Assembly: GCA_023957755.1 (NCBI GenBank)
Contig: JAMLGT010000006.1
Span: 62,001-126,000 of the forward strand
Direction: 5' to 3'
DNA from: Chitinophagaceae bacterium
Lineage (GTDB): Bacteria; Bacteroidota; Bacteroidia; Chitinophagales; Chitinophagaceae
DNA: 64,000 nucleotides
Below, piece after piece: positions 1 through 64,000 of this stretch (position 1 is its first letter; each line of letters begins with the position of its first letter). The notes below the pieces were generated by a model that searched no databases, was not told where the DNA came from, and saw nothing but the letters and a program-made list of their open reading frames with translations. The translations under genes and the position numbers were made by a program.

Positions 1-269
1 TGTTGAAAATTGTCCATCAGTGCTTCCCATTCCTGCACTTTTTCATTAGTCTTATCCAAATTTTGTTTGTTCTCAAACGAAAAATCCTCTCTTGCTTCAA
101 TGACCATACAAAGTCTGTTTCCAGCCCTGAAAATCTCCATCTTTTCAATACCTGAATCTCTGATTGAGTTAATAACTTCCGGCCAGACATTGCTATGCCA
201 TTCTTCATACTTTGCTATGAGGCGGGGATCATCTTTAAGATCAAGGACAAGACAGTATTTCTTACTCAT
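1..269 (-). CDS. L-rhamnose mutarotase-like protein (DUF718), 3' end cut by window edge
   Basis: The minus strand reads an open frame of 89 codons from the ATG at 269 to the window edge, beginning MSKKYCLVLDLKDDP. The Trp-Pro-Glu in 'NVWPEVINSIRDSGI' followed by 'MEIFRAGNRLCMVIEA' is the core of the RhaM/DUF718 fold, a small alpha+beta barrel that interconverts the anomers of L-rhamnose and related sugars. Family members are about 105-115 residues, so roughly 15-25 residues lie outside the window. It follows the kinase fusion at 303-1451 in the same direction with a 33-bp gap, so the two are probably cotranscribed and may act on the same sugar. The family is clear from the sequence; the exact sugar is inference. 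Confidence 0.75.
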   Translation of the reverse strand, partial: MSKKYCLVLDLKDDPRLIAKYEEWHSNVWPEVINSIRDSGIEKMEIFRAGNRLCMVIEAREDFSFENKQNLDKTNEKVQEWEALMDNFQ

Positions 270-302
270 GAATAATAATTATTAATCCGGGGAAACCAGT
301 GT

Positions 303-1451
303 TTAATAATCGCGCCTCCTAATCTTTATCCTCAGCGTGTTTGGAATATCTTGTTCGCTTATAAGAATAAGATACCCCCCTCCACCCGAACCAGAGAGCT
401 TATATCCAGCGCACTGGTTTTTATATTGGTCAATTAGCGCGATAATTTCATTATCTACCATCTTTGGAAACATTTTTACCTGCGCATTAAAGGAGTCTGT
501 GAAATATTTTCCAAAAGCCTTGAGGTCTTTACTTCTGATGGCCTCCCAACAATTGTCAGCAGCATCAGCAAGTGCTCTGGCGTTTTCTTCATTAATATCC
601 GTATCTGCAAGTACGTTATAGTTGCCTACCCTCGGCCCCAGCGTTAGGAGGTAAATCTTATCCTCCAGCCACTGCAATACATCTTCATCCAATATGCTAT
701 CTATTGATGCGGGCCAATAATCACCGCTTTTAAAATTGAGCTTGTTAAGCCCTGGAAAAATGATCCCGATTGAATCCTGGGAGCCGGACACCACCTCTGT
801 ACCAGGTGGATTTTCATAACTGAACAGCACTTTGGCCAATTGCTCCGGATTTCCTCCCGGAATGGCGGTTTTCCAAAGCTCTATTGCCCTGTTGCGCGAA
901 CTGCTTGCCATGCCACTCCGATTATTAAACTCCACGGTGGGTTCAATTGAAATGGTAAGTACAGGCCCCGGATAGTATTTGGACACATAAGGCTGATCCA
1001 GCCATCCACCGGCAATATCAATCCGAAAAGGGATGATACTGTTAGTCCGAAGTTGAGTTGTGGACCTCACAGGTAAATTCTCATGTGGCACTCTTCGCAG
1101 AACAATATACTCAATCCCTTTGCTCCTGCATAAATTCTCTTTGGCAAGCGTATGTCCATCCTCATTTACCACAAAGATTTCAGGTCGGATTTCTTCTAAT
1201 TCAGCCACAAAATCCAGCAATCCGCTCCCTCTGCTTATCCTGCATTCATGCACACACTTCAGTGCATCAATCATGTACTTTCTTTCCTGCTGATTAGTGA
1301 CGGGATACCTGCCTTTCAGATCACCCACCGTTTTGTCGGATCCTATACAAACATACAGGTCGCCATAAGAAGCTGCTTCAGTAAGAAAGGCAATATGGCC
1401 ACTGTGCAAAAGATCAAAACAACCGCTTACAAAAACTTTTTTTGCTGACAT
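303..1451 (-). CDS. Bifunctional nucleotidylyltransferase (cytidylyltransferase-like) / GHMP sugar kinase fusion
   Basis: The N-terminal ~130 residues are a nucleotidylyltransferase of the RfaE/TagD type, with 'VSGCFDLLHSGHIAFL' carrying the HxGH nucleotide-binding motif. From about residue 140 a GHMP kinase follows: 'FRIDIAGGWLD', a phosphate-binding loop 'GMASSSRNRA', and the C-terminal 'LSGSGGGGYLILI' glycine motif. A kinase joined to a nucleotidylyltransferase should make a sugar-1-phosphate and activate it as an NDP-sugar, as HldE and Fkp do with other domain orders. The rhamnose-mutarotase-like gene follows 33 bp downstream, so a deoxyhexose or heptose substrate is likely, but the sugar cannot be read from the sequence. 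I prefer the ATG at 1451; an in-frame GTG at 1463 adds four residues. Confidence 0.8.
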   Translation of the reverse strand: MSAKKVFVSGCFDLLHSGHIAFLTEAASYGDLYVCIGSDKTVGDLKGRYPVTNQQERKYMIDALKCVHECRISRGSGLLDFVAELEEIRPEIFVVNEDGHTLAKENLCRSKGIEYIVLRRVPHENLPVRSTTQLRTNSIIPFRIDIAGGWLDQPYVSKYYPGPVLTISIEPTVEFNNRSGMASSSRNRAIELWKTAIPGGNPEQLAKVLFSYENPPGTEVVSGSQDSIGIIFPGLNKLNFKSGDYWPASIDSILDEDVLQWLEDKIYLLTLGPRVGNYNVLADTDINEENARALADAADNCWEAIRSKDLKAFGKYFTDSFNAQVKMFPKMVDNEIIALIDQYKNQCAGYKLSGSGGGGYLILISEQDIPNTLRIKIRRRDY

Positions 1452-1562
1452 AAGTGAATGCACAAAATACGAACGAAAAGGGAAATATAGAATACCGTCC
1501 CGATAGCGTTCCTTCCTGTTGAGGTAAATATTACAAATGAAAAGAGAGGGAAACTACGACTA

Positions 1563-1590
1563 TAAAAAAGCCGGAACTCTCACTCCGGCT
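1563..1590 (-). terminator. Rho-independent terminator after ilvA
   Basis: On the minus strand AGCCGGA and TCCGGCT form a 7-bp stem around a short loop and are followed directly by TTTTTT. It lies 27 bp past the ilvA stop, so it ends the ilvE-D-B-N-C-A transcript and separates it from the kinase fusion gene. Confidence 0.85.
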
Positions 1591-1616
1591 ACACACATTA
1601 ACCTTTAATCTCTACA

Positions 1617-2891
1617 CTAAACAAGAAACTTAAACTCCTTCTCTATACCATTCAACTCTTTGAAGTCCACTTTGTAGGTTTTCATCCGCTCTAACAGTGG
1701 TCCATAATCGGAGTTTTGCTTCAATTCTATCCCCACCAGTGCCGGGCCGGATTCGCGGTTTATCTTCTTTACATATTCAAACAGCGTGATATCATCATCT
1801 TCTGAGAGTACATTATTCACAAACTCCCTTAATGCTCCGGACCGCTGAGCAAAATTGATCAGGAAATAATGCTTCAGACCCTCATATACCAAAGCCCGTT
1901 CCTGCATCTCCGCAGTACGGCTGATATCATTATTACCGCCACTCACAATGCACACCACATTCTTACCTCTGATTTCCGTGGCGCAATCGTCGAGGGCAGC
2001 GATTGATAGCGCTCCCGCAGGTTCCGCAATAATAGCTTCCTCATTATAAAGATGGAGTAACGTGGAGCACACCTTCCCTTCCGGAATTAGTTTCAACTCG
2101 TTTAAAACCTCTTTACAAATCTTATAAGTTATCTCCCCTGTCCTTTTGACACTGGCCCCATCCACAAATGTATCAATGGAAGTCAGCGTCACGGGCCCAC
2201 CTTCTTCAAATGCCCTGAAAAGACTGGGGGCTCCCTGTGGCTCCACCCCAATGATTCTCGTTTTCGGAGAAACCTGTTTAAAATAGGTGCCCACTCCTGA
2301 AGCCAATCCACCACCACCAACCGGAATGAAAATATAGTCGACATCAGATAACTCATTCAAGATTTCCATCCCAACAGTTGCCTGCCCCTCTATCACTTTT
2401 AGATCATCAAAAGCCGGGATAAATACAGCGCCGGTTTCCTTCTCATATTCCTTCGCTGCTACCGCACAGGCATCATAGGTATCACCTACCAGCCTGATTT
2501 CCACAAACTCTTCGCCGAACATTTTCGTATGGCTGATCTTTTGTTTGGGAGTGATCACGGGCATGAAAACCGTACCCTTAATCTTAAGCAACCTGCAACA
2601 ATAAGCAAATCCCTGTGCATGATTGCCCGCACTCGCACAAACCACCCCTTTTTTCATTTCCTCCCCGCTAAGAGTCTTCATCTTGTTATACGCTCCACGC
2701 AATTTGTAGGAACGAACCACCTGAAGGTCTTCTCTCTTCAAATAAATATTTGCACCATACTTTTTCGACAGGTTCGCATTAAACTGAAGAGGGGTATTCA
2801 GCACTACCCCCTTCAGTCTGGCGAAGGCACCATCAAAATCAAATTGTGATTGTAGCAATGAAGCCGGAGCCTCTAATTCTTGTTGTAGCAT
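1617..2891 (-). CDS. ilvA: Threonine ammonia-lyase (threonine dehydratase)
   Basis: PLP enzyme that converts L-threonine to 2-oxobutanoate, the first committed step to isoleucine. Residues ~30-330 form the fold-type II PLP domain: 'KREDLQVVRSYKLRGAY' holds the Schiff-base lysine, 'PVGGGGLASG' binds the phosphate and 'SGGNND' is near the cofactor ring. The last ~80 residues form a single short ACT-like regulatory domain, so the 424-residue length matches the short IlvA form rather than the two-ACT enterobacterial form of about 510. It is the last gene of the ilv operon, 5 bp after ilvC, and a strong terminator follows. Its place in the operon supports a biosynthetic rather than catabolic role. 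Confidence 0.95.
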   Translation of the reverse strand: MLQQELEAPASLLQSQFDFDGAFARLKGVVLNTPLQFNANLSKKYGANIYLKREDLQVVRSYKLRGAYNKMKTLSGEEMKKGVVCASAGNHAQGFAYCCRLLKIKGTVFMPVITPKQKISHTKMFGEEFVEIRLVGDTYDACAVAAKEYEKETGAVFIPAFDDLKVIEGQATVGMEILNELSDVDYIFIPVGGGGLASGVGTYFKQVSPKTRIIGVEPQGAPSLFRAFEEGGPVTLTSIDTFVDGASVKRTGEITYKICKEVLNELKLIPEGKVCSTLLHLYNEEAIIAEPAGALSIAALDDCATEIRGKNVVCIVSGGNNDISRTAEMQERALVYEGLKHYFLINFAQRSGALREFVNNVLSEDDDITLFEYVKKINRESGPALVGIELKQNSDYGPLLERMKTYKVDFKELNGIEKEFKFLV

Positions 2892-2896
2892 AAAAA

Positions 2897-3949
2897 TTAT
2901 ACTGCTTGATTTTCAGGACGTAAATTTCTCACTGACTTCCCTGCCTGCCACATTTCGCTTTCGCGCAATTCTTTCAATTCTTCGTTTAAGTGTACACGAT
3001 AGTCGCTCTTGCTATTACTTTCAATTGACTTAGCCGCTTCTTTCCCTTCAGCCACGCTCTTGTACAACTCATCAAACACCGGCAAGGTAGCATCCCTGAA
3101 CTTTTTCCACCAATCAAGCGCACCGCGCTGTGCAGTAGTAGAGCAGTTGGCATACATCCAGTCCATTCCGTTTTCTGCTACCAACGGCATCAGCGATTGG
3201 GTTAGTTCTTCCACTGTTTCATTAAATGCTTCGCTGGGTGAATGGCCGTTCTTTCTAAGGGTCTCGAACTGAGCCGCAAAAATTCCCTGAATGGCGCCCA
3301 TCAGTGTGCCCCGCTCACCTGTGAGGTCGCTATACACTTCTTTCTTGAAAGTAGTTTCAAATAAATAGCCCGAGCCGATGGCAATACCCAGTGCCACTAC
3401 CCTGTCAAATGCTTTTCCGGTTGCATCCTGATAAATCGCATAACTACTGTTCAACCCGCGCCCCTGCAGAAACATTCTGCGCAATGAGGTGCCACTCCCT
3501 TTAGGGGCTACCAGAAATACATCTACATCAGCGGGAGGTACAATCCCCGTCTGATCGTTGTAGGTAATTCCGAACCCGTGAGAGAAATACAATGCCTTAC
3601 CCGCTGTAAGATACTTTTTCACCAAAGGCCACAATTCTATCTGCGCAGCATCACTCAGTAAATAGCAGATTATAGTGCCACGCTGTAAAGCCTCCTCAAT
3701 TTCAAATAAATCTTTGCCCTCGACAAAACCGTCAGCAACGGCCTTATCCCAGCTCTTAGAATTCTTACGCTGTCCCACAATCACATTGATACCATTATCT
3801 CTCTGGTTCAATGCCTGCCCGGGTCCCTGCACACCGTATCCGATTACTGCTACTACCTCGTCTTTCAAGACTTGTTGTGCTTTTGATAACGGGAATTCAT
3901 CACGTGTGATTACATTTTCTTTAGTGCCTGCAAAATCAAGTACTGCCAT
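2897..3949 (-). CDS. ilvC: Ketol-acid reductoisomerase
   Basis: Second common step to valine and isoleucine: Mg2+-dependent alkyl migration and NAD(P)H reduction of acetolactate or acetohydroxybutyrate. The Rossmann motif is 'VIGYGVQGPGQALNQRDNG' near residue 35, and 'VAPKGSGTSLRRMF' belongs to the catalytic region. The C-terminal knotted helical domain begins around residue 195, with the metal-ligand acidic segment 'YSDLTGERGTLMGAIQG'. At 350 residues it is a class I (short) enzyme. It sits between ilvN (36-bp gap) and ilvA (5-bp gap) in one transcription unit. Whether NADPH or NADH is used cannot be decided by eye. Confidence 0.96.
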   Translation of the reverse strand: MAVLDFAGTKENVITRDEFPLSKAQQVLKDEVVAVIGYGVQGPGQALNQRDNGINVIVGQRKNSKSWDKAVADGFVEGKDLFEIEEALQRGTIICYLLSDAAQIELWPLVKKYLTAGKALYFSHGFGITYNDQTGIVPPADVDVFLVAPKGSGTSLRRMFLQGRGLNSSYAIYQDATGKAFDRVVALGIAIGSGYLFETTFKKEVYSDLTGERGTLMGAIQGIFAAQFETLRKNGHSPSEAFNETVEELTQSLMPLVAENGMDWMYANCSTTAQRGALDWWKKFRDATLPVFDELYKSVAEGKEAAKSIESNSKSDYRVHLNEELKELRESEMWQAGKSVRNLRPENQAV

Positions 3950-3985
3950 GTTTTTTCTTTTTTTATTATTTGAATTTTTGTTTGT

Positions 3986-4570
3986 TTATAATGAGAATAC
4001 AGACTGGTCTTCGGGAATAGAATTAATCTCGAAGTTTTCAGCCGGTTGTTTCCTTTCGAATTCCTTTACTTTTTCATGGAATCCTGTGCTCTTCTTGATG
4101 ATAGCCACTCTGGCTCCACGCACGAACTCTATTAGTCCGAATGGTTCGAAAAACTTCACCAACCGATCGATCTCCTCACGATGGCCTGTTGCCTCAAACA
4201 CGATATAATCTTTGCGAATAGCGATAGCCCTTGCACCATATTCATGCAATAGCCTCTCCACTTTCACTTTCTCGGTAATACTGTCTGATGGCACTTTAAA
4301 GAGTCCCATCTCCTGCCAGATTACTTCTTCTTCAGTATGAAAATAGGCTTTAAGCACATCTACCTGTTTCTCAATTTGACGTACTAATTTCTGTACTGCT
4401 TCATGGGTTTCCTGAATGACAATTGTAAACCGGTGAATTCCCTGCACCTCAGAAGGCGCAGTATTCAGGTATTCGATATTGATTTTCCTGCGGGAAAAAA
4501 TATTAGCCAAACGTCCAACCATTCCCACCCTGTCCTCGGTGTAAACGGTGATAGTATATTCCTGTTTCAT
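3986..4570 (-). CDS. ilvN: Acetolactate synthase small (regulatory) subunit
   Basis: Regulatory partner of IlvB that gives valine feedback inhibition. Residues 1-80 are an ACT domain ('YTITVYTEDRVGMVGRLANIF'), the site of valine binding in this family. Residues ~95-165 form the C-terminal activation domain ('ATGHREEIDRLVKFFEPFGL'). The 194-residue length fits the IlvH/IlvN two-domain form with a short extra tail. It follows ilvB after 20 bp, as expected for subunits made together. Confidence 0.94.
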   Translation of the reverse strand: MKQEYTITVYTEDRVGMVGRLANIFSRRKINIEYLNTAPSEVQGIHRFTIVIQETHEAVQKLVRQIEKQVDVLKAYFHTEEEVIWQEMGLFKVPSDSITEKVKVERLLHEYGARAIAIRKDYIVFEATGHREEIDRLVKFFEPFGLIEFVRGARVAIIKKSTGFHEKVKEFERKQPAENFEINSIPEDQSVFSL

Positions 4571-4590
4571 TTTTAATATTTTTTAAAGAG

Positions 4591-6333
4591 TTATGACAAT
4601 CTGATTTCTGATACGCTGCATCCCTGTGGCACCATGGGGAATACGTTGTTTTCTCTACCCACTTTCACTTCCAATAGATAGGATCCTTCATGCTTAACCA
4701 TTGCTTCAAGGGCTGCCTTAAGTTGATCTCTTTGTTCCACCCTTGCAGAGGTAATATCATACGCGGAGGCCAACTTCACAAAATCAGGACTCTCAATATC
4801 GGTGAAGGAATATCTGCGTTGCATAAACAATTCCTGCCACTGACGCACCATTCCCAGATAGTGGTTATTAAGAATTAAAATTTTTACACCGATATTATTC
4901 TGCATGATGGTACCTAACTCCTGAATAGTCATCTGAATACCTCCATCACCTACTACTGCAATAACTTCTCTTTCAGGTGCGCCCAGTTTGGCTCCAATTG
5001 CGGCTGGCAGTCCAAAACCCATAGTACCCAATCCTCCACTGGTTACATTACTCTTACTTTTTGTAAACTTCGCATAACGGCAGGCTACCATCTGATGCTG
5101 GCCCACATCGCTCACAATCACTGCATCACCACCGGTAATTTCATTCAATATCCTAACCACCTCACCCATGCTAAGCACATCGGTCTCCGGGTACAACTCT
5201 TTTTTGATGCATACTTCATCCTCCTTTTTAGCAAGCTCCTTAAACTGAGCCACCCATTCCGTATGCTTCTTTTCCTCTATGAGCTTTGTCAGCATAGGGA
5301 GCGTTTCTTTGCAGTCGCCCCAAACTGGTACATCTGCCTTTACATTCTTATCAATTTCGGCAGGGTCAATATCCAGATGCACTACTTTAGCCTGTTTAGC
5401 ATATTTATCTAACCTACCGGTTACACGGTCATCAAACCGCATCCCCACTGCAATCAGCACATCACATTCATTAGTCATCACGTTGGGTGCATAGTTGCCA
5501 TGCATACCCAGCATACCTACAAATAAAGGATGATCAGAGTCTAAGGCGCTGAGTCCTAGTACAGTGCTACCTGCAGGCAGGTTTCCCTTTTCGATAAAGG
5601 CTTTAAACTCTTTCTCGGCATTTCCCAGTATCACACCCTGACCAAATATTACCATCGGTTTCTTTGCCGCATTAATCAGTTCAGCTGCCTGCTCCACATA
5701 TTCCTTGCGCACTACAGGTTTCGGACGATAACTGCGGATATGTTCGCACTTCTCGTAGGCAAAGTCAAACTCCTGCACCTGCGCATTCTTGGTAATATCA
5801 ATCAGTACAGGGCCCGGCCTTCCGCTGGCAGCAATATAGAATGCCTTGGATAACACCGCAGGTATTTCTTCTGCATCTGTAATCTGATAGCTCCACTTTG
5901 TCACAGGAGAAGTAATATTGATAATATCTGTTTCCTGAAATGCATCTGTACCTAATAACGGGGCAAACACCTGACCTGTGATACACACTACCGGTGTGCT
6001 GTCAATCATTGCATCAGCAAGGCCGGTTACCAGATTCGTAGCACCCGGGCCGCTGGTAGCCAATACTACCCCTGTTTTACCACTTACTCTTGCGTACCCC
6101 TGAGCTGCATGCACTGAGCACTGCTCGTGACGCACCAGAATATGTTTTAACGGGTCATTGTAATGATACAACACATCATAAAGTGGCATAATTGCACCTC
6201 CCGGATATCCGAAAAGGGTTTCTACTCCTTCTTTCAAAAATATTTCGAGAATAGCTTCCGACCCTGACACCCTGCGTGTCGTAGTAGTATTTTGAGTAGT
6301 CTTTGTATCTGTTTCCTGAATTGTTTCACTCAT
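4591..6333 (-). CDS. ilvB: Acetolactate synthase large (catalytic) subunit
   Basis: ThDP- and FAD-dependent enzyme that condenses pyruvate with pyruvate or 2-oxobutanoate. The three ThDP-enzyme domains are seen in order. The Pyr domain carries 'FGYPGGAIMPLYDVLY' with the catalytic Glu in 'VRHEQCSVHAAQGYAR', then 'ATSGPGATNLVTGLADA'. A central FAD/transhydrogenase-like domain follows, with 'GLSALDSDHPLFVGMLGMHG'. The PP domain carries the ThDP/Mg motif 'VVGDGGIQMTIQELGT...NN'. The length of 580 residues is usual. The first ~20 residues are a Thr/Gln-rich tail before the conserved start 'VSGSEAILEIFLKEGVE'. It lies between ilvD (20-bp gap) and ilvN (20-bp gap). Confidence 0.97.
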   Translation of the reverse strand: MSETIQETDTKTTQNTTTTRRVSGSEAILEIFLKEGVETLFGYPGGAIMPLYDVLYHYNDPLKHILVRHEQCSVHAAQGYARVSGKTGVVLATSGPGATNLVTGLADAMIDSTPVVCITGQVFAPLLGTDAFQETDIINITSPVTKWSYQITDAEEIPAVLSKAFYIAASGRPGPVLIDITKNAQVQEFDFAYEKCEHIRSYRPKPVVRKEYVEQAAELINAAKKPMVIFGQGVILGNAEKEFKAFIEKGNLPAGSTVLGLSALDSDHPLFVGMLGMHGNYAPNVMTNECDVLIAVGMRFDDRVTGRLDKYAKQAKVVHLDIDPAEIDKNVKADVPVWGDCKETLPMLTKLIEEKKHTEWVAQFKELAKKEDEVCIKKELYPETDVLSMGEVVRILNEITGGDAVIVSDVGQHQMVACRYAKFTKSKSNVTSGGLGTMGFGLPAAIGAKLGAPEREVIAVVGDGGIQMTIQELGTIMQNNIGVKILILNNHYLGMVRQWQELFMQRRYSFTDIESPDFVKLASAYDITSARVEQRDQLKAALEAMVKHEGSYLLEVKVGRENNVFPMVPQGCSVSEIRLS

Positions 6334-6353
6334 GATTTTATGTTTTAAATATT

Positions 6354-8039
6354 TTAAAATTCATCTGTTACACATCCTTCAGAAGCATTGCTCACCGTCC
6401 TGGCATATTTATAAAGCACTCCTGATGAAACCTTTAATTGGTGAGGAACCGGATGTTTTTGTTGCCTCTCTTTTATTACTTCGTCACTTACCTGAAGTGT
6501 AAGTTTATTATTTACTGCATCAATCTCAATGATATCATCATCTTCAACCCATGCTATAAGCCCTCCCTCATAGGCTTCAGGAGTGACGTGTCCGACGACG
6601 AATCCGTGCGTACCCCCACTAAATCGTCCATCAGTAATCAGGGCTACGGTATTTCCCAATCCGGCACCGATAATTGCAGAAGTAGGTTTCAGCATTTCAG
6701 GCATTCCGGGTGCACCTTTCGGCCCTACATTCTTAATCACTACCACATCGCCGGGTTTTATCTGATGCGAATTAATTCCCTCTATCAGATGGTGTTCGCC
6801 ATCAAATACTCTTGCCGGTCCCACAAACTTTTCACCTTCTTTTCCGGTAATCTTTGCTACGCTTCCAAGAGGAGCCAGATTTCCATAAAGTATCTGCAGA
6901 TGCCCGGTCGGCTTTATAGGGTCTTCAAAAGAGTGTACAATTTTTTGAGTTTTAAAATCCAACTCCTTTACATCTGCAAGATTCTCTGCAATGGTCTTCC
7001 CTGTCACTGTCAGACAGTCTCCATTCATCTTTCCACGATTCAGCATATACTTCATTACTGCCGGTATGCCTCCATGCTCATGAAGGTCCTGCATCAAATA
7101 CTTACCGCTTGGTTTAAAATCGGACAACATGGGTGTTACATCACTGATCCGCTGAAAATCTTCCTGTGTAACAGATATGCCTACACTTTTTGCCATTGCA
7201 ATCAGGTGAATCACCGCATTGGTTGACCCGCCCAATACCATTATCAGTTTGATAGCATTTTCAAATGCTTCCTTAGTCATAATGTCGCGTGGCAGGATAT
7301 TCTTTTCAAGGAGATTTCTCATGGCCCTTCCTGCATCATCACACTCTTTTCTTTTCTCAGGACTGATTGCAGGATTACTACTTGAGTAAGGGAGGCTCAT
7401 TCCTAATGCTTCAATTGCGGAAGCCATAGTATTCGCCGTGTACATACCACCACAGGCACCCGGTCCCGGACAACTGTGCCTCACGATCCCATGAAAATCC
7501 TGTTCTGATAAGTGGCCTGAAATCTTCTGCCCCAATGCCTCAAATGCTGATACAATATTCAGGTCTTGCCCCTTATAATGTCCAGGCGCGATCGTTCCGC
7601 CATACACCATCAAGGACGGACGGTTCAGCCTGCCCATAGCTATCAGCGCCCCGGGCATATTCTTGTCACATCCCGGCACAGCGATTAACCCATCATAATA
7701 CTGTGCACCACAAACAGTTTCAATCGAGTCGGCAATTACATCACGACTGACTAAAGAGTAACGCATGCCATCTGTGCCATTACTCATACCATCGCTCACA
7801 CCAATGGTGTTAAAAATCAATCCCACCATACCATGATCCCATACTGACTTTTTCACCTCAGCCGCCAATCCGTTCAGATGCATATTGCAAGTATTTCCAT
7901 CGTAGCCCATACTTACGATACCCACCTGCGCTTTGTTCATATCCTCATCTGTGAGTCCAATTCCATAAAACATAGCCTTTGCTGCAGGTTGTGTTTCATC
8001 CTGAGTAAGGGTCTTGCTGTACCTGTTAAGTTCGCTCAT
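6354..8039 (-). CDS. ilvD: Dihydroxy-acid dehydratase
   Basis: Fe-S enzyme that dehydrates 2,3-dihydroxy-isovalerate or -methylvalerate to the 2-oxoacids. Cluster cysteines are visible in 'NTCNMH', '[12 protein letters not shown]' and '[17 protein letters not shown]', and the substrate region in '[19 protein letters not shown]'. At 561 residues it is full length for the IlvD/Edd family. Its start codon overlaps the ilvE stop by 4 bp (ATGA type), which suggests translational coupling. The cluster type (2Fe-2S or 4Fe-4S) is not decided here. Confidence 0.96.
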
Positions 8040-8959
8040 TGTAATGCCTCCAGTTTATCTTTTACTAAATACTTATTATTCGAAAAATTTTCTCTCACTA
8101 AATCTTTATATGCTTCCTGAATCTTTGCCCCAAGGCTTTCATTCCAAGGCTTCGGGAAGGGATTCTTATTCACTGAAGCAATTCCAATTACTTCTGCTGC
8201 CGTACCACAGAAGAATGCACTATCTGCTGCAAACAAATCTTCAGTAGTAACTAGCTTTTCCTCCACCTTGATATTCATTGTATTTGCTAATTCTATTACG
8301 GTTGCTCTTGTAATTCCAGGCAGAATATTTCCAAGTGTCGGAGTTACCAGTCCCCCATTTTTCTCCAGAAAAATATTTGCACCCGGCGCTTCTGCCACAT
8401 AACCATCCATATCGCAGAGAAGGGCTTCATCAAATCCTTGTGCCTTAGCCTCATAACTTGCCAGGATAGAGTTCACATAGTGCCCACATGCTTTTGCTTC
8501 TATTCTGAACCCTTTAGGGTTTGGTCTTTGAAAGGAAGAAAGGAACACAGACACCAGTTTCTCTCCCAGGAAAGGCTGCATGGGCCAGGTCTCGATTACA
8601 ATATGTGAATACTCATTTGGATTGAATCCCATGTTGGCAGGTGCATACACCAAAGGCCTGATATAAGCTTCCTTGTGTCCATTGCGGCGCAATACTTCGT
8701 AGCTCGCATCTATCAATTGTGCTGTCGTCCAGGTGTAGGGAAGGTTTAATAACTGAGCGGAACGCTTCAACCGATCAAAGTGCTCCACTGCCTTAAAAAT
8801 TTTTGTAGCGCCTTCTATTGTTTCGTAAGCCCTGATCCCTTCAAATACACCATAGCCATAGTGAAGCGTCTGTCCATATAGATGAGTGGTCGCTTCGGCT
8901 GCTTTCAGGAATTCGCCATCACGGTAAACAAAAGTGTGCTGATCAAAATAATTTGCCAT
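8036..8959 (-). CDS. ilvE: Branched-chain amino acid aminotransferase
   Basis: Fold-type IV PLP transaminase that performs the last step of valine, isoleucine and leucine synthesis with glutamate. '[21 protein letters not shown]' holds the PLP lysine, '[15 protein letters not shown]' is the class IV signature, and '[19 protein letters not shown]' binds the phosphate. The 307-residue length is normal. It is the first structural gene after the leader region at 8981-9101, so any attenuation there would control the whole ilvE-D-B-N-C-A unit. It overlaps ilvD by 4 bp. Confidence 0.96.
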
Positions 8960-8980
8960 AATCTTAAACTTGTTTTAAAC

Positions 8981-9009
8981 AAAAAACCCGCCTCGGCAGG
9001 AGGCGGGTT
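8981..9009 (-). terminator. Attenuator terminator in the ilv leader
   Basis: On the minus strand AACCCGCCTC and GAGGCGGGTT (8985-8994 with 9000-9009) form a perfect 10-bp stem with a 5-nt loop, followed by TTTTTT. It lies between a promoter plus leader peptide and the ilvE start, 22 nt before the ilvE ATG. The RNA segment CCTCCTGC at 8996-9003, which spans the 5' arm and loop, is a perfect complement of GCAGGAGG at 9037-9044 in the last codons of the leader peptide. This gives a mutually exclusive antiterminator. Confidence 0.88.
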
Positions 9010-9032
9010 CTTAAATACGTTTAACGATTCAA

Positions 9033-9101
9033 CTATCCTCCTGCATACGTGGCCGGCACAATAATGACAATAGCAATAATAACTATGGCTATCACATTCA
9101 T
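9033..9101 (-). CDS. ilv operon leader peptide, Ile/Val-rich (attenuation control)
   Basis: An ATG at 9101 opens a 22-codon frame that ends in TAG at 9033. Residues 3-15 read VIAIVIIAIVIIV, so the peptide has 7 Ile and 4 Val in 22 codons and no Leu. It starts about 45 nt after the predicted transcription start and ends 23 nt before the terminator stem. The last codons, Ala-Gly-Gly-stop, contain GCAGGAGG, which can pair with the terminator's 5' arm. A ribosome stalled at the Ile/Val codons would leave that segment free to block the terminator; a ribosome at the stop codon would cover it. This is the arrangement of classical ribosome-mediated attenuators such as enterobacterial ilvL. That it works this way here is inference. 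Confidence 0.85.
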   Translation of the reverse strand: MNVIAIVIIAIVIIVPATYAGG

Positions 9102-9153
9102 TACGTCAATTATTTGTCTGCCTTTTTGCACGATTCAGAATTGAATTGAGCAG

Positions 9154-9183
9154 CAAACATACAATTGTTGTCTAAAAAACAAA
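9154..9183 (-). promoter_or_regulatory. Bacteroidota-type promoter for the ilv leader and operon
   Basis: On the minus strand TATGTTTG (9154-9161) matches the -7 consensus TAnnTTTG exactly, and TTTG (9180-9183) matches the -33 element, with an 18-bp spacer. Transcription should start near 9147, which gives a short untranslated stretch before the leader-peptide ATG at 9101. The stretch 9184-9325 upstream, back to leuB, shows no gene or strong terminator, so some leuB read-through into the ilv genes is possible. Confidence 0.7.
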
Positions 9184-9325
9184 GAACTTTTTTTTGTTTC
9201 TGAAATTTTTTCTGTCATTTTCTTTCTGCGAATTATATTTCAGAGCGTCTCTTAATCCGCAGTTGTTCAATGAAAAAATTCAGTACTAGCGCTATCCGGA
9301 ATCGCAATACTTTACGAATCCCCTG

Positions 9326-10438
9326 CTAAATAATCGTCACGTGACCCATCCGGATATTGCGCTTATTAATCTTTACCGGTAATTCATTAGCCACATATTC
9401 TGCCATCAAATCACCCACAGTAGAGGTGAAATAAAAATTTATACTGTCAATATCTCTTGTTACAAATCCATTCTGCATCGTCCAGTCCACAGCCTCTCTT
9501 ATCAAAGCAGCTTCCTCATGAGCTTTGAAGTGATCCAGCATCATTGCTGCAGAAAGAATAGTACCCAGCGGATTAGCAATATCCTTACCGGCAGCCTGTG
9601 GATATGAACCATGGATAGGCTCAAACAAGGCTTTATTCCCAATTGAGCTTGATGGCAGCAGACCCAGAGATCCGCTGATGACACTTGCCTCATCGCTCAG
9701 GATATCGCCAAACATATTCTCTGTAAGGATGACATCAAACTGAGATGGATTCAGAATTAACTGCATTGCCGCATTATCTACAAACAGATAATCCACCTTC
9801 ACCTCAGGATACTGCGACTGAATCTCCTGTACTGTGCTTCTCCATAAACGGGAGGTCTCCAGCACATTAGCCTTATCCACCAGTGTCAGCTTCTTTCTCC
9901 TCAGCAAGGCAGCTTCAAATGCCAGATGCGCTACGCGCTCGATCTCGTACCTGTGATAGGTACACTCGTCAGATGCGATCGTACCTTCCTCATTCAGTTT
10001 CTTCTCCCCAAAATAAATTCCTCCGGTCAGCTCTCTGTATATCACCATATCCGTATTCTCTGCATGCTTCTCTTTAATGGGCGACAGGTGTCGCAGAGCT
10101 GCATACGTCTTAACCGGCCGGATATTGGCATATAACCCCAATGCCTTGCGCAACTGCAAAAGTCCTTGCTCAGGCCGCACTTTGGCAGCCGGATTATTAT
10201 CATATTTCGGGTCTCCTATTGCACCCAGCAGAATCGCGTCTGACTCCAGCGCAGCGTTAACAGTGTCGCCTGGCAGCGGCACGCCCGTCGCGTCAATTGC
10301 ACAGGCACCCATTAGTTTATTGTCAAATTCAAATCGATGCCCAAACCTTGAAGCCACCGCTTTCAATACTTTAACGGCTTCCCGGGTAACTTCAGGGCCG
10401 ATCCCATCGCCCGGAATCACTGTTAACTTCTTCTCCAT
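9326..10438 (-). CDS. leuB: 3-isopropylmalate dehydrogenase
   Basis: NAD+-dependent oxidative decarboxylation of 3-isopropylmalate, the third leucine-specific step. The protein begins 'KKLTVIPGDGIGPEV'; 'LTENMFGDILSDEASVISGSLG' holds the metal-binding aspartates; 'EPIHGSYPQAAGKDIANPLGT' is the NAD site. The ATG at 10438 is preferred because it sits just before the conserved beta strand. A TTG at 10471 would add a lysine-rich tail not typical of the family. The gene overlaps the end of the upstream ABC ATPase gene by 47 bp, so the two are tightly coupled. Confidence 0.95.
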   Translation of the reverse strand: MEKKLTVIPGDGIGPEVTREAVKVLKAVASRFGHRFEFDNKLMGACAIDATGVPLPGDTVNAALESDAILLGAIGDPKYDNNPAAKVRPEQGLLQLRKALGLYANIRPVKTYAALRHLSPIKEKHAENTDMVIYRELTGGIYFGEKKLNEEGTIASDECTYHRYEIERVAHLAFEAALLRRKKLTLVDKANVLETSRLWRSTVQEIQSQYPEVKVDYLFVDNAAMQLILNPSQFDVILTENMFGDILSDEASVISGSLGLLPSSSIGNKALFEPIHGSYPQAAGKDIANPLGTILSAAMMLDHFKAHEEAALIREAVDWTMQNGFVTRDIDSINFYFTSTVGDLMAEYVANELPVKINKRNIRMGHVTII

Positions 10439-11861
10439 AATGTATGATTTCTTTAATTTTTCCTTTTTCAATATGAATCCGTCCCGTTATCCCTTCGGGA
10501 ATTTCGTCCTCATGATGTGTAACACAGATCAATGTCCGCTGCGCATTCAAACACTCCTGTGCAATGAAACTCACTGCTCTGGCTCTGAACATCTCATCCA
10601 GCCCCTGTCCGGGCTCATCCAGTATCAACAGTACAGGGTTCTTCACTACCGCTCTTGCAATCAGCGACCAACGTTGCATGCCATGCGACAATTGCCAAAA
10701 AGCCCTGCCGGCATATTGCTCAAGCCCAAACAACGTCATACATGTTTCAGTTTGTAGCCGTTGCGAATCACTCAGCTTTCTGAAAAGCCCTATCGTGTCA
10801 AAGAGTCCTGAGGCTACCACATTAAAAACAGATTGTGACCTGTCAAAATATTGATGCACCTCCGGTGAAACAAAGCCAATCTTCTTCTTAATCTCCCAAA
10901 TTGATTCTCCACTACCCTTTCTCCTGTCAAACAAATAAATCTCATTTGCGAAAGCTTGCGGATTGTCTGCAGTAATCAGGCTCAACAGGGTTGATTTTCC
11001 GGATCCGTTTGGCCCTGTCAGGCACCACTTTTCTCCCTTCTTCACTTCCCATGAGACATTGTCTAATATCAGCCTGTCTCCATACTTTACATTCACATTC
11101 TTCATTCGCACAGCAAACTCAAACTCCAAATCGTCTGCCACCGGTAGTCTGGAAAGATCTATATCCCCACTGGCTATATGCTTCCTGTTGCCAAACTTCA
11201 GATATTGCTCACGTGTGAACACTCCTGTTAGTATCCCTTTATCCAGCTCACACACATGAGTAAAAAAGTCCGGCAGATACTCTCTTTCCACCATAATCAC
11301 ACTCACCCCCTTGTGTTTCAAATCCTTTATAATCCTCTCCAGCATTAAACGCGCATGTGCATCAAGGCCCGTAAACGCATTATCCAGCAATAACCACTCA
11401 GCATTATGTGCCAATGCTTTGGCAATCTGAAAACGTTTATGCTCGCCATTACTTAACTGAAGCAATGGTTCATCTTTCAAATAGCTTATTTCCATCAATT
11501 CCAGTGCCCTCGTCGCATCTGCTTCACCTACCTCTTCCACCAAATCCTCCCAAACTGTTCTACAATCTGAGGATTCAGTGGCGTTGAATCGCTGCTGATA
11601 GTAAAAGTTACTTATCCCTGAGAGGTTTTTAAATTCATGCTGATGGGTTATGAGTTTTACCACAGGCTCAGATCCGTCTGCAAACCTGATGGTTCCTGTA
11701 AAGGACTTATACTGTTGAATACAGCGAAGCAGGGTAGATTTGCCACTACCAGATGCTCCTGTAATCACCCAGCACTCACCTTTCCGAATTCCTAAAGAGA
11801 TATCCTTCAGCACATAAGCTCCAGATTCTCTGTATGACAGTCCGGAAATCTCCAGCAACAT
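10392..11861 (-). CDS. Duplicated ABC ATPase, ModF/PhrA-like, inside the leu operon
   Basis: Two ABC nucleotide-binding domains in one 489-residue chain with no membrane segments. Domain 1 has Walker A 'GASGSGKST' (residues 35-43), signature 'LSNGEHKRFQIAKAL' and 'WLLLDNAFTGLD'. Domain 2 has Walker A 'GPNGSGKST' near 275, signature 'LSHGMQRWSLIARAV' and Walker B 'LLILDEPGQGLDE'. Domain 1 has Asn at the usual catalytic Glu position of Walker B ('LLLDNAF'), so that site may bind ATP without normal hydrolysis. Length and layout match E. coli ModF, a cytosolic protein of unclear role. It lies 18 bp after leuD and overlaps leuB by 47 bp, so it is a leucine-operon member. No transporter partner is nearby, and the function is unknown. 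Confidence 0.85.
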   Translation of the reverse strand: MLLEISGLSYRESGAYVLKDISLGIRKGECWVITGASGSGKSTLLRCIQQYKSFTGTIRFADGSEPVVKLITHQHEFKNLSGISNFYYQQRFNATESSDCRTVWEDLVEEVGEADATRALELMEISYLKDEPLLQLSNGEHKRFQIAKALAHNAEWLLLDNAFTGLDAHARLMLERIIKDLKHKGVSVIMVEREYLPDFFTHVCELDKGILTGVFTREQYLKFGNRKHIASGDIDLSRLPVADDLEFEFAVRMKNVNVKYGDRLILDNVSWEVKKGEKWCLTGPNGSGKSTLLSLITADNPQAFANEIYLFDRRKGSGESIWEIKKKIGFVSPEVHQYFDRSQSVFNVVASGLFDTIGLFRKLSDSQRLQTETCMTLFGLEQYAGRAFWQLSHGMQRWSLIARAVVKNPVLLILDEPGQGLDEMFRARAVSFIAQECLNAQRTLICVTHHEDEIPEGITGRIHIEKGKIKEIIHYGEEVNSDSGRWDRP

Positions 11862-11879
11862 ATATTAATCCCTCCGTCT

Positions 11880-12473
11880 TTAAATACTTTTTTCAAATGC
11901 CTCTATCTTAGCCCTTTGGCTTAGCAAATAATTTATATCGTCATACCCGTTGAGCAAACAGGTTTTCTTATAATCACTAATCTGAAAAGTTTCACTATCC
12001 CCCCCATCCAGTGTAATGGTCTGTGAGGGCAGGTTCACCGTGATTTCTTTGGATGGATCTGCAATAATAGCAGTAAACAGCTTATGCAGAAAGCCATCAG
12101 ACACTACAACCGGTAACAAAAAATTGTTCAGGGCATTATTGCGGAAGATGTCTGCAAAAAAGGAGCTTACTACTACATCAAAACCATAATCCTTGATTGC
12201 CCATGCCGCATGTTCGCGCGACGATCCACAGCCGAAATTTTTTCCGGCCACTAAAATCTTTCCTGAATACTTTTTCTGGTTCAGCACAAAATCTTCATGC
12301 GGCTTATTCTCATCATTATCGATATACCTCCAATCGCGAAACAGATTCTTTCCAAACCCTTCCCTGTTTGTTGCCTTTAAAAACCTTGCAGGGATAATCT
12401 GGTCAGTATCCACATTTTCTATTTTTAGTGGTACTGCTGTGGATGTCACTACTGAAATTGCTTTGCTACTCAT
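11880..12473 (-). CDS. leuD: 3-isopropylmalate dehydratase small subunit
   Basis: Swivelling subunit of isopropylmalate isomerase, which moves the hydroxyl of 2-isopropylmalate to position 3. '[13 protein letters not shown]' and '[19 protein letters not shown]' are the substrate-recognition motifs of the LeuD/aconitase domain-4 family. At 197 residues the size is normal. It follows leuC by 12 bp and makes the heterodimer with it. Confidence 0.96.
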
Positions 12474-12485
12474 TATTATTGGATT

Positions 12486-13901
12486 CTAAGCGGGATTTAC
12501 ATTTAATAATTCTCTTACGTCAGATATTTTACCTGTGAGGGCAGTCGCCGCTGCAGTAAGCGGACTTGCCAGGATAGTTCTTGCATTAGGCCCCTGCCTG
12601 CCTTCAAAGTTTCTGTTACTGGTCGACACGCAATACTCACCGGCAGGTACCTTATCTTCATTCATGCCCAGACAGGCACTGCAACCAGGCTGACGAATAA
12701 AAAATCCTGATTCTGTAAAAATCTTGTCAAGTCCTTCCTTCACTATCTGTGCGGCCACCTGCTGAGATCCCGGTACTATCATCACATTGATATCCGGACT
12801 CTTCTTTTTGCCCTTGATCAACGAAGCTATCATTCTGAAATCTTCAATACGAGAATTTGTGCAGCTGCCAATAAAAACATTTTGCACATGCATGCCTTTC
12901 ATCTTTTCACCTCCTTTAAAACCCATATAGGTCAAAGATTTTCGCAAGGCATTTCTTTCGCTTTCATCCTGTAGTTTTTCAGGATCAGGCACCGTATCGG
13001 ATATGCCCATTCCCTGCCCGGGATTAGTTCCATAGGTAATCATAGGCTCGATATCACCGGCGTCAATATTCAATTCCCTGTCGAAAACAGCGTCATCGTC
13101 AGACTTCAGTTTCTTCCACTCTTCCAATTTCATATCCCAATCTGGCCCCTGAGGAGCAAACTTTCTGCCACGCATATACGCAAAGGTTACTTCGTCAGGA
13201 GCAATCATACCTCCACGGGCTCCCATCTCGATACTCATATTGCAAATGGTCATACGAGCTTCCATTGAGAGCGACCGTATGGTAGATCCGGCATATTCTA
13301 CAAAATAGCCTGTGGCGCCACTCGCTGAAATTTTACTGATAATGTGCAAGATAATATCCTTGCTTACCACACCGGGATGAAGCTTTCCCTCTACATTAAT
13401 TCGCATCACTTTGGGTTTTCCCTGCATGATGCACTGAGTAGCCAGTGTCATTTCCACTTCACTGGTACCAATACCGAAGGCGATAGTACCAAACGCGCCA
13501 TGCGTGCTGGTGTGGCTGTCGCCACATACTATTGTCATTCCCGGCTGGGTAATTCCCAATTCGGGGCCTATCACATGGACGATTCCCTGAAAAGGATGGC
13601 CAAGTCCATACAGTTCTACACCATATTTAGCACAGTTCTCAGTCAACTTCTCAACCTGCTTACGCGACAAAGCTTCCTTTATTGGAAGTTCCTGATGAAG
13701 GGTAGGCACATTATGGTCCGCTGTGGCAATCGTTTTTTGGGGACGGAAAACGGGCAGGCCTCTTTTTTCTAATCCCGCGAAGGCTTGCGGGCTGGTTACT
13801 TCATGGATAAAGTGCTTATCAATATATAAAACATCCGGGCCATCGGCAATGCTTTCTACGACATGTTTCTCCCAGATTTTTTCAAATAATGTCTTAGACA
13901 T
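12486..13901 (-). CDS. leuC: 3-isopropylmalate dehydratase large subunit
   Basis: Aconitase-family subunit that carries the catalytic 4Fe-4S cluster. Cluster cysteines are in '[13 protein letters not shown]' and in '[15 protein letters not shown]'. Further family motifs are '[21 protein letters not shown]' near residue 125 and the C-terminal '[10 protein letters not shown]'. The 471-residue length is typical of LeuC. It lies 18 bp after leuA and 12 bp before leuD. Confidence 0.97.
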
Positions 13902-13919
13902 CTGAATTCAACTATTTAA

Positions 13920-15086
13920 TTATGCGATTACTTTTTCTTTTGCGGAATACTGCTTTGCCATGGTCTCCAGATCTTCATCGGTTACCTCTTTCTTACTATC
14001 AGCAACGGCCAGAAACTGTTCATAAAGGGTATCCACATCATTCCTATCAAATGCAAAACCCAGCTTTTGGAAGCGGTAAGCCAGCGCACTCCTGCCGCTT
14101 CGTGCGGTGAGTACGATTTTTGAGCTGTCGGCACCTACATCAGCAGGATTAATGATTTCATAGGTCTGTGCATCTTTCAAAAATCCATCCTGGTGAATTC
14201 CTGACGAATGAGAGAAAGCATTACTTCCGACTATTGCCTTGTTGGGCTGAACGGGCATCCGCATGGTATCTGAAACAATCCTGCTCAATGGATTCAGCAT
14301 CTCAGCCTGAACCCCAGTGGTAAATCCAAGATCCTTATGTTGCTTGATAATCATTACCACTTCTTCAAGAGAAGTGTTCCCTGCGCGCTCTCCCAAACCA
14401 TTAATAGTACATTCAATCTGTCCGGCTCCGTTAATAATTCCTGCAATAGAATTTGCTGTGGCCAGACCCAGATCGTTATGACAATGGCAGGAGATTACGG
14501 CTTTGTCGATATTGGGTACATTATTCACGAGGTAGGCAATCTTCTCTCCGTATTGGTGTGGAAGACAATACCCTGTAGTATCGGGAATATTCACCGTAGT
14601 AGCTCCTGCAGCGATTACCTTTTCGATCACTCTCGCGAGGTATTCATTATGGGTGCGGCCGGCATCTTCGGCATAAAATTCCACATTATCAGTAAAGTTC
14701 CTTGCCCATTTTACACATTGTACGGCACGTTCCAGAATATCATCCTGTGTAGAATTAAATTTCCCTTTGATATGGTAATCTGAGGTACCGATGCCGGTAT
14801 GAATTCTGGGCCTCTTTGCATACTTTAGCGCTTGCGCAGCCACCTCAATGTCTTTCTTTACGGCTCTTGAAAGCCCACAAATCACCGCATCTTTCACTGC
14901 TTTAGAGATTTCCTCAACCGAGGCAAAGTCACCGGGACTCGAGATCGGGAAACCGGCTTCTATCACATCCACACCCAGTTTTTCCAGGTGCAAAGCCAAT
15001 TCCACCTTCTCTTTGGTATTCAACTTACAGCCGGGCACCTGCTCACCATCGCGAAGGGTAGTATCAAAAATCACAATCTTTTTCAT
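13920..15086 (-). CDS. leuA: 2-isopropylmalate synthase
   Basis: Condenses acetyl-CoA with 2-oxoisovalerate, the first leucine-specific step. The N-terminal TIM barrel shows '[13 protein letters not shown]', the metal-binding '[18 protein letters not shown]' and '[18 protein letters not shown]'. At 388 residues it is the short form that lacks the complete C-terminal allosteric domain of ~510-residue LeuA enzymes, so leucine feedback at that domain is not expected here. It is the first gene of the leu operon. The 140 bp upstream hold no Leu-rich leader peptide or terminator, so the attenuator design of the ilv genes is not repeated. Confidence 0.93.
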
Positions 15087-15251
15087 GCATTCATTTTTAT
15101 TAGGCGATAAAGAATTGATTGAATTATCTTCGAAATTAATTTTACTCTTACGAGATACGGAATCTTATTTAGGGAATATTACACTGTTTAAACAGGCCAA
15201 AATCCTTTGAAAGTACCGTGAACACTAGTGTTCCGTACAAATAATTTTACG

Positions 15252-16832
15252 ATGCCCAACAAATCAACCGATACCCTGTTTCAACTGATTCACTCCCTCG
15301 AAAAGTCCGAAAAACGGAATTTTAAGCTTTATATCAAAAGGAACACCTCAAAGGGCGACCTGAAAATCATTACCCTTTTTGATGCTATAGACAGGCTGGC
15401 CACCTACGATGAGGAGGCTATTCTCAGAAAAAACCCTTCAATTTCCAAACAACAACTGCCTAATCTCAAAGCCCATCTCTACCGTCAGATTCTCATTAGC
15501 CTGGGATTATTACAGAATAGCACCACAAGTGATTTTCAGTTTTTTGAGCAGTTGGAGTTTGCAAAAATTTTATATCGGAAAGGCCTGTTCCACCAGAGCC
15601 TTCGGATTCTTGATAAGATTAAGGATGCAGCCAGGGAGGCACATCAAATCCCTATCCTCATCGCAGTACTTGAAGAAGAAAAACGAATTGAATATCTGCA
15701 CATAACCCGTAGTTCGGCCGACAGAGCCACAGTACTCACTTCCGAAGTGAAGGAAGCCGCCATCCGGTATCACAAACAGACAAGACTCGGCAACCTGGCT
15801 TTACAACTATATGGCTGGTATATCAAAAACGGGATCGCCAGCAACGCCAAAGCCGAAAAAGAAATATCTACCTTCTTTAAGGAACAACTGACAAACGATC
15901 TAAGGCGTCCCGAAGGATTCTACGAACAACTCTATTATTACCAATCTTACTGCTGGTACGCGTACATCCGGCAGGAGTTTCTGATGTATTACAGATACTC
16001 CAAAAAATGGACAGAAGTATTCTACGACTATCCCGAAATGTTTTCTATTGAAACAGAGAACTTCCTGAAAGGAATGCATAACCTGCTGAATGCCCACTTT
16101 AACCTTCGCAATTTTGACGGTTTTAAAAAGTCTCTTGAAGATTTTGAATCTTTCGCGATATCCTCCCCGGCAATCCAGGACGAAAATACCAGAATTCAGA
16201 CATTCGTCTATTTGTACACCGCACGAATTAATAAGCATTTTCTGGAAGGCACTTTTGAAGAAGGCATCCGCCTCATACCTGATATTGTAAACCAGCTCGA
16301 CCAGTACGAATTGATACTCGACAAACACCGCACACTGGTATTTTACTACAAGATAGCTTCACTCTACTTTGGAGCCGGACAATATGGAGAGGCCATCGAC
16401 TACCTCAACAAGATTATCAACTGGAAGGTGAACCTCAGAAGTGATTTGCAGTGCTACTCCCGGTTGCTCCATCTCATCGCACACTATGAGTTAGGTAACT
16501 TCACTCTCCTGGAATACCTGATTAAGTCCGTGTACCGGTTTATGGCAAAAATGGAAAACCTGTCGAAGGTAGAAGAGGCTATGTTTGGATTCCTCAGAAG
16601 ATCATTTCACATCTCCAAAAAAGAAATCAAATCTGAATTTGCAAGGCTGCTTAATGAGTTAAAGACAATGGAATCCGGAAAATTTGAAACAAGAGCCTTC
16701 GCTTATCTGGATATCATATCCTGGCTTGAGAGCAAGGTATATAACAAGCCGGTAGCCAGCATCATCCGTAAAAAATACATCGAAAAGAAAAGGTTTGACA
16801 AAATTACTGCCCCGACAACTGACCACTCTTAA
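15252..16832 (+). CDS. Conserved hypothetical protein, helical TPR-like
   Basis: A cytosolic protein of 526 residues with no signal peptide or membrane segment. It is rich in Leu, Tyr, Lys and Glu. Helical pairs such as 'KGLFHQSLRILDKIKDAA' and 'FGAGQYGEAIDYLNKIIN' resemble tetratricopeptide repeats. The N-terminus 'TDTLFQLIHSLEKSEKRNFKLYI' is a distinct block. I do not recognise a catalytic motif, and function is unknown. A scaffold or regulatory role is only a guess from the repeat-like helices. The ATG at 15252 is preferred over a GTG at 15228. It is divergent from leuA and converges with the metalloprotease gene, overlapping it by 29 bp at the 3' ends. Confidence 0.75.
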   Translation: MPNKSTDTLFQLIHSLEKSEKRNFKLYIKRNTSKGDLKIITLFDAIDRLATYDEEAILRKNPSISKQQLPNLKAHLYRQILISLGLLQNSTTSDFQFFEQLEFAKILYRKGLFHQSLRILDKIKDAAREAHQIPILIAVLEEEKRIEYLHITRSSADRATVLTSEVKEAAIRYHKQTRLGNLALQLYGWYIKNGIASNAKAEKEISTFFKEQLTNDLRRPEGFYEQLYYYQSYCWYAYIRQEFLMYYRYSKKWTEVFYDYPEMFSIETENFLKGMHNLLNAHFNLRNFDGFKKSLEDFESFAISSPAIQDENTRIQTFVYLYTARINKHFLEGTFEEGIRLIPDIVNQLDQYELILDKHRTLVFYYKIASLYFGAGQYGEAIDYLNKIINWKVNLRSDLQCYSRLLHLIAHYELGNFTLLEYLIKSVYRFMAKMENLSKVEEAMFGFLRRSFHISKKEIKSEFARLLNELKTMESGKFETRAFAYLDIISWLESKVYNKPVASIIRKKYIEKKRFDKITAPTTDHS

Positions 16833-18033
16833 CCACTTTATAAACGCGGCGCTTATCTATTCCTTCTACGGAAAGCACATACACTCCGGCAGCCAGGCCA
16901 CTCATGTTTATTTTTGTCTTTTCAGCCTGTATGCGTTGGTTAACCAGTAGCTTACCCTGGAGATCGTACAACTTCAAATAGCTGCCGTTGATTTCATTCA
17001 AGCTTCTGCCTTCCACTATCAGGAAGTCTCGTGTCGGATTTGGATAATACCTGACCAGATTGTCCCAGTTTTTTTCCTGCGGCCCTTCTTCACCCAATTC
17101 ACTATTGCCCATCACGTCTGAATTAATAATGGAATTACGATAGCCACCCTTTGCAAACAGGGACCGCATCTCTACTTTTTGTCCCACTGTAAACATGTTC
17201 AGATCAGCATCGTCTGAAAAATCCATGTAATTCATAAACATATCTCCATTTCCATCTTCTGAACAGGCTGACATCTTAGGGAAAACATTATGCCCTGTAT
17301 TCGGACCCTGCTGGCGAGGTGTGTCAAAGATTCCATCATCACCACACTCCTCATCTCCCCATACATGCTTCAAACCCAGCCAGTGTCCTGCCTCGTGAGT
17401 AAGGGTCCTTCCCAAATTATAGGGGGCACCCAGCCCAGTCTGATATCCAAATACTCCGTACTGGATCACAATCCCATCTACTCCCGGATCGGCACCGGGC
17501 ATCGGTGTGTATCCAAGTGTCCGGCCAAAAAGATTGCAAACCCAGATATTCAGATACCTTGAAGCATCCCAGGCATCAGCCCCACCACTACTTGAAAATT
17601 TCATACCATCATCAGCCAGAAAGACTTTCTCTTTGGTGTACTTCCTAACAATCCCGGAAGTAGGATTACCATTGGGGTCCTTCTTTGCAAGGCTAAAAAC
17701 GATCTGAACATCTGCAGCACGACGTTTAAACGGCGCCGGAGTATTTACAGTATCCGCATTCCTTCTTCTGAAATCGCGGTTGAGTGCATCCAGTTGAGCC
17801 TGGATGCGCTGGTCTGATATATTTTGAGCTGAAGTATTATATAATACATGTACCACTACGGGAACTACTATTACCTCACCTTTGAGCGTATCCCTTCCGG
17901 GCAAGGGAGCACCCCGCTGAACAAAAGAACGGGTAGAAGGAGGAAGGTTTTGCATATACAACTCTGTACCACATCGCTGTGCATCCACTGACCCGACCAG
18001 TAACAAAACCATTAGTGTAAAAATCAATCTCAT
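16804..18033 (-). CDS. Secreted M43 (pappalysin-like) metalloprotease with T9SS sorting domain
   Basis: A signal peptide (residues 1-18, 'TLMVLLLVGSVDAQ') is followed by a metzincin catalytic domain. Zinc ligands are H213, H217 and H223 in 'HEAGHWLGLKH', with E214 as the base. The Met-turn is in 'FMNYMDFSDD', and the 'CGDDGIFDTP' segment is typical of the M43 family. The last ~80 residues ('YYPNPTRDFLIVEG...GLAAGVYVLSVEG') are a type A T9SS C-terminal sorting domain, so the enzyme is expected at the cell surface or outside the cell. The gene stands alone. Its 3' end overlaps the convergent gene ending at 16832 by 29 bp. Substrate unknown. Confidence 0.9.
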   Translation of the reverse strand: MRLIFTLMVLLLVGSVDAQRCGTELYMQNLPPSTRSFVQRGAPLPGRDTLKGEVIVVPVVVHVLYNTSAQNISDQRIQAQLDALNRDFRRRNADTVNTPAPFKRRAADVQIVFSLAKKDPNGNPTSGIVRKYTKEKVFLADDGMKFSSSGGADAWDASRYLNIWVCNLFGRTLGYTPMPGADPGVDGIVIQYGVFGYQTGLGAPYNLGRTLTHEAGHWLGLKHVWGDEECGDDGIFDTPRQQGPNTGHNVFPKMSACSEDGNGDMFMNYMDFSDDADLNMFTVGQKVEMRSLFAKGGYRNSIINSDVMGNSELGEEGPQEKNWDNLVRYYPNPTRDFLIVEGRSLNEINGSYLKLYDLQGKLLVNQRIQAEKTKINMSGLAAGVYVLSVEGIDKRRVYKVVKSGQLSGQ

Positions 18034-18284
18034 CCCTGTGCATTATCGAACAGCCATACGGCTCAATAAGGATCATCACAGGAGATTGACTAATTGATAT
18101 TCAATAAGATACAGGATTCCTTAGTGAAGGTACAATAAAAATTGGATGAAAGAATTTCTGAGAGGATATTAAACTGATGTCCAGTTTTAGAAACTAAAAA
18201 ACAAAGAAAATAAAAAAAATACTAAAATGCAAGCTATCGCCTCAATAACAATACTTTCTACAGGTTTATTCCTTACGGATTGGT

Positions 18285-18292
18285 TAATTTTG
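18285..18292 (+). promoter_or_regulatory. Candidate -7 element for the glutaminyl cyclase gene
   Basis: TAATTTTG matches TAnnTTTG exactly and lies 16 bp before the ATG at 18309, which implies a very short 5' UTR. No clear TTTG -33 box is present at the usual distance, so the call rests on the -7 element alone. Confidence 0.35.
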
Positions 18293-18308
18293 ACCCCAAA
18301 ACAAAAGA

Positions 18309-19139
18309 ATGAGGAAGGTCGCTGTTTTTGCGCTACTAATATTACTATTCTCATGCAACAGTGACCCGTCTTCGGACTACGACACCTCAATACCAATCCC
18401 CAAATCAGAAACTATTCCCCCCCCTGCTCCTATCTCATTTAAAGTAACCAATGTGTTTCCTCACGACCCCACTTCGTTTACGCAGGGCCTTGAATTTCAC
18501 GATGGTAAATTATACGAAGGCACCGGCGAACTCAAACAGTCCAAACTCAGGATTGTGGACATCACAACAGGAAAGGCGGATAAAAGCCATACTATTGAAG
18601 ACCCTACGATATTTGGGGAAGGAATCACAATTCTGAATAAGCGCATTTTCCAACTAACCTGGCAGAATAAAAAGATTTTTGAATACCACCTTCATGATAT
18701 CACCAAACCTGTACGCACCTATACATGGAACCACGAAGGCTGGGGTGCTACGAACAATGGCTCCGAACTGATAATCAGTGATGGCACATCAAACATCTAC
18801 TTCGTGACACCGGATACCACGAATAGGAAAATGAATATCAACAAAATTATATCCGTAAGGGATCACCGTGGTTCTGTCAACATGCTAAACGAACTGGAAC
18901 TCATAAATGGCTCACTCTTTGCAAACCGATGGATGACAGACGAGATATTGAAAATAGATACTTCAAATGGACACGTGGTAGGTGTACTCAATTTAAAAGG
19001 ATTAATGCCTCAATATGCGCCGGAGGTTCTTCTGGAAGATGGAGCTGTCCTTAATGGGATAGCCTACGACAGTGCATCAAAAAAAGTTTATATTACAGGG
19101 AAAGACTGGCCTAAAATGTTCGAAATGGAGATTCAGTAA
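18309..19139 (+). CDS. Glutaminyl-peptide cyclotransferase (glutaminyl cyclase), lipoprotein
   Basis: Converts N-terminal Gln of exported proteins to pyroglutamate. A lipoprotein signal ends in the lipobox 'LLFSC' (Cys16). The mature part is a five-bladed propeller of the plant/bacterial QC type: 'PHDPTSFTQGLEF', 'YEGTGELKQSKLRI', 'GEGITILNKRIFQLTWQNKK', 'WGATNNGSELIISDGT', 'LNELELINGSLFANRWMTD' and 'LNGIAYDSASKKVYITGKDWP' are the family blocks. At 276 residues it is full length. In Bacteroidota many signal peptidase I cleavage sites leave Gln at position +1 ('AQ' endings are seen here in several exported proteins), so this enzyme probably caps them in the periplasm. Confidence 0.9.
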   Translation: MRKVAVFALLILLFSCNSDPSSDYDTSIPIPKSETIPPPAPISFKVTNVFPHDPTSFTQGLEFHDGKLYEGTGELKQSKLRIVDITTGKADKSHTIEDPTIFGEGITILNKRIFQLTWQNKKIFEYHLHDITKPVRTYTWNHEGWGATNNGSELIISDGTSNIYFVTPDTTNRKMNINKIISVRDHRGSVNMLNELELINGSLFANRWMTDEILKIDTSNGHVVGVLNLKGLMPQYAPEVLLEDGAVLNGIAYDSASKKVYITGKDWPKMFEMEIQ

Positions 19140-19192
19140 ACAGAAAATTGAAAATCAAAACAATACTACAATCGATAGAAAATTTTTTAAGT

Positions 19193-20059
19193 ATGAAACG
19201 AGTTCTTTTGATGGTCACCGGTGTGGTTTTATTAAGTAGTTGTGTAGCCAAGCGATATCTGATTCAATCTCAGGATCATGTATCTCAACTGCAGGCAGAT
19301 AGCACGGCACTTCAAAACAGAGTATATTCTTTTCAGAACCAGATCGCCACAATGGAAAAAAATATTGCAGACCAGAATAAGAAGATTGCAGAACTCAGCA
19401 GCCAGAACACCCGCCTTGGACAACAAACAGCAGAACAACAAAACCTGCTGGACCAAAGTAAAGAAGACCTCGCTCAAAAACAACAACGCCTTCAACAACT
19501 GGAATCTCAGATGACTCAACAAAAAGAGGCTGCGGAGCAAAAACTTGCACAACTGGAAAAACTGATCGCCCAACAAAAGGAGGCCACCGAGAACATCAGG
19601 AACAAGATGACAGAAGCATTGAAAGGATACAACGCTAGTGACCTGAGTGTATATCAGAAAAATGGTAAAGTATATGTCAGCCTTTCAGAAAATCTTTTGT
19701 TTCCATCAGGAAGCGCTGTAGTAAACCCAGACGGTGTAGAAGCCCTTTCCAAGTTAGCTGAAGTGCTTACCCAAAACCCTGATATCAGTATTCAAATCGA
19801 AGGAAACACAGATAGTATTCCCATTCGTGCACGCTACCAGGACAACTGGGAATTGAGTACGGCCCGTGCCAACTCTGTAGTACGCATCCTCGTTGATAAA
19901 TACAATGTGAACCCGGTTAAAGTAGTCTCTGTGGGCCATAGTTACTTTGACCCGGTCGACTCAAACGCTACACCGGAAGGCAGGGCACGAAACCGCAGAA
20001 CAGATATCGTGCTTTCACCTAATCTTGATGAGCTGAATAGAATCTTAAACCAGTATTAA
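19193..20059 (+). CDS. OmpA-family lipoprotein with coiled coil
   Basis: A short signal ends in the lipobox 'LLSSC' (Cys17). Residues ~25-140 are a long Gln/Glu/Lys-rich coiled coil of heptads. The C-terminal ~120 residues are an OmpA-like peptidoglycan-binding domain: 'LLFPSGSAVVNPDGVEAL', 'IEGNTDSIPI' and 'NWELSTARANSVVRILVD', ending with 'GRARNRRTDIVLSP', whose Asp and Arg residues bind diaminopimelate. It probably anchors an outer-membrane lipid to the cell wall through a coiled-coil spacer. The ATG at 19193 is preferred over a TTG at 19148 because it begins the signal sequence. It lies 53 bp after the glutaminyl cyclase gene, probably in one operon. Confidence 0.88.
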   Translation: MKRVLLMVTGVVLLSSCVAKRYLIQSQDHVSQLQADSTALQNRVYSFQNQIATMEKNIADQNKKIAELSSQNTRLGQQTAEQQNLLDQSKEDLAQKQQRLQQLESQMTQQKEAAEQKLAQLEKLIAQQKEATENIRNKMTEALKGYNASDLSVYQKNGKVYVSLSENLLFPSGSAVVNPDGVEALSKLAEVLTQNPDISIQIEGNTDSIPIRARYQDNWELSTARANSVVRILVDKYNVNPVKVVSVGHSYFDPVDSNATPEGRARNRRTDIVLSPNLDELNRILNQY

Positions 20060-20077
20060 AAAAGAGTAGTCCTTTCT

Positions 20078-21274
20078 TTACGACAACTTTTCAAGAGCTA
20101 CCTTAATCCTGCCATAGCCCTCTTCAATATTTTTCAGGCTGTTGGCAAATGACAGACGTATATTATCAGGTGCCCCGAAAGCACTCCCGGCCACTGTTGA
20201 AACATGAGCTGTGTTGAGCAAATACATACACAGGTCACTCGAATTCTGAATAACGCTTCCGTCTTCGGCCTTCTTTCCAAAATAATTTTTGACTTCGGGG
20301 AAAACATAAAATGCCCCGTCAGGCTCCACACAACTCAATAAAGGAAAGTCTTTAAGCAACTCCATAACTCTCTTCCTTCTCTTGGTAAACTCTTCTACCA
20401 TTGCGAATGAAGGCTCCAGCGATTCTGTAAGCGCTGCAATAGTGGCACGTTGCGCTATTGAATTTGTTCCGCTTGTAAACTGGCCCTGAATTTTCTCGCA
20501 TGCCTTTACAAGATCTTTGTGGGCGGCAACATATCCAATCCTCCAGCCGGTCATGGCAAAGCCTTTACTCAAGCCATTAATAATAATTACGCGGTCTCTG
20601 ATCGACTCAAACTGAGCCAGGCTCTGGTGTGCGTTTCCTGTATAATTGATGTACTCGTAGATTTCATCGCTGATGATAAATACCTCAGGATGCTTCTCAA
20701 ATACGGCTGCCAGGCCTTCCAGTTCTTTCTGCGAGTACACAGCACCGGTAGGGTTACACGGAGATGAGAATATAAATAGTCTTGTATTTTCCGTAATAGC
20801 TGCTTCCAGTTGCTCAGGAGTTATCTTATACCCTTGTGCAGCAGTAGTATTTATAAAAACCACTTCTCCACCTGCCATTCTCGCAATTTCTGAATAGGAA
20901 ACCCAGTAGGGGGTAGGAATTACAATTTCTTTCCCCTTCTCAAGGATTGCCATCATCACATTGGCGATCGACTGTTTAGCACCTGTGCTGATTAGAATTT
21001 GTTCAGGAGAGTAGGTAAGTCCGTTGTCGCGTTTTAGTTTTTCGATAACCGCGTTACGTGTTTCAAGAAAACCTGCAACCGGAGTATAATGGCTGTAATT
21101 ATCATCAATGGCTTTCTTGGCGGCCTCTTTAATATGATCAGGTGTATTAAAATCGGGCTCACCAAGACTCAGATCAATTACATCAATTCCTTTAGCACGC
21201 AGCTCGCGCCCCAGTTTAGCCATCTTCAATGTTTCAGGCTCACTAAAACGGTCTAACAACGAAGAAAGTTCCAT
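20078..21274 (-). CDS. Aspartate aminotransferase-like PLP enzyme (class I)
   Basis: Fold-type I aminotransferase of subclass Ib. Family blocks are 'LSLGEPDFNTPDHIKEAA', 'ILISTGAKQSI', 'SSPCNPTGAVYS', 'SDEIYEYI', the PLP lysine in 'NGLSKGFAMTGWRIGY', and the C-terminal Arg in 'NIRLSFANS'. The 398 residues match the ~390-400 of Bacillus/Thermus type AspAT. It most likely interconverts aspartate and oxaloacetate with glutamate; other dicarboxylic or aromatic amino acids cannot be ruled out. It is transcribed from its own consensus promoter just upstream and converges with the OmpA gene with an 18-bp gap. Confidence 0.9.
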   Translation of the reverse strand: MELSSLLDRFSEPETLKMAKLGRELRAKGIDVIDLSLGEPDFNTPDHIKEAAKKAIDDNYSHYTPVAGFLETRNAVIEKLKRDNGLTYSPEQILISTGAKQSIANVMMAILEKGKEIVIPTPYWVSYSEIARMAGGEVVFINTTAAQGYKITPEQLEAAITENTRLFIFSSPCNPTGAVYSQKELEGLAAVFEKHPEVFIISDEIYEYINYTGNAHQSLAQFESIRDRVIIINGLSKGFAMTGWRIGYVAAHKDLVKACEKIQGQFTSGTNSIAQRATIAALTESLEPSFAMVEEFTKRRKRVMELLKDFPLLSCVEPDGAFYVFPEVKNYFGKKAEDGSVIQNSSDLCMYLLNTAHVSTVAGSAFGAPDNIRLSFANSLKNIEEGYGRIKVALEKLS

Positions 21275-21297
21275 ATCAATTTTTCATTTAAGGTTCA

Positions 21298-21327
21298 CAA
21301 ATTTAGGGGATTGATTTTATCCTGAAA
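21298..21327 (-). promoter_or_regulatory. Bacteroidota-type promoter for the aminotransferase gene
   Basis: On the minus strand TAAATTTG (21298-21305) matches TAnnTTTG exactly. TTTC (21324-21327) stands at the -33 position with an 18-bp spacer, the same spacing as the ilv promoter. The predicted start near 21291 gives a leader of about 17 nt. Confidence 0.5.
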
Positions 21328-21370
21328 GTTGGCTATCATTAAAGATGCCAAAATATTTCCAGAACCGAAA

Positions 21371-21398
21371 AATAAAACCCCCTTATCGCGAAAGGGGG
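21371..21398 (-). terminator. Terminator after secDF
   Basis: On the minus strand CCCCCTT and AAGGGGG form a 7-bp stem with a 7-nt loop, followed by TTTTATT. It lies 27 bp past the secDF stop. Confidence 0.8.
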
Positions 21399-21424
21399 CT
21401 TTACTTAATTATATAAAAGCCTTA

Positions 21425-24424
21425 TCAGGACTTAACTGTGCTTACAGCCGTCTTCTTTTTTGCAGAAGCTGCTTTTCTTCTCAGTGAGCCCAGTGGCCTG
21501 TGTTTAGAGAACTCCATCAATATCGGTGTGGCCACAAATATAGAAGAGTAGGTACCGGTGATAATACCCAGCAACATCACAAACGCAAAACCTCTGGTAA
21601 CCTCACCTCCAAAAATGAACAACGCCAGGATGGTAAGGAAAGTAGTGAGTGAAGTCATAATAGTACGGCTCAGGGTCTCATTAATAGACAGGTTGATAAG
21701 CTCCGTTTTGCTCTTGTTCACCAGGAGCGGATCATTACTGTTCTCCCTAATCCTGTCAAAGATAATTACCGTGTCATTCATTGAATAACCGACCACCGTA
21801 AGTACGGCCGCAATGAAATACTGGTCAATCTCCAGTGGGAACGGTACTATATTTTTAAGGAAAGAGAATATGATTAGTGTCACCAATACGTCGTGTACCA
21901 GTGAAAGGATAGTACCTACTGAATATCTCCAGTCTCTGAATCGCAGCAAAATATAACCTACGATTGCAATCATGGAGAATATGACAGCCAGGATAGCACC
22001 CCTCTCCAGGTCTTTGGAAATAACCGGCTGCACCACCTGCGAACTCTGAATATTATTCTTTGAAAACTGCTCCTGAGTAGTGCCGGCAGGTAACTGATCT
22101 TTCAATGCGGTAAAAAGACGAGCTTCCACTACACTATCGGCATTGCCCACTCCTTTCATAAATGAAGTGGTAATATCGAGATGGCGATAGTCTCCTACCG
22201 TTTTGATAACGGGATTATCACCATCCAATGCTTCTTTCAGTTTATCACGGATGGCTTCCGGATTTACCTTATCTGCAAATTGGATAGTATAGCTACGGCC
22301 TCCTTTAAATTCAACACCTTTATTAAACCCGTTAAAGAAAGAGGCAATCCCACCAACCAATACGACTACTGAAATGATATAGGCAATCTTTCTGTATTCG
22401 ATAAACTTAAACTGAGGGTGTTTAAATATAAACTGGCTGAACTTGGTAAAGTATTTAAAGTGGCGCTGCCTGTTCATATACACGTCAGTAATCAGACGCG
22501 ACATCAGAATACCACAGAACAACGACAGTGAAATACCCAGCATCTGTGTAGTCGCAAATCCAAGTATGGGTCCCAAACCAAAGTAAAACAAAATGATGGC
22601 TGTCAGAAACACAGTCACGTGCGCATCAATTACAGGTGCATACGACCTTACATAACCATCATGGATAGACTGAGGATACGATTTGCCGCGGGCCAACTCC
22701 TCCTTAATCCTTTCAAAGATGATTACGTTAGTATCCACCGCCATACCTACTGTCAATACCAATGCCGCAATACCTGCTGCGGTGAGTGAGGCCCCTAAAG
22801 CGCTCAGAATCCCCACAGTAAAGAGCAGGTTAAAAATCAGGGCTATATTAGCTACCATACCACCTGTATTGTAGTAAAGCAACATCAAAGCGAAGATTAC
22901 CAGAAATGCAATGATAAACGCTGTGGCTCCACCTTTTACGGCTTTCTGACCTAATGTAGGCCCTACTATTTGTTCCTGAACAATCTTGGCAGGTGCATCA
23001 ATTTTACCTATTTTCAACACATTGGCAAGGTCTTGTGCCTCCTGGATGGTGAAGTTTCCTGAAATTTCCGAGCTACCCCCCTCAATGGCATCATTCACAT
23101 TGGGTGCGCTATACACCACATCATCCAGCACAATAGCAATAGGCCTACCAATATTGTCACCTGTCATTCTGGCCCATACCCTGCTGCCGGCCGGGGTCAT
23201 TTCCATTTTAATTGCCGGGCGGCCTCTCTGGTCAAAATCCTGGCGGCTGTCTTCCACCGCATCTCCTTCCAACTTGGCTTTGTCAGTTCCCGGAATTGTC
23301 TTGATAGCGTATAGCTCTACATATCTCTGAGAGGTATTGTCGTTCTTTTGCTCAGTTCCATACAAAAATTTAATATTCCCGGGGAATTCACTCTTTACCA
23401 CATCCATATTCAGATACTTATTCGCCAGAGAAGTATCCTTAATTTCCACATTCGCTATGGCAGAATAGTATGAAAGTTGTCCGTTGGGGCCTTGTTGTGG
23501 TCCGATGAAATGAATTACACTTGTAAGCGGGTGCTGGTTAGCAAGCAGGCTGGTAGAATCGGTCTGAGTAGAGTCGGTCTGGGTAGAGTCGCCCTGATGT
23601 GTTGAACCGCTCAGATAATTTGCAAGTGCTCTGTCTGCATTATCAATAGCCTGGCCTATCTCACCTATATTATATACTTCCCAAAACTGTAAATAAGCGG
23701 ATGCTTGTAAGAGTTTCCTTACCCTTTCAGGATCCTGCACACCGGGAAGTTCTACGTTGATAATTCCTTTAGCGATATCCAGGTTCACCGGCACATTGGA
23801 TACTCCAAACTGGTCAACCCTCTTTGTAATTACCTTATAAGTCTGGTTGATCGCATCCTTTGCAATCACCTCTAATTCAGATATTACTTTCTGGTCAGAA
23901 TCATTAATCTTAATCGTCTTACCAGCTCCTCCGAATATGGAAGCCAGAGGTAGATTAGGGTTCTGCTCTTTCCACACCTGACCAAATAAGGTGATAAAAT
24001 CCAGGTCGCTTTGCAGCTGCCTTTCAGTAGTAGTAGCAATTGCTTTCAGCAAAGCAGGATCTTTCGGATTATTGCTCAACGACTTAAGCAGTCCGTCAAG
24101 ACTCACGTTCATGGTCACACTCATACCGCCCTGAAGATCGAGACCTAACTGAAGTTGGTTCTCCTTTGACTTTTGATACGTGATTCCGAAAACCGGATAA
24201 ATCTTTTCGTGGCGGGTACTGTCCACATAGTGATGAAAAAGCTTCTGCTCAAGTACTTCTTTCTCATCAGCACTTGCGTCCGGATTAGTCAATGCTACTA
24301 CCTTCTTCGCTTTTTCGTGCAGCTTATTTTCGTGGCTTTTCACCACCCAGTTGAACGAAAGTTGATAAAGAGAGATAAGGATAAGGATAATGGTAAAAAC
24401 CCATACCAGGCCTTTTAATTTCAT
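21425..24424 (-). CDS. secDF: Fused protein translocase subunit SecDF
   Basis: Inner-membrane protein that uses the proton-motive force to help SecYEG release exported proteins. It is the SecD-SecF fusion (999 residues). SecD starts with a membrane anchor near the N-terminus, then 'LGLDLQGGMSVTMNV' and a large periplasmic P1 domain. A membrane block follows with 'GMAVDTNVIIFERIKEEL'. SecF follows from about residue 690 with 'GVEFKGGRSYTIQF' and 'YSMNDTVIIFDRIREN'. The two conserved D...E/R motifs in the membrane helices are the proton-path residues. The ATG at 24424 puts the first helix right at the N-terminus and is preferred over an upstream start at 24463. Confidence 0.95.
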   Translation of the reverse strand: MKLKGLVWVFTIILILISLYQLSFNWVVKSHENKLHEKAKKVVALTNPDASADEKEVLEQKLFHHYVDSTRHEKIYPVFGITYQKSKENQLQLGLDLQGGMSVTMNVSLDGLLKSLSNNPKDPALLKAIATTTERQLQSDLDFITLFGQVWKEQNPNLPLASIFGGAGKTIKINDSDQKVISELEVIAKDAINQTYKVITKRVDQFGVSNVPVNLDIAKGIINVELPGVQDPERVRKLLQASAYLQFWEVYNIGEIGQAIDNADRALANYLSGSTHQGDSTQTDSTQTDSTSLLANQHPLTSVIHFIGPQQGPNGQLSYYSAIANVEIKDTSLANKYLNMDVVKSEFPGNIKFLYGTEQKNDNTSQRYVELYAIKTIPGTDKAKLEGDAVEDSRQDFDQRGRPAIKMEMTPAGSRVWARMTGDNIGRPIAIVLDDVVYSAPNVNDAIEGGSSEISGNFTIQEAQDLANVLKIGKIDAPAKIVQEQIVGPTLGQKAVKGGATAFIIAFLVIFALMLLYYNTGGMVANIALIFNLLFTVGILSALGASLTAAGIAALVLTVGMAVDTNVIIFERIKEELARGKSYPQSIHDGYVRSYAPVIDAHVTVFLTAIILFYFGLGPILGFATTQMLGISLSLFCGILMSRLITDVYMNRQRHFKYFTKFSQFIFKHPQFKFIEYRKIAYIISVVVLVGGIASFFNGFNKGVEFKGGRSYTIQFADKVNPEAIRDKLKEALDGDNPVIKTVGDYRHLDITTSFMKGVGNADSVVEARLFTALKDQLPAGTTQEQFSKNNIQSSQVVQPVISKDLERGAILAVIFSMIAIVGYILLRFRDWRYSVGTILSLVHDVLVTLIIFSFLKNIVPFPLEIDQYFIAAVLTVVGYSMNDTVIIFDRIRENSNDPLLVNKSKTELINLSINETLSRTIMTSLTTFLTILALFIFGGEVTRGFAFVMLLGIITGTYSSIFVATPILMEFSKHRPLGSLRRKAASAKKKTAVSTVKS

Positions 24425-24444
24425 ATCTGATTTTTTGAAGTGTG

Positions 24445-24452
24445 CAAAGATA
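24445..24452 (-). promoter_or_regulatory. Candidate -7 element for secDF
   Basis: TATCTTTG on the minus strand matches TAnnTTTG exactly and lies 20 bp before the secDF ATG. No good TTTG box is seen at the -33 position. Confidence 0.4.
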
Positions 24453-24554
24453 ATGTTTTGCAATTAAAAGCCATTGCAGAAACCACAGATAGTCTTATTG
24501 AAAATAAAAATAATTTGAAAATGATTACAATGGAGGAATAATAGGTTGCTTATA

Positions 24555-24584
24555 TAAGAAAGGGCAGTACCCTGAGTACTACCC
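24555..24584 (-). terminator. Terminator after the glycine-rich surface protein gene
   Basis: On the minus strand GGGTAGTA and TACTGCCC form an 8-bp stem with one G-U pair and a 6-nt loop, followed by TTTCTT. It lies about 30 bp past the stop at 24613. Confidence 0.65.
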
Positions 24585-24612
24585 TATCTGACATTTTATG
24601 AGCAAATATCAT

Positions 24613-27600
24613 TTAGTATGTCAAACGAATAACCTCTATCCTGGTGGTGCTATCTCGCACAATCTCAAGACTATAGACTCCACGAGGCAGGTTTTCCGGC
24701 CAGTCGATTACAACTAATTCATTCCCTGTAGTTAATTGCCTTGTCAACTGACTTACCACCTGGCCCGCCTGACTATAGAGATTAAAGGCATATTTACCGG
24801 GTTGAAGTCCGTTCATATTTACATTTAGCTTTGAACCTGAAACCGGATTAGGATACACACTCACCAAACCTGCTTTAATACCTGAATAGACCTTTACTAT
24901 ATCTGACAATTGTGCTTTGCCATCAAGGTCCACATTCTTAATTCTATAGTAGTTCCACCCGGAAAGTGGTTTATCATCGGTAAAACTATACGCTCCCTTC
25001 AGGCTTGTCTGGGCAGGTACGGTACCTATAGCAGAAAAGTTATTACCGTCTGCCGAGCGAAGCACAACATACTCTTTATTATTTTTCTCATCGGCTACCT
25101 TCCATTCTACCACCACATTATCCGATTTAAGGTGAGCCGCTACCTTAACAAATTTTACCGGTAATGCGCCCTGTGTTTCAAAAACTACCATGAACCTTCC
25201 GGTAGCGTTACTTCCTGCATTGGCGTTAACCGTAAAATCATAATAAGTCGTATCAGACATCTGAATTTCTGACCTTGATCCTGTAAAGTTATCTACCAGC
25301 CAGGCAGTGGTATTCCTTTCAATATTCACCGGCACAAAGCGCAGCCTGTACCCTTTCTTTTGAAGTCCTGACATCTGATAAAAAATAGTATCTGTCAGAT
25401 TTCTGCTTCTGGCTTCCACAGCCAGTGTGGTATTATGTCTTCTGATTCCAAAGTTTTCAAATGAATTCAAAATCTTTCTGGCATCATCAATATCTAAATT
25501 ATCACTATACTCTTCAGAGAATGCTACCGCATTCGCATCCACAATTACATTTTGTGGAGTTGTAAGTGCAGTTCTGAATATATGCCTTTCCGACATTCCT
25601 CCATTGGGCCTGGTAAAGGTTACGGGGTTTTCTTCTACTTTGGCATCCTCGTCAATTCCAATTGAACCACCAAGAGGATCACCATCAATATCGGCGTGTA
25701 CGAAAAAGGCCTCTCCACTTTGTATAATAGTACTCCTGACACCCGAAGGGTGTGATGTAGTGCCTCCGGGTAAAGGTTCATAGTTATTGGCCTCAGCAAA
25801 TGTCTGGTATCCGCCGAGTCCATAAGTACCCACCAGGAATGGATCCCACAAATAAAATACCCTGTCAATTGAAGTAGTATTCGTAGCCGTAAAGTCTATC
25901 GGTGAGGGATAAGGATTATTTATCAGAGAATACTCTCCAGGCGCTACATGAATATCAGGCTGAGCTCCAATTCTGATATTACCCAATGTACGAAGGTTAG
26001 TCTGGGTAGGTGTGGAGTAAATGTTGTCGGCCAGCCGGTCTCCTCTGACAAAGACCATATAAGCTCTTGAGCCGGAAATATTCCCTGAATTTGTACTGGT
26101 GATACCTACCCACGTATTATTCGAGGGGTTATAGGATTTCATTGACGGGCTATACGATTGTGCATCAAAACCTTTGGAAGCCCAGTTGCTCATTTCCCCT
26201 GTAATCTGGATTCCATATCCCGGCTTGGGATTTTCACTGCTGTTGTTGGCTCCTTCCTGCCAGGCCTCTTTAATTGTCTGGCTGCTATTTGTAGGAATTG
26301 ACATTAATCGCCACGCTTTATGCGCAGATACATAGCGTTCTACGGTGGCCTTTCCATTAATGGTATTGCCGGTCATATTACCCACATAGGCTGTCCTGGT
26401 CTGTGTCGACTTTATGGTCAGCTTGTCATTGGTGTTTAGCTTCCGTCCGGAACCATTGGCGGTAAGGGCTGCATAAATATCTACAGGCTGATTCACTGTA
26501 ATTCCTGAAGCAGAAGTATTTCCCATCACTAATTTATAAAAGGAAGTACCATAGCTTCCGCCAATGCTTTGTGCAGATGCACCATTAAAGGTTACAGAAC
26601 CACTACCATAGACAAATGCTGAGGTGGATGACTGGTTTATCCAATCGCCACCAATTACATGGTCGTAGTTGCCACCATCAAAAATACTGGCAGTACCGAT
26701 AGTTAGTGAATTTAAGATAGTAAGATTATTAAGTGCGGTTTTTGTTCCTGCATTTTCTGTCCTTAGATTTCCATAAGTGGTATTGAAAATTTGTTGAGTG
26801 CTTCCATTATAGTTTACCGTGCTACCATTTTGTAAAGTATAAGTTGAAAAGTCTTTAGGGAAGTTGCTTCCTGAAGCGCCTCCTGAAGATCCTCCAACTA
26901 TCATAGTTGCCCCGGAATTAATAACCAGTGCGCCACCTACAGTAGCTCTGTTGCACAAATACTGTTGCAGGTTAAATATACCGGACTGCAATGTGAGCGT
27001 ATTTATGATATTCATGTTTACATGCTGCACCACATTGGTTCCATTAACAATTAAATTATAAAAAGCAGGGGGATTTGAACCTGAGATATTTTCATCCGAC
27101 GTACCATTAAAAGTAACCGTTTCATTACCGGTGGTTATTGCACCATTATTAATCATATTCCCTGCTATATTTAAAGTGGAAGCCCCTGTAAACGTAATGT
27201 CTGCTGCTACATTATTATAAAGGTTTCCTCCTATTGTCATCACACCTCCTCCTTTGATATTCAGCTGGCCTGAAGTTCCCGCAAAACCGATTTGAGCATC
27301 ACCCGTAATATTTAATGTGCCTCCATTATTTACATTGATAGTGCCCATGTTATTTAAGATGGCGGGGAAGGAAACCACATTATTTCCTGTAGAAAATGTG
27401 CCTGTGGTTCCGAACATAGCCCATACTTCCTGATTAGCTCTCAATGTACCATTGGCTGTATAATTTCCGGTACTAAACGTAAGGATACTTAAAGTAGATG
27501 AGGCATTAGGCCCTGTGCGAATAGTCTTATTGCCTGCTCCGGACATGGCAACATGCGACCTGACAGTAGGATTAAAAATTCCGGTGACATCCAGGTTACC

Positions 27601-30030
27601 CGAAATAGACAGGGCCTTATATGTTGCATCCCATGAAACGGAATGGGTAAGCATCCCATTTGTCGCTACATTCAAATTCCCACTGACTACATAATTATTA
27701 TCAATCGCTTTTAAAATCAAATTTCCTGAAGTAACTGTTACATTATTCGCAGAGAAGGCTTTGTCGGTTTCAGCATTAGTTACAGTATTGCCACTTGCCG
27801 ATTTATTAATAGTTAAGTTATTGAAGGCGGTGGCGCCACTTCCTGTAATGTTTTGAGCGTTGCTGCCTGCAAAAATGACCGTGCTGGTTCCCGGAGAAAA
27901 AACAGAGTTGTTGGTCCAATTTCCAAACACTGTATGAGAATAGCTGTTACCCGCGAGTGCAGCACTATTTTGAATATTCAGGTTGCCATTAACAGTAACA
28001 TTGCCTAAAGCCGTTTTTGTGCCCGCATTAGACAGAATTAGGTTGCCATAGTTTTGGGGGCTCACATTTTGTGCACCGGAGCCATTATAGTCAGTAGTAG
28101 AAGATGTGGCTAATGAATAAGTAGAAAACCCTGAAGGATAATTTCCGGTAAGTTTATGCCAATCTGAATTGCCTAAAGTAAAAGTTCCTCCTGCAGGTGC
28201 GCGTGTAACATCGTATGCAACCTGATTAAGCGTAATGTAGGGATTTACCGTCATATCTCCCTTTATAGTTAATGATCCTGTTAAGTTCTTATCAGAATTG
28301 CCACTCCCCGAAGCATTCGTCAGTATTAAATTGCCATAGGCAACTCCAAAAATATTCTGGCTCACTCCATTTCCACTTATATATTGCACGGTACTCGAGG
28401 GATCCAGGCTATAAGAACTGTATCCTACGGGAAAGTTATTTGCCTTTACAATTAAGGTAGAATTGGCCCCCATAGTAAAAGCACCCGGACTGGTCAAGAG
28501 TGTGGTATCGCAATCCAGAATTTGTGACGACTCAATAATCAGGGTTGCATTGGGACTTATCTCCAGACTTTTAATAGTTCTGAAACCCATGGGCTCAGGC
28601 CCTGTCAGGATAACAGTTGGTGAGTTCGTTTCTCCGATTTTTGTCTCATAAGCCAGGAATACAGGATAACCGGGCAGACCTGATGGCGCATTATTATGAT
28701 TGTTTATTGTTTGAGTGCCGATGCCATCAAATACCAGCGTAGCGGGTTTGTTTAGTTGAGGATACTGATCATCACCACATCCCTGCAAATCCGCATTCCC
28801 CCTCAGGATAAATTTTCCTTTCTGCATAGTGCCTACCGGATTGGAAAAAGGATAGACAATACATTCCTGGGTATTACCAGTGACATTCTCTACCGCACTC
28901 GTGCTAAGATCACCATTGTACACAAACACCGCATTATCACCTTTGCAGTCCATTGTTAACTGAACCCCCTTGCCCATAAAGTTACTCTCTGCATATAAAA
29001 TCGCATTTCCCTGAATAGTGAACATTTGATTCGTGTTGAGAGATAAGCCCGCCTCCTGGATATTTGAAGAATTGCTCTCCACATTTTTAATACTAAAATC
29101 AAGATTATTAATCTCAGAATTGGCCTGACTGAATGTTAAATTAAGTGGCAACGTGGTACCTGTCTTAACTTCAATCCTGACCACAATATCGTAAGTAGCA
29201 TTAGGCACCTGCCCTTTGGATACGTAGGAGTTTGCTGAAACTGACCAGTTAGATGCTAAATTGAAATCAATACTTGTGGTACCACCAATATTAGAACCTG
29301 CACCTGCCCAATATAGAGTAGTGACTGACGAAAGTGTATAGGTAATCGTTACCATTCCATTGGCACCATCACCACCCTTACCATTAGATTGTTTTTTACT
29401 TCCTCCACCTCCTCCACCTGGAATATCGCCCGCAGAAGCACTTGCATTCCCTCCTTTGCCTCCTCCTGTGGGAGCTGGGCCACCACTTGTACCGGAGCCA
29501 TTATTGCCAATGCTTCCTGTACCTGCGCTGGAGCCCCCGCCCCCCCCATTCTTCCCACTTCCATCAGCTCCATTTCCACCTAAGTATGTATAGTATGTAT
29601 TGCCACCCGCTCCACCTATGTCATTTAATTTTCCACCAGCACCACCGGATGCTCTGCAAATATAGCTCCCTATATACGATTCTCCGCCATTGCCTCCGTC
29701 GCCTTTTGACACTCCAACGCCTCCGGCGCCTACCACTACCGCAATATTATCGCCCGGCGTCACTGCATAACCTGTTACCTTGGTATAGGCACCACCGCCA
29801 CCGCCACCACCACCTGGTTTGGTATCCTTATTCCCTCCTCCGGCTCCTCCCCCTCCCCAGCTTTCTATGGTTATAGAGGTAACCCCTGCCGGTACTTTAA
29901 AGTGCCCACTCGTTTTAAAGGTATCCCTGATTGTATAAGGTTGAGCATCTGCAAAGCCCAATAATCCTGAAAGAATAGCAACAAAAGCAAAGAAGTGAAT
30001 AACATTTAACCGATACGGATGGTTTTTCAT
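24613..30030 (-). CDS. Giant T9SS-exported surface protein with glycine-rich head and repeat stalk
   Basis: 1,805 residues from the ATG at 30030, with signal peptide 'VAILSGLLGFADAQ'. Residues ~35-240 are a glycine-rich domain with runs such as 'GGGGAGGG' and 'PGGGGGGGGAYTKV', which resembles the glycine-rich adhesin head family. The middle (~250-1,250) is a beta-strand-rich region with short recurring blocks 'YGNLILSNAGTKTALGNVTV', each followed by strands typical of beta-helix autotransporter passengers. Then come a Thr/Ser-rich region, an Ig-like 'VVEWKVADEKNNKEYVVLRSADG' module and a T9SS type A sorting domain ('VYPNPVSGSKLNVNMNGL...'). It is probably an adhesin or matrix protein on the cell surface. 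The gene is alone, with a terminator downstream. Confidence 0.85.
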   Translation of the reverse strand: MKNHPYRLNVIHFFAFVAILSGLLGFADAQPYTIRDTFKTSGHFKVPAGVTSITIESWGGGGAGGGNKDTKPGGGGGGGGAYTKVTGYAVTPGDNIAVVVGAGGVGVSKGDGGNGGESYIGSYICRASGGAGGKLNDIGGAGGNTYYTYLGGNGADGSGKNGGGGGSSAGTGSIGNNGSGTSGGPAPTGGGKGGNASASAGDIPGGGGGGSKKQSNGKGGDGANGMVTITYTLSSVTTLYWAGAGSNIGGTTSIDFNLASNWSVSANSYVSKGQVPNATYDIVVRIEVKTGTTLPLNLTFSQANSEINNLDFSIKNVESNSSNIQEAGLSLNTNQMFTIQGNAILYAESNFMGKGVQLTMDCKGDNAVFVYNGDLSTSAVENVTGNTQECIVYPFSNPVGTMQKGKFILRGNADLQGCGDDQYPQLNKPATLVFDGIGTQTINNHNNAPSGLPGYPVFLAYETKIGETNSPTVILTGPEPMGFRTIKSLEISPNATLIIESSQILDCDTTLLTSPGAFTMGANSTLIVKANNFPVGYSSYSLDPSSTVQYISGNGVSQNIFGVAYGNLILTNASGSGNSDKNLTGSLTIKGDMTVNPYITLNQVAYDVTRAPAGGTFTLGNSDWHKLTGNYPSGFSTYSLATSSTTDYNGSGAQNVSPQNYGNLILSNAGTKTALGNVTVNGNLNIQNSAALAGNSYSHTVFGNWTNNSVFSPGTSTVIFAGSNAQNITGSGATAFNNLTINKSASGNTVTNAETDKAFSANNVTVTSGNLILKAIDNNYVVSGNLNVATNGMLTHSVSWDATYKALSISGNLDVTGIFNPTVRSHVAMSGAGNKTIRTGPNASSTLSILTFSTGNYTANGTLRANQEVWAMFGTTGTFSTGNNVVSFPAILNNMGTINVNNGGTLNITGDAQIGFAGTSGQLNIKGGGVMTIGGNLYNNVAADITFTGASTLNIAGNMINNGAITTGNETVTFNGTSDENISGSNPPAFYNLIVNGTNVVQHVNMNIINTLTLQSGIFNLQQYLCNRATVGGALVINSGATMIVGGSSGGASGSNFPKDFSTYTLQNGSTVNYNGSTQQIFNTTYGNLRTENAGTKTALNNLTILNSLTIGTASIFDGGNYDHVIGGDWINQSSTSAFVYGSGSVTFNGASAQSIGGSYGTSFYKLVMGNTSASGITVNQPVDIYAALTANGSGRKLNTNDKLTIKSTQTRTAYVGNMTGNTINGKATVERYVSAHKAWRLMSIPTNSSQTIKEAWQEGANNSSENPKPGYGIQITGEMSNWASKGFDAQSYSPSMKSYNPSNNTWVGITSTNSGNISGSRAYMVFVRGDRLADNIYSTPTQTNLRTLGNIRIGAQPDIHVAPGEYSLINNPYPSPIDFTATNTTSIDRVFYLWDPFLVGTYGLGGYQTFAEANNYEPLPGGTTSHPSGVRSTIIQSGEAFFVHADIDGDPLGGSIGIDEDAKVEENPVTFTRPNGGMSERHIFRTALTTPQNVIVDANAVAFSEEYSDNLDIDDARKILNSFENFGIRRHNTTLAVEARSRNLTDTIFYQMSGLQKKGYRLRFVPVNIERNTTAWLVDNFTGSRSEIQMSDTTYYDFTVNANAGSNATGRFMVVFETQGALPVKFVKVAAHLKSDNVVVEWKVADEKNNKEYVVLRSADGNNFSAIGTVPAQTSLKGAYSFTDDKPLSGWNYYRIKNVDLDGKAQLSDIVKVYSGIKAGLVSVYPNPVSGSKLNVNMNGLQPGKYAFNLYSQAGQVVSQLTRQLTTGNELVVIDWPENLPRGVYSLEIVRDSTTRIEVIRLTY

Positions 30031-30348
30031 TGAAGTTGGGTTTTTAATATGTGAACTAAAAACGCTATTTCTACCATCGTATTTTTCCGATAGTGTGAAA
30101 ATGTACGACAATTGATACTTTTTTGACTTATGTCAATAAAAAAGGGAGTATCTCTAATAGAGGCAGACCCCAATTGCTGCCCGGGCTGAATCATGTATTT
30201 CTCTACCTGGAAGGAAAAATTGCCCTTCTTATGGTCAATAATATTCCCATAAAGTAAAAGAGGCATGACGACTGCACTCATCATACCTCTTTCCCTATAT
30301 AATTCCCAATTTGCATTTCAAAGTACAAATTGGTTCAATAATAAAGTG
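30031..30348. other. Intergenic 318 bp between the surface protein and the M1 peptidase
   Basis: No gene is supported here. There is an imperfect A/T-rich hairpin at 30119-30140 (TTGAC / GTCAA, 4-nt loop) and a long-loop inverted repeat CCAATTTG / CAAATTGG near 30309-30336. Neither makes a convincing terminator. The stretch should hold the promoter of the surface protein gene, but no exact TAnnTTTG was found. Confidence 0.4.
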
Positions 30349-31326
30349 TTATTGGAGCATAAACCGGATTGTCTGGTTCCATGGGCCGGATTGAACAGTA
30401 AGAAGATATTGGCCTTTTTGCAGGTTTTTCAAATCGATCTCTGAGAGTGTATTAAAATTCAGAGTTCCCCTCCTCAATATTCTTCCATTAAAGTCCGCAA
30501 TTTTATAGCTGAAACTGTTGCCATCGCCCTGTGACCTCAGCCTCAATATTCCAGAAACCGGGTTTGCCAGAAGGCGCACTGAAGGTTGTGGTTGCACTCC
30601 CGCAATCCTTACCACCCGTGAATAAAGCACTTCGCCTGAATGCAATAATACACGAGCCCTATAAAATGTAACGGATTGCCGGGAGGGTATCTCACGTGTG
30701 TAGTTGCCCGATCCCATACTTTTCATAAGCCCGGAAGAAACAAAAGAACTGCCATCTGCACCTGACTCCAACGTGATACTCTTTGCAGACTCATAATCCG
30801 CCAGACCCAGAGTAGCCTTTACTTTTTCATCCAGGGGCCTCACATCGAAATCTGTAATTTCAGTAGCTAACACGGTCGTTTGAAGGGTGGTGCCGGTTGC
30901 CAGACTCATGTTATAAGGGTCAAATGTGACTGAGGTAGGAGTGAAACCAAGATAAACTGTAGGTGTAGCCGAGTTACCATAAACTATCCCATCACCTCCC
31001 ACAGAAACCCCCTCAGGTCCGCGGTCATACAACACTATCACTGTATCTTTTCCACCATTTCCCTGCACCCTTAGAGGAATTACGGCTGAGTAATATCCCA
31101 CATTGGATCCGGAGCTTTTCCCCTGGCTATACACCCCAAACCTGATTTTATCTGTACCTACCGCCTGCCAGTTTATTTTATTAGCTCCTGAATAGGTGGG
31201 ATACCCATTTCCATAGGCAAATGAATCAAAGAAACTTGTAAGGTCAAATCCTCCTGTTACAGCTCCAGAGCTCAAGCAGGGTCGCAAGCATATACCAGTA
31301 CCGGGGATGTTCGATAATTCCGACAT
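30349..31326 (-). pseudogene. M1 aminopeptidase, C-terminal fragment with T9SS sorting domain (frameshifted)
   Basis: This frame picks up where the N-terminal fragment at 31272-32621 loses frame. After a short junk start it reads 'TGGFDLTSFFDSFAYGNGYP', the end of the M1 catalytic unit. A beta-rich linker follows, then a C-terminal T9SS sorting domain ('LLANPVSGILRLRSQG...KNLQKGQYLLTVQSGPWNQ'). The segment between the two frames is shorter than expected for the helix that normally joins them, so more than one base is missing near 31270-31310. Together the two parts give one M1-family enzyme with a sorting tail. Either the gene is broken or the consensus has errors here. Confidence 0.75.
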
Positions 31327-32621
31327 GCCTGAAAAAATTTCTCATCACCCAACAAAGTGCGGAGCATACTCACTACCATTCCTCCCCTGTTATAAACTGA
31401 GTTGCCATACTGGCTTTCCCACAATGCGTTTGAATTTTCAATATTAGCCTGAGGTATTATACATCCATAACCCCGTTCTGCCGAATTATTAGCATCTGTC
31501 TTAAGATTACCTCTAATACTCACAGGATCTAATCCGGTAGAGGGCACTTTTTCTCCTGCCAGTACTTCCCCATAGCTTGCAAAACCCTCTGCCAGCCACA
31601 AATGATGCCAGGTAGCCATGGTTACCTTATCTCCAAACCACTGGTGCATCAGTTCATGAGCTATCACACCGGCATTAGTAAATGAACCCCACCCCATCGC
31701 CGAGAAGGTCTGATGTTCCATACCTCCTCCCCACGCAAACTCATACATACCGTACTTTTCATTCTTGAAAGGATAGTCGCCAAACAAGTTGCTGAACTCC
31801 ACGAGTTCCTGCTTGCAGGCATCCATCGTAGCTAACTGGCCTGAAGTTGGGGTTCTGCCTTTTGAAATATAATATTCCACCGGCATATTGGTACCTCCAA
31901 TATTTACTGTACCCCGATTATATACATTGTACTGAGTACATGCTACCGCTACCAGGTAGGAGGCTATCGGGTATTTATGTTTGAATGTATAGATTTTATT
32001 AGAACCTGAAGTCACTTCACTTACCAATACTCCATTAGCGGCAGGGCGGTAAGCAGCTGGTGTGGTTATGATAAACGTAAGGCTGTCAATCTTGTCCTGC
32101 ATATCTGCCTTGCAAGGCCACCAGTCTTTGTCCTCATAAGATTCGGAAAGTGTGTAAAATAAATTGTATCCGGCAGTACTTTTTTGCTGGCACCCTTCTG
32201 CCTGGCCATTCACTGCCGGCGGCACTCCGTTATAAAAAATGGTTACTGAATCAAGTTTTCCATTTCCAAGCGTAACGGGAAGTGTGATAGTTAAAATATC
32301 TGTATTGCCTGAGGCAGGAAATGAGGTTGTGCAATTTATACCATGATATTTTACAATCAGGCTGCCATTATTAAAGGAAGCTTTATTAAGATCAAAGGTT
32401 ATTTTATTGACCCCGCTCTGGGTAGTTTCGAAATAAGTAGTCACACTCCCTGAAATTCTTTTAGATGTAGTGGGGGCTATATTCCACTCAAACCGGTGGT
32501 GCTTCACATCGATATTTCCTCCCGTACCGCTATTTCCTGAAGTCCGTCCAACAGGTAAGTGTTGTGAATAACCTGGATTGTTAATGAGCAAGAATATTGC
32601 AATGTGAAGAAAGTACTTCAT
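31272..32621 (-). pseudogene. M1 family aminopeptidase, N-terminal catalytic fragment (frameshifted)
   Basis: A signal peptide ('IAIFLLINNPGYSQ') is followed by an M1 beta-saddle domain and a thermolysin-like domain. Zinc ligands are H322, H326 ('HELMH') and E345 ('LWLAEGFASY'), with the usual 18-residue spacing. 'GGGMEHQ' takes the place of the GxMEN exopeptidase motif. The frame ends after 'VLVYACDPA' at 31272, before the C-terminal helices, and the protein continues in another frame at 31326-30349. The product should hydrolyse N-terminal residues of peptides outside the cell. If the shift is real, the product lacks the sorting domain and would not be exported by T9SS. Confidence 0.85.
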
Positions 32622-32773
32622 AGATAATGGATTAATTTATAAATGCTAAAACGAAGATTTTCACTTACAAAGTATCTATACAATACTATTTTTCAAAATT
32701 TCTTTTGAACTAAAAAAGTCTTTTCTTATAGAAACCCTCTCTGATATATAAAAGGAAACAGCCAATCGAACTA

Positions 32774-34439
32774 TTACTCCGCAGATTGGGTGTAGCCTGT
32801 ATTCCCGCTACAAAAGCAAAATCTCTCCCCGTCAAAAAGTCCTTTATCACTCAGTTTTAGCCTGGGAATTACCAGAAGTGCCATAAAGGAGAGCGTCATG
32901 TAAGGAGCACCAGTGTGCACCCGAGTGATTTGGCTGCCTGATCTATCTCAGTATATTGACGTGCAATTTCATACCCGTTTTCATTGCTCATAAGTCCGCC
33001 TACCGGTAAAGGCAACACCATCCTGGATGCAGGTACCCCATGTACTGCTATGCTTACTCCTCCCTTCTCCTGTATTACCAGATTCACGGCTTCGCAAATA
33101 CTGTAATCATCTACACCCACTACTATTATATTATGACTGTCATGTGCTACTGAAGATGCTATAGCTCCCTTTTTCAGTCCGAAGTTTTTGATTAAAGCTA
33201 TTGCCGGAGGCACATCGCGCTGATAACGATTTACTACGGCTATCTTTAAAATGTCGTGCTCCACGTCAGAAACCACATAACCATCTTCAGTCTTAGGTAA
33301 CACTTCTGAGTATTCGGTAATCAGTTGCCCATCGAGTGCATGAATCACTCTGAATGGTTTACCGGAAGATGGTAAAAGAAACTGATCGGCAGTTTTTGAT
33401 TCTGCACGAAAATTATTTACGGCTTCTGCCTGCTTGAGGGTTTATTAGCGACCTGCCATTCTCGGCTACTTTCACTCCATTAATATAGGTCGCCAGTACA
33501 TGAAAATTTCTCAAGTCTCCACAAACGACTAAATCTGCCTTATCACCGGGGCGCATCCTGCCCACATCCATCTTATAATGTATTATGGGATTAAGGCACG
33601 CTGCCTTCAACACTTTAAAAACATCAATTCCGTAGTCCACGGCTCTTCTGCATAAATTGTTGATATGTCCTTCGGCAAGGCTATCGGGATGCTTATCATC
33701 ACTGCAAAACATAATCGCATCTTCATAATCATTTAAAAGCGGTATCAGGGCATCAAAATTCCTTGCGCGCTTCCTTCTCTGATCAGAATCTTCATGCCAT
33801 GCTTTAGCTTGTGGAGTGCTTCTGCTTCTGTAAAGCATTCATGGTCGGTTGATATCCCGGCATTTATATATCGGACAGCATCATCCCCCATCAGTCCGGG
33901 AGCATGGCCATCCACGGGTTTGCCGAATTTCTTTGCAGCGGCGATTTTCTTCATCACCTCTTCATCGTTATTCAATACACCCGGAAAATTCATCATCTCG
34001 CTCAGATAAAAGATGTCTTTTCTACTCAGCAGCTTTTCCACATCATCGGCATCCAGTGCGGCTCCTGCTGTTTCAAAAGTGGTTGCAGGCACACAACTCG
34101 GCGCCCCAAAATGAAATTTAAAGGGTACTGACTTACCATTCTCAATCATGTATTCCACCCCTTCCATGCCACACACGTTCGCAATCTCGTGAGGATCACT
34201 GATGGTGGCCACGGTTCCATGCACAACGGCCAGCCCTTGGCAAATTCTGAAGGCACCAACATACTACTTTCAATATGCACATGCGCATCAATGAATCCCG
34301 GTATCAGATAGGGGAAGCTTTTATCTTCGATTCCGCGTTCCTGCACGGAATATATTTTTCCATCCGCTATGCACAACTCACCAAAGAAGATTCTCTTTCC
34401 GTGAACATCCACTATATTACCTATAATTGTTTCTTTCAT
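32774..34439 (-). pseudogene. ade: Adenine deaminase, full length but with at least four frameshifts
   Basis: The ATG at 34439 begins '[18 protein letters not shown]'. Reading across frames recovers the whole ~550-residue amidohydrolase: '[14 protein letters not shown]' (metal ligands), '[18 protein letters not shown]', '[19 protein letters not shown]', '[10 protein letters not shown]', '[15 protein letters not shown]' and 'GGLMSNENGYEIA'. The C-terminus '[19 protein letters not shown]' ends at 32774. The frame breaks are near 34225-34236, 33770 (one base missing), 33413-33435 and 32915 (one base missing). Each intact piece is well conserved, so the breaks are recent or are sequencing errors. 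The enzyme would convert adenine to hypoxanthine. The 5' end is copied again at 35206-35360. Confidence 0.88.
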
Positions 34440-34651
34440 AAAGCGCTGATTGGGGACGAAGTTCCGAATGATTGTTGAAATTATCATCTTTCGCTATTGC
34501 ATCTCCTCTGATATGAGTGCCTTTTTTGGTTGTTATTGTGTACTATATAAGTAAGGTCATCAGGTTATCAAGTGAGATTGCAGATCACAGTCCACAATGA
34601 CAGGGCGTTGTCATCCCGTGCTCCGACACGGGATCTCATAAGGATGATACA
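34285..34651. repeat. 367-bp direct repeat, copy 1 (ade 5' end plus upstream region)
   Basis: Identical base for base to 35206-35572 (offset 921). It holds the first ~52 codons of ade, its upstream region and the first hairpin unit of the array. The copies diverge at 34652 / 35573. Confidence 0.95.
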
Positions 34652-35204
34652 CGAGATTGCGGGTCAGCGCCCGCAAGGACAGATGTCATCCCGTGCTCCG
34701 ACACGGGATCTCATTAGGATGCCATACGAGATTGCGGGTCAGCGCCCGTAAGGACAGGGCGTTGTCATCCCGTGCTCCGTCACGGGATCTCATAAGGATG
34801 ATACAGGAGATTGCGGATCGGCGTCCACAATGACAGGGCGTTGTCATCCCGTACTCCGACACGGGATCTCATAAGGCTGCATGTTGAGATTGCGGGTCAG
34901 CGCCCGCAAGGACAGGGCGTTGTCATCCCGTGCTCCGACACGGGATCTCATTAGGATGCTGGAGATTGCGGATCGGCGTCCGCAATGCACGGCGGGCGTT
35001 TTTCATCCGTGCCGACACGGGATCTCAGGTTGCATTTGAGGTAGATTGCAGCGCCCGCAAGGACAGGGCGTTGTCATCCCGTGCTCCGACACGGGATCTC
35101 ATCAGGCTGATACAGGAGATTGCGGGTCAGCGCCCGCAAGGACAGGGTGTTGTCATCCCGTGCTCCGACACGGGATCTCATAAGGATGATACAGGAGATT
35201 GCGA
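34572..35204. repeat. Tandem array of ~79-bp double-hairpin units (8 units)
   Basis: Units begin with GTCATCCCGTG at about 34610, 34685, 34764, 34843, 34922, 35003 (degenerate), 35073 and 35152; most spacings are 79 bp. Each unit holds two hairpins: ATCCCGTG / CACGGGAT with a 6-nt loop, and TTGCGGG / CCCGCAA with a 6-nt loop. Some units have TTGCGGA / TCCGCAA instead, a paired change that keeps the stem (34966-34972 with 34979-34985). The unit at 35003 has lost bases in several places. No coding frame is supported. Confidence 0.92.
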
Positions 35205-35205
35205 G

Positions 35206-35572
35206 GCATCAATGAATCCCGGTATCAGATAGGGGAAGCTTTTATCTTCGATTCCGCGTTCCTGCACGGAATATATTTTTCCATCCGCTATGCACAACTC
35301 ACCAAAGAAGATTCTCTTTCCGTGAACATCCACTATATTACCTATAATTGTTTCTTTCATAAAGCGCTGATTGGGGACGAAGTTCCGAATGATTGTTGAA
35401 ATTATCATCTTTCGCTATTGCATCTCCTCTGATATGAGTGCCTTTTTTGGTTGTTATTGTGTACTATATAAGTAAGGTCATCAGGTTATCAAGTGAGATT
35501 GCAGATCACAGTCCACAATGACAGGGCGTTGTCATCCCGTGCTCCGACACGGGATCTCATAAGGATGATACA
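35206..35572. repeat. 367-bp direct repeat, copy 2 (truncated ade 5' end)
   Basis: Exact second copy of 34285-34651. It repeats the ade start codon (minus strand, 35360) but runs straight into the hairpin array after ~52 codons, so it cannot make an enzyme. Confidence 0.95.
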
Positions 35573-35690
35573 GGAGATTGCGGATCAGCGTCCGCAAGGA
35601 CAGGGCGTTGTCATCCCGTGCTCCGACACGGGATCTCATTAGGATGCCATACGAGATTGCGGGTCAGCGCCCGTAATAGCAGGGGTAAGA
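35493..35690. repeat. Second stretch of double-hairpin units
   Basis: Units at 35531 and 35610 continue the 79-bp pattern after the duplicated ade segment. The stem TTGCGGA / TCCGCAA at 35578-35597 again shows the paired base change relative to the common form. Confidence 0.85.
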
Positions 35691-35790
35691 CCACCCCGTC
35701 TTCCTTCGTCAGACACCCCTCCAAAGGAGGGGAATAAAGAGCACAGTCATTCCGCACTTGATGCGGGATCTCATCACTCTCTCAACGCCA
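35690..35790. repeat. REP-like hairpins next to the array
   Basis: CCCCTCC AAA GGAGGGG forms a perfect 7-bp hairpin at about 35716-35732. A diverged unit at ~35746-35772 reads ATTCCGC ... GCGGGAT before 'CTCATCA', a distant relative of the array hairpin. No gene is present between the array and the tag stop at 35812. Confidence 0.55.
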
Positions 35791-35811
35791 TCCCCACGCG
35801 CGAAAATTCCC

Positions 35812-36342
35812 CTATCCCTTCTTCATCTTACTCAATTTTTTATAAACCGAACAATCAGGCACATGCGCCCCTCCCAGATACCCTGTACTCATCAGAAACT
35901 CACCTACGATTTCGCCTCCCGTAAAATGAAAAGTCGTCTTAAACAAACGTACCCACTCCTCTTTGGTAAAGCCTGCATGAAAGTCTAACCACTGCTTAAA
36001 CGAACCGAATTCTTTTTGAAGAAGCAGAATCTGCTGTGCATTATAAATAGCAGCGTGAATCTTTAGTTTATTCCGAATAATGCCTGCATCTCCAAGCAAC
36101 CGGTCTATATCTTTCTCTTTGTATCCGGCCACTTTTCTGATATTGAAATGAGAATACGCATTCCTGAAATGCTCCTGCTTCTTCAAAATAGTGTCCCAAC
36201 TCAAACCTGCCTGATTGATCTCCAATACAAACCTTCCGAATAATTCATCATCGTTATCAATCGGAAAACCATAATGAAAATCATGATACACCCGGTGTAC
36301 ATTATCTTTTGGCAGTGTTTTTACATAATCACAATAACTCAT
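35812..36342 (-). CDS. DNA-3-methyladenine glycosylase I-like
   Basis: Base-excision repair enzyme of the Tag family that removes 3-methyladenine from DNA. 'SYCDYV' near the N-terminus, 'FVLEINQAGLSWDTILKKQEHFRNA', 'DAGIIRNKLKIHAAIYNA' and the C-terminal 'HVPDC' follow the family order. The four zinc ligands of the E. coli enzyme are matched by C4, H20, H160 and C164. The 176 residues are close to the ~187 usual for Tag. The gene stands alone between the repeat region and a divergent esterase gene. Confidence 0.88.
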   Translation of the reverse strand: MSYCDYVKTLPKDNVHRVYHDFHYGFPIDNDDELFGRFVLEINQAGLSWDTILKKQEHFRNAYSHFNIRKVAGYKEKDIDRLLGDAGIIRNKLKIHAAIYNAQQILLLQKEFGSFKQWLDFHAGFTKEEWVRLFKTTFHFTGGEIVGEFLMSTGYLGGAHVPDCSVYKKLSKMKKG

Positions 36343-36439
36343 ACCAGTTTTTAGTTTATGAATTCTTATCCCTTAAAAAAAATTAAGTGAACCCTGTAAA
36401 AGTAATATTCCTTATTTTGTAGCCAGTAAAATTTCAAGT

Positions 36440-37171
36440 ATGAAAAGAGAATTGACACAATGGTTTAGCCCTTCCCTCCAACAAGATATGCCGGTAGCGG
36501 TATATGGCGATTATGGTTTTGCCCTGCTACTGGTTCCGACAGCTGCCGCTGATTACCTGGAGTACGAACGTTTCCAGATGATGGATGCGCTGGCTCCGTG
36601 GATCGATTCCGGCAAAGTGAAAGTCTTTTCTATCAACAGTATCAATAATGAAAGTTGGCTCAATAATGAAATGTTACCACAGCATAAAGCGATCAGGCAC
36701 AACCAGTTTAACCAATACGTTTTCGAGGAGGTAGTCCCCTTCATACGAACCAACACCTCTCAGGAAACTCCCATTATCACCTGTGGGGCCAGCTTTGGCG
36801 CACTCCATAGTATGAACTTATTCCTGAAAAGGCCCGACCTAATCAATGGAGTTATTGCGATGAGTGGTGTATATGACCTGCATGAATACACTAAAGGATA
36901 TAGTGATGACCAGACTTATCTGAATTCACCAATGAGTTACCTCCCCGACCTGCACGACCCCTGGTATCTGGATCATATCCGCAGAAGTAACCATATCCAT
37001 ATTCTTACAGGAAGTGGCGCCTATGAAGATCCTGATGCCTCTCGCGCTTTTGCCGGCGTACTGTATAATAAAGGAATTACTTACGAACTGGATATATGGG
37101 GAAGCGATATGACGCACGACTGGCCCACCTGGCGTAAGATGCTACCTTATTATATTGATTCAAGATTTTAG
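36440..37171 (+). CDS. Cytosolic esterase, alpha/beta-hydrolase (esterase D / PF00756-like)
   Basis: A 243-residue protein without signal peptide. 'ITCGASFGALHSMN' is the nucleophile elbow (G-A-S-F-G) near residue 115. 'GVIAMSGVYDLHEY' follows, and the C-terminal 'SDMTHDWPTWRKML' holds the likely catalytic His. This is the pattern of the putative-esterase family that includes S-formylglutathione hydrolase and Fes-type enzymes; the substrate is unknown. Its stop overlaps the end of the convergent esterase gene at 37160 by 12 bp. Confidence 0.8.
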   Translation: MKRELTQWFSPSLQQDMPVAVYGDYGFALLLVPTAAADYLEYERFQMMDALAPWIDSGKVKVFSINSINNESWLNNEMLPQHKAIRHNQFNQYVFEEVVPFIRTNTSQETPIITCGASFGALHSMNLFLKRPDLINGVIAMSGVYDLHEYTKGYSDDQTYLNSPMSYLPDLHDPWYLDHIRRSNHIHILTGSGAYEDPDASRAFAGVLYNKGITYELDIWGSDMTHDWPTWRKMLPYYIDSRF

Positions 37172-37975
37172 CAGGTTCTTATCAAACCATTTACGGAAGA
37201 ACAATAAATGGTATTCGATTGAATTTTTCCAGTAACCCCAACTGTGAGCCCCATCTCTTTCAATATAGTCATGTGCTATCTTTCGTGCAGTCAATACCTT
37301 ATGCAATTCCCTGTTTCCGGGCAGCAACGGATCATCCACACCGCAATCAATAATTAATGGCAATTTGATTTCTCGGACTTCTGCAAGTTGTACTGATGAA
37401 AACGCTCCTACCTTTTCCACTGAAGTATCACCTATAGCATCAGTAATCTCCTTTCTCATTCTGCGCCCCACAAGATCCATCACTCCACTCATACTTCCTG
37501 CTGCCCCAAACACATCCTGATGCCTCACAGCAGCCATCACCGCGCCATGCCCACCCATACTAAGGCCTGTAATTGCCCTGAAAAGTTTATCATGCAGCGT
37601 ACGATAGCGGGAATCAATAAATGCAGGAAGTTCCAGCGCAATGTAATCCTCATACTGGGGTAGCTTATTGTTGACATTATTTAGATAAAAGCAATTCTTC
37701 CCATCAGGGCACACAATAATTAATTGATATTTGTCGGCATACTCTTTTATTTCCGGCACCCTGGTTACCCAGTTAGAAAAATCTCCTGAATATCCATGAA
37801 GCAAATACACCACAGGGAGCCTTATATCCGTATTCGCATCATATTTGTCCGGAGTGATCACCACACACTTCGTCATTCCCCGCAATGCCTTACTCTCAAT
37901 GCTTAGCGTATCCACTCGTGCTGCATTTGCAACTACGAAAGAAAATAACATAAAAACCAATAAAGTATATCTCAT
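37160..37975 (-). CDS. Exported esterase, alpha/beta-hydrolase (antigen 85 / tributyrin esterase-like)
   Basis: A signal peptide ('TLLVFMLFSFVVANAA') is followed by a PF00756-type hydrolase: 'PVVYLLHGYSGDFSNW', the nucleophile elbow 'ITGLSMGGHGAVMAA' (Ser in GLSMGG), the acid in 'IDCGVDDPLLP' and the His in 'RDGAHSWGYWKNSIEYH'. The length of 271 residues is normal. It probably cleaves an ester in the periplasm or outside the cell, for example a carbohydrate acyl ester. The mobile-element-like repeat at 38000-38129 lies 24 bp upstream of its start and would form part of its 5' UTR or promoter region. Confidence 0.85.
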   Translation of the reverse strand: MRYTLLVFMLFSFVVANAARVDTLSIESKALRGMTKCVVITPDKYDANTDIRLPVVYLLHGYSGDFSNWVTRVPEIKEYADKYQLIIVCPDGKNCFYLNNVNNKLPQYEDYIALELPAFIDSRYRTLHDKLFRAITGLSMGGHGAVMAAVRHQDVFGAAGSMSGVMDLVGRRMRKEITDAIGDTSVEKVGAFSSVQLAEVREIKLPLIIDCGVDDPLLPGNRELHKVLTARKIAHDYIERDGAHSWGYWKNSIEYHLLFFRKWFDKNLLKS

Positions 37976-37999
37976 TTTGAAAATGATTTTTTATTACTG

Positions 38000-38129
38000 T
38001 TGTCCGATTAAGTTGGGATAAAGCCCACTGGGCTTAGGGTTTCTTTATTACCCTACCCTTTAGGGTAGGACTATGAAAGTCTTACTCAACAAAGGCTTTA
38101 GCCACATTTTGAATATTTTAACCGGACAA
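38000..38129. mobile_element. MITE-like element, copy 1
   Basis: 130 bp with inverted ends: TTGTCCGATTAA at the left and TTAACCGGACAA at the right (11 of 12 pair). The 11-bp ATTTTTTATTA is present on both sides (37986-37996 and 38135-38145), as expected for a target duplication. Inside are hairpins AGCCC act GGGCT and CTACCC ttta GGGTAG. No coding capacity. A second, clearly related copy of 132 bp lies at 58954-59085. Confidence 0.8.
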
Positions 38130-38509
38130 TGATAATTTTTTATTAATAACCTCCTGTAAAAATAGCCATTCAACAACGAAACGCGATCCGAAGAAACCCC
38201 AGTGCACGTATCCACTTACCGTTCAAATCAGCCTGAACCCTCTTCGTTAAAGTCAGGAACCAAAAAAATTAGGTTGTCAAAATTCAGTCATAAATAATGT
38301 TTTACCGAATTTATAACCATTAACCCCACAACATTTCTCACCTTTGCGGCTCAAAAATTAATAGCCAGCCTTATTGGCATATATCAGGAAAAGTTGGAAT
38401 AGAACCCGTAATTTGTCGTTACATTTGCAAATCTTTCCGATGTTTCTGGTTGTGGCCGACATCAGGATATGGAAACAATTCGTTGCAAATCACCAATCTT
38501 AAATAAACA
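38130..38509. other. Upstream region of nirK
   Basis: 380 bp without a gene. TACATTTG at 38420-38427 matches the TAnnTTTG -7 element, with TTG at 38394-38396 as a distant -33 box (23-bp spacer). Transcription would start near 38434, about 75 nt before the nirK ATG. TTGGCATATATCAG at 38374-38387 is an imperfect dyad that matches 7 of the 10 defined positions of the FNR/CRP-type site TTGAT-N4-ATCAA; this is weak evidence. Confidence 0.45.
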
Positions 38510-39568
38510 ATGAAAACTCCGTTTAGCAAAAAACTCAGCTCATTCATTTCACTTGGAGCTATCGCATTATTGGTAGGACTCCAGCCTGGATGTAAGCAAG
38601 GCACTGACCCCAGCGCCCCATTTGACATTTCCAAAATCGACACGGTGCTTACCGGTACCGTTGATGCGGAATTGACCGAAGCACCCAATGTACCAAAACC
38701 ATTAACCTACACCTCTCCTAAGCGGGTGAAGGTGACATTGAAGGTTATTGAAAAGGTGATGAATATTTCAGACAGCACTCAGTACACCTTCTGGACATTC
38801 GGCGGCCATGTGCCAGGCAACTTCATCAGGGTAAGACAAGGCGATTTGGTGGACTTCACACTAATTAATAGTGAAGACAGTAAAGTATCACATAATATCG
38901 ATCTTCACGCTGTTACCGGGCCAGGCGGTGGCGCAGAAGCATCAAACACATCACCCGGCCAAAGCACTAACTTCCAGTTCCGTGCCTTACACCCCGGTGT
39001 ATTCGTATATCACTGTGCTACAGCGCCCGTGCCCCTTCATATTGCAAACGGCATGTACGGACTGATCCTGGTAGAGCCACAAAGCGGTATGCCTAAAGTG
39101 GACAAAGAATACTACGTAATGCAGGGCGACTTCTACACAAAAGGAAAGTATGGCGCTGCAGGGCTTCAGGATTTTGACGAAGATAAGGCCCTTGCTGAAA
39201 ACCCTGACTATGTACTATTCAACGGAAAAGTAAGAGCCTTGGTAGGACAGGGAGCACTGACTGCCAAGACAGGCGAAACCGTTAGGCTCTATGTGGGTAA
39301 CGGCGGGCCCAACATGGTCTCTTCATTCCACGTTATCGGTGAAATCTTTGATAAAGTATATACTGAGGCCGGCAGCTCAATTAACACAGGGGTACAGACT
39401 ACCCTGATCCCAGCCGGTGGTGCTACCATCGTGGATATGAAGGCGGAAGTTCCGGGTACATATCTCCTGGTGGATCACTCCATCTTCAGAGCCTTTAATA
39501 AAGGAGCAATCGGACAATTGAAAATAACGGGAGATGAAAACCCGTCTGTTTTTAAGAAGCTAAAATAA
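38510..39568 (+). CDS. nirK: Copper-containing nitrite reductase, lipoprotein form
   Basis: Reduces nitrite to nitric oxide outside the inner membrane. A signal ends in a lipobox-like 'LQPGC' (Cys28), so the enzyme is probably lipid-anchored. Two cupredoxin domains follow. Type 1 Cu ligands are H128 ('SHNID'), C169 and H177 ('[11 protein letters not shown]') and M182. Type 2 Cu ligands are H133 ('LHAV'), H168 and a His in '[10 protein letters not shown]' of the second domain. The catalytic-pocket His is in '[10 protein letters not shown]'. The 352-residue length fits NirK. nirV and an SCO gene follow. No nitrate or NO reductase is in the window, so the rest of denitrification cannot be judged. 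Confidence 0.93.
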
Positions 39569-39572
39569 ATTG

Positions 39573-39608
39573 AAAAACGGACGGCTCCACACCGTCCGTT
39601 TTTGTTTT
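39573..39608 (+). terminator. Terminator between nirK and nirV
   Basis: AAAAACGGACGG and CCGTCCGTTTTT form a 12-bp stem with a 7-nt loop, continuing as GTTTT. It should stop much of the nirK transcript, so nirV and SCO are probably made at a lower level by read-through. Confidence 0.85.
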
Positions 39609-39616
39609 AACCTGTT

Positions 39617-40396
39617 ATGAAACACTTTCTGATTCTGATATTCACTTTACTCACGGCATTGTCAGCCGTGGCACAGTCGGTCTCAACAGAGAAAAAGATG
39701 GTCAGAATACCGGCAGGCATTTACACTCCTTTCTTCAAGCTTCCCGGTACTGAGCCCACCCCCATGCCTGCTTTCCTGATGGATGAAACAGCAGTAACCA
39801 ATGCGGAATTTCTGGAGTTTGTAAAGGCTAATCCGCAATGGCGCAGAAGTAAAGTAAGCAAGCTGCTTGCTGATACTAATTATCTGAAATACTGGAAAAG
39901 CGATCTGGAAATCGGCGAGAAAAATAAAGAGCTTTATAACAGCCCGGTAGTATATGTGTCATGGTTTGCAGCCAAAGCATACGCACAATGGAAAGGAAAG
40001 AGGCTGCCCACAGTAGCCGAATGGGAATATGCAGGCACTGCACCGCTCGTAAACTCCAGAGAGGGCACGCTCACATCCTATATCCTCAACTGGTACTCAA
40101 AACCTAATCCCAAAGTACTACCCAACATAAAAAGCACCTATAAAAACACTTTCGGTTTGTTCGATATGCATGGATTGATCTGGGAGTGGACATTCGACTT
40201 TAACAGCTTCATAAAAAGCGGTGACTCCAGAGCAAATACTACTGATGAACTCCAACTTTTTTGTGCATCCAGCACATTGTATGTGAACAATAAGAGCGAC
40301 TACGCTTCATTCCTGAGATTCAGTTATCGCGGTAGCCTGAAAGGTAATTTCTGCATTGCCAATTTAGGATTCAGATGCGTCAAAGACCTAAAATGA
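39617..40396 (+). CDS. nirV: NirV-like formylglycine-generating-enzyme-family protein
   Basis: Exported (signal 'TLLTALSAVAQ') protein of the SUMF1/EgtB/PvdO family, 259 residues. Family blocks: 'MVRIPAGIYTPF', 'FLMDETAVTNAEFLEFVKAN', 'SPVVYVSWFAAKAYAQWKGK', 'RLPTVAEWEYAG', 'NTFGLFDMHGLIWEWTFDF' and the end 'LGFRCVKDLK'. NirV is often found next to nirK, where it is thought to help nitrite reductase maturation, but its biochemical role is not settled. The cysteine pair of true formylglycine-generating enzymes is not obvious here, so a different reaction is likely. It lies just after the nirK terminator and overlaps the SCO gene by 4 bp. Confidence 0.85.
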   Translation: MKHFLILIFTLLTALSAVAQSVSTEKKMVRIPAGIYTPFFKLPGTEPTPMPAFLMDETAVTNAEFLEFVKANPQWRRSKVSKLLADTNYLKYWKSDLEIGEKNKELYNSPVVYVSWFAAKAYAQWKGKRLPTVAEWEYAGTAPLVNSREGTLTSYILNWYSKPNPKVLPNIKSTYKNTFGLFDMHGLIWEWTFDFNSFIKSGDSRANTTDELQLFCASSTLYVNNKSDYASFLRFSYRGSLKGNFCIANLGFRCVKDLK

Positions 40397-41010
40397 TTAA
40401 GATGAAATATCACTTATTATTATTTGCAATCAGTGCGCTGTCGCTTGCAGCGTGCAACAATGGTAAGCAATCAGCCTTTACCGGGGATGTGGTATCCACT
40501 GCGGCTCCTGTGGGCACCATACCGGAAGAAAGCATCTATAACCTTACGGACACCTTTACTACACAGGACAATAAAACCATTCAACTGAAAGACTTCTCAG
40601 GAAAACCCACAGTAATGGTTATGATCTTCACTCATTGCGACTATGCCTGCCCCAGACTGACAGCCGACGTAAAAGAACTGGAAGGCAGATTGGGAAAAAA
40701 TGCTGACAAAGTAAACTTTGTACTCACAAGCTTTGATGCAGAAAGAGATTTCCCTGATCAATTGGCAAAGTATAAGAAAGACATGAAACTGGATGACAAC
40801 TTCACCCTCCTTCACGGAAGCGATGATGCTGTCAGGACGCTCTCTGTCCTACTTAATGTACAATATCAGAAAAACCAGGATGGTAACTTTTCTCATAGCA
40901 ATGTAATAACAGTTCTTGACCCCTCAGGCAATCTCATATATCAAAAGGAGGGTATCCAGGCCAACCATGATGAGACGCTCAAAAAATTGAACGAGCTGCT
41001 GAAGGGTTAG
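40393..41010 (+). CDS. SCO1/SenC-family copper chaperone, lipoprotein
   Basis: A lipoprotein signal ends in 'SLAAC' (Cys21 from the ATG at 40393). The thioredoxin-fold domain has the Cu-binding pair C82 and C86 in 'HCDYACPRL' and the distal His168 in 'NFSHSNVITVLD', the three ligands of SCO proteins. In this operon the likely client is NirK; cytochrome oxidase assembly is the usual job of the family. The ATG at 40393 overlaps the nirV stop (ATGA); an ATG at 40402 is also possible. Length is about 205 residues, normal for the family. Confidence 0.9.
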   Translation: MIKMKYHLLLFAISALSLAACNNGKQSAFTGDVVSTAAPVGTIPEESIYNLTDTFTTQDNKTIQLKDFSGKPTVMVMIFTHCDYACPRLTADVKELEGRLGKNADKVNFVLTSFDAERDFPDQLAKYKKDMKLDDNFTLLHGSDDAVRTLSVLLNVQYQKNQDGNFSHSNVITVLDPSGNLIYQKEGIQANHDETLKKLNELLKG

Positions 41011-41093
41011 TACTGTTGCACGCAGAAATATCTGTAAATCTCCTGATTCGATGCAGCCTCTGCACCTTAATAGTTTCCCGAACCATGCAATGC

Positions 41094-41125
41094 AAAAATG
41101 CCCGAAATGATAACACTCCGGGCAT
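41094..41125 (-). terminator. Terminator after asd
   Basis: On the minus strand AATGCCCG and CGGGCATT form an 8-bp stem, followed by TTTG. It lies 23 bp past the asd stop. It could also slow the convergent SCO transcript, but there is no U-run on that side. Confidence 0.65.
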
Positions 41126-41147
41126 TATAGTATTTTGAAAGTCTCGA

Positions 41148-42146
41148 TCAATTAGCAGACACAAAGCCCTTCTCCAACAACTTTTCTGCAATCTGCACGG
41201 CATTGGTAGCTGCGCCCTTACGCAGGTTGTCGCTCACGATCCAGCAATTGAGGGTATTGGGTAATGTTTCGTCACGGCGAAGCCTGCCTACAAAGGTTTC
41301 ATTTTTCTCATGCGCGGTGAGTGGCATCGGATACACCGCATTCTCAGGATCGTCCTGAATAACTACTCCGGGTGTAGCAGACAACAGTTCCCGCACCTCT
41401 TTCAGGTTAAAATCTTTCTCAAACTGAATATTGACACTTTCGCTGTGGCCGCCCATCACAGGGATACGTACACAGGTAGCTGTTACATTTACTGATTCAT
41501 CACCTAATATTTTCTTGGTTTCATTCACCATCTTCATTTCCTCCTTTGTGTAACCATTTTCAAGAAACACATCAATATGCGGGATTGCATTCTTATCAAT
41601 TCTGTATTTATAAGCCATTTCCCCCTCTATATTATTTCTTTCGTTTTCCATTTGCTTCACAGCTTTCACACCGGTGCCAGTCACACTCTGATAAGTACTC
41701 ACCACCACCCTTTTAATATGATACTTCTTATGTAGCGGTGATAACACCAGCACCATCTGAATGGTAGAACAGTTAGGATTTGCAATAATCTTATCCTCCC
41801 TGCCCAGTACATCTCCATTCACCTCAGGTACTACTAACTTCTTATTGGGATCCATCCTCCATGCTGAAGAATTGTCCACCACTGTAATGCCAGCTTCAGC
41901 AAATAAAGGCGCCAGTTTCAGTGACGTAGAACCACCGGCTGAAAAGAGAGCAATTTCAGGACGCGCCTTAATAGCATCCTCCGCCGATACCACCTTGTAA
42001 GGTTTTCCCTTGAAATACACTTCCTTACCGACAGACTTCTCAGAAGCCACAGGAATCAATTCTGTAACGGGGAAATTTCTTTCTTCTAAAACCTGGAGCA
42101 TCTTGCTCCCCACAAGGCCGGTAGCGCCTACGACTGCAATTTTCAT
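41148..42146 (-). CDS. asd: Aspartate-semialdehyde dehydrogenase
   Basis: Reduces aspartyl-phosphate to aspartate semialdehyde with NADPH, the branch point to lysine, diaminopimelate, threonine and methionine. 'KIAVVGATGLVGSKML' is the Rossmann motif. 'IANPNCSTIQMVL' holds the catalytic Cys, and 'CVRIPVMGGHSESVNIQFEK' holds the active-site His. The 332 residues from the ATG at 42146 are typical; an upstream start at 42200 would add a hydrophobic tail not seen in the family. The gene is single, divergent from the LTD-protein gene with 69 bp between them. Confidence 0.95.
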   Translation of the reverse strand: MKIAVVGATGLVGSKMLQVLEERNFPVTELIPVASEKSVGKEVYFKGKPYKVVSAEDAIKARPEIALFSAGGSTSLKLAPLFAEAGITVVDNSSAWRMDPNKKLVVPEVNGDVLGREDKIIANPNCSTIQMVLVLSPLHKKYHIKRVVVSTYQSVTGTGVKAVKQMENERNNIEGEMAYKYRIDKNAIPHIDVFLENGYTKEEMKMVNETKKILGDESVNVTATCVRIPVMGGHSESVNIQFEKDFNLKEVRELLSATPGVVIQDDPENAVYPMPLTAHEKNETFVGRLRRDETLPNTLNCWIVSDNLRKGAATNAVQIAEKLLEKGFVSAN

Positions 42147-42215
42147 TTTACTTATCTTTTTTAGGGACACAAAGAAAATACAAAGTACTATCTTTAACAA
42201 AAGCCTGTTTGGAAT

Positions 42216-44816
42216 ATGACAAAATTCTGTGTTTCCTTTGTGTTAACTCTCTTATGTTTTCATGTTCAATCCCAGGTAACGGACAACTTCTCAGACGGTG
42301 ATTACACCCACAACCCTGCCTGGCAAACAACCTCAGGAGACTTCATCATCAATGCAGACAAACAATTGCAATCCAATAACACTACCGCTTCATCTACGTT
42401 CTATATCTCTACGGCAAACGCACTGATCACCCAGACAGAATGGGAATTCAGAATCAAAATTGATTTTAACCCATCTTCTGCAAATTATGTGGATGTATGG
42501 CTTGGAGCCACTACGCAGGACCTCACTGCGTCATCTAACGAGGGATATTTCGTCAGAGTGGGTAGTACAGATGATGACATCTGCCTTTACAAGAAACCTT
42601 CATCCGGAAACGCTGTTAAAATTATTGACGGTATAAATGGCTTGCTTAATACCTCATCCAACTCCCTGATGATAAAAGTTATCCGTACTTCAGGCAATAG
42701 ATGGATACTACTCCGTGATGCCACAGCCACTGGTAACAGCTACAGAAGCGAGGGAGAGGTTACAGACAATGATTTTAATACCAGTTCTTATTTTGGCTTC
42801 CTGATAAAACAGAGTACTGCCTCATTCTTTCTAAAACACTTTTTTGATGATATCATCGTAAAGCCATTTGATGGTAACACCCCACCGGCCAAAGTTATCA
42901 GTGCTACTGCAGTAAATGCAAACACCGTGAAAGTTGTATTTGACAAACCTGTGAATACTCCATCTGCAGAAGATGTGTCTCATTACTTTATATCCGGCCC
43001 GGGCAACCCGATATCGGCCACGCCGGATGCCATAGATGGAAGTGTAGTACTACTCACTTTTTCAGGGAACTTTACTCCTAATCAAAAGAACACGATGATT
43101 GTTACCGGAGTCAGCGACATCTTCGGAAACACCATCACAGATGTTATAGTCGACTTTTATTATTACAAAGCCAGCCGATACGAAGTAGTAATCAATGAAG
43201 TATTTGCTGACCCCCAACCTCAAATCGGACTGCCGACACAGAAATTTCTTGAATTAAGAAATAATGCCACCTTTCCGGTAAACCTGAAAGACTGGCAACT
43301 GCGCGACGGCAGCAATACGGCTATCCTTCCGGCTATTGACCTGAAATCTGACAGCTTCTTAATTATCACAACCTCTACAGGATTGAGCGCTTATCAGAAT
43401 TACGGTACAACCATATCCGTTAGTGGATTTCCCTCGCTGAATATTGGCGGAGGACAGATAACTTTGTATGATGAATCCGGATCGGTAATGCACACCATGA
43501 GTTACGATCTTACCACCTACCAAAATGAATTAAAGAAAGATGGTGGATATTCATTAGAACTCATCGATGCGAAAACGGGCTGTCTTATTGTCGGCAACTG
43601 GACAGCAAGCAATGATGTTTCAGGAGGTACCCCGGGAAGAAAGAATAGTGTGGCAGGAGCCGTAACACAGTCGGACCCTGACTATAAAATTATCAACGCA
43701 TTCCTTTCTGCACCAGATACTTTATACCTCCTCACTAATAAGAGCGTAGATAGCAGTGCAGCAGCACAAAAGAATAATTATATCCTCAGCGATGGACTGT
43801 CTGTTTCCACTGTGGAGGTGTTGCCGCCATTTTTCAATACTATCCGTATTGCCCTAACCTCAGCAGCATCCGAAAACAAGATTTACACTGTAAAGGTAAA
43901 TTCACTTACAGGATGCGACGGAAACAGTATCAGCAATGTATTTAATACCGCGAAGTTTGGTATTGCCAAAGACCCGTCACCGGGAGATATCTTAATTAAT
44001 GAAATCCTCTTTGACCCCATTTCAGGTGGAAGCGATTATGTGGAACTCTATAATAATAGCACTAAAATTATAGACCTTAGAAAAGTGTTTCTGGCCAACC
44101 GCAACACATCCAACTCGCCATCTTCATTCTCTCAGATATCTGCACAGGGCCGCTTACTCTTACCGGGTGACTTTGCATTACTCACCACTGACCCCGTCTG
44201 GACAGGTATAAACTACCCCATTTCGAACCCTGATGCCTTTGTTAAAATGAATACATTTCCCAGTTATCCTGATGCAAGTGGCAATGTGCTTATTACTGAT
44301 CAGCAGGGGAATATTATTGACGAGGTAGCCTACAATAGCAAGTGGCACTTCCCACTCATAAAAGACAAAGAAGGGGTGGCACTGGAACGGATTGCCTTTA
44401 ATGGCCCTTCAGACCAAACTAATTTCAGATCTGCATCCAAAGATGTTTCCTATGGCACACCGGGCCTGCCGAATTCGCAGAGCAGGACGGATGCAATTTC
44501 CGGTGAGTTTACAATATCACCCGAAGTATTCTCACCTGACAATGATGGAACAGATGATTTCCTGACAATCACTTATAGTTTTCCTTCCGGCGGATTTATG
44601 ACCAATATAAAAATCTTTGATGCACAGGGAAGGATGGTGCGTTATCTGGAGAAGAATTCCCTAAGCGGTGTCACAGGCTACTACCGCTGGGATGGGTTAG
44701 ATGATAAACAACAAAAACTGCCACAAGGTATATACATCATTCATTTTGAATCATTCAATACAGATGGTGTCAGGAAGCTTCACAAGAAGAGTGTAGTGCT
44801 GGCAAGAAGGTTTTAG
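42216..44816 (+). CDS. Lamin-tail-domain surface protein with gliding-motility/T9SS-type C-terminus
   Basis: 866 residues with signal peptide 'SFVLTLLCFHVQSQ'. An N-terminal jelly-roll-like region (to ~200) is followed by a big_5/Ig-like domain ('KVISATAVNANTVKVVFDKPV'). A first lamin-tail domain comes next ('VVINEVFADPQPQIGLPTQKF'), then a further Ig-like segment and a second lamin-tail domain ('ILINEILFDPISGGSDYVELY'). The C-terminal ~95 residues ('ISPEVFSPDNDGTDDFLTI', ending 'GIYIIHFESFNTDG') look like the CHU_C/FlgD-like end of T9SS cargo. It is probably exposed on the cell surface; function unknown. A bidirectional terminator lies downstream. Confidence 0.8.
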   Translation: MTKFCVSFVLTLLCFHVQSQVTDNFSDGDYTHNPAWQTTSGDFIINADKQLQSNNTTASSTFYISTANALITQTEWEFRIKIDFNPSSANYVDVWLGATTQDLTASSNEGYFVRVGSTDDDICLYKKPSSGNAVKIIDGINGLLNTSSNSLMIKVIRTSGNRWILLRDATATGNSYRSEGEVTDNDFNTSSYFGFLIKQSTASFFLKHFFDDIIVKPFDGNTPPAKVISATAVNANTVKVVFDKPVNTPSAEDVSHYFISGPGNPISATPDAIDGSVVLLTFSGNFTPNQKNTMIVTGVSDIFGNTITDVIVDFYYYKASRYEVVINEVFADPQPQIGLPTQKFLELRNNATFPVNLKDWQLRDGSNTAILPAIDLKSDSFLIITTSTGLSAYQNYGTTISVSGFPSLNIGGGQITLYDESGSVMHTMSYDLTTYQNELKKDGGYSLELIDAKTGCLIVGNWTASNDVSGGTPGRKNSVAGAVTQSDPDYKIINAFLSAPDTLYLLTNKSVDSSAAAQKNNYILSDGLSVSTVEVLPPFFNTIRIALTSAASENKIYTVKVNSLTGCDGNSISNVFNTAKFGIAKDPSPGDILINEILFDPISGGSDYVELYNNSTKIIDLRKVFLANRNTSNSPSSFSQISAQGRLLLPGDFALLTTDPVWTGINYPISNPDAFVKMNTFPSYPDASGNVLITDQQGNIIDEVAYNSKWHFPLIKDKEGVALERIAFNGPSDQTNFRSASKDVSYGTPGLPNSQSRTDAISGEFTISPEVFSPDNDGTDDFLTITYSFPSGGFMTNIKIFDAQGRMVRYLEKNSLSGVTGYYRWDGLDDKQQKLPQGIYIIHFESFNTDGVRKLHKKSVVLARRF

Positions 44817-44829
44817 TATGAAAGGTTTT

Positions 44830-44936
44830 GAGTTGTAAACACGGGACAGCAAAAGGAGTATGATTAGTGGAAAGTCCTGAGTTGTAAACTCAGCACCACT
44901 TAGGGGGCAGTAAAAGATTGTAAATCCAGGACAGCA
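44830..44936. repeat. Three degenerate copies of a ~22-bp motif
   Basis: GAGTTGTAAAC-like motifs recur at 44830-44851, 44877-44893 and 44916-44936, two of them followed by GGACAGCA. The middle copy forms a 7-bp hairpin CTGAGTT / AACTCAG. They lie between convergent genes. Function unknown. Confidence 0.4.
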
Positions 44937-44960
44937 TTGTTTTAGCATCACCACCTAAAA

Positions 44961-44991
44961 CAGAATAGCCGAAAAAATTTCGGCTATTCTG
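44961..44991. terminator. Bidirectional terminator between convergent genes
   Basis: CAGAATAGCCGAAA and TTTCGGCTATTCTG form a 14-bp perfect stem with a 3-nt loop. It is followed by TTTGAAAAA on the plus side and TTTTAGG on the minus side. It serves the LTD-protein gene (+) and the susD gene (-). Confidence 0.8.
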
Positions 44992-45025
44992 TTTGAAAAA
45001 CTCGTCCTTATATATTCAATTGCAA

Positions 45026-46510
45026 CTAGTAGCCCGGGTTTTGCTGTGCCTTCAGTCCCGGATTGGCATTAATCTCAGCCTGTGGAATCGGCAGCACAAT
45101 CTTATCAAAAGTAGTCACGTCGATAGTTTTCGTTCTTGCGGTAATTGGCACTCCTCCAAAATCATCATTAAAGGTTATGGACTTGCCCAGACGAAGCATA
45201 TCGAAATATCTTTGCCCTTCGGTAAAGAGCTCCTTACTCTTTTCATCAAGAATCATATCGATAGTAATGGTAGTAGAAGTGGCAGGAGCAAGACCAGGCG
45301 AGCGTTTTCTAATTTCGTTCAGATAATTTGCGGCTTTCACCTTATCAACCGGTAATGCTGCTTCGGCTGCTATCAGATACATTTCAGACAATCGGATCAC
45401 CTTAATATTCACCGCAGTTCCCGTAGCCTTACCATCTCCGTCTATATTAATATTTCCACTGTATTTGTAGCTTGCTCCCATGTGAATAGGTTCTGTTACA
45501 AATTCTCTATCATCTCCCATAATTCCCCATCTTACATCGGTAGGATCCTGTCCAAGTCGGGCCAGAAAATAGTCGCTCCCAAAATACTGCCCTCTTGCTG
45601 AAGAAGATTTATAGTCCTGCTTTCTATAATAGATACTCAGGCTTGAGCTTCCCAGATCATTCTCGTTTGGCACCATTGCCAGTTCAAAAATTGATTCAGA
45701 GCCAAACTGCTTAGTCCAGGAATTCACCCACTCACTATTAGAATAAGGGGAGTAAGCACCAGAATTGATTACCTCTTCAGCAGCACTTAGCGCACCCGGA
45801 TAATTTCCCATACTTAAAGCCACACGAGCCTGCATTGCTTTATTTGCATAATAATTAATAAAGCCGTTCTTTTTGGTCTTGGAAAGTAATGGCGCTGCAT
45901 CCGTCAGATCCTTTACAATCTGGTTATAATTTTCTTCAACCGTAGCCCTTAACGGATGTGCTGAGGCATCGAGAGGCTCCAGTTCATTAGGAACTCCATA
46001 AGTGGTCTTTGCAAAAGTGTAAGGTTTTCCATAAAGCCTTACAAGATCAAAGTACATAATCGCTCTGGCTGTAAGTGCCTGACCCAGTATATCATTGAAG
46101 TCTTCAACGGTACCGGATGCCTGCAAATCTTTGATATTCTTAATCAGGTTATTGGCCTGAAGTATGCGATTATACATATCATTCCAGAAACCCTCTTCCG
46201 GGCTTGTTGCTGCCGAATGATTGAAATCATAATAGCTGCTCAGTCCTCTTCCTAAGGTTCGCGTCGTAACCTCTCCCCCCTTGGCTTCTGCATACACGAT
46301 AAAATTGCGGCCATAATAGGAAAGATCTGTCATCCCTCTCATGATTCCTGTGATCATCACTTGTGCATCTGCTTTGGTTTTCACAGCAGTCGCTGCATCA
46401 CCCGAGTTGGTCGGGGCTTCATCCAGAAAATCTTTGCTACAAGAATACATTCCCAGGAAGCAGACTGCTCCAAGAATTACGAATAGCTTTGTGATATTAA
46501 TCTTTTTCAT
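45026..46510 (-). CDS. SusD/RagB-family nutrient-binding outer-membrane lipoprotein (pair 1)
   Basis: 494 residues. The signal ends in lipobox 'GMYSC' (Cys24), followed by 'SKDFLDEAPT', the usual SusD start. Helical repeats 'NDMYNRILQANNLIKNI' and 'ALTARAIMYFDLVRLYGKPY' form the TPR-like scaffold. The C-terminal 'IRLSEMYLIAAEAAL' and 'DEKSKELFTEGQRYFDMLRLG' are family blocks. It caps the SusC pore encoded 20 bp upstream. The ligand cannot be read from the sequence. Confidence 0.94.
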   Translation of the reverse strand: MKKINITKLFVILGAVCFLGMYSCSKDFLDEAPTNSGDAATAVKTKADAQVMITGIMRGMTDLSYYGRNFIVYAEAKGGEVTTRTLGRGLSSYYDFNHSAATSPEEGFWNDMYNRILQANNLIKNIKDLQASGTVEDFNDILGQALTARAIMYFDLVRLYGKPYTFAKTTYGVPNELEPLDASAHPLRATVEENYNQIVKDLTDAAPLLSKTKKNGFINYYANKAMQARVALSMGNYPGALSAAEEVINSGAYSPYSNSEWVNSWTKQFGSESIFELAMVPNENDLGSSSLSIYYRKQDYKSSSARGQYFGSDYFLARLGQDPTDVRWGIMGDDREFVTEPIHMGASYKYSGNINIDGDGKATGTAVNIKVIRLSEMYLIAAEAALPVDKVKAANYLNEIRKRSPGLAPATSTTITIDMILDEKSKELFTEGQRYFDMLRLGKSITFNDDFGGVPITARTKTIDVTTFDKIVLPIPQAEINANPGLKAQQNPGY

Positions 46511-46530
46511 GTCTATAATCTTTTTTTGAA

Positions 46531-49500
46531 TTAGAATGTTATTTCAAGTCCAAAAGTGTACCCTTTAGAATAAGGTATTTCCCACCCTTTTGTAGAGAAT
46601 CTGTTTACCTCTGGGTCAGCATGCTTGTATTTTGCAAGTGTCAGCAGGTTGGAGCCCACTGCATACACCCTGAGGTTTGAAATACCAATCTTCTGAGTAA
46701 TCGCTGAAGAGAAATTGTATCCCAGTCGAATATTCTTTAATCTCAGGAAAGTAGCACTGTAAAGGTGTCTGCTGCTATACTGGGTTACGCCTTCCTCATC
46801 TGTACCTCTCACTTTCGGGAGTGTGCCTTTGGGATTTTTTTCCGTCCACATATCATCTACGGCATATTGTGATCTCATCCTTTCCCAATACAAACCGTCG
46901 TCTGCGACCATCTGGTCAACGGCATCATAAATCCATCCTCCCAACTTATAAATAAAATTCAATCCCAGATAAAATCCCTTGTAATTAGCTTCAGTATTTA
47001 TACCTCCTACAAAAGCAGGGAATGCATCGCCTATGATTACATAGTTTGCGTTGTTAAAGTCATAAGTAGCCCCTCTGTCATTCCAAAGAAAATCACCGGC
47101 CTTTTTATCATTCGGATCATTCACATAAAACACATTTACCCCATTGGTAGGATCCACTCCTCCATACTCATAACCATAGAATGCAAGCGTAGATTGCCCT
47201 TCACGATAAATATACTGTCCTCTCTCATCCACATTGTCATACCAGATAATATCTGCGCCATCACTCAATTTGGTTACTTTAGATTTAATAGCAGAGCCAT
47301 TTACACTCGCACTCCACGTAAAGCCAGGACGCTGAATGATGTTACCACCTAATAATATCTCAACACCACGGTTGTTGATAGAGCCAATATTCTTCAAAGA
47401 AGTACTGAATCCTGTAACCCTTGAAATAGGTACACTCTGCAAAAGGTCTTTCGAATTCCTGTTGAAATATTCAATGGTACCATAAATTCTGTTTTTAAAT
47501 AAACTAAACTCCAGCGCAATATCAGTAGAATAGTTTGTCTCCCAAGACAGGTTCGGATCTGCAATATTTGTAAGCGTGCCACCTGCCTGGCTCATATAGT
47601 TGGCAGAATAACCCACAAGTGATCTCCACCCATAGTTTGACGGCGGCAGTGTGCCGTTCACTCCATAAGATGCGCGCAGCCTCATGTTACTGATAAAGTC
47701 ATACTTCTTCATAAAGTTTTCTTTGTCAATACTCCATGCACCTCCTACTGACCAAAAATTACCCCAGCGGGAATCAGGGCCTAATTTAGAGCTGCCATCG
47801 CGCCTGAAGGATGCCGACAGATAATACTTCTTGCTGAAGTTGTATTCTAATCTTGAAATATAGGATACTATGGAGTTGCCCCATGAATAGCCACTCGCAT
47901 CCTTCTTCCCTGCTGTGGCCACTGTATGCAGGTTACTAGCGGGCAGGTCGGTACCCGTAGCTCTCTGAAAGTCGGTCTCATGCTTCTCAGCTTCATACCC
48001 TGCCAGAAAATCCAGCCTGTTTTCACCAAAACTTCTTCCATAATTTAATGTGGTAGAAGAAACAATCCTTCTTTCGTTAGTAGCCATTTCATGCACCTTA
48101 CCAATGCCGTCTCCTCTGAAATGAATTCGGCTATAATATAAATGCTCTTTGGTTTCTGAATTATCGTAAGAAAAAATGGTCTGAAGGCTAAGTTCCGGTA
48201 AAATATTTACCTTAAGCCTTTCCTGTGCTCTGGTAGAGTACACCTTTGAATTGTTTTCCCATTCTTTGTCATAAAACAGGTTGTTCTGAGCGCCGCTGTT
48301 TCCATATACAGGCAACCAGGGCAATCCGGTCTTGTAATCTGTTGGCCAATAAACTCCAAAATAACGGCTATGGGTCGCTTCAAAATAATTTTGTCCGGCA
48401 TTATCTGTATCGTTAAAGCCTGACAATTTTGTTCTTGCTGCGCTTACATTGGTGGCGAACTCAATAAGTTTACCGATCTTTTGTGTAAGATTTAGCCGTC
48501 CGGAAAACCTGTCATAATCATTCACATATACCCTGCCCTGATTCTTGCTGTACGAAAAAGAACTGAAGTAGGTAGTCTTGTCATTACCTCCGCTGACAGA
48601 CAGGTCGTTGGTCTGATTAATTGCTGATCTGAAATACACATTTGACCAGTCAAAAAACTTTCCATCTCTGTTTTCTACACCATCTGTAAGGCCCGTAATA
48701 ATTACTCTTTCATCAGGTTCGGTACCTGAGGTAGTAAACGCATAACCATACCTCTTGAACCTGTTGTTCAATGTCTTTAGAGCATAAGTGTTGGACTCTG
48801 CTGCGGTACCCCCGTCGGAAAATTCTGCATCATAATAAACTCTGTACAGATAATCGATATTATCCTGGGTACTGGCAGGCTCCCAGTTATCGGTAGCCCA
48901 TGAGGGAGAAAATCCGATTGAGGTCTTAAAGTTTATAGTGGGTTTACCCGCTTTTCCCCTTTTGGTAGTGATTACGACAACACCGTTTGCCGCGCGTGAG
49001 CCGTATAGCGAAGCGGCAGCCGCATCTTTCAAAATAGAAATAGATTCTATGTCTTCCGGATTCAGCGTGTTCATAATGTTGTTTGTAGAATAAATGTAAT
49101 CTCCCATCTGGCCTGTGTTTCCTGAAGAAACGGGTACGCCATCAATCACGTATAAGGGTTCTGTAGAGGCATTCATCGAACCAATACCACGAATTTGAAT
49201 GCTGGTAGTGGACCCGACAGTCGCTGACCCCTGCGTTATACTTACACCCGGAGCCTTTCCTACCAGGGCAGATTCAAAAGACGTCGCCGGGATATCTTTA
49301 ATATCACCTCCCTTTACGACCGAAGCGGACCCTGTGAACGTTTCTTTGGTTGAAGAACCATAGGCCACCATTATCACTTCATCAAGTTGTTGTGCATCAT
49401 CTACCATAACGGCATCTACCTGAGTGCGGCCGTTTACAGCCACCTCCTGAGTCTGATAACCGACACTCGAAAAAATCAAAACTGCATTTGATGCCACATT

Positions 49501-49683
49501 CTGAAGAGTATAATGGCCTTCGGCATCAGCCGAAACGCCTGCGGTCGTGCCTTTCACAACCACGCTTGCAGGAATCGGGGTTCCATTCTGAGAGGTAACG
49601 GTGCCCTTAACCTGGATTCTGGACTGTGCCAGGGTTCCGAGGCTAAGAACCATACCTGCTACAAGTAATAAATAAGTCCTCAT
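46531..49683 (-). CDS. SusC/RagA-family TonB-linked outer-membrane transporter (pair 1)
   Basis: 1,050 residues from the ATG at 49683, with signal 'LLLVAGMVLSLGTLAQ'. A carboxypeptidase-D-like regulatory domain follows ('IQVKGTVTSQNGTPIPASVV'), then a TonB box/plug region ('DEVIMVAYGSSTKETFTGS', 'GKAPGVSITQGSATVGSTTSI', 'LYGSRAANGVVVITTKRGK') and a 22-strand barrel that ends in 'YTFGLEITF'. It imports a ligand delivered by the paired SusD with energy from TonB. A start at 49794 would put 37 extra residues before the signal sequence and is rejected. No GH, PL or sigma/anti-sigma genes are adjacent. Confidence 0.95.
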   Translation of the reverse strand: MRTYLLLVAGMVLSLGTLAQSRIQVKGTVTSQNGTPIPASVVVKGTTAGVSADAEGHYTLQNVASNAVLIFSSVGYQTQEVAVNGRTQVDAVMVDDAQQLDEVIMVAYGSSTKETFTGSASVVKGGDIKDIPATSFESALVGKAPGVSITQGSATVGSTTSIQIRGIGSMNASTEPLYVIDGVPVSSGNTGQMGDYIYSTNNIMNTLNPEDIESISILKDAAAASLYGSRAANGVVVITTKRGKAGKPTINFKTSIGFSPSWATDNWEPASTQDNIDYLYRVYYDAEFSDGGTAAESNTYALKTLNNRFKRYGYAFTTSGTEPDERVIITGLTDGVENRDGKFFDWSNVYFRSAINQTNDLSVSGGNDKTTYFSSFSYSKNQGRVYVNDYDRFSGRLNLTQKIGKLIEFATNVSAARTKLSGFNDTDNAGQNYFEATHSRYFGVYWPTDYKTGLPWLPVYGNSGAQNNLFYDKEWENNSKVYSTRAQERLKVNILPELSLQTIFSYDNSETKEHLYYSRIHFRGDGIGKVHEMATNERRIVSSTTLNYGRSFGENRLDFLAGYEAEKHETDFQRATGTDLPASNLHTVATAGKKDASGYSWGNSIVSYISRLEYNFSKKYYLSASFRRDGSSKLGPDSRWGNFWSVGGAWSIDKENFMKKYDFISNMRLRASYGVNGTLPPSNYGWRSLVGYSANYMSQAGGTLTNIADPNLSWETNYSTDIALEFSLFKNRIYGTIEYFNRNSKDLLQSVPISRVTGFSTSLKNIGSINNRGVEILLGGNIIQRPGFTWSASVNGSAIKSKVTKLSDGADIIWYDNVDERGQYIYREGQSTLAFYGYEYGGVDPTNGVNVFYVNDPNDKKAGDFLWNDRGATYDFNNANYVIIGDAFPAFVGGINTEANYKGFYLGLNFIYKLGGWIYDAVDQMVADDGLYWERMRSQYAVDDMWTEKNPKGTLPKVRGTDEEGVTQYSSRHLYSATFLRLKNIRLGYNFSSAITQKIGISNLRVYAVGSNLLTLAKYKHADPEVNRFSTKGWEIPYSKGYTFGLEITF

Positions 49684-50014
49684 AACTTTTGTTTTTGGTA
49701 AAAAAATGGAGAAAAATAAATGGTTCAAACTGAGTTTATACTGGATAAAATTTTTGATTGGATTAGGTCTGTCATCTTTGGTTTTGGTAGGCATCTATTG
49801 CTGATCCACACTACACTACCTCATTAACAGATGATTGCTTAAGTTAGTTTTGTTAGTTGGTTATACTAGTCCTGGTCTTTTTATGACAAATAATGTCGAA
49901 TTAATGCTGCACCAAAATAAAAAATATTTTTATTTTCTCTTCTGTAATTCCCTGTGACATAACAGTTATTCATTTAAAGTCCGGCTAAATAAAAGTTCAG
50001 CCTACTAGCGCAAG
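49684..50014. other. Intergenic 331 bp upstream of susC pair 1
   Basis: A/T-rich, without a supported gene. It should hold the susC promoter and the end of the S9 peptidase transcript. GGCT / AGCC around an AT-rich loop near 49982-50001 is a weak hairpin. No exact TAnnTTTG with a spaced TTTG was found. Confidence 0.35.
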
Positions 50015-52129
50015 TCACTTTTTCTCCATTACCTTACGCCTCAGGAAGTCCACAGTAGCTTCATAAATCTTTACCAGATTCTCAAACCTCAGCCAGTGGT
50101 GGGTATCATCAGGGATCACCAGCGATTCGGTGTACACCCCCTTTCTTACAAGGCGATTATACAAGTCCACGCTTTCACTGAATTGCACACTCCGGTCATC
50201 GTCCGCATGAATTAACAACACCGGCGACTCCCATGTGTCCACAAATGAAATTGGTGATGAATACCATGCTACTGAGTCAGCCATTGCTGCATCTGGTGCA
50301 TGTTCGAAATTGGTGGTGTACTGCTTCGCCGGCATCTCGCTATGCACTCCCGAAATATCTACACCTGCTGCGAATAAATCAGAGTCCTTACCCAAACCTG
50401 CGGCTGTAAGGTAACCTCCGTATGAACCACCATACAACCCAATCCTTTTCGCATCTACAAACGGTTGTGCTGCCAGCCATTTACCGGCTGCACGAATATC
50501 CTGATATTCCGAAAGGCCACGGCTACCGCCACCTTCCGGATGGTGAAAATCATTTCCATAACCAATCCCCAGTCTGTAATTCACTGATAATACTACAAAC
50601 CCCATCTGAGCCAGCTTCTGATTGACCGCATAATGAGCCGCATAGTAATCACTGTAATTCCAACCCAACTGCATTTGCCGCATGGGTCCGCCATGGATGG
50701 CAATTACGGCCGGTCTCTTTACTGCCCCACCTGCTGTTTTGAACAGTTGCGCATGGATGGCAATGCCATCAGGGGCATTGAAAATAACCTGTACAGGCTC
50801 TACCAAATTTTCCTTGTTATACTCTTTGGAAAGAAACGCAGTTCCTATCAACCTCACCTCCTTTGTAGCCATATCCATCACTGCCGGTAGTGAGGGGCGA
50901 TACACATCCGAACTTATGAAAGCAAGCTTATCAGTTCCAAGGAAAACCGGCTTTGCCTCAATACCATCTCCCTGTGTCAACATTCTCATATCTGCTTTAT
51001 CTACTGAGACTATCCCAATGTGCCTGCGATCAATATCCTGCCTGTCAACTCCCGTATTGGCACTGAACAATAGCCGGCTACCATCAGGTGACAGCCTGAT
51101 GTACTCCACCATAAAATTGCCCGGAGTAAGCAATAGAGGTGCTCCACCGGCAGGTGAAACAGAATAAAGATGAGGCCAGTTGTCCATAGTCGATAAGAAG
51201 ACAATTCTATTATTGCCTGTCCAATGCAAATTGAACCTTCCATCTGTTGTGGGCACACTGCCTCTGAGCGTGCGGGGCGATTTCCATATCACCCGACTCC
51301 CTTCTTTACCTATGTCGGCCACCCTGATTTCCCATGGCCTGGGCTGTTGTTTCAAAATTGAGTCGGGGGCACCACCTCCACCATTAAGCCTCACATAAAC
51401 TACCTGCATACCATCAGGAGACCACTTTGGTGACATATCTCTGGCAAATGCAGGATCAATCCACTGTATCGGAGTTAGGTTATCCCTATAGATTCCAATT
51501 AGAGAATGATCATTCCTTGCGGATACAAACAAGAGTTTACTACCATCGGGCGACCACTCTATAGCGCTGCAACTGCCTCTTGCGAAAAACAACTGACCGG
51601 CTTTCGAAGAGCCGTCGATGGGTACACTCCATACACTCCCACCTTTCAGGAAAGTCACCTTCTTACTATCTGGTGTTATTATAGGTTGGCTCGAAGCAGG
51701 ATCCGTGGCAAGCAGATACGCTTTCCCATCCGAGATATTAAAGCTCCATAACTCAAACGATGTTTTCACAGGTGATGACAGCGGATTCACAGGTAGTTCC
51801 TCAGACCAGTTGCCATCCGGCTCGCCGCCTCTGCAGTAGATAATCCACTTTCCGTCAGGGGAAAACCGTAGCATGCTGATTACCTGACCATCATCCACAT
51901 CAAAATTGGTCAGTCGCCTGAAGGTGAGCCCTGCATCCTCACTTAAATATATGTTTCGCTTACCCTGAAGATTAAATACCCACGCTAACCGATTGGCCGA
52001 GGGGGCAGCAGTCAGTTCTGACGGAGCAGGAAAACTCAGTAAGTCTCTCAATGTGGGTTGTGCTGAGACCTCTGCTCCTAATCCCAGCATGCACAGTAAT
52101 AAAAACGGTGTGATTATATTTCTCATCAT
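50015..52129 (-). CDS. Exported S9-family prolyl-oligopeptidase-like serine peptidase
   Basis: About 704 residues with signal 'PFLLLCMLGLGAEVSAQ'. A seven-bladed beta-propeller (WD40-like/TolB-like repeats such as 'MLRFSPDGKWIIYCR', 'IEWSPDGSKLLFVSARND' and 'PKWSPDGMQVVYVRLN') precedes a C-terminal alpha/beta-hydrolase. The nucleophile Ser is in 'GLYGGSYGGYLTAAG', the Asp in 'LIHADDDRSV' and the His in 'IPDDTHHWLRF'. The family cleaves short peptides or N-acyl dipeptides. It follows susD pair 2 on the same strand after a terminator (155-bp gap). Peptide uptake through these SusCD systems is an inference from the neighbours. The ATG at 52129 is used; a TTG at 52138 is possible. Confidence 0.9.
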   Translation of the reverse strand: MMRNIITPFLLLCMLGLGAEVSAQPTLRDLLSFPAPSELTAAPSANRLAWVFNLQGKRNIYLSEDAGLTFRRLTNFDVDDGQVISMLRFSPDGKWIIYCRGGEPDGNWSEELPVNPLSSPVKTSFELWSFNISDGKAYLLATDPASSQPIITPDSKKVTFLKGGSVWSVPIDGSSKAGQLFFARGSCSAIEWSPDGSKLLFVSARNDHSLIGIYRDNLTPIQWIDPAFARDMSPKWSPDGMQVVYVRLNGGGGAPDSILKQQPRPWEIRVADIGKEGSRVIWKSPRTLRGSVPTTDGRFNLHWTGNNRIVFLSTMDNWPHLYSVSPAGGAPLLLTPGNFMVEYIRLSPDGSRLLFSANTGVDRQDIDRRHIGIVSVDKADMRMLTQGDGIEAKPVFLGTDKLAFISSDVYRPSLPAVMDMATKEVRLIGTAFLSKEYNKENLVEPVQVIFNAPDGIAIHAQLFKTAGGAVKRPAVIAIHGGPMRQMQLGWNYSDYYAAHYAVNQKLAQMGFVVLSVNYRLGIGYGNDFHHPEGGGSRGLSEYQDIRAAGKWLAAQPFVDAKRIGLYGGSYGGYLTAAGLGKDSDLFAAGVDISGVHSEMPAKQYTTNFEHAPDAAMADSVAWYSSPISFVDTWESPVLLIHADDDRSVQFSESVDLYNRLVRKGVYTESLVIPDDTHHWLRFENLVKIYEATVDFLRRKVMEKK

Positions 52130-52221
52130 AATACTCAAATTTGAAGGCAGCAGTTGAAAGTGGTACTAAAATTACGCGAATCCGGTAACGGAAAATAGAT
52201 TTTATAATTTTCGCCACCTCT

Positions 52222-52256
52222 TAAAAAAACAAGGCTGCCCGTGGTGTGACAGCCTT
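52222..52256 (-). terminator. Terminator after susD pair 2
   Basis: On the minus strand AAGGCTG and CAGCCTT form a 7-bp stem with a 12-nt loop, followed by G and a run of seven T. It lies 28 bp past the susD stop, so the S9 peptidase gene has its own promoter or depends on read-through. Confidence 0.75.
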
Positions 52257-52284
52257 ATTACCTTTTCAAAAAAACAAGAAAACT

Positions 52285-53694
52285 CTATTTATCCCACCAG
52301 AGATGATCTGTTCTCTCGTAGGCAGGCACATTGGCTCCATTTCTGGAAGTTTCTGTACTTGGATAATCAGCTCTTCTGATAAAAGTAGAAAGTGTAGCAT
52401 TTACAGGCATACCAAAACCCTGATAATTAAAGTCAAACCTACGCATATCTGTCCAGGTTATAGGTTGCAGGAAGGTAGCCACATATTTCTCCTTCATAAT
52501 CAGCTTAAGTGTCAGATTATCTTTCCCTACAGACACCGCAGGGTTATTAATATAGGTATCGATAGCGGCAGCGGCTACTCCCATTTTTTCCATGTGTGCA
52601 CGAATACCGGCAAGATAGGCATCATAAGCACGCTGTGTTTGTCCGCCACGAAGTGCAGCTTCTGCTTCCGTAAACCTTATCTCTGCGTTAGTCAGCATCA
52701 GAAGAGGAGAGGTCTCTGAAGAGTACCATTTACCTACATCCAGATAACACTGTACATGGTCTGTATTTCTTACCCCCTGGAATCCTGCTCCATTAGGAGT
52801 TCCCACATACGTTCCGCCGTCGGTCGGGAATGTAATCTCAGGTAAGCGAGGATCAAAAACGCCGTAGATGGTGCCATTGGTGGCATCCACAAAATACTTA
52901 CTCAGCCATACATCCAATACCAGATTGGCATTGTTTCTTGCAAGTTGTGCCCAAGGGTTCCTTACCTCAAAGGCATCTAACTCCGCATCGTCGCTGTTTG
53001 ATGAATAAGCATTATTCACTGCTGCCAGCACCTCTGAAGCATTATATGACGGCAGCTTACTAACCTGGTTGAGTAAACGTGCTTTTAGTGCGTATGCAGT
53101 TTTTACCCAGGCGGACACATCGCCACCATGTATATAGTCTGCATTTCCGTCCATTCCATCTACAGCAGCCGGTTGGCTCAGGAGCGCAATCCCTCTTCCA
53201 ATCAATGCGAGGCAGGTGTCATAAATCCCCTGTTGAGAATCATACTTGGGAGCCATATTTGCTCCTCCGACAAAAGCCTCAGAATAAGGCAAATCGCCCC
53301 ATGCATCAGAAGCAAGGCTAAGGTTAAAGGCAGTAAGAATATCTGCTACCCCGGCGTATGCAACCAGATTTTGCTCCAGTGCTGCTTTTCGCATATCGTA
53401 CAAATCAGTCAGGGTATTATAGATACTACCCCAGGCAGTAGTAGGGTCTGACTGCTGGTAGGTATCTGCCGTACCACTCACACTGGGTGAAGCAAGATTC
53501 TGCACATAGTAAGAAGTGAGATTTCCCAGATAATACACATTATATGGCGTCAAATTGGTAACGTTAGCAAGTAATCCCTGAATGGGAGGGTCTGTACTCG
53601 CATTGGGGTTAGCATTGATATCAAGATATTTCTCACACCCTGAGACCGCAGCCATTATTACCATCAAATAAATAAGTTTCAAATATCTTTTCAT
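52285..53694 (-). CDS. SusD/RagB-family lipoprotein (pair 2, SusD-like_2 type)
   Basis: 469 residues with lipobox 'AVSGC' (Cys20), then 'EKYLDINANPNASTDPP', the start of the SusD-like_2 subfamily. 'NLTSYYVQNLA', 'SDAWGDLPYSEAF' and 'KARLLNQVSKLP' are family helices; 'LLMLTNAEIRFTEAEAALRGG' is the conserved tetratricopeptide-like core. The C-terminus ends 'ERTDHLWWDK'. It lies 11 bp after the SusC gene of pair 2. The subfamily is often tied to peptides or small molecules rather than to starch, but the ligand is not known. Confidence 0.92.
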   Translation of the reverse strand: MKRYLKLIYLMVIMAAVSGCEKYLDINANPNASTDPPIQGLLANVTNLTPYNVYYLGNLTSYYVQNLASPSVSGTADTYQQSDPTTAWGSIYNTLTDLYDMRKAALEQNLVAYAGVADILTAFNLSLASDAWGDLPYSEAFVGGANMAPKYDSQQGIYDTCLALIGRGIALLSQPAAVDGMDGNADYIHGGDVSAWVKTAYALKARLLNQVSKLPSYNASEVLAAVNNAYSSNSDDAELDAFEVRNPWAQLARNNANLVLDVWLSKYFVDATNGTIYGVFDPRLPEITFPTDGGTYVGTPNGAGFQGVRNTDHVQCYLDVGKWYSSETSPLLMLTNAEIRFTEAEAALRGGQTQRAYDAYLAGIRAHMEKMGVAAAAIDTYINNPAVSVGKDNLTLKLIMKEKYVATFLQPITWTDMRRFDFNYQGFGMPVNATLSTFIRRADYPSTETSRNGANVPAYERTDHLWWDK

Positions 53695-53705
53695 GATGAT
53701 AAAAT

Positions 53706-56700
53706 TTAAAAGGTTATATTAATGCTGAACAAATAGTTGCGCAATGGAGGATAAGTAAATCCAGCCTGAGAACTACTTGTCAGATCTCCGGTCATTGCAT
53801 CGCTGGCCTCCGGGTCAAAACCATTATACTTCGTCGAGAGCCATAAGTTATTGCCGGTAAAGCTTATAGTTGCATTATTCATGAAGGTTTTCTTCAGCAG
53901 GGATGCAGGTATTGAATAGCTCAGCGCTATTGTACGCAAGCGAATCCAACTGGCATCCTGTACAAAGTTTTCACTTACCCCACGATAGTAGGCTCTATAA
54001 TATCCATCTTTGTAATCCACACCATCCGGGCCCATGCCCTGGCCTTTGAATACTGACTTTGTATTAGGTGTGCCATCTTCCAACACACCGGGGAATACCA
54101 CCATCTGGTCTCTGTCCTCAGTATATTTAGCAATACCAAAGGCTGCCATGAAGTTGTCTAACTGGTTCCATTTTTCAAGCCCCTGCTGAGTGTCGAACAT
54201 GAAGCTGAGTGACACATTCTTGTATTTGAGAGTATTACTCCAGCTTCCGATCCAGTCTGGCATTGAGTTACCTAAAATTTTCTGAGCTGTTTCCCTAACA
54301 GGGAATCCGTTTGCACCTATAATAATAGGCAGACTTTTATCTATTCTGAACGGTTCAGGAGTCTTGCCTCCATAATAGCGTTTCCACGAAGTACCATAAA
54401 TATCTCCGACAGAATAGCCTGGCCTGTAAAGGAAGGAAGGTCCTGATCCAGCATACCCAAACGAAGAGCCTCCGGTGATATAATCCAAACTCTTATATAC
54501 TGAAACCACCTTGTTTTTATTAGCCGAGAAATTAATCTGAGACTCCCATGTGAAATCACCTGATTGGATTGGCTTTCCTGACACAGTCAGCTCCACACCT
54601 TTGTTTTGAATTTCTCCCGCATTCAGTGTAATGCTGGTTTGTCCGGTACCGGGTGCAGTAGATACATCCATAATCAAATCTTTACTGTTTGATTTGTACC
54701 ATGTAAAATTCAATCCCAAACGGTTATTAAAGAAACTGAGGTCGGTACCTACTTCGAAAGCGGTAGTCAACTCTGGCTTAAGAGAAGGGTCTCCGGCAGC
54801 ATTATCTCTGGTATAACGAACTACATTATTGATTGGGGCGCCGGTAGGTGTATATACCACGCTTGTGCTATACGGATTCGCATCCTTTCCGATCTGGGCT
54901 AAAGACAACCTCAACTTACCTTCATTCATCCAGGAAGGAACCTTCAACATATCTGAGAATACATAGCTCAAACTTGCAGATGGATAAAAGAAAGAACGAT
55001 TATCCTGTTCCAGAGAAGAGGTCCAGTCATTCCTTCCGGTCAAGGTAAGGAACAGATAATTATTATAAGAAGCAGTAAACTCACCATAAGCGCCTATAAT
55101 TCTATACACTTGATCATACTGTCCCACATACTGTGTCTTGGCATTGCCGAGTGTAAAAAGATTATAAATCACGAGATCATATCCTTCTGCTGCTACCATT
55201 CCTCTTGAACGATCGAGCAGGTCATGACCCAGCCTGAGTGATGTTTTAAACTTATCGTTCCAGTCTTTGCTGAAAGTAATCATCAGGTTGGAGTTGATTT
55301 GTCTGAAATTATTAACATACTTCCCTACATAACCATCTCCGTTATCATCAGACCCAACCACCTCGCCGGGAACTCCTTTCGGGCCCGGAGCAGTACCGGT
55401 ACGTTTATCACCATATACGTCCATCCCTACACGGTAGGTTGCAGTTACCCACTTGGCAGGACTATAGGTAAAGTCCAGGCTACCAATCATGCGGTCATTA
55501 TTGCTGCGAAAGCGATTGGTATAAACAGACCACCATGCGTTGTTATTGCCATAAGTATTCTGGGTGCCATCAGGTTTGATGTAATCTCTTACATCCCAGC
55601 GGGGCGACCAGTATGAAAGGTTTTCATTGAAACGGTTTGCATCGTAAAAATTACCATCAGTATTGATATAATAGAACTGAGCTCCCATAGCAAACTTATC
55701 ATTGAACTTCAGTCTGCCGTTAATTCTGGCAGACATTTCCTGATACCAGGTCCAGGGAATGGTACCATTTTGTTTGAAGTAAGATAAGGATGAAGACATG
55801 GTTGCCTTTTCCGTGCCTCCTGAAAGGGAGATTGTATTTCTAAACTGATTCCCATCTACATACGCACGAGCATATTGATTAAAAAGTTTATCAGGATGTG
55901 TAGGATCCAGCGCTTTTGCATTCGCTACTGTGGGGCCCCACTCCGGCCAGAAAGACTCATTGTCATATTCTCCCTTATATCCCTGCGAAAACTTATTCTG
56001 TACTTCAGGAAACTTATTGACCTGATCTATACCGTAAGTTGCCGAATAGTTAATTCTGAACCTGCCGGCCTGACCCGATTTAGTCGTAATTACTACTACA
56101 CCATTGGCACCGCGCAATCCATATAGGGCAGTTGCAGCACCGCCTCTCAACACATTGATGCTTTCCACATCTTCAGGGTTAATATCAGATGCACGATTAG
56201 GCATTGAAGCCGGTAAACCGCCTCCTGTACCCTGGCCTGATGTGGTATTATCAATAGGAATACCATCTATAACAAACAATGGCTCTGTTCCAAGATTCAA
56301 TGAGTTAACACCTCTGATGAGGATGTTAGAACCCTGGCCTGGCCCACCTCCTGCACTGGTAATAGTCACACCGGCTACCTTACCCTGTAATGCATTGATA
56401 AGGTTGGGCTGATGCGATTCTGTAATTTCTTTGGAATCGACACCCTGGGCTGCATAGCCCAATGAACGTTTTTGCCTGGTAATCCCCAGAGCTGTTACTA
56501 CTACTTCCGACAAAGCTCCCGATGGTTTCAATGTTACGGTAACCACCAACTGGTTGCCGACACTCACCTCCTGAGCTTCAAAGTTTACTGAGGTAACAAC
56601 CAATACAGGATTTGCTCCTGTTACACCAATTGAGAACTCTCCGTTTTCATTGGCAGAAACCGTATTGGTGGTTCCTTTCTGATTAACTGTTGCCATAGGC

Positions 56701-56816
56701 ACAGGCGAACCATCTTCGCCAACCACCTTACCGGTCACCGTCCTGGACTGACTGAACGCAGCAGGTGGCACCAGCAAAAGCAACATCACAATCACTGATA
56801 GAATTGCTTTTCCCAT
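53706..56816 (-). CDS. SusC/RagA-family TonB-linked outer-membrane transporter (pair 2)
   Basis: 1,036 residues with signal 'VIVMLLLLVPPAAFSQ', a carboxypeptidase-D-like domain ('RTVTGKVVGEDGSPVPMATV') and a TonB-box region ('ALSEVVVTALGITRQKRSLGYA'). The plug is 'ALQGKVAGVTITSAGGGPG' with 'LYGLRGANGVVVITTKSG'. A barrel follows, ending in 'YLFSINITF'. It is in one unit with the downstream susD. The promoter region at 56817-57000 holds TATCTTTC, one base from TAnnTTTG. Confidence 0.95.
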   Translation of the reverse strand: MGKAILSVIVMLLLLVPPAAFSQSRTVTGKVVGEDGSPVPMATVNQKGTTNTVSANENGEFSIGVTGANPVLVVTSVNFEAQEVSVGNQLVVTVTLKPSGALSEVVVTALGITRQKRSLGYAAQGVDSKEITESHQPNLINALQGKVAGVTITSAGGGPGQGSNILIRGVNSLNLGTEPLFVIDGIPIDNTTSGQGTGGGLPASMPNRASDINPEDVESINVLRGGAATALYGLRGANGVVVITTKSGQAGRFRINYSATYGIDQVNKFPEVQNKFSQGYKGEYDNESFWPEWGPTVANAKALDPTHPDKLFNQYARAYVDGNQFRNTISLSGGTEKATMSSSLSYFKQNGTIPWTWYQEMSARINGRLKFNDKFAMGAQFYYINTDGNFYDANRFNENLSYWSPRWDVRDYIKPDGTQNTYGNNNAWWSVYTNRFRSNNDRMIGSLDFTYSPAKWVTATYRVGMDVYGDKRTGTAPGPKGVPGEVVGSDDNGDGYVGKYVNNFRQINSNLMITFSKDWNDKFKTSLRLGHDLLDRSRGMVAAEGYDLVIYNLFTLGNAKTQYVGQYDQVYRIIGAYGEFTASYNNYLFLTLTGRNDWTSSLEQDNRSFFYPSASLSYVFSDMLKVPSWMNEGKLRLSLAQIGKDANPYSTSVVYTPTGAPINNVVRYTRDNAAGDPSLKPELTTAFEVGTDLSFFNNRLGLNFTWYKSNSKDLIMDVSTAPGTGQTSITLNAGEIQNKGVELTVSGKPIQSGDFTWESQINFSANKNKVVSVYKSLDYITGGSSFGYAGSGPSFLYRPGYSVGDIYGTSWKRYYGGKTPEPFRIDKSLPIIIGANGFPVRETAQKILGNSMPDWIGSWSNTLKYKNVSLSFMFDTQQGLEKWNQLDNFMAAFGIAKYTEDRDQMVVFPGVLEDGTPNTKSVFKGQGMGPDGVDYKDGYYRAYYRGVSENFVQDASWIRLRTIALSYSIPASLLKKTFMNNATISFTGNNLWLSTKYNGFDPEASDAMTGDLTSSSQAGFTYPPLRNYLFSINITF

Positions 56817-57234
56817 AGTTTAATTTTTAAAAGTGATAAACTGAAAATTCCGAAAACTGCAAAAAAAGAGTCTGAACCTGTATGCTTAACTCCTATTTCA
56901 TACTGAAAGATAAAGTTAAAAAAAAATATTTTTCTCATTTTTTATCCAGAAAATGAAAAAAATATTCCATTTCAAGAGAATTTATGCCAAATCAAAGGGG
57001 TTTTATAGAAAATGCTTTCAGAAATCACTCCTGATAAACGAAGAAACCTGAGCGCCTCCTCCTGCTAACAATGCTGTTTTTGCAAGATATTGGCTTTAAG
57101 AAAAATGCTCTCCATCCTGATTTCAAGGAAATAGCCCACAGTATAAGGTTGCTGTAATTGCAAGTTTTTCAGTCTCTGAGGTGACTGAAAAAGGCCAAAA
57201 ATGCATCTCGGGGAATCACTAATAAATAGCATTG
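56817..57234. other. Intergenic 418 bp between susC pair 2 and ggt
   Basis: A/T-rich region with no supported gene. An inverted repeat TTTTTCAGTC / GACTGAAAAA (57165-57192, 8-nt loop) is present. Its U-run is on the 5' arm whichever strand is read, so it is not a normal terminator. No other structure was recognised. Confidence 0.4.
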
Positions 57235-58938
57235 CTAATACCCGGCCACGCCCCCCTCGTGCCTTGGGTCTGCGGCTCCCACCCATTTGCCATTAATCTT
57301 CTCTATCACATAAATCCGCGCTCCTTCATTTGCCAAAACAAATTGATACCCCATCTTAGTTGCCTTATGTAACACTTCACCATCAATATGTTTTTCTATC
57401 TGCACTCTGGGGGAGGAAGCAAAGGCATAAATACGAGGCATCCGCAGCGCAGCCATCGGATCCATCCCGTATTCCAACATATAGATAATGCTTTGCACCA
57501 GGGCAGCCGGGATATAGGTTCCTCCGGGGGAGCCAATAATCATTTGAACTGTACTGTCAGCATCCAGAATTATCGTAGGGGCAATAGTGGATTTACGGGT
57601 TCTGTATTCAGGACTATTCTCTGACTTATTTTTCATTCTTGAAAAGTCGAATCCGGAGTCGTTCAGGAAAAAGCCATCCACCCAGGCACCTGAACCAAAC
57701 ATGCTGCTGTTAGTCTGCGTCAAAGCAACCGCATTGCCATCCTTATCTACAAGCGACAACGAGGTAGTATGCTGCTGTGCTGTCTCCGGTTCTATTACAG
57801 CTACGGACTTATTAATTTCTGCAGGACTCACTTTTTCAGGAACCGGAAAATCAAAAAACATCTTCGAACGATTGCCTGCATATTTTTTAGAGGCAAGTAC
57901 AGATACAGGCACATCCTCCCATCTGGGATCATTAATAAATTTATTATCTGCATTATGCACTCTCATTGCAGATGCAAGAATATTAAATGCGCTATCCGAC
58001 TGAGTGGGCAATCCAATTTTTTTCAGGTCGAATGGTTCCACCAAATTCAGTCCTTCTAATATCTCCATACCAGATTGTGGCGGTGCGGCAGTCAAAAGTA
58101 TGGAGCCCTTATAACTTCCTGACAATGGGTTCTTATCTGTGAGCACCTTATATCCTTTGAAATCTTCCGGGGTAACAGGGTTATGCCCCTCATTTAATAC
58201 GCTGATTATATTATTTGCTATCTCTCCCTCATAAAAGGCGCCGGCGCCCTCATCTGCAATTTTCTGAAGTGTGCTTGCCAGATCTGGTTGCCTGAAGATC
58301 TTCCCTACCGGAAATGGTTTATCACCCGGAAGAAAAAGGGAAGCCCCCTTGTACTTCTTTATTTTGTCCTTGCTGCTTTCAATCATATCGTGCAGGGTCA
58401 GATACATCGGGAATCCCTCTGTTGCCAAATCAATGGCTGGCTGCATCACTTCCTGCCGGCTAAGCCGTCCATATTTTTCGTGTGCATACAACAATCCGGC
58501 AACCATTCCGGGCACACCGACTACCAGAAGATTATCAGGCCCCTGCTTCGTACTTACATTCAAATAAGTCATGGTTCGCTTGGATGGATAAAAATCAAGC
58601 ATCACTGCTTTTCTCTCCTTCTGCAACCAGATCACCATACTGCCACCGCCACCTATACCCGACATCTCAGGTTCTAATACACCTACTGCTAATGAAGAGG
58701 CCACTGCTGCGTCTATTACATTACCTCCTTTCTTCATGATTTCGACTCCTACCCTGCTTGCAATCGGATGAGCAGCACTCACCATCGCATGGCTCGCTTC
58801 CATCCGTTGCCCCAGATCGGGTGGTAATGTCTCAAAGGGTAATAGCCGGGAAGCACACCCATTCAACAGTAAAAAAAATAGTATCGGCAACAGACACGAG
58901 GCAACAGGGTTTCTCTTGTAGTTTAATATTGTATTCAT
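57235..58938 (-). CDS. ggt: Gamma-glutamyltransferase, lipoprotein
   Basis: N-terminal nucleophile hydrolase that cleaves gamma-glutamyl bonds, for example in glutathione, and transfers the group to peptides or water. The lipobox-like 'LLNGC' (Cys28) suggests a lipid-anchored periplasmic or outer-membrane form. 'AAVASSLAVGVLEPEMSGIGG' is the substrate loop. The self-cleavage site and nucleophile Thr is the first Thr of 'TTSLSLVDKDGNAVALTQTN' after 'PETAQQH'. 'MIIGSPGGTYIPAALVQ' is the oxyanion region. The 567-residue length matches the precursor. A mobile-element-like repeat (58954-59085) begins 15 bp upstream of the ATG. Confidence 0.94.
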   Translation of the reverse strand: MNTILNYKRNPVASCLLPILFFLLLNGCASRLLPFETLPPDLGQRMEASHAMVSAAHPIASRVGVEIMKKGGNVIDAAVASSLAVGVLEPEMSGIGGGGSMVIWLQKERKAVMLDFYPSKRTMTYLNVSTKQGPDNLLVVGVPGMVAGLLYAHEKYGRLSRQEVMQPAIDLATEGFPMYLTLHDMIESSKDKIKKYKGASLFLPGDKPFPVGKIFRQPDLASTLQKIADEGAGAFYEGEIANNIISVLNEGHNPVTPEDFKGYKVLTDKNPLSGSYKGSILLTAAPPQSGMEILEGLNLVEPFDLKKIGLPTQSDSAFNILASAMRVHNADNKFINDPRWEDVPVSVLASKKYAGNRSKMFFDFPVPEKVSPAEINKSVAVIEPETAQQHTTSLSLVDKDGNAVALTQTNSSMFGSGAWVDGFFLNDSGFDFSRMKNKSENSPEYRTRKSTIAPTIILDADSTVQMIIGSPGGTYIPAALVQSIIYMLEYGMDPMAALRMPRIYAFASSPRVQIEKHIDGEVLHKATKMGYQFVLANEGARIYVIEKINGKWVGAADPRHEGGVAGY

Positions 58939-58953
58939 AGTAAAATATTATTG

Positions 58954-59085
58954 TTGTCCGATTAAGCTGGGTTAAAGCCCACTAAGCTTAGGTTTTATTT
59001 TTATTCCCCTACCCCTTAGGATAGGACTTTGAAAGTCTTACTCAACAAGGGCTTTAGCTACATTTTGAATAATTTAACCGGACAA
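58954..59085. mobile_element. MITE-like element, copy 2
   Basis: 132 bp with the same ends as copy 1 (TTGTCCGATTAA and TTAACCGGACAA) and long identical internal blocks such as GAAAGTCTTACTCAACAA. It is flanked by TAAAATAT at 58941-58948 and 59089-59096, a different flank from copy 1. That difference supports separate insertion events. Confidence 0.8.
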
Positions 59086-59121
59086 TGATAAAATATATCC
59101 CGGAAAAACAAATAACCGGTT

Positions 59122-59730
59122 TTACAGTTTCTGCCAATACTTAAGATACTCTGCATAATCAGTATCTATAATCTCATAACCGGGAGGTATTTCACCGCCC
59201 AGGCTGTGATAAGTGACCAGCCTTGTGCCCACCGGTTTTTTATCCAGCATTTTGTACAGAATCCGGTTATAATAATTATACAGGCTTTCAGCATACCTTA
59301 CATCATAATCAATCTTCTGCGTACCAGGCAGATTCTCATAAAAGGAGTTATAAAAATAGAAATGGTCGTATGCTGAAATATCAAAGTCTTTGATATTGGC
59401 ATGAACAAACTTCACATTTCCCAATCCCAATTTATCTTTCAGGCTGTTGCAGAAATCGACGAGATAGGCCCGTTGCTCCACCCCGGTAAATCGGGCTTCA
59501 GGATGGTGATAAGCGGCAGCCATACAAAATTTACCGGATCCGCTTCCGATATCCAATACCTTCACACCGTGATGAGTACACAAAAACCGCGAGGCCTTTT
59601 CAGCGACCTCCAATGGGGTCCAATGCCTTGGGGCAACTGCCCTTAGCGGATCAGATAGTAGAGTATCAAATACCTCGTCAGACTTAAAGTATTTATCGGG
59701 GAACCACTTTCCTGTACGGGAGTCTTCCAT
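59122..59730 (-). CDS. Class I SAM-dependent methyltransferase
   Basis: 202 residues. Motif I 'VKVLDIGSGSGKFCMAAA' and motif II 'ARFTGVEQRAYLVDFC' bind SAM, and 'NVKFVHANIKDFD' is motif III. The C-terminal half ('YDHFYFYNSFYENLP') gives no clue to the acceptor. The fold is sure, the substrate is not. It is followed on the same strand by nothing before the element and ggt; upstream is the CNNM gene with a 21-bp gap, so these two are probably cotranscribed. Confidence 0.8.
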   Translation of the reverse strand: MEDSRTGKWFPDKYFKSDEVFDTLLSDPLRAVAPRHWTPLEVAEKASRFLCTHHGVKVLDIGSGSGKFCMAAAYHHPEARFTGVEQRAYLVDFCNSLKDKLGLGNVKFVHANIKDFDISAYDHFYFYNSFYENLPGTQKIDYDVRYAESLYNYYNRILYKMLDKKPVGTRLVTYHSLGGEIPPGYEIIDTDYAEYLKYWQKL

Positions 59731-59751
59731 AATAATCGGTTAGTATTATTT

Positions 59752-61020
59752 TCATCTGAGAATCTTCAGTCGCACCACATCGATATGTGTTTTGGCCATA
59801 CTTACTATCTCAAACTGGTAGTCATCAATAATAATGCGTTCCCGCTGTTTGGGAATCTTACCACTCTGGTTGATGATATAGCCACTTAGTGTCTCGCTCT
59901 CTTCATCCTTACGGAAAGACAAGCCATACTTTTCAGTAAGTAAATCCAGGCTCAGCCTGCCACTTAGTAAATACTCCGTAGATGAGATGGCCTTATCTAC
60001 AAAATTTTCGTTCACATCAAATTCATCATAAATATCTCCGAAAATTTCTTCAAGCAAATCTTCCATCGTAACAATACCGGCTGTACCACCGAACTCGTCT
60101 ATCACCCATGCGATACTTTTCCTTTCTTTCGAAAACTTATTGATAAGATCAGTCGCATTCATACTTTCGGGTACCACCGGAATAGGATGTAATATCTGTG
60201 AAAGCACAGTAGGATTCTTGAACAGGTCGAGCTGATGCACATACCCTTTGATATCATCAATCGTGTCTCCATACACCACAAGCTTGCTTAGTTTGGTATC
60301 GCTAAACACTTTCACCAATTCTTCAATAGAAATTGTATCAGTTACTGCTACTATTTCTTTTCTCGGCACCAGACACGCTCTCACCTTTGTTTCGGTGAGT
60401 GAAAGGATATTCTCAAATATTTCACTGCTCTTCTCATGTAAGTCATCCTGTGCCTGATCCTGCAACTGCTTCGCGAAAATATCGATATCAGGCCGTGAAA
60501 AAGCCTTCACTTTCGGGTTCATTTTTACATTAAATATATATTTCAAAACCCATTGGCTCACCTGAACCATCTTTAGGGCTATCCACGAAAAAACAGAGAA
60601 AAGCGAGGCCACAAGAAAAGTGGCCAAACCGCTCCCGATGATTCCATTAGGTCTGGCGTGAAACACTGCCCTGAAAATTCCCTGCACCAGCAGCAGGGAC
60701 AAAACTGAAGGCACAAATGTCCCCAATAGCTTGAGATATACATTCTCGATATGCCAGTAATCCCAGACAGAGTTCATCACTAATGCCCACAGATACACGT
60801 AAATTGCAAGAAACAGAATAGTACTTAAAATGCCTGATGCGAGAAACTTGGTAGGATTCTCAAAATAGGACGACCACACCCTTCCTGTGTATTTGTTCTG
60901 CTTCTTCTTCAGCTCTACAGCAAGCCTGCCGGCTGAAAAAAAAGCTGATTCCACACCACTAAGGAAGGAAATCACCAACAGCACCACAATAAGCGTTATT
61001 GCCAGATAATTGATATCCAT
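59752..61020 (-). CDS. CNNM/CorC-HlyC-family membrane protein (GldE-like)
   Basis: 422 residues. An N-terminal DUF21/CNNM transmembrane domain has three to four helices ('LAITLIVVLLVISFLSGVESAFFSAG', 'FLATFLVASLFSVFSW'-type segments). Two CBS domains follow at ~200-330 ('VRACLVPRKEIVAV' and 'IAWVIDEFGGTAGIVTMEDLLEEIFGDI'). The C-terminal CorC_HlyC domain is 'YLLSGRLSLDLLTEKYG...SGYIINQSGKIP'. Proteins of this type move Mg2+ or related ions; the Bacteroidota paralogue GldE is linked to gliding and to T9SS lipoprotein function. No gldD or other gld gene is adjacent, so the GldE label is only possible. Confidence 0.82.
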   Translation of the reverse strand: MDINYLAITLIVVLLVISFLSGVESAFFSAGRLAVELKKKQNKYTGRVWSSYFENPTKFLASGILSTILFLAIYVYLWALVMNSVWDYWHIENVYLKLLGTFVPSVLSLLLVQGIFRAVFHARPNGIIGSGLATFLVASLFSVFSWIALKMVQVSQWVLKYIFNVKMNPKVKAFSRPDIDIFAKQLQDQAQDDLHEKSSEIFENILSLTETKVRACLVPRKEIVAVTDTISIEELVKVFSDTKLSKLVVYGDTIDDIKGYVHQLDLFKNPTVLSQILHPIPVVPESMNATDLINKFSKERKSIAWVIDEFGGTAGIVTMEDLLEEIFGDIYDEFDVNENFVDKAISSTEYLLSGRLSLDLLTEKYGLSFRKDEESETLSGYIINQSGKIPKQRERIIIDDYQFEIVSMAKTHIDVVRLKILR

Positions 61021-61067
61021 AAAACAAATGTATCACTCCTTTTTCAAAGTATTTCAAGCACCGACGC

Positions 61068-61646
61068 TTACCCTGCCAAAAACTGCTCTATTATTCCGTC
61101 GGCCTCCCGGCATGCCTTTTCAAAATCGTCGTTTACAATGATGTTTTCAAAATGGCTTCTAAAAGTCATTTCATAACTAGCTTTATCTACCCTGGCCTGT
61201 AACGATTCAGGCGTTTCAGTACCACGCTTCATCAACCGGTTACGCAATTCCTCTACCGAAGGGGCTTGTATAAAAATGGAAATAGTGTTCACAGGGTATT
61301 GTCGTTGCACATGGATAGCGCCATGCACATCAAGATCAAGTACGGGAACTTTGCCTTCAGCCCATAACCTGTTCATCTCGGATTTGAGTGTACCATAGTA
61401 TTTTCCTTCATATACCATCTCCCACTCCAGAAATTCTTTCTTATGAATTTTGTCGCGAAATTCTTTCTCATCAATAAAATAATAATCCACTCCGTCCTTC
61501 TCATTAGCACGAGGCTTGCGGGTAGTGGCTGAAATGGAGAATGAAAGCCTTGGATATTTTTTTAATAGATGCTTTACAATGGATGTCTTCCCCGACCCCG
61601 AAGGGGCGGTAATCAAAATGATTTTGTTGTAAATTTTTTCGCTCAT
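61068..61646 (-). CDS. gmk: Guanylate kinase
   Basis: Phosphorylates GMP to GDP. The P-loop is 'ITAPSGSGKTSIVKHLL'. The GMP-binding block is 'LSFSISATTRKPRANEKDGVDYYF' with 'EFLEWEMVYEGKYYGT'. The lid is 'NRLMKRGTETPESLQARVDKA'. The 192-residue length is normal. It lies 10 bp after murA, so the two housekeeping genes form one unit. Confidence 0.97.
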   Translation of the reverse strand: MSEKIYNKIILITAPSGSGKTSIVKHLLKKYPRLSFSISATTRKPRANEKDGVDYYFIDEKEFRDKIHKKEFLEWEMVYEGKYYGTLKSEMNRLWAEGKVPVLDLDVHGAIHVQRQYPVNTISIFIQAPSVEELRNRLMKRGTETPESLQARVDKASYEMTFRSHFENIIVNDDFEKACREADGIIEQFLAG

Positions 61647-61656
61647 AATCTTTTTA

Positions 61657-62961
61657 TCACACGCGCTGAATATCTGCCCCCAACTGTTGCAATCGTTGAT
61701 CTATAAACTGATACCCTCTGTCTATTTGTTCAATGTTCTGTATCACACTTCTGCCTTCTGCACTCAATGCCGCAATAAGCAATGCCACACCTGCACGTAT
61801 ATCCGGGCTCGTCATGGTAATTCCGCGCAAAGGATATTTACGCTCCAGCCCTACCACCACTGCTCTGTGCGGATCGCACAGCACAATACGTGCGCCCATT
61901 TCAATTATTTTATCTACAAAAAACAGACGGCTTTCAAACATCTTCTGATGTATCAGCACACTGCCTCTAGCCTGGGTAGCTACTACCAGCAGCACACTCA
62001 GTAAATCAGGCGTAAGCCCCGGCCACGGATGATCGCTGATAGTGAGCATGGAACCATCCAGATAGGTTTCTATATCATAAATATCCTGTGAGGGAATATG
62101 GATATCATCGCCAACCGTTTCCACAATAATACCCAGTGCCCTGAATCTGTCAGGGATAACTCCCAGATGGGCAATTCCTGCATTCTTAATGGTGAGATCA
62201 CTGCGAGTCATCGCTGCAAGGCCAATAAACGACCCCACTTCTATCATATCCGGCAACACGGTGTGGACGGTACCGGACAAGGATGCCACTCCTTCTATCA
62301 AGAGCAGATTACTGCCAATACCACTAATTTTTGCTCCCATCCGGTTGAGCATAGAACACAATTGCTGAATATATGGTTCGCACGCAGCATTATACAAAGT
62401 AGTGTTTCCCTGTGCGACCACGGCTGCCATTATCAGGTTGGCGGTGCCGGTCACACTGGGCTCATCTAACATGAGGTATGTACCTTTTAAAGCATCTGCC
62501 TTTATCAGAAAGAAGCTCGCATCTTTATTGAAATCGATGGTGGCTCCCATCGCTTTGAAACCGGAAATATGTGTATCCAGCTTTCTTCTTCCAATCTTAT
62601 CTCCGCCGGGCTTGGGCATACACGCCATTCCTAACCTACCCAGAAGCGGCCCTGCAAGCATCACACTCCCTCTCAGCTTTCCTGTCTTTTCCTGAAAACT
62701 TTCGGAGGACAGAAACTCCGTATTCAGGCTTTCTGCACAAAAAGTATATGTATGATTATCCGACTGCCTTACCCTTACTCCAAGATCTTTCAGTAACTCT
62801 ATCTGGAGCCTTACATCCAGAATATCAGGAATATTATGAATTGTAACTTCTTCTTTGGTAAGTAAAACGGCCGACACGACCTGAAGCGCCTCATTCTTCG
62901 CTCCCTGGGGAGTAATCACTCCGTCTAATCGTTTACCACCTTTTACTATGAAGTTTGCCAT
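61657..62961 (-). CDS. murA: UDP-N-acetylglucosamine 1-carboxyvinyltransferase with Asp in place of the catalytic Cys
   Basis: Transfers enolpyruvate from PEP to UDP-GlcNAc, the first committed step of peptidoglycan synthesis. It shows the two-domain EPSP-synthase-like fold, with 'GGKRLDGVITPQGAKNEALQ' at the start and 'EPSVTGTANLIMAAV' in the middle. The active-site loop reads 'KPGGDKIGRRKLDTH'. Asp121 (codon 62599-62601) takes the place of the E. coli Cys115 that fosfomycin alkylates. A Cys-to-Asp change is known from mycobacterial and chlamydial MurA, where it gives fosfomycin insensitivity. The length of 434 is slightly longer than the E. coli enzyme. Confidence 0.95.
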   Translation of the reverse strand: MANFIVKGGKRLDGVITPQGAKNEALQVVSAVLLTKEEVTIHNIPDILDVRLQIELLKDLGVRVRQSDNHTYTFCAESLNTEFLSSESFQEKTGKLRGSVMLAGPLLGRLGMACMPKPGGDKIGRRKLDTHISGFKAMGATIDFNKDASFFLIKADALKGTYLMLDEPSVTGTANLIMAAVVAQGNTTLYNAACEPYIQQLCSMLNRMGAKISGIGSNLLLIEGVASLSGTVHTVLPDMIEVGSFIGLAAMTRSDLTIKNAGIAHLGVIPDRFRALGIIVETVGDDIHIPSQDIYDIETYLDGSMLTISDHPWPGLTPDLLSVLLVVATQARGSVLIHQKMFESRLFFVDKIIEMGARIVLCDPHRAVVVGLERKYPLRGITMTSPDIRAGVALLIAALSAEGRSVIQNIEQIDRGYQFIDQRLQQLGADIQRV

Positions 62962-63007
62962 TCATCGGAAAATAATATGCCAGCAGTCTTATCCTGTAAC
63001 AGGGATA

Positions 63008-63670
63008 TTAATATTTCTTCTTACCGTATTTACGGTTTCGCCCGTTCCTGTTTCGGGAGTGATTGTTCTTCTTCTTACCTATATTGCTCACGAAATCTTC
63101 TCTGTCTTTGGATGCGCGATGCTTGATATGCGGACGGGTATCGAAAGTAAGCTTACCACCGCTGATTGATGACAACTCTGATTGTATATTATCATCGTGC
63201 ACCAGTTCTTTATGCCAATTGCTATAAGTAAGCTTCATATAATAGGCAATTGCATTCGCTAATCCCTGTCTCTTTTCCTCATCCTCCTCTTTCATAGCCT
63301 TCTCAATCAGTGTCTCAATATTTCTTCCCAGATGGTTGTAGGTCGGGGTTTTCTGAGGGTAAGCGACAGGATCGGGCTTTTCGATATAATCTTCCTTCAC
63401 CGGTCTTGGGTAAGGGCTATCTACATCCAGTTTGAAATCACTAATCAGATACAGGTGATCCCACAACTTATGTTTATAATCTTCGATAGTCTTCAACTGA
63501 GGATTCAGAAACCCCATCAATTCCACTATCGTATGGGCATTGCGGGTCCGTTTTTCACGATCCTCGATGGTCATCACAAAATCTACCATCTTCTGAATGT
63601 GCCTTCCGTATTCACGGATTACAAGAGGTTCACGAGTGGTATTGTACTCCATCTCTTCAAAATTTATCAT
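63008..63670 (-). CDS. DUF4290 domain-containing protein
   Basis: 220 residues with no signal peptide. 'EYGRHIQKMVDFVMTIEDREKRTRNAHTIVELMGFLNPQ' and 'PTYNHLGRNIETLIEKAM' are the blocks of the DUF4290 family, which is typical of Bacteroidota and often lies next to murA, as here (46-bp gap). The C-terminal ~25 residues are a basic tail rich in Lys, Arg and Asn ('RNRNGRNRKYGKKKY'), which suggests nucleic-acid or ribosome contact. The function of the family is not known. An internal ATG seven codons in is also possible as start. Confidence 0.85.
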   Translation of the reverse strand: MINFEEMEYNTTREPLVIREYGRHIQKMVDFVMTIEDREKRTRNAHTIVELMGFLNPQLKTIEDYKHKLWDHLYLISDFKLDVDSPYPRPVKEDYIEKPDPVAYPQKTPTYNHLGRNIETLIEKAMKEEDEEKRQGLANAIAYYMKLTYSNWHKELVHDDNIQSELSSISGGKLTFDTRPHIKHRASKDREDFVSNIGKKKNNHSRNRNGRNRKYGKKKY

Positions 63671-63739
63671 CAGGCAAAAGTATTATTTCTTATTAATTAA
63701 ACGATTTTCTGCTAAAGCTATTTCACAGTAATAGCCTCC

Positions 63740-63753
63740 GCGGGATATCCCGC
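63740..63753. other. 14-bp perfect palindrome between genes
   Basis: GCGGGAT ATCCCGC is self-complementary. It lies between the end of the outer-membrane protein gene (63767) and the DUF4290 start (63670). There is no U-run on the 3' side in either direction, so it is not a typical terminator; a protein-binding site is possible. Confidence 0.3.
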
Positions 63754-63766
63754 AAAAAGAATTATT

Positions 63767-64000
63767 TTATCTGGCATCAGGGCATTTGTATGAAGTAAGG
63801 CTTAGTGCCAGGCCTATTTCCGCAATCAGATACTGGTCTTTTTGTTTGCTCCATCCTCTCTGGCGCCCTTCCACCCCTATCGGAGTGCCTAGTTCATAAG
63901 AGCGATCTTGTAATAATCCGGCTACATTCTTTCCACCACCAGGATTGGGGAACTTATCAATTCCTACATAGGTAGTACTCACATCATCGATATAATCGGT
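63767..64000 (-). CDS. Outer-membrane beta-barrel protein, C-terminal end (5' end cut by window edge)
   Basis: The minus frame is open from the window edge to the stop at 63767. It begins 'TDYIDDVSTTYVGIDKFP' and ends with a last beta strand region 'QYLIAEIGLALSLTSYKCP'. 'TDYIDDVS' followed by a loop and a final 'L.L.Y.CP' strand is the ending seen in DUF6089/PorG-like barrel proteins of Bacteroidota. An apparent ATG at 63982 is probably internal. The protein should sit in the outer membrane, and PorG-type relatives belong to T9SS, but only the last 78 residues are visible. Confidence 0.65.
   Translation of the reverse strand, partial: TDYIDDVSTTYVGIDKFPNPGGGKNVAGLLQDRSYELGTPIGVEGRQRGWSKQKDQYLIAEIGLALSLTSYKCPDAR

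Follow-up and report, generated by a model that had tools for sequence, protein, structure and literature searches.

A putative ribosome-mediated transcription attenuator ahead of the ilvEDBNCA operon in a member of the family Chitinophagaceae

The region between leuB and ilvE of a Chitinophagaceae bacterium very probably (with a probability of about 0.93) carries a ribosome-mediated transcription attenuator of the ilvEDBNCA operon. The window, that is, the whole stretch of DNA analysed, was 64,000 nucleotides long (contig JAMLGT010000006.1, positions 62,001 to 126,000), and the whole element was located on its minus strand. The parts of the element, their order, pairing potential, covariation, spacing and conservation were established from the sequences. 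Leader-peptide attenuation is a textbook mechanism, classic in enterobacteria, and gene control in the phylum Bacteroidota is poorly known. Here, covariation, spacing and conservation across dozens of loci back the full attenuator design, and several matching leaders are found in one genome. The ilv leader constitutes a searchable family for annotators, and translation-transcription coupling in Bacteroidota becomes directly testable.

The operon is encoded on the minus strand. Its first gene is ilvE, for a branched-chain aminotransferase (8036–8959; NF005146 and TIGR01122 above cut-off), followed by ilvD (6354–8039), ilvB (4591–6333), an ilvN-like gene (3986–4570), ilvC (2897–3949) and ilvA (1617–2891). 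The genes ilvD, ilvB, ilvC and ilvA scored above the NCBIfam cut-off; the ilvN-like gene, with no match at E 1e-40, was named from its position and its ACT-type sequence. According to the list of open reading frames, the gaps within this six-gene ilvE-D-B-N-C-A operon are of about 40 bp at most, and the genes jointly span the Ile/Val pathway. The terminator is located 21 bp ahead of the ilvE start (8959). In the neighbouring leu cluster, a double ATP-binding-cassette protein is encoded between leuD and leuB (10392–11861, minus strand), and its end overlaps the listed start of leuB. No leader was evident by eye upstream of leuA in the window (15087–15420).

The promoter is of the Bacteroidota type. 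The -33 element TTTG (9180–9183, minus strand), situated inside conserved AGTTCTTTG, is separated by an 18-bp spacer from the -7 element TATGTTTG (9154–9161, minus strand; consensus TAnnTTTG). The TTTG/TAnnTTTG layout was matched at most aligned leaders, and the TA..TT columns of the -7 box were invariant in 30 loci. At locus L013, the -7 box is surrounded by an 11-bp inverted repeat, TTGAAGGATGT...ACATCCTTCAA, with weaker forms in some relatives. As a general operator such a repeat was rejected, the mean longest arm being 4.8 versus 4.5 in shuffled sequences.

The leader peptide frame (9033–9131, minus strand) was read from a GTG start as 32 codons plus stop, MQKGRQIIDVMNVIAIVIIAIVIIVPATYAGG, with the stop codon TAG at 9035–9033. 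From ATG 9101–9099 it reads as 22 codons, MNVIAIVIIAIVIIVPATYAGG, 7 of them for Ile and 4 for Val, and it is open upstream of this ATG as far as GTG 9131–9129, from which 9 Ile and 5 Val are counted (14 of the 32 residues). The frame probably starts at the GTG, since MQKGRQIIDVMNVIAIVIIAIVIIVPATYAGG fits its relatives in length, in the pattern of its N terminus and in the distance of its start from the promoter. The 22-codon reading, which corresponds to the 3' part of the longer frame, is probably truncated. Homologous frames of 27–36 codons, mostly 31–35, were found at 42 loci and share the N-terminal pattern (e.g. MLNNRIHSIISAITVIIIVVVIIIPATPGGGHCM). The GTG is placed 22 nt past the -7 box, a distance of 14–25 nt in most relatives. 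The putative regulatory Ile/Val codon tract (9057–9095, minus strand) corresponds to residues 13–25 of the 32-residue frame, VIAIVIIAIVIIV in translation, and the last Val codon begins about 15 nt ahead of the antiterminator strand. With regard to codon choice, 64 of 221 Val codons were GTC in the leaders of 48 ilv loci, versus 14 of 293 in the ilv/leu genes of the window; this excess may reflect a rare codon preferred in the regulatory tract or a constraint on the GTCATTATT nucleotides.

The intrinsic terminator (8981–9009, minus strand), which is found in the same place in relatives, consists of a 10-bp stem formed by AACCCGCCTC (9009–9000) and GAGGCGGGTT (8994–8985), the 5-nt loop CTGCC, and a T-run at 8986–8981, whose first two T close the stem. 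The antiterminator 5' strand, region 2 (GCAGGAGG, 9037–9044, minus strand), is located at the end of the leader frame and is the perfect 8-bp complement of 9003–8996. This last segment is region 3, the antiterminator 3' strand (CCTCCTGC, 8996–9003, minus strand), comprising the top 4 bp of the terminator 5' arm and four loop bases. The terminator had a fold energy of -18.3 kcal/mol (z -5.2) and the antiterminator one of -17.9 kcal/mol (z -5.0), and in neither case was the value equalled by any of 200 shuffles. Since the antiterminator of the window overlaps just 4 of the 10 terminator pairs, fewer than in most relatives, it may release the terminator less effectively.

A preliminary description of this DNA had reported the promoter (TTTG, 18-bp spacer and -7 box), the GCAGGAGG/CCTCCTGC pairing and the terminator, and on re-reading of the minus strand all these coordinates and pairings proved correct. 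It had also given a small frame of 22 codons with 7 Ile and 4 Val; the position and composition read as given, and the start was revised, probably to GTG 9131 with 32 codons. Its term "compact" was not retained: at 32 residues, the IlvL peptide of Escherichia coli is just as long, and the element does not stand out as compact.

To compare the element among relatives, 149 Chitinophagaceae genomes were searched with IlvE and the best 30 ilvE loci were selected. An Ile/Val-rich frame of 27–35 codons, an antiterminator strand at its end and a terminator ahead of ilvE were present at 29 of these 30 best loci, and the observation is thus more than chance. The typical terminator of the family is AACCCGCCTC...GAGGCGGGTT-U6. 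In the sole exception among the 30 (L017), ilvE is located directly after leuB, without a leader. Further copies were sought with a covariance model of the ilv leader, and within the family they were detected directly ahead of ilvD (L034, L043, L046 and L049) and, in one case, ahead of an ACT-domain protein (L038). Outside the family, covariance matches with E above about 1e-4 were mostly bare terminators, and were counted only when accompanied by an Ile/Val frame and an ilv-type gene. The statistics were calculated on 42 loci, 40 of them from the family of the window, plus L031 (titled Chitinophagaceae) and L033 (titled Sphingobacteriia); L022, a near-copy of L021, was left out.

Operons are commonly followed by terminators, and about 145 bp separate the promoter from the end of leuB, which is encoded upstream on the same strand; the hairpin might accordingly be taken for nothing more than the terminator of the preceding leu operon, with the small frame an accidental hydrophobic ORF. 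This is very improbable, however, because a conserved promoter separates leuB from the small frame and because the frame is kept at 42 loci, some of them without a preceding leuB (L050 follows leuA, and L051 and L054 have no leu gene upstream). Moreover, a leuB terminator has no need of pairing at fixed spacing with a short Ile/Val frame.

Such pairing was found throughout. In each of the 42 loci, region 2, at the end of the frame, forms a duplex with region 3, in the 5' arm and loop of the terminator; the mean duplex energy was -16.7 kcal/mol (weakest, -11.1) versus -8.5 ± 3.3 for shuffled region 2. The pairing was better than that of the locus's own shuffles at p < 0.05 in 40 of the 42, and the regions' own partners were stronger than permuted ones in 5000 of 5000 trials. 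Most relatives pair GGAGGTGG:CCGCCTCC, and the window and its nearest relatives pair GCAGGAGG:CCTCCTGC, one codon further down. Paired changes were detected in L011 (AGAGGAGC:GCTTCTCT) and in L015 (TGAGGTGG:CCGCCTCA), in which the peptide has already ended before that strand, as well as in other families, namely GAAAGGCC:GGCCTTTC (L075), AGGAAG:CTTCCT (L057) and GCGAGG:CCTCGC (L054).

Measured from its first nucleotide, the last Ile/Val codon is located at a median of 15 nt upstream of region 2 (13–16 nt at most loci), which is about the footprint of a stalled ribosome, and the placement of the regulatory codons is therefore fit for attenuation. With such a footprint, a stall at any Ile/Val codon would leave region 2 free, and a ribosome at the stop codon would cover it. 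With a stalled ribosome, 46 of 48 loci folded into the antiterminator; with a ribosome at the stop codon, all 48 folded into the terminator. When the whole leader was left free, nearly all loci favoured the terminator as the more stable fold; since this holds once region 4 has been made, the switch must depend on the order of folding during transcription. The classic E. coli attenuators likewise depend on it. Taken together, the comparison within Chitinophagaceae supports the Ile/Val attenuation proposed in the preliminary description: relatives were examined for a loss of the frame or of the pairing, which was not found; instead, the frame, its Ile/Val codons, the pairing, the spacing and the terminator proved conserved, with paired changes in divergent loci.

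According to the proposed mechanism, RNA polymerase would initiate at the promoter (TTTG/TATGTTTG), and a ribosome would start to translate the 32 leader codons. With Ile- or Val-tRNA in short supply, the ribosome would stall within the Ile/Val tract with its leading edge just short of region 2; the free region 2 (GCAGGAGG) would then pair with the emerging region 3 (CCTCCTGC), the terminator would be broken up and transcription would enter ilvE. If Ile and Val were plentiful, a ribosome at the stop codon would mask region 2, the 10-bp terminator would form and transcription would end at the U-run. We infer the translation of the frame, the stalling of the ribosome when Ile or Val is short, and the effect on read-through from the features described above.

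Comparable leaders were found at chosen loci of the same genome. Ahead of hisG (L081, nt 1172–1300), a His leader, MYLITLHHHHHHSCIQAS, is accompanied by the terminator AACCGTCTGAAAAATCAGGCGGTT, and its antiterminator pairing reached -12.9 versus -5.0 for shuffles, with 0 of 1000 shuffles as good. A Phe/Tyr-rich leader, MNKTKAHNWFYFSYFFSFYFSNSRDRLVVR, and a terminator are located ahead of pheA (L084); AGCCGGGAT within this frame copies the terminator 3' arm, and the antiterminator pairing was -16.8 versus -6.9 for shuffles (p 0.001). Ahead of trpE (L085), a WWW leader, MKVQNTYNSWWWQTMKTIVP, and a terminator were present, and the antiterminator pairing at this locus was no better than that of shuffles (p 0.4). 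On the minus strand of L086 (nt 1060–1190), a ThrL-like frame, (GTG)SILHNITITTTGITRKGM, reading ITITTTGIT, was observed ahead of an aspartokinase/homoserine dehydrogenase gene; no clear terminator was found for this frame.

In other families of the class, model matches fell on His-, Phe/Tyr- and Thr/Ile-rich frames (L059, L076, L061, L065 and L069), followed by genes that by eye were named hisG, pheA and aspartokinase. Two further loci of other families, L063 and L071, have Tyr-rich frames (NNYYYYH and CYYYGF) and terminators ahead of phenylalanine 4-hydroxylase-like genes, also named by eye; this enzyme is encoded by a catabolic or tyrosine-making gene rather than by a classic biosynthetic operon.

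The peptide is hydrophobic and conserved, and it has a P-x-x-GG tail, features that would also suit a functional small protein (a membrane peptide or toxin-like), co-transcribed with ilvE, whose expression the terminator merely tunes. Nevertheless, what is conserved is the Ile/Val content and the GGAGG nucleotides and not a fixed peptide, the L015 peptide stops before GG with the nucleotide pairing retained 3' of its stop codon, and His-, Phe/Tyr- and Trp-rich counterparts precede the matching operons of the same genome, so that a protein function of this kind is most unlikely. An RNA switch binding a protein or metabolite (riboswitch, T-box or target of a binding protein) with an incidental ORF is scarcely credible either, for although such switches also end in a terminator/antiterminator pair, no Rfam family was matched at threshold and the leader RNA beyond the frame amounts to just about 20–40 nt, poorly conserved, AT-rich and too small for an aptamer.

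Beyond the ilv attenuator, we consider it an even bet that amino-acid operons (ilv, his, phe, trp and perhaps thr) are generally controlled by leader-peptide attenuation across Bacteroidia, and that this control uses an RNA family of its own, absent from Rfam, in which the antiterminator strand of Chitinophagaceae would be a perfect Shine-Dalgarno-like GGAGG(T). If this were true, such a strand, hazardous in most bacteria, may be tolerated in a phylum that is not reliant on Shine-Dalgarno pairing.

With respect to previously described systems, Vitreschak et al. (2004, in FEMS Microbiol Lett) reportedly mention attenuators in Bacteroidetes. In a survey of 2010, no leader-peptide attenuators were known outside Proteobacteria and Actinobacteria (PMC2965389). 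The transcriptome of Flavobacterium psychrophilum, from the same phylum and another family, gave strong clues for leader-peptide attenuation ahead of amino-acid operons, including structured 5' elements before pheA and hisG that are conserved in Flavobacteriaceae and have no Rfam matches; the main text of that article names no ilv element (PMC9723704). In the map of Bacteroides thetaiotaomicron, small ORFs reminiscent of amino-acid leader peptides were noted (PMC7366714). The Bacteroid-trp RNA (Rfam RF01692), a candidate cis-regulatory RNA of Bacteroidetes (PMC2864571), differs from the ilv element in operon and motif, and RF01692 had no match in the window. Rfam was searched at gathering and relaxed thresholds, and the leader families remained below the gathering threshold (Thr_leader, 23.7 versus 55 bits; Phe_leader, 17.7 versus 55; Leu_leader, 14 versus 50). 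The Chitinophagaceae ilv element was found neither in Rfam nor in the literature searched; its kind is known, and the element itself seems to be uncatalogued.

The closest parallel is the ilvGMEDA attenuator of E. coli, with its leader peptide IlvL (PF08046/NF007744). The window peptide did not match the Pfam family IlvGEDA_leader, PF08046 (best relative 15.2 bits, cut-off 25), nor NCBIfam NF007744 (best relative 10.5 bits, cut-off 59). In view of this lack of profile-detectable homology, tested for IlvL, the likeness of the leaders to the enterobacterial IlvL, HisL and ThrL peptides suggests convergence on one solution, although about 30 low-complexity residues are too few to decide between homology and convergence with E. 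coli IlvL. Unlike the ilvGMEDA attenuator, the element described here has a Bacteroidota-type promoter and a simpler leader, which has one antiterminator helix and no evident 1:2 protector hairpin, and its leaders, unlike IlvL, contain few Leu codons, the window peptide having none. On the other hand, both systems share a 32-codon Ile/Val-rich leader peptide, a terminator placed ahead of the first gene for Ile/Val synthesis and a mutually exclusive antiterminator/terminator pairing, and the VVVIIIP-like core of E. coli IlvL is also present in many relatives of the window peptide.
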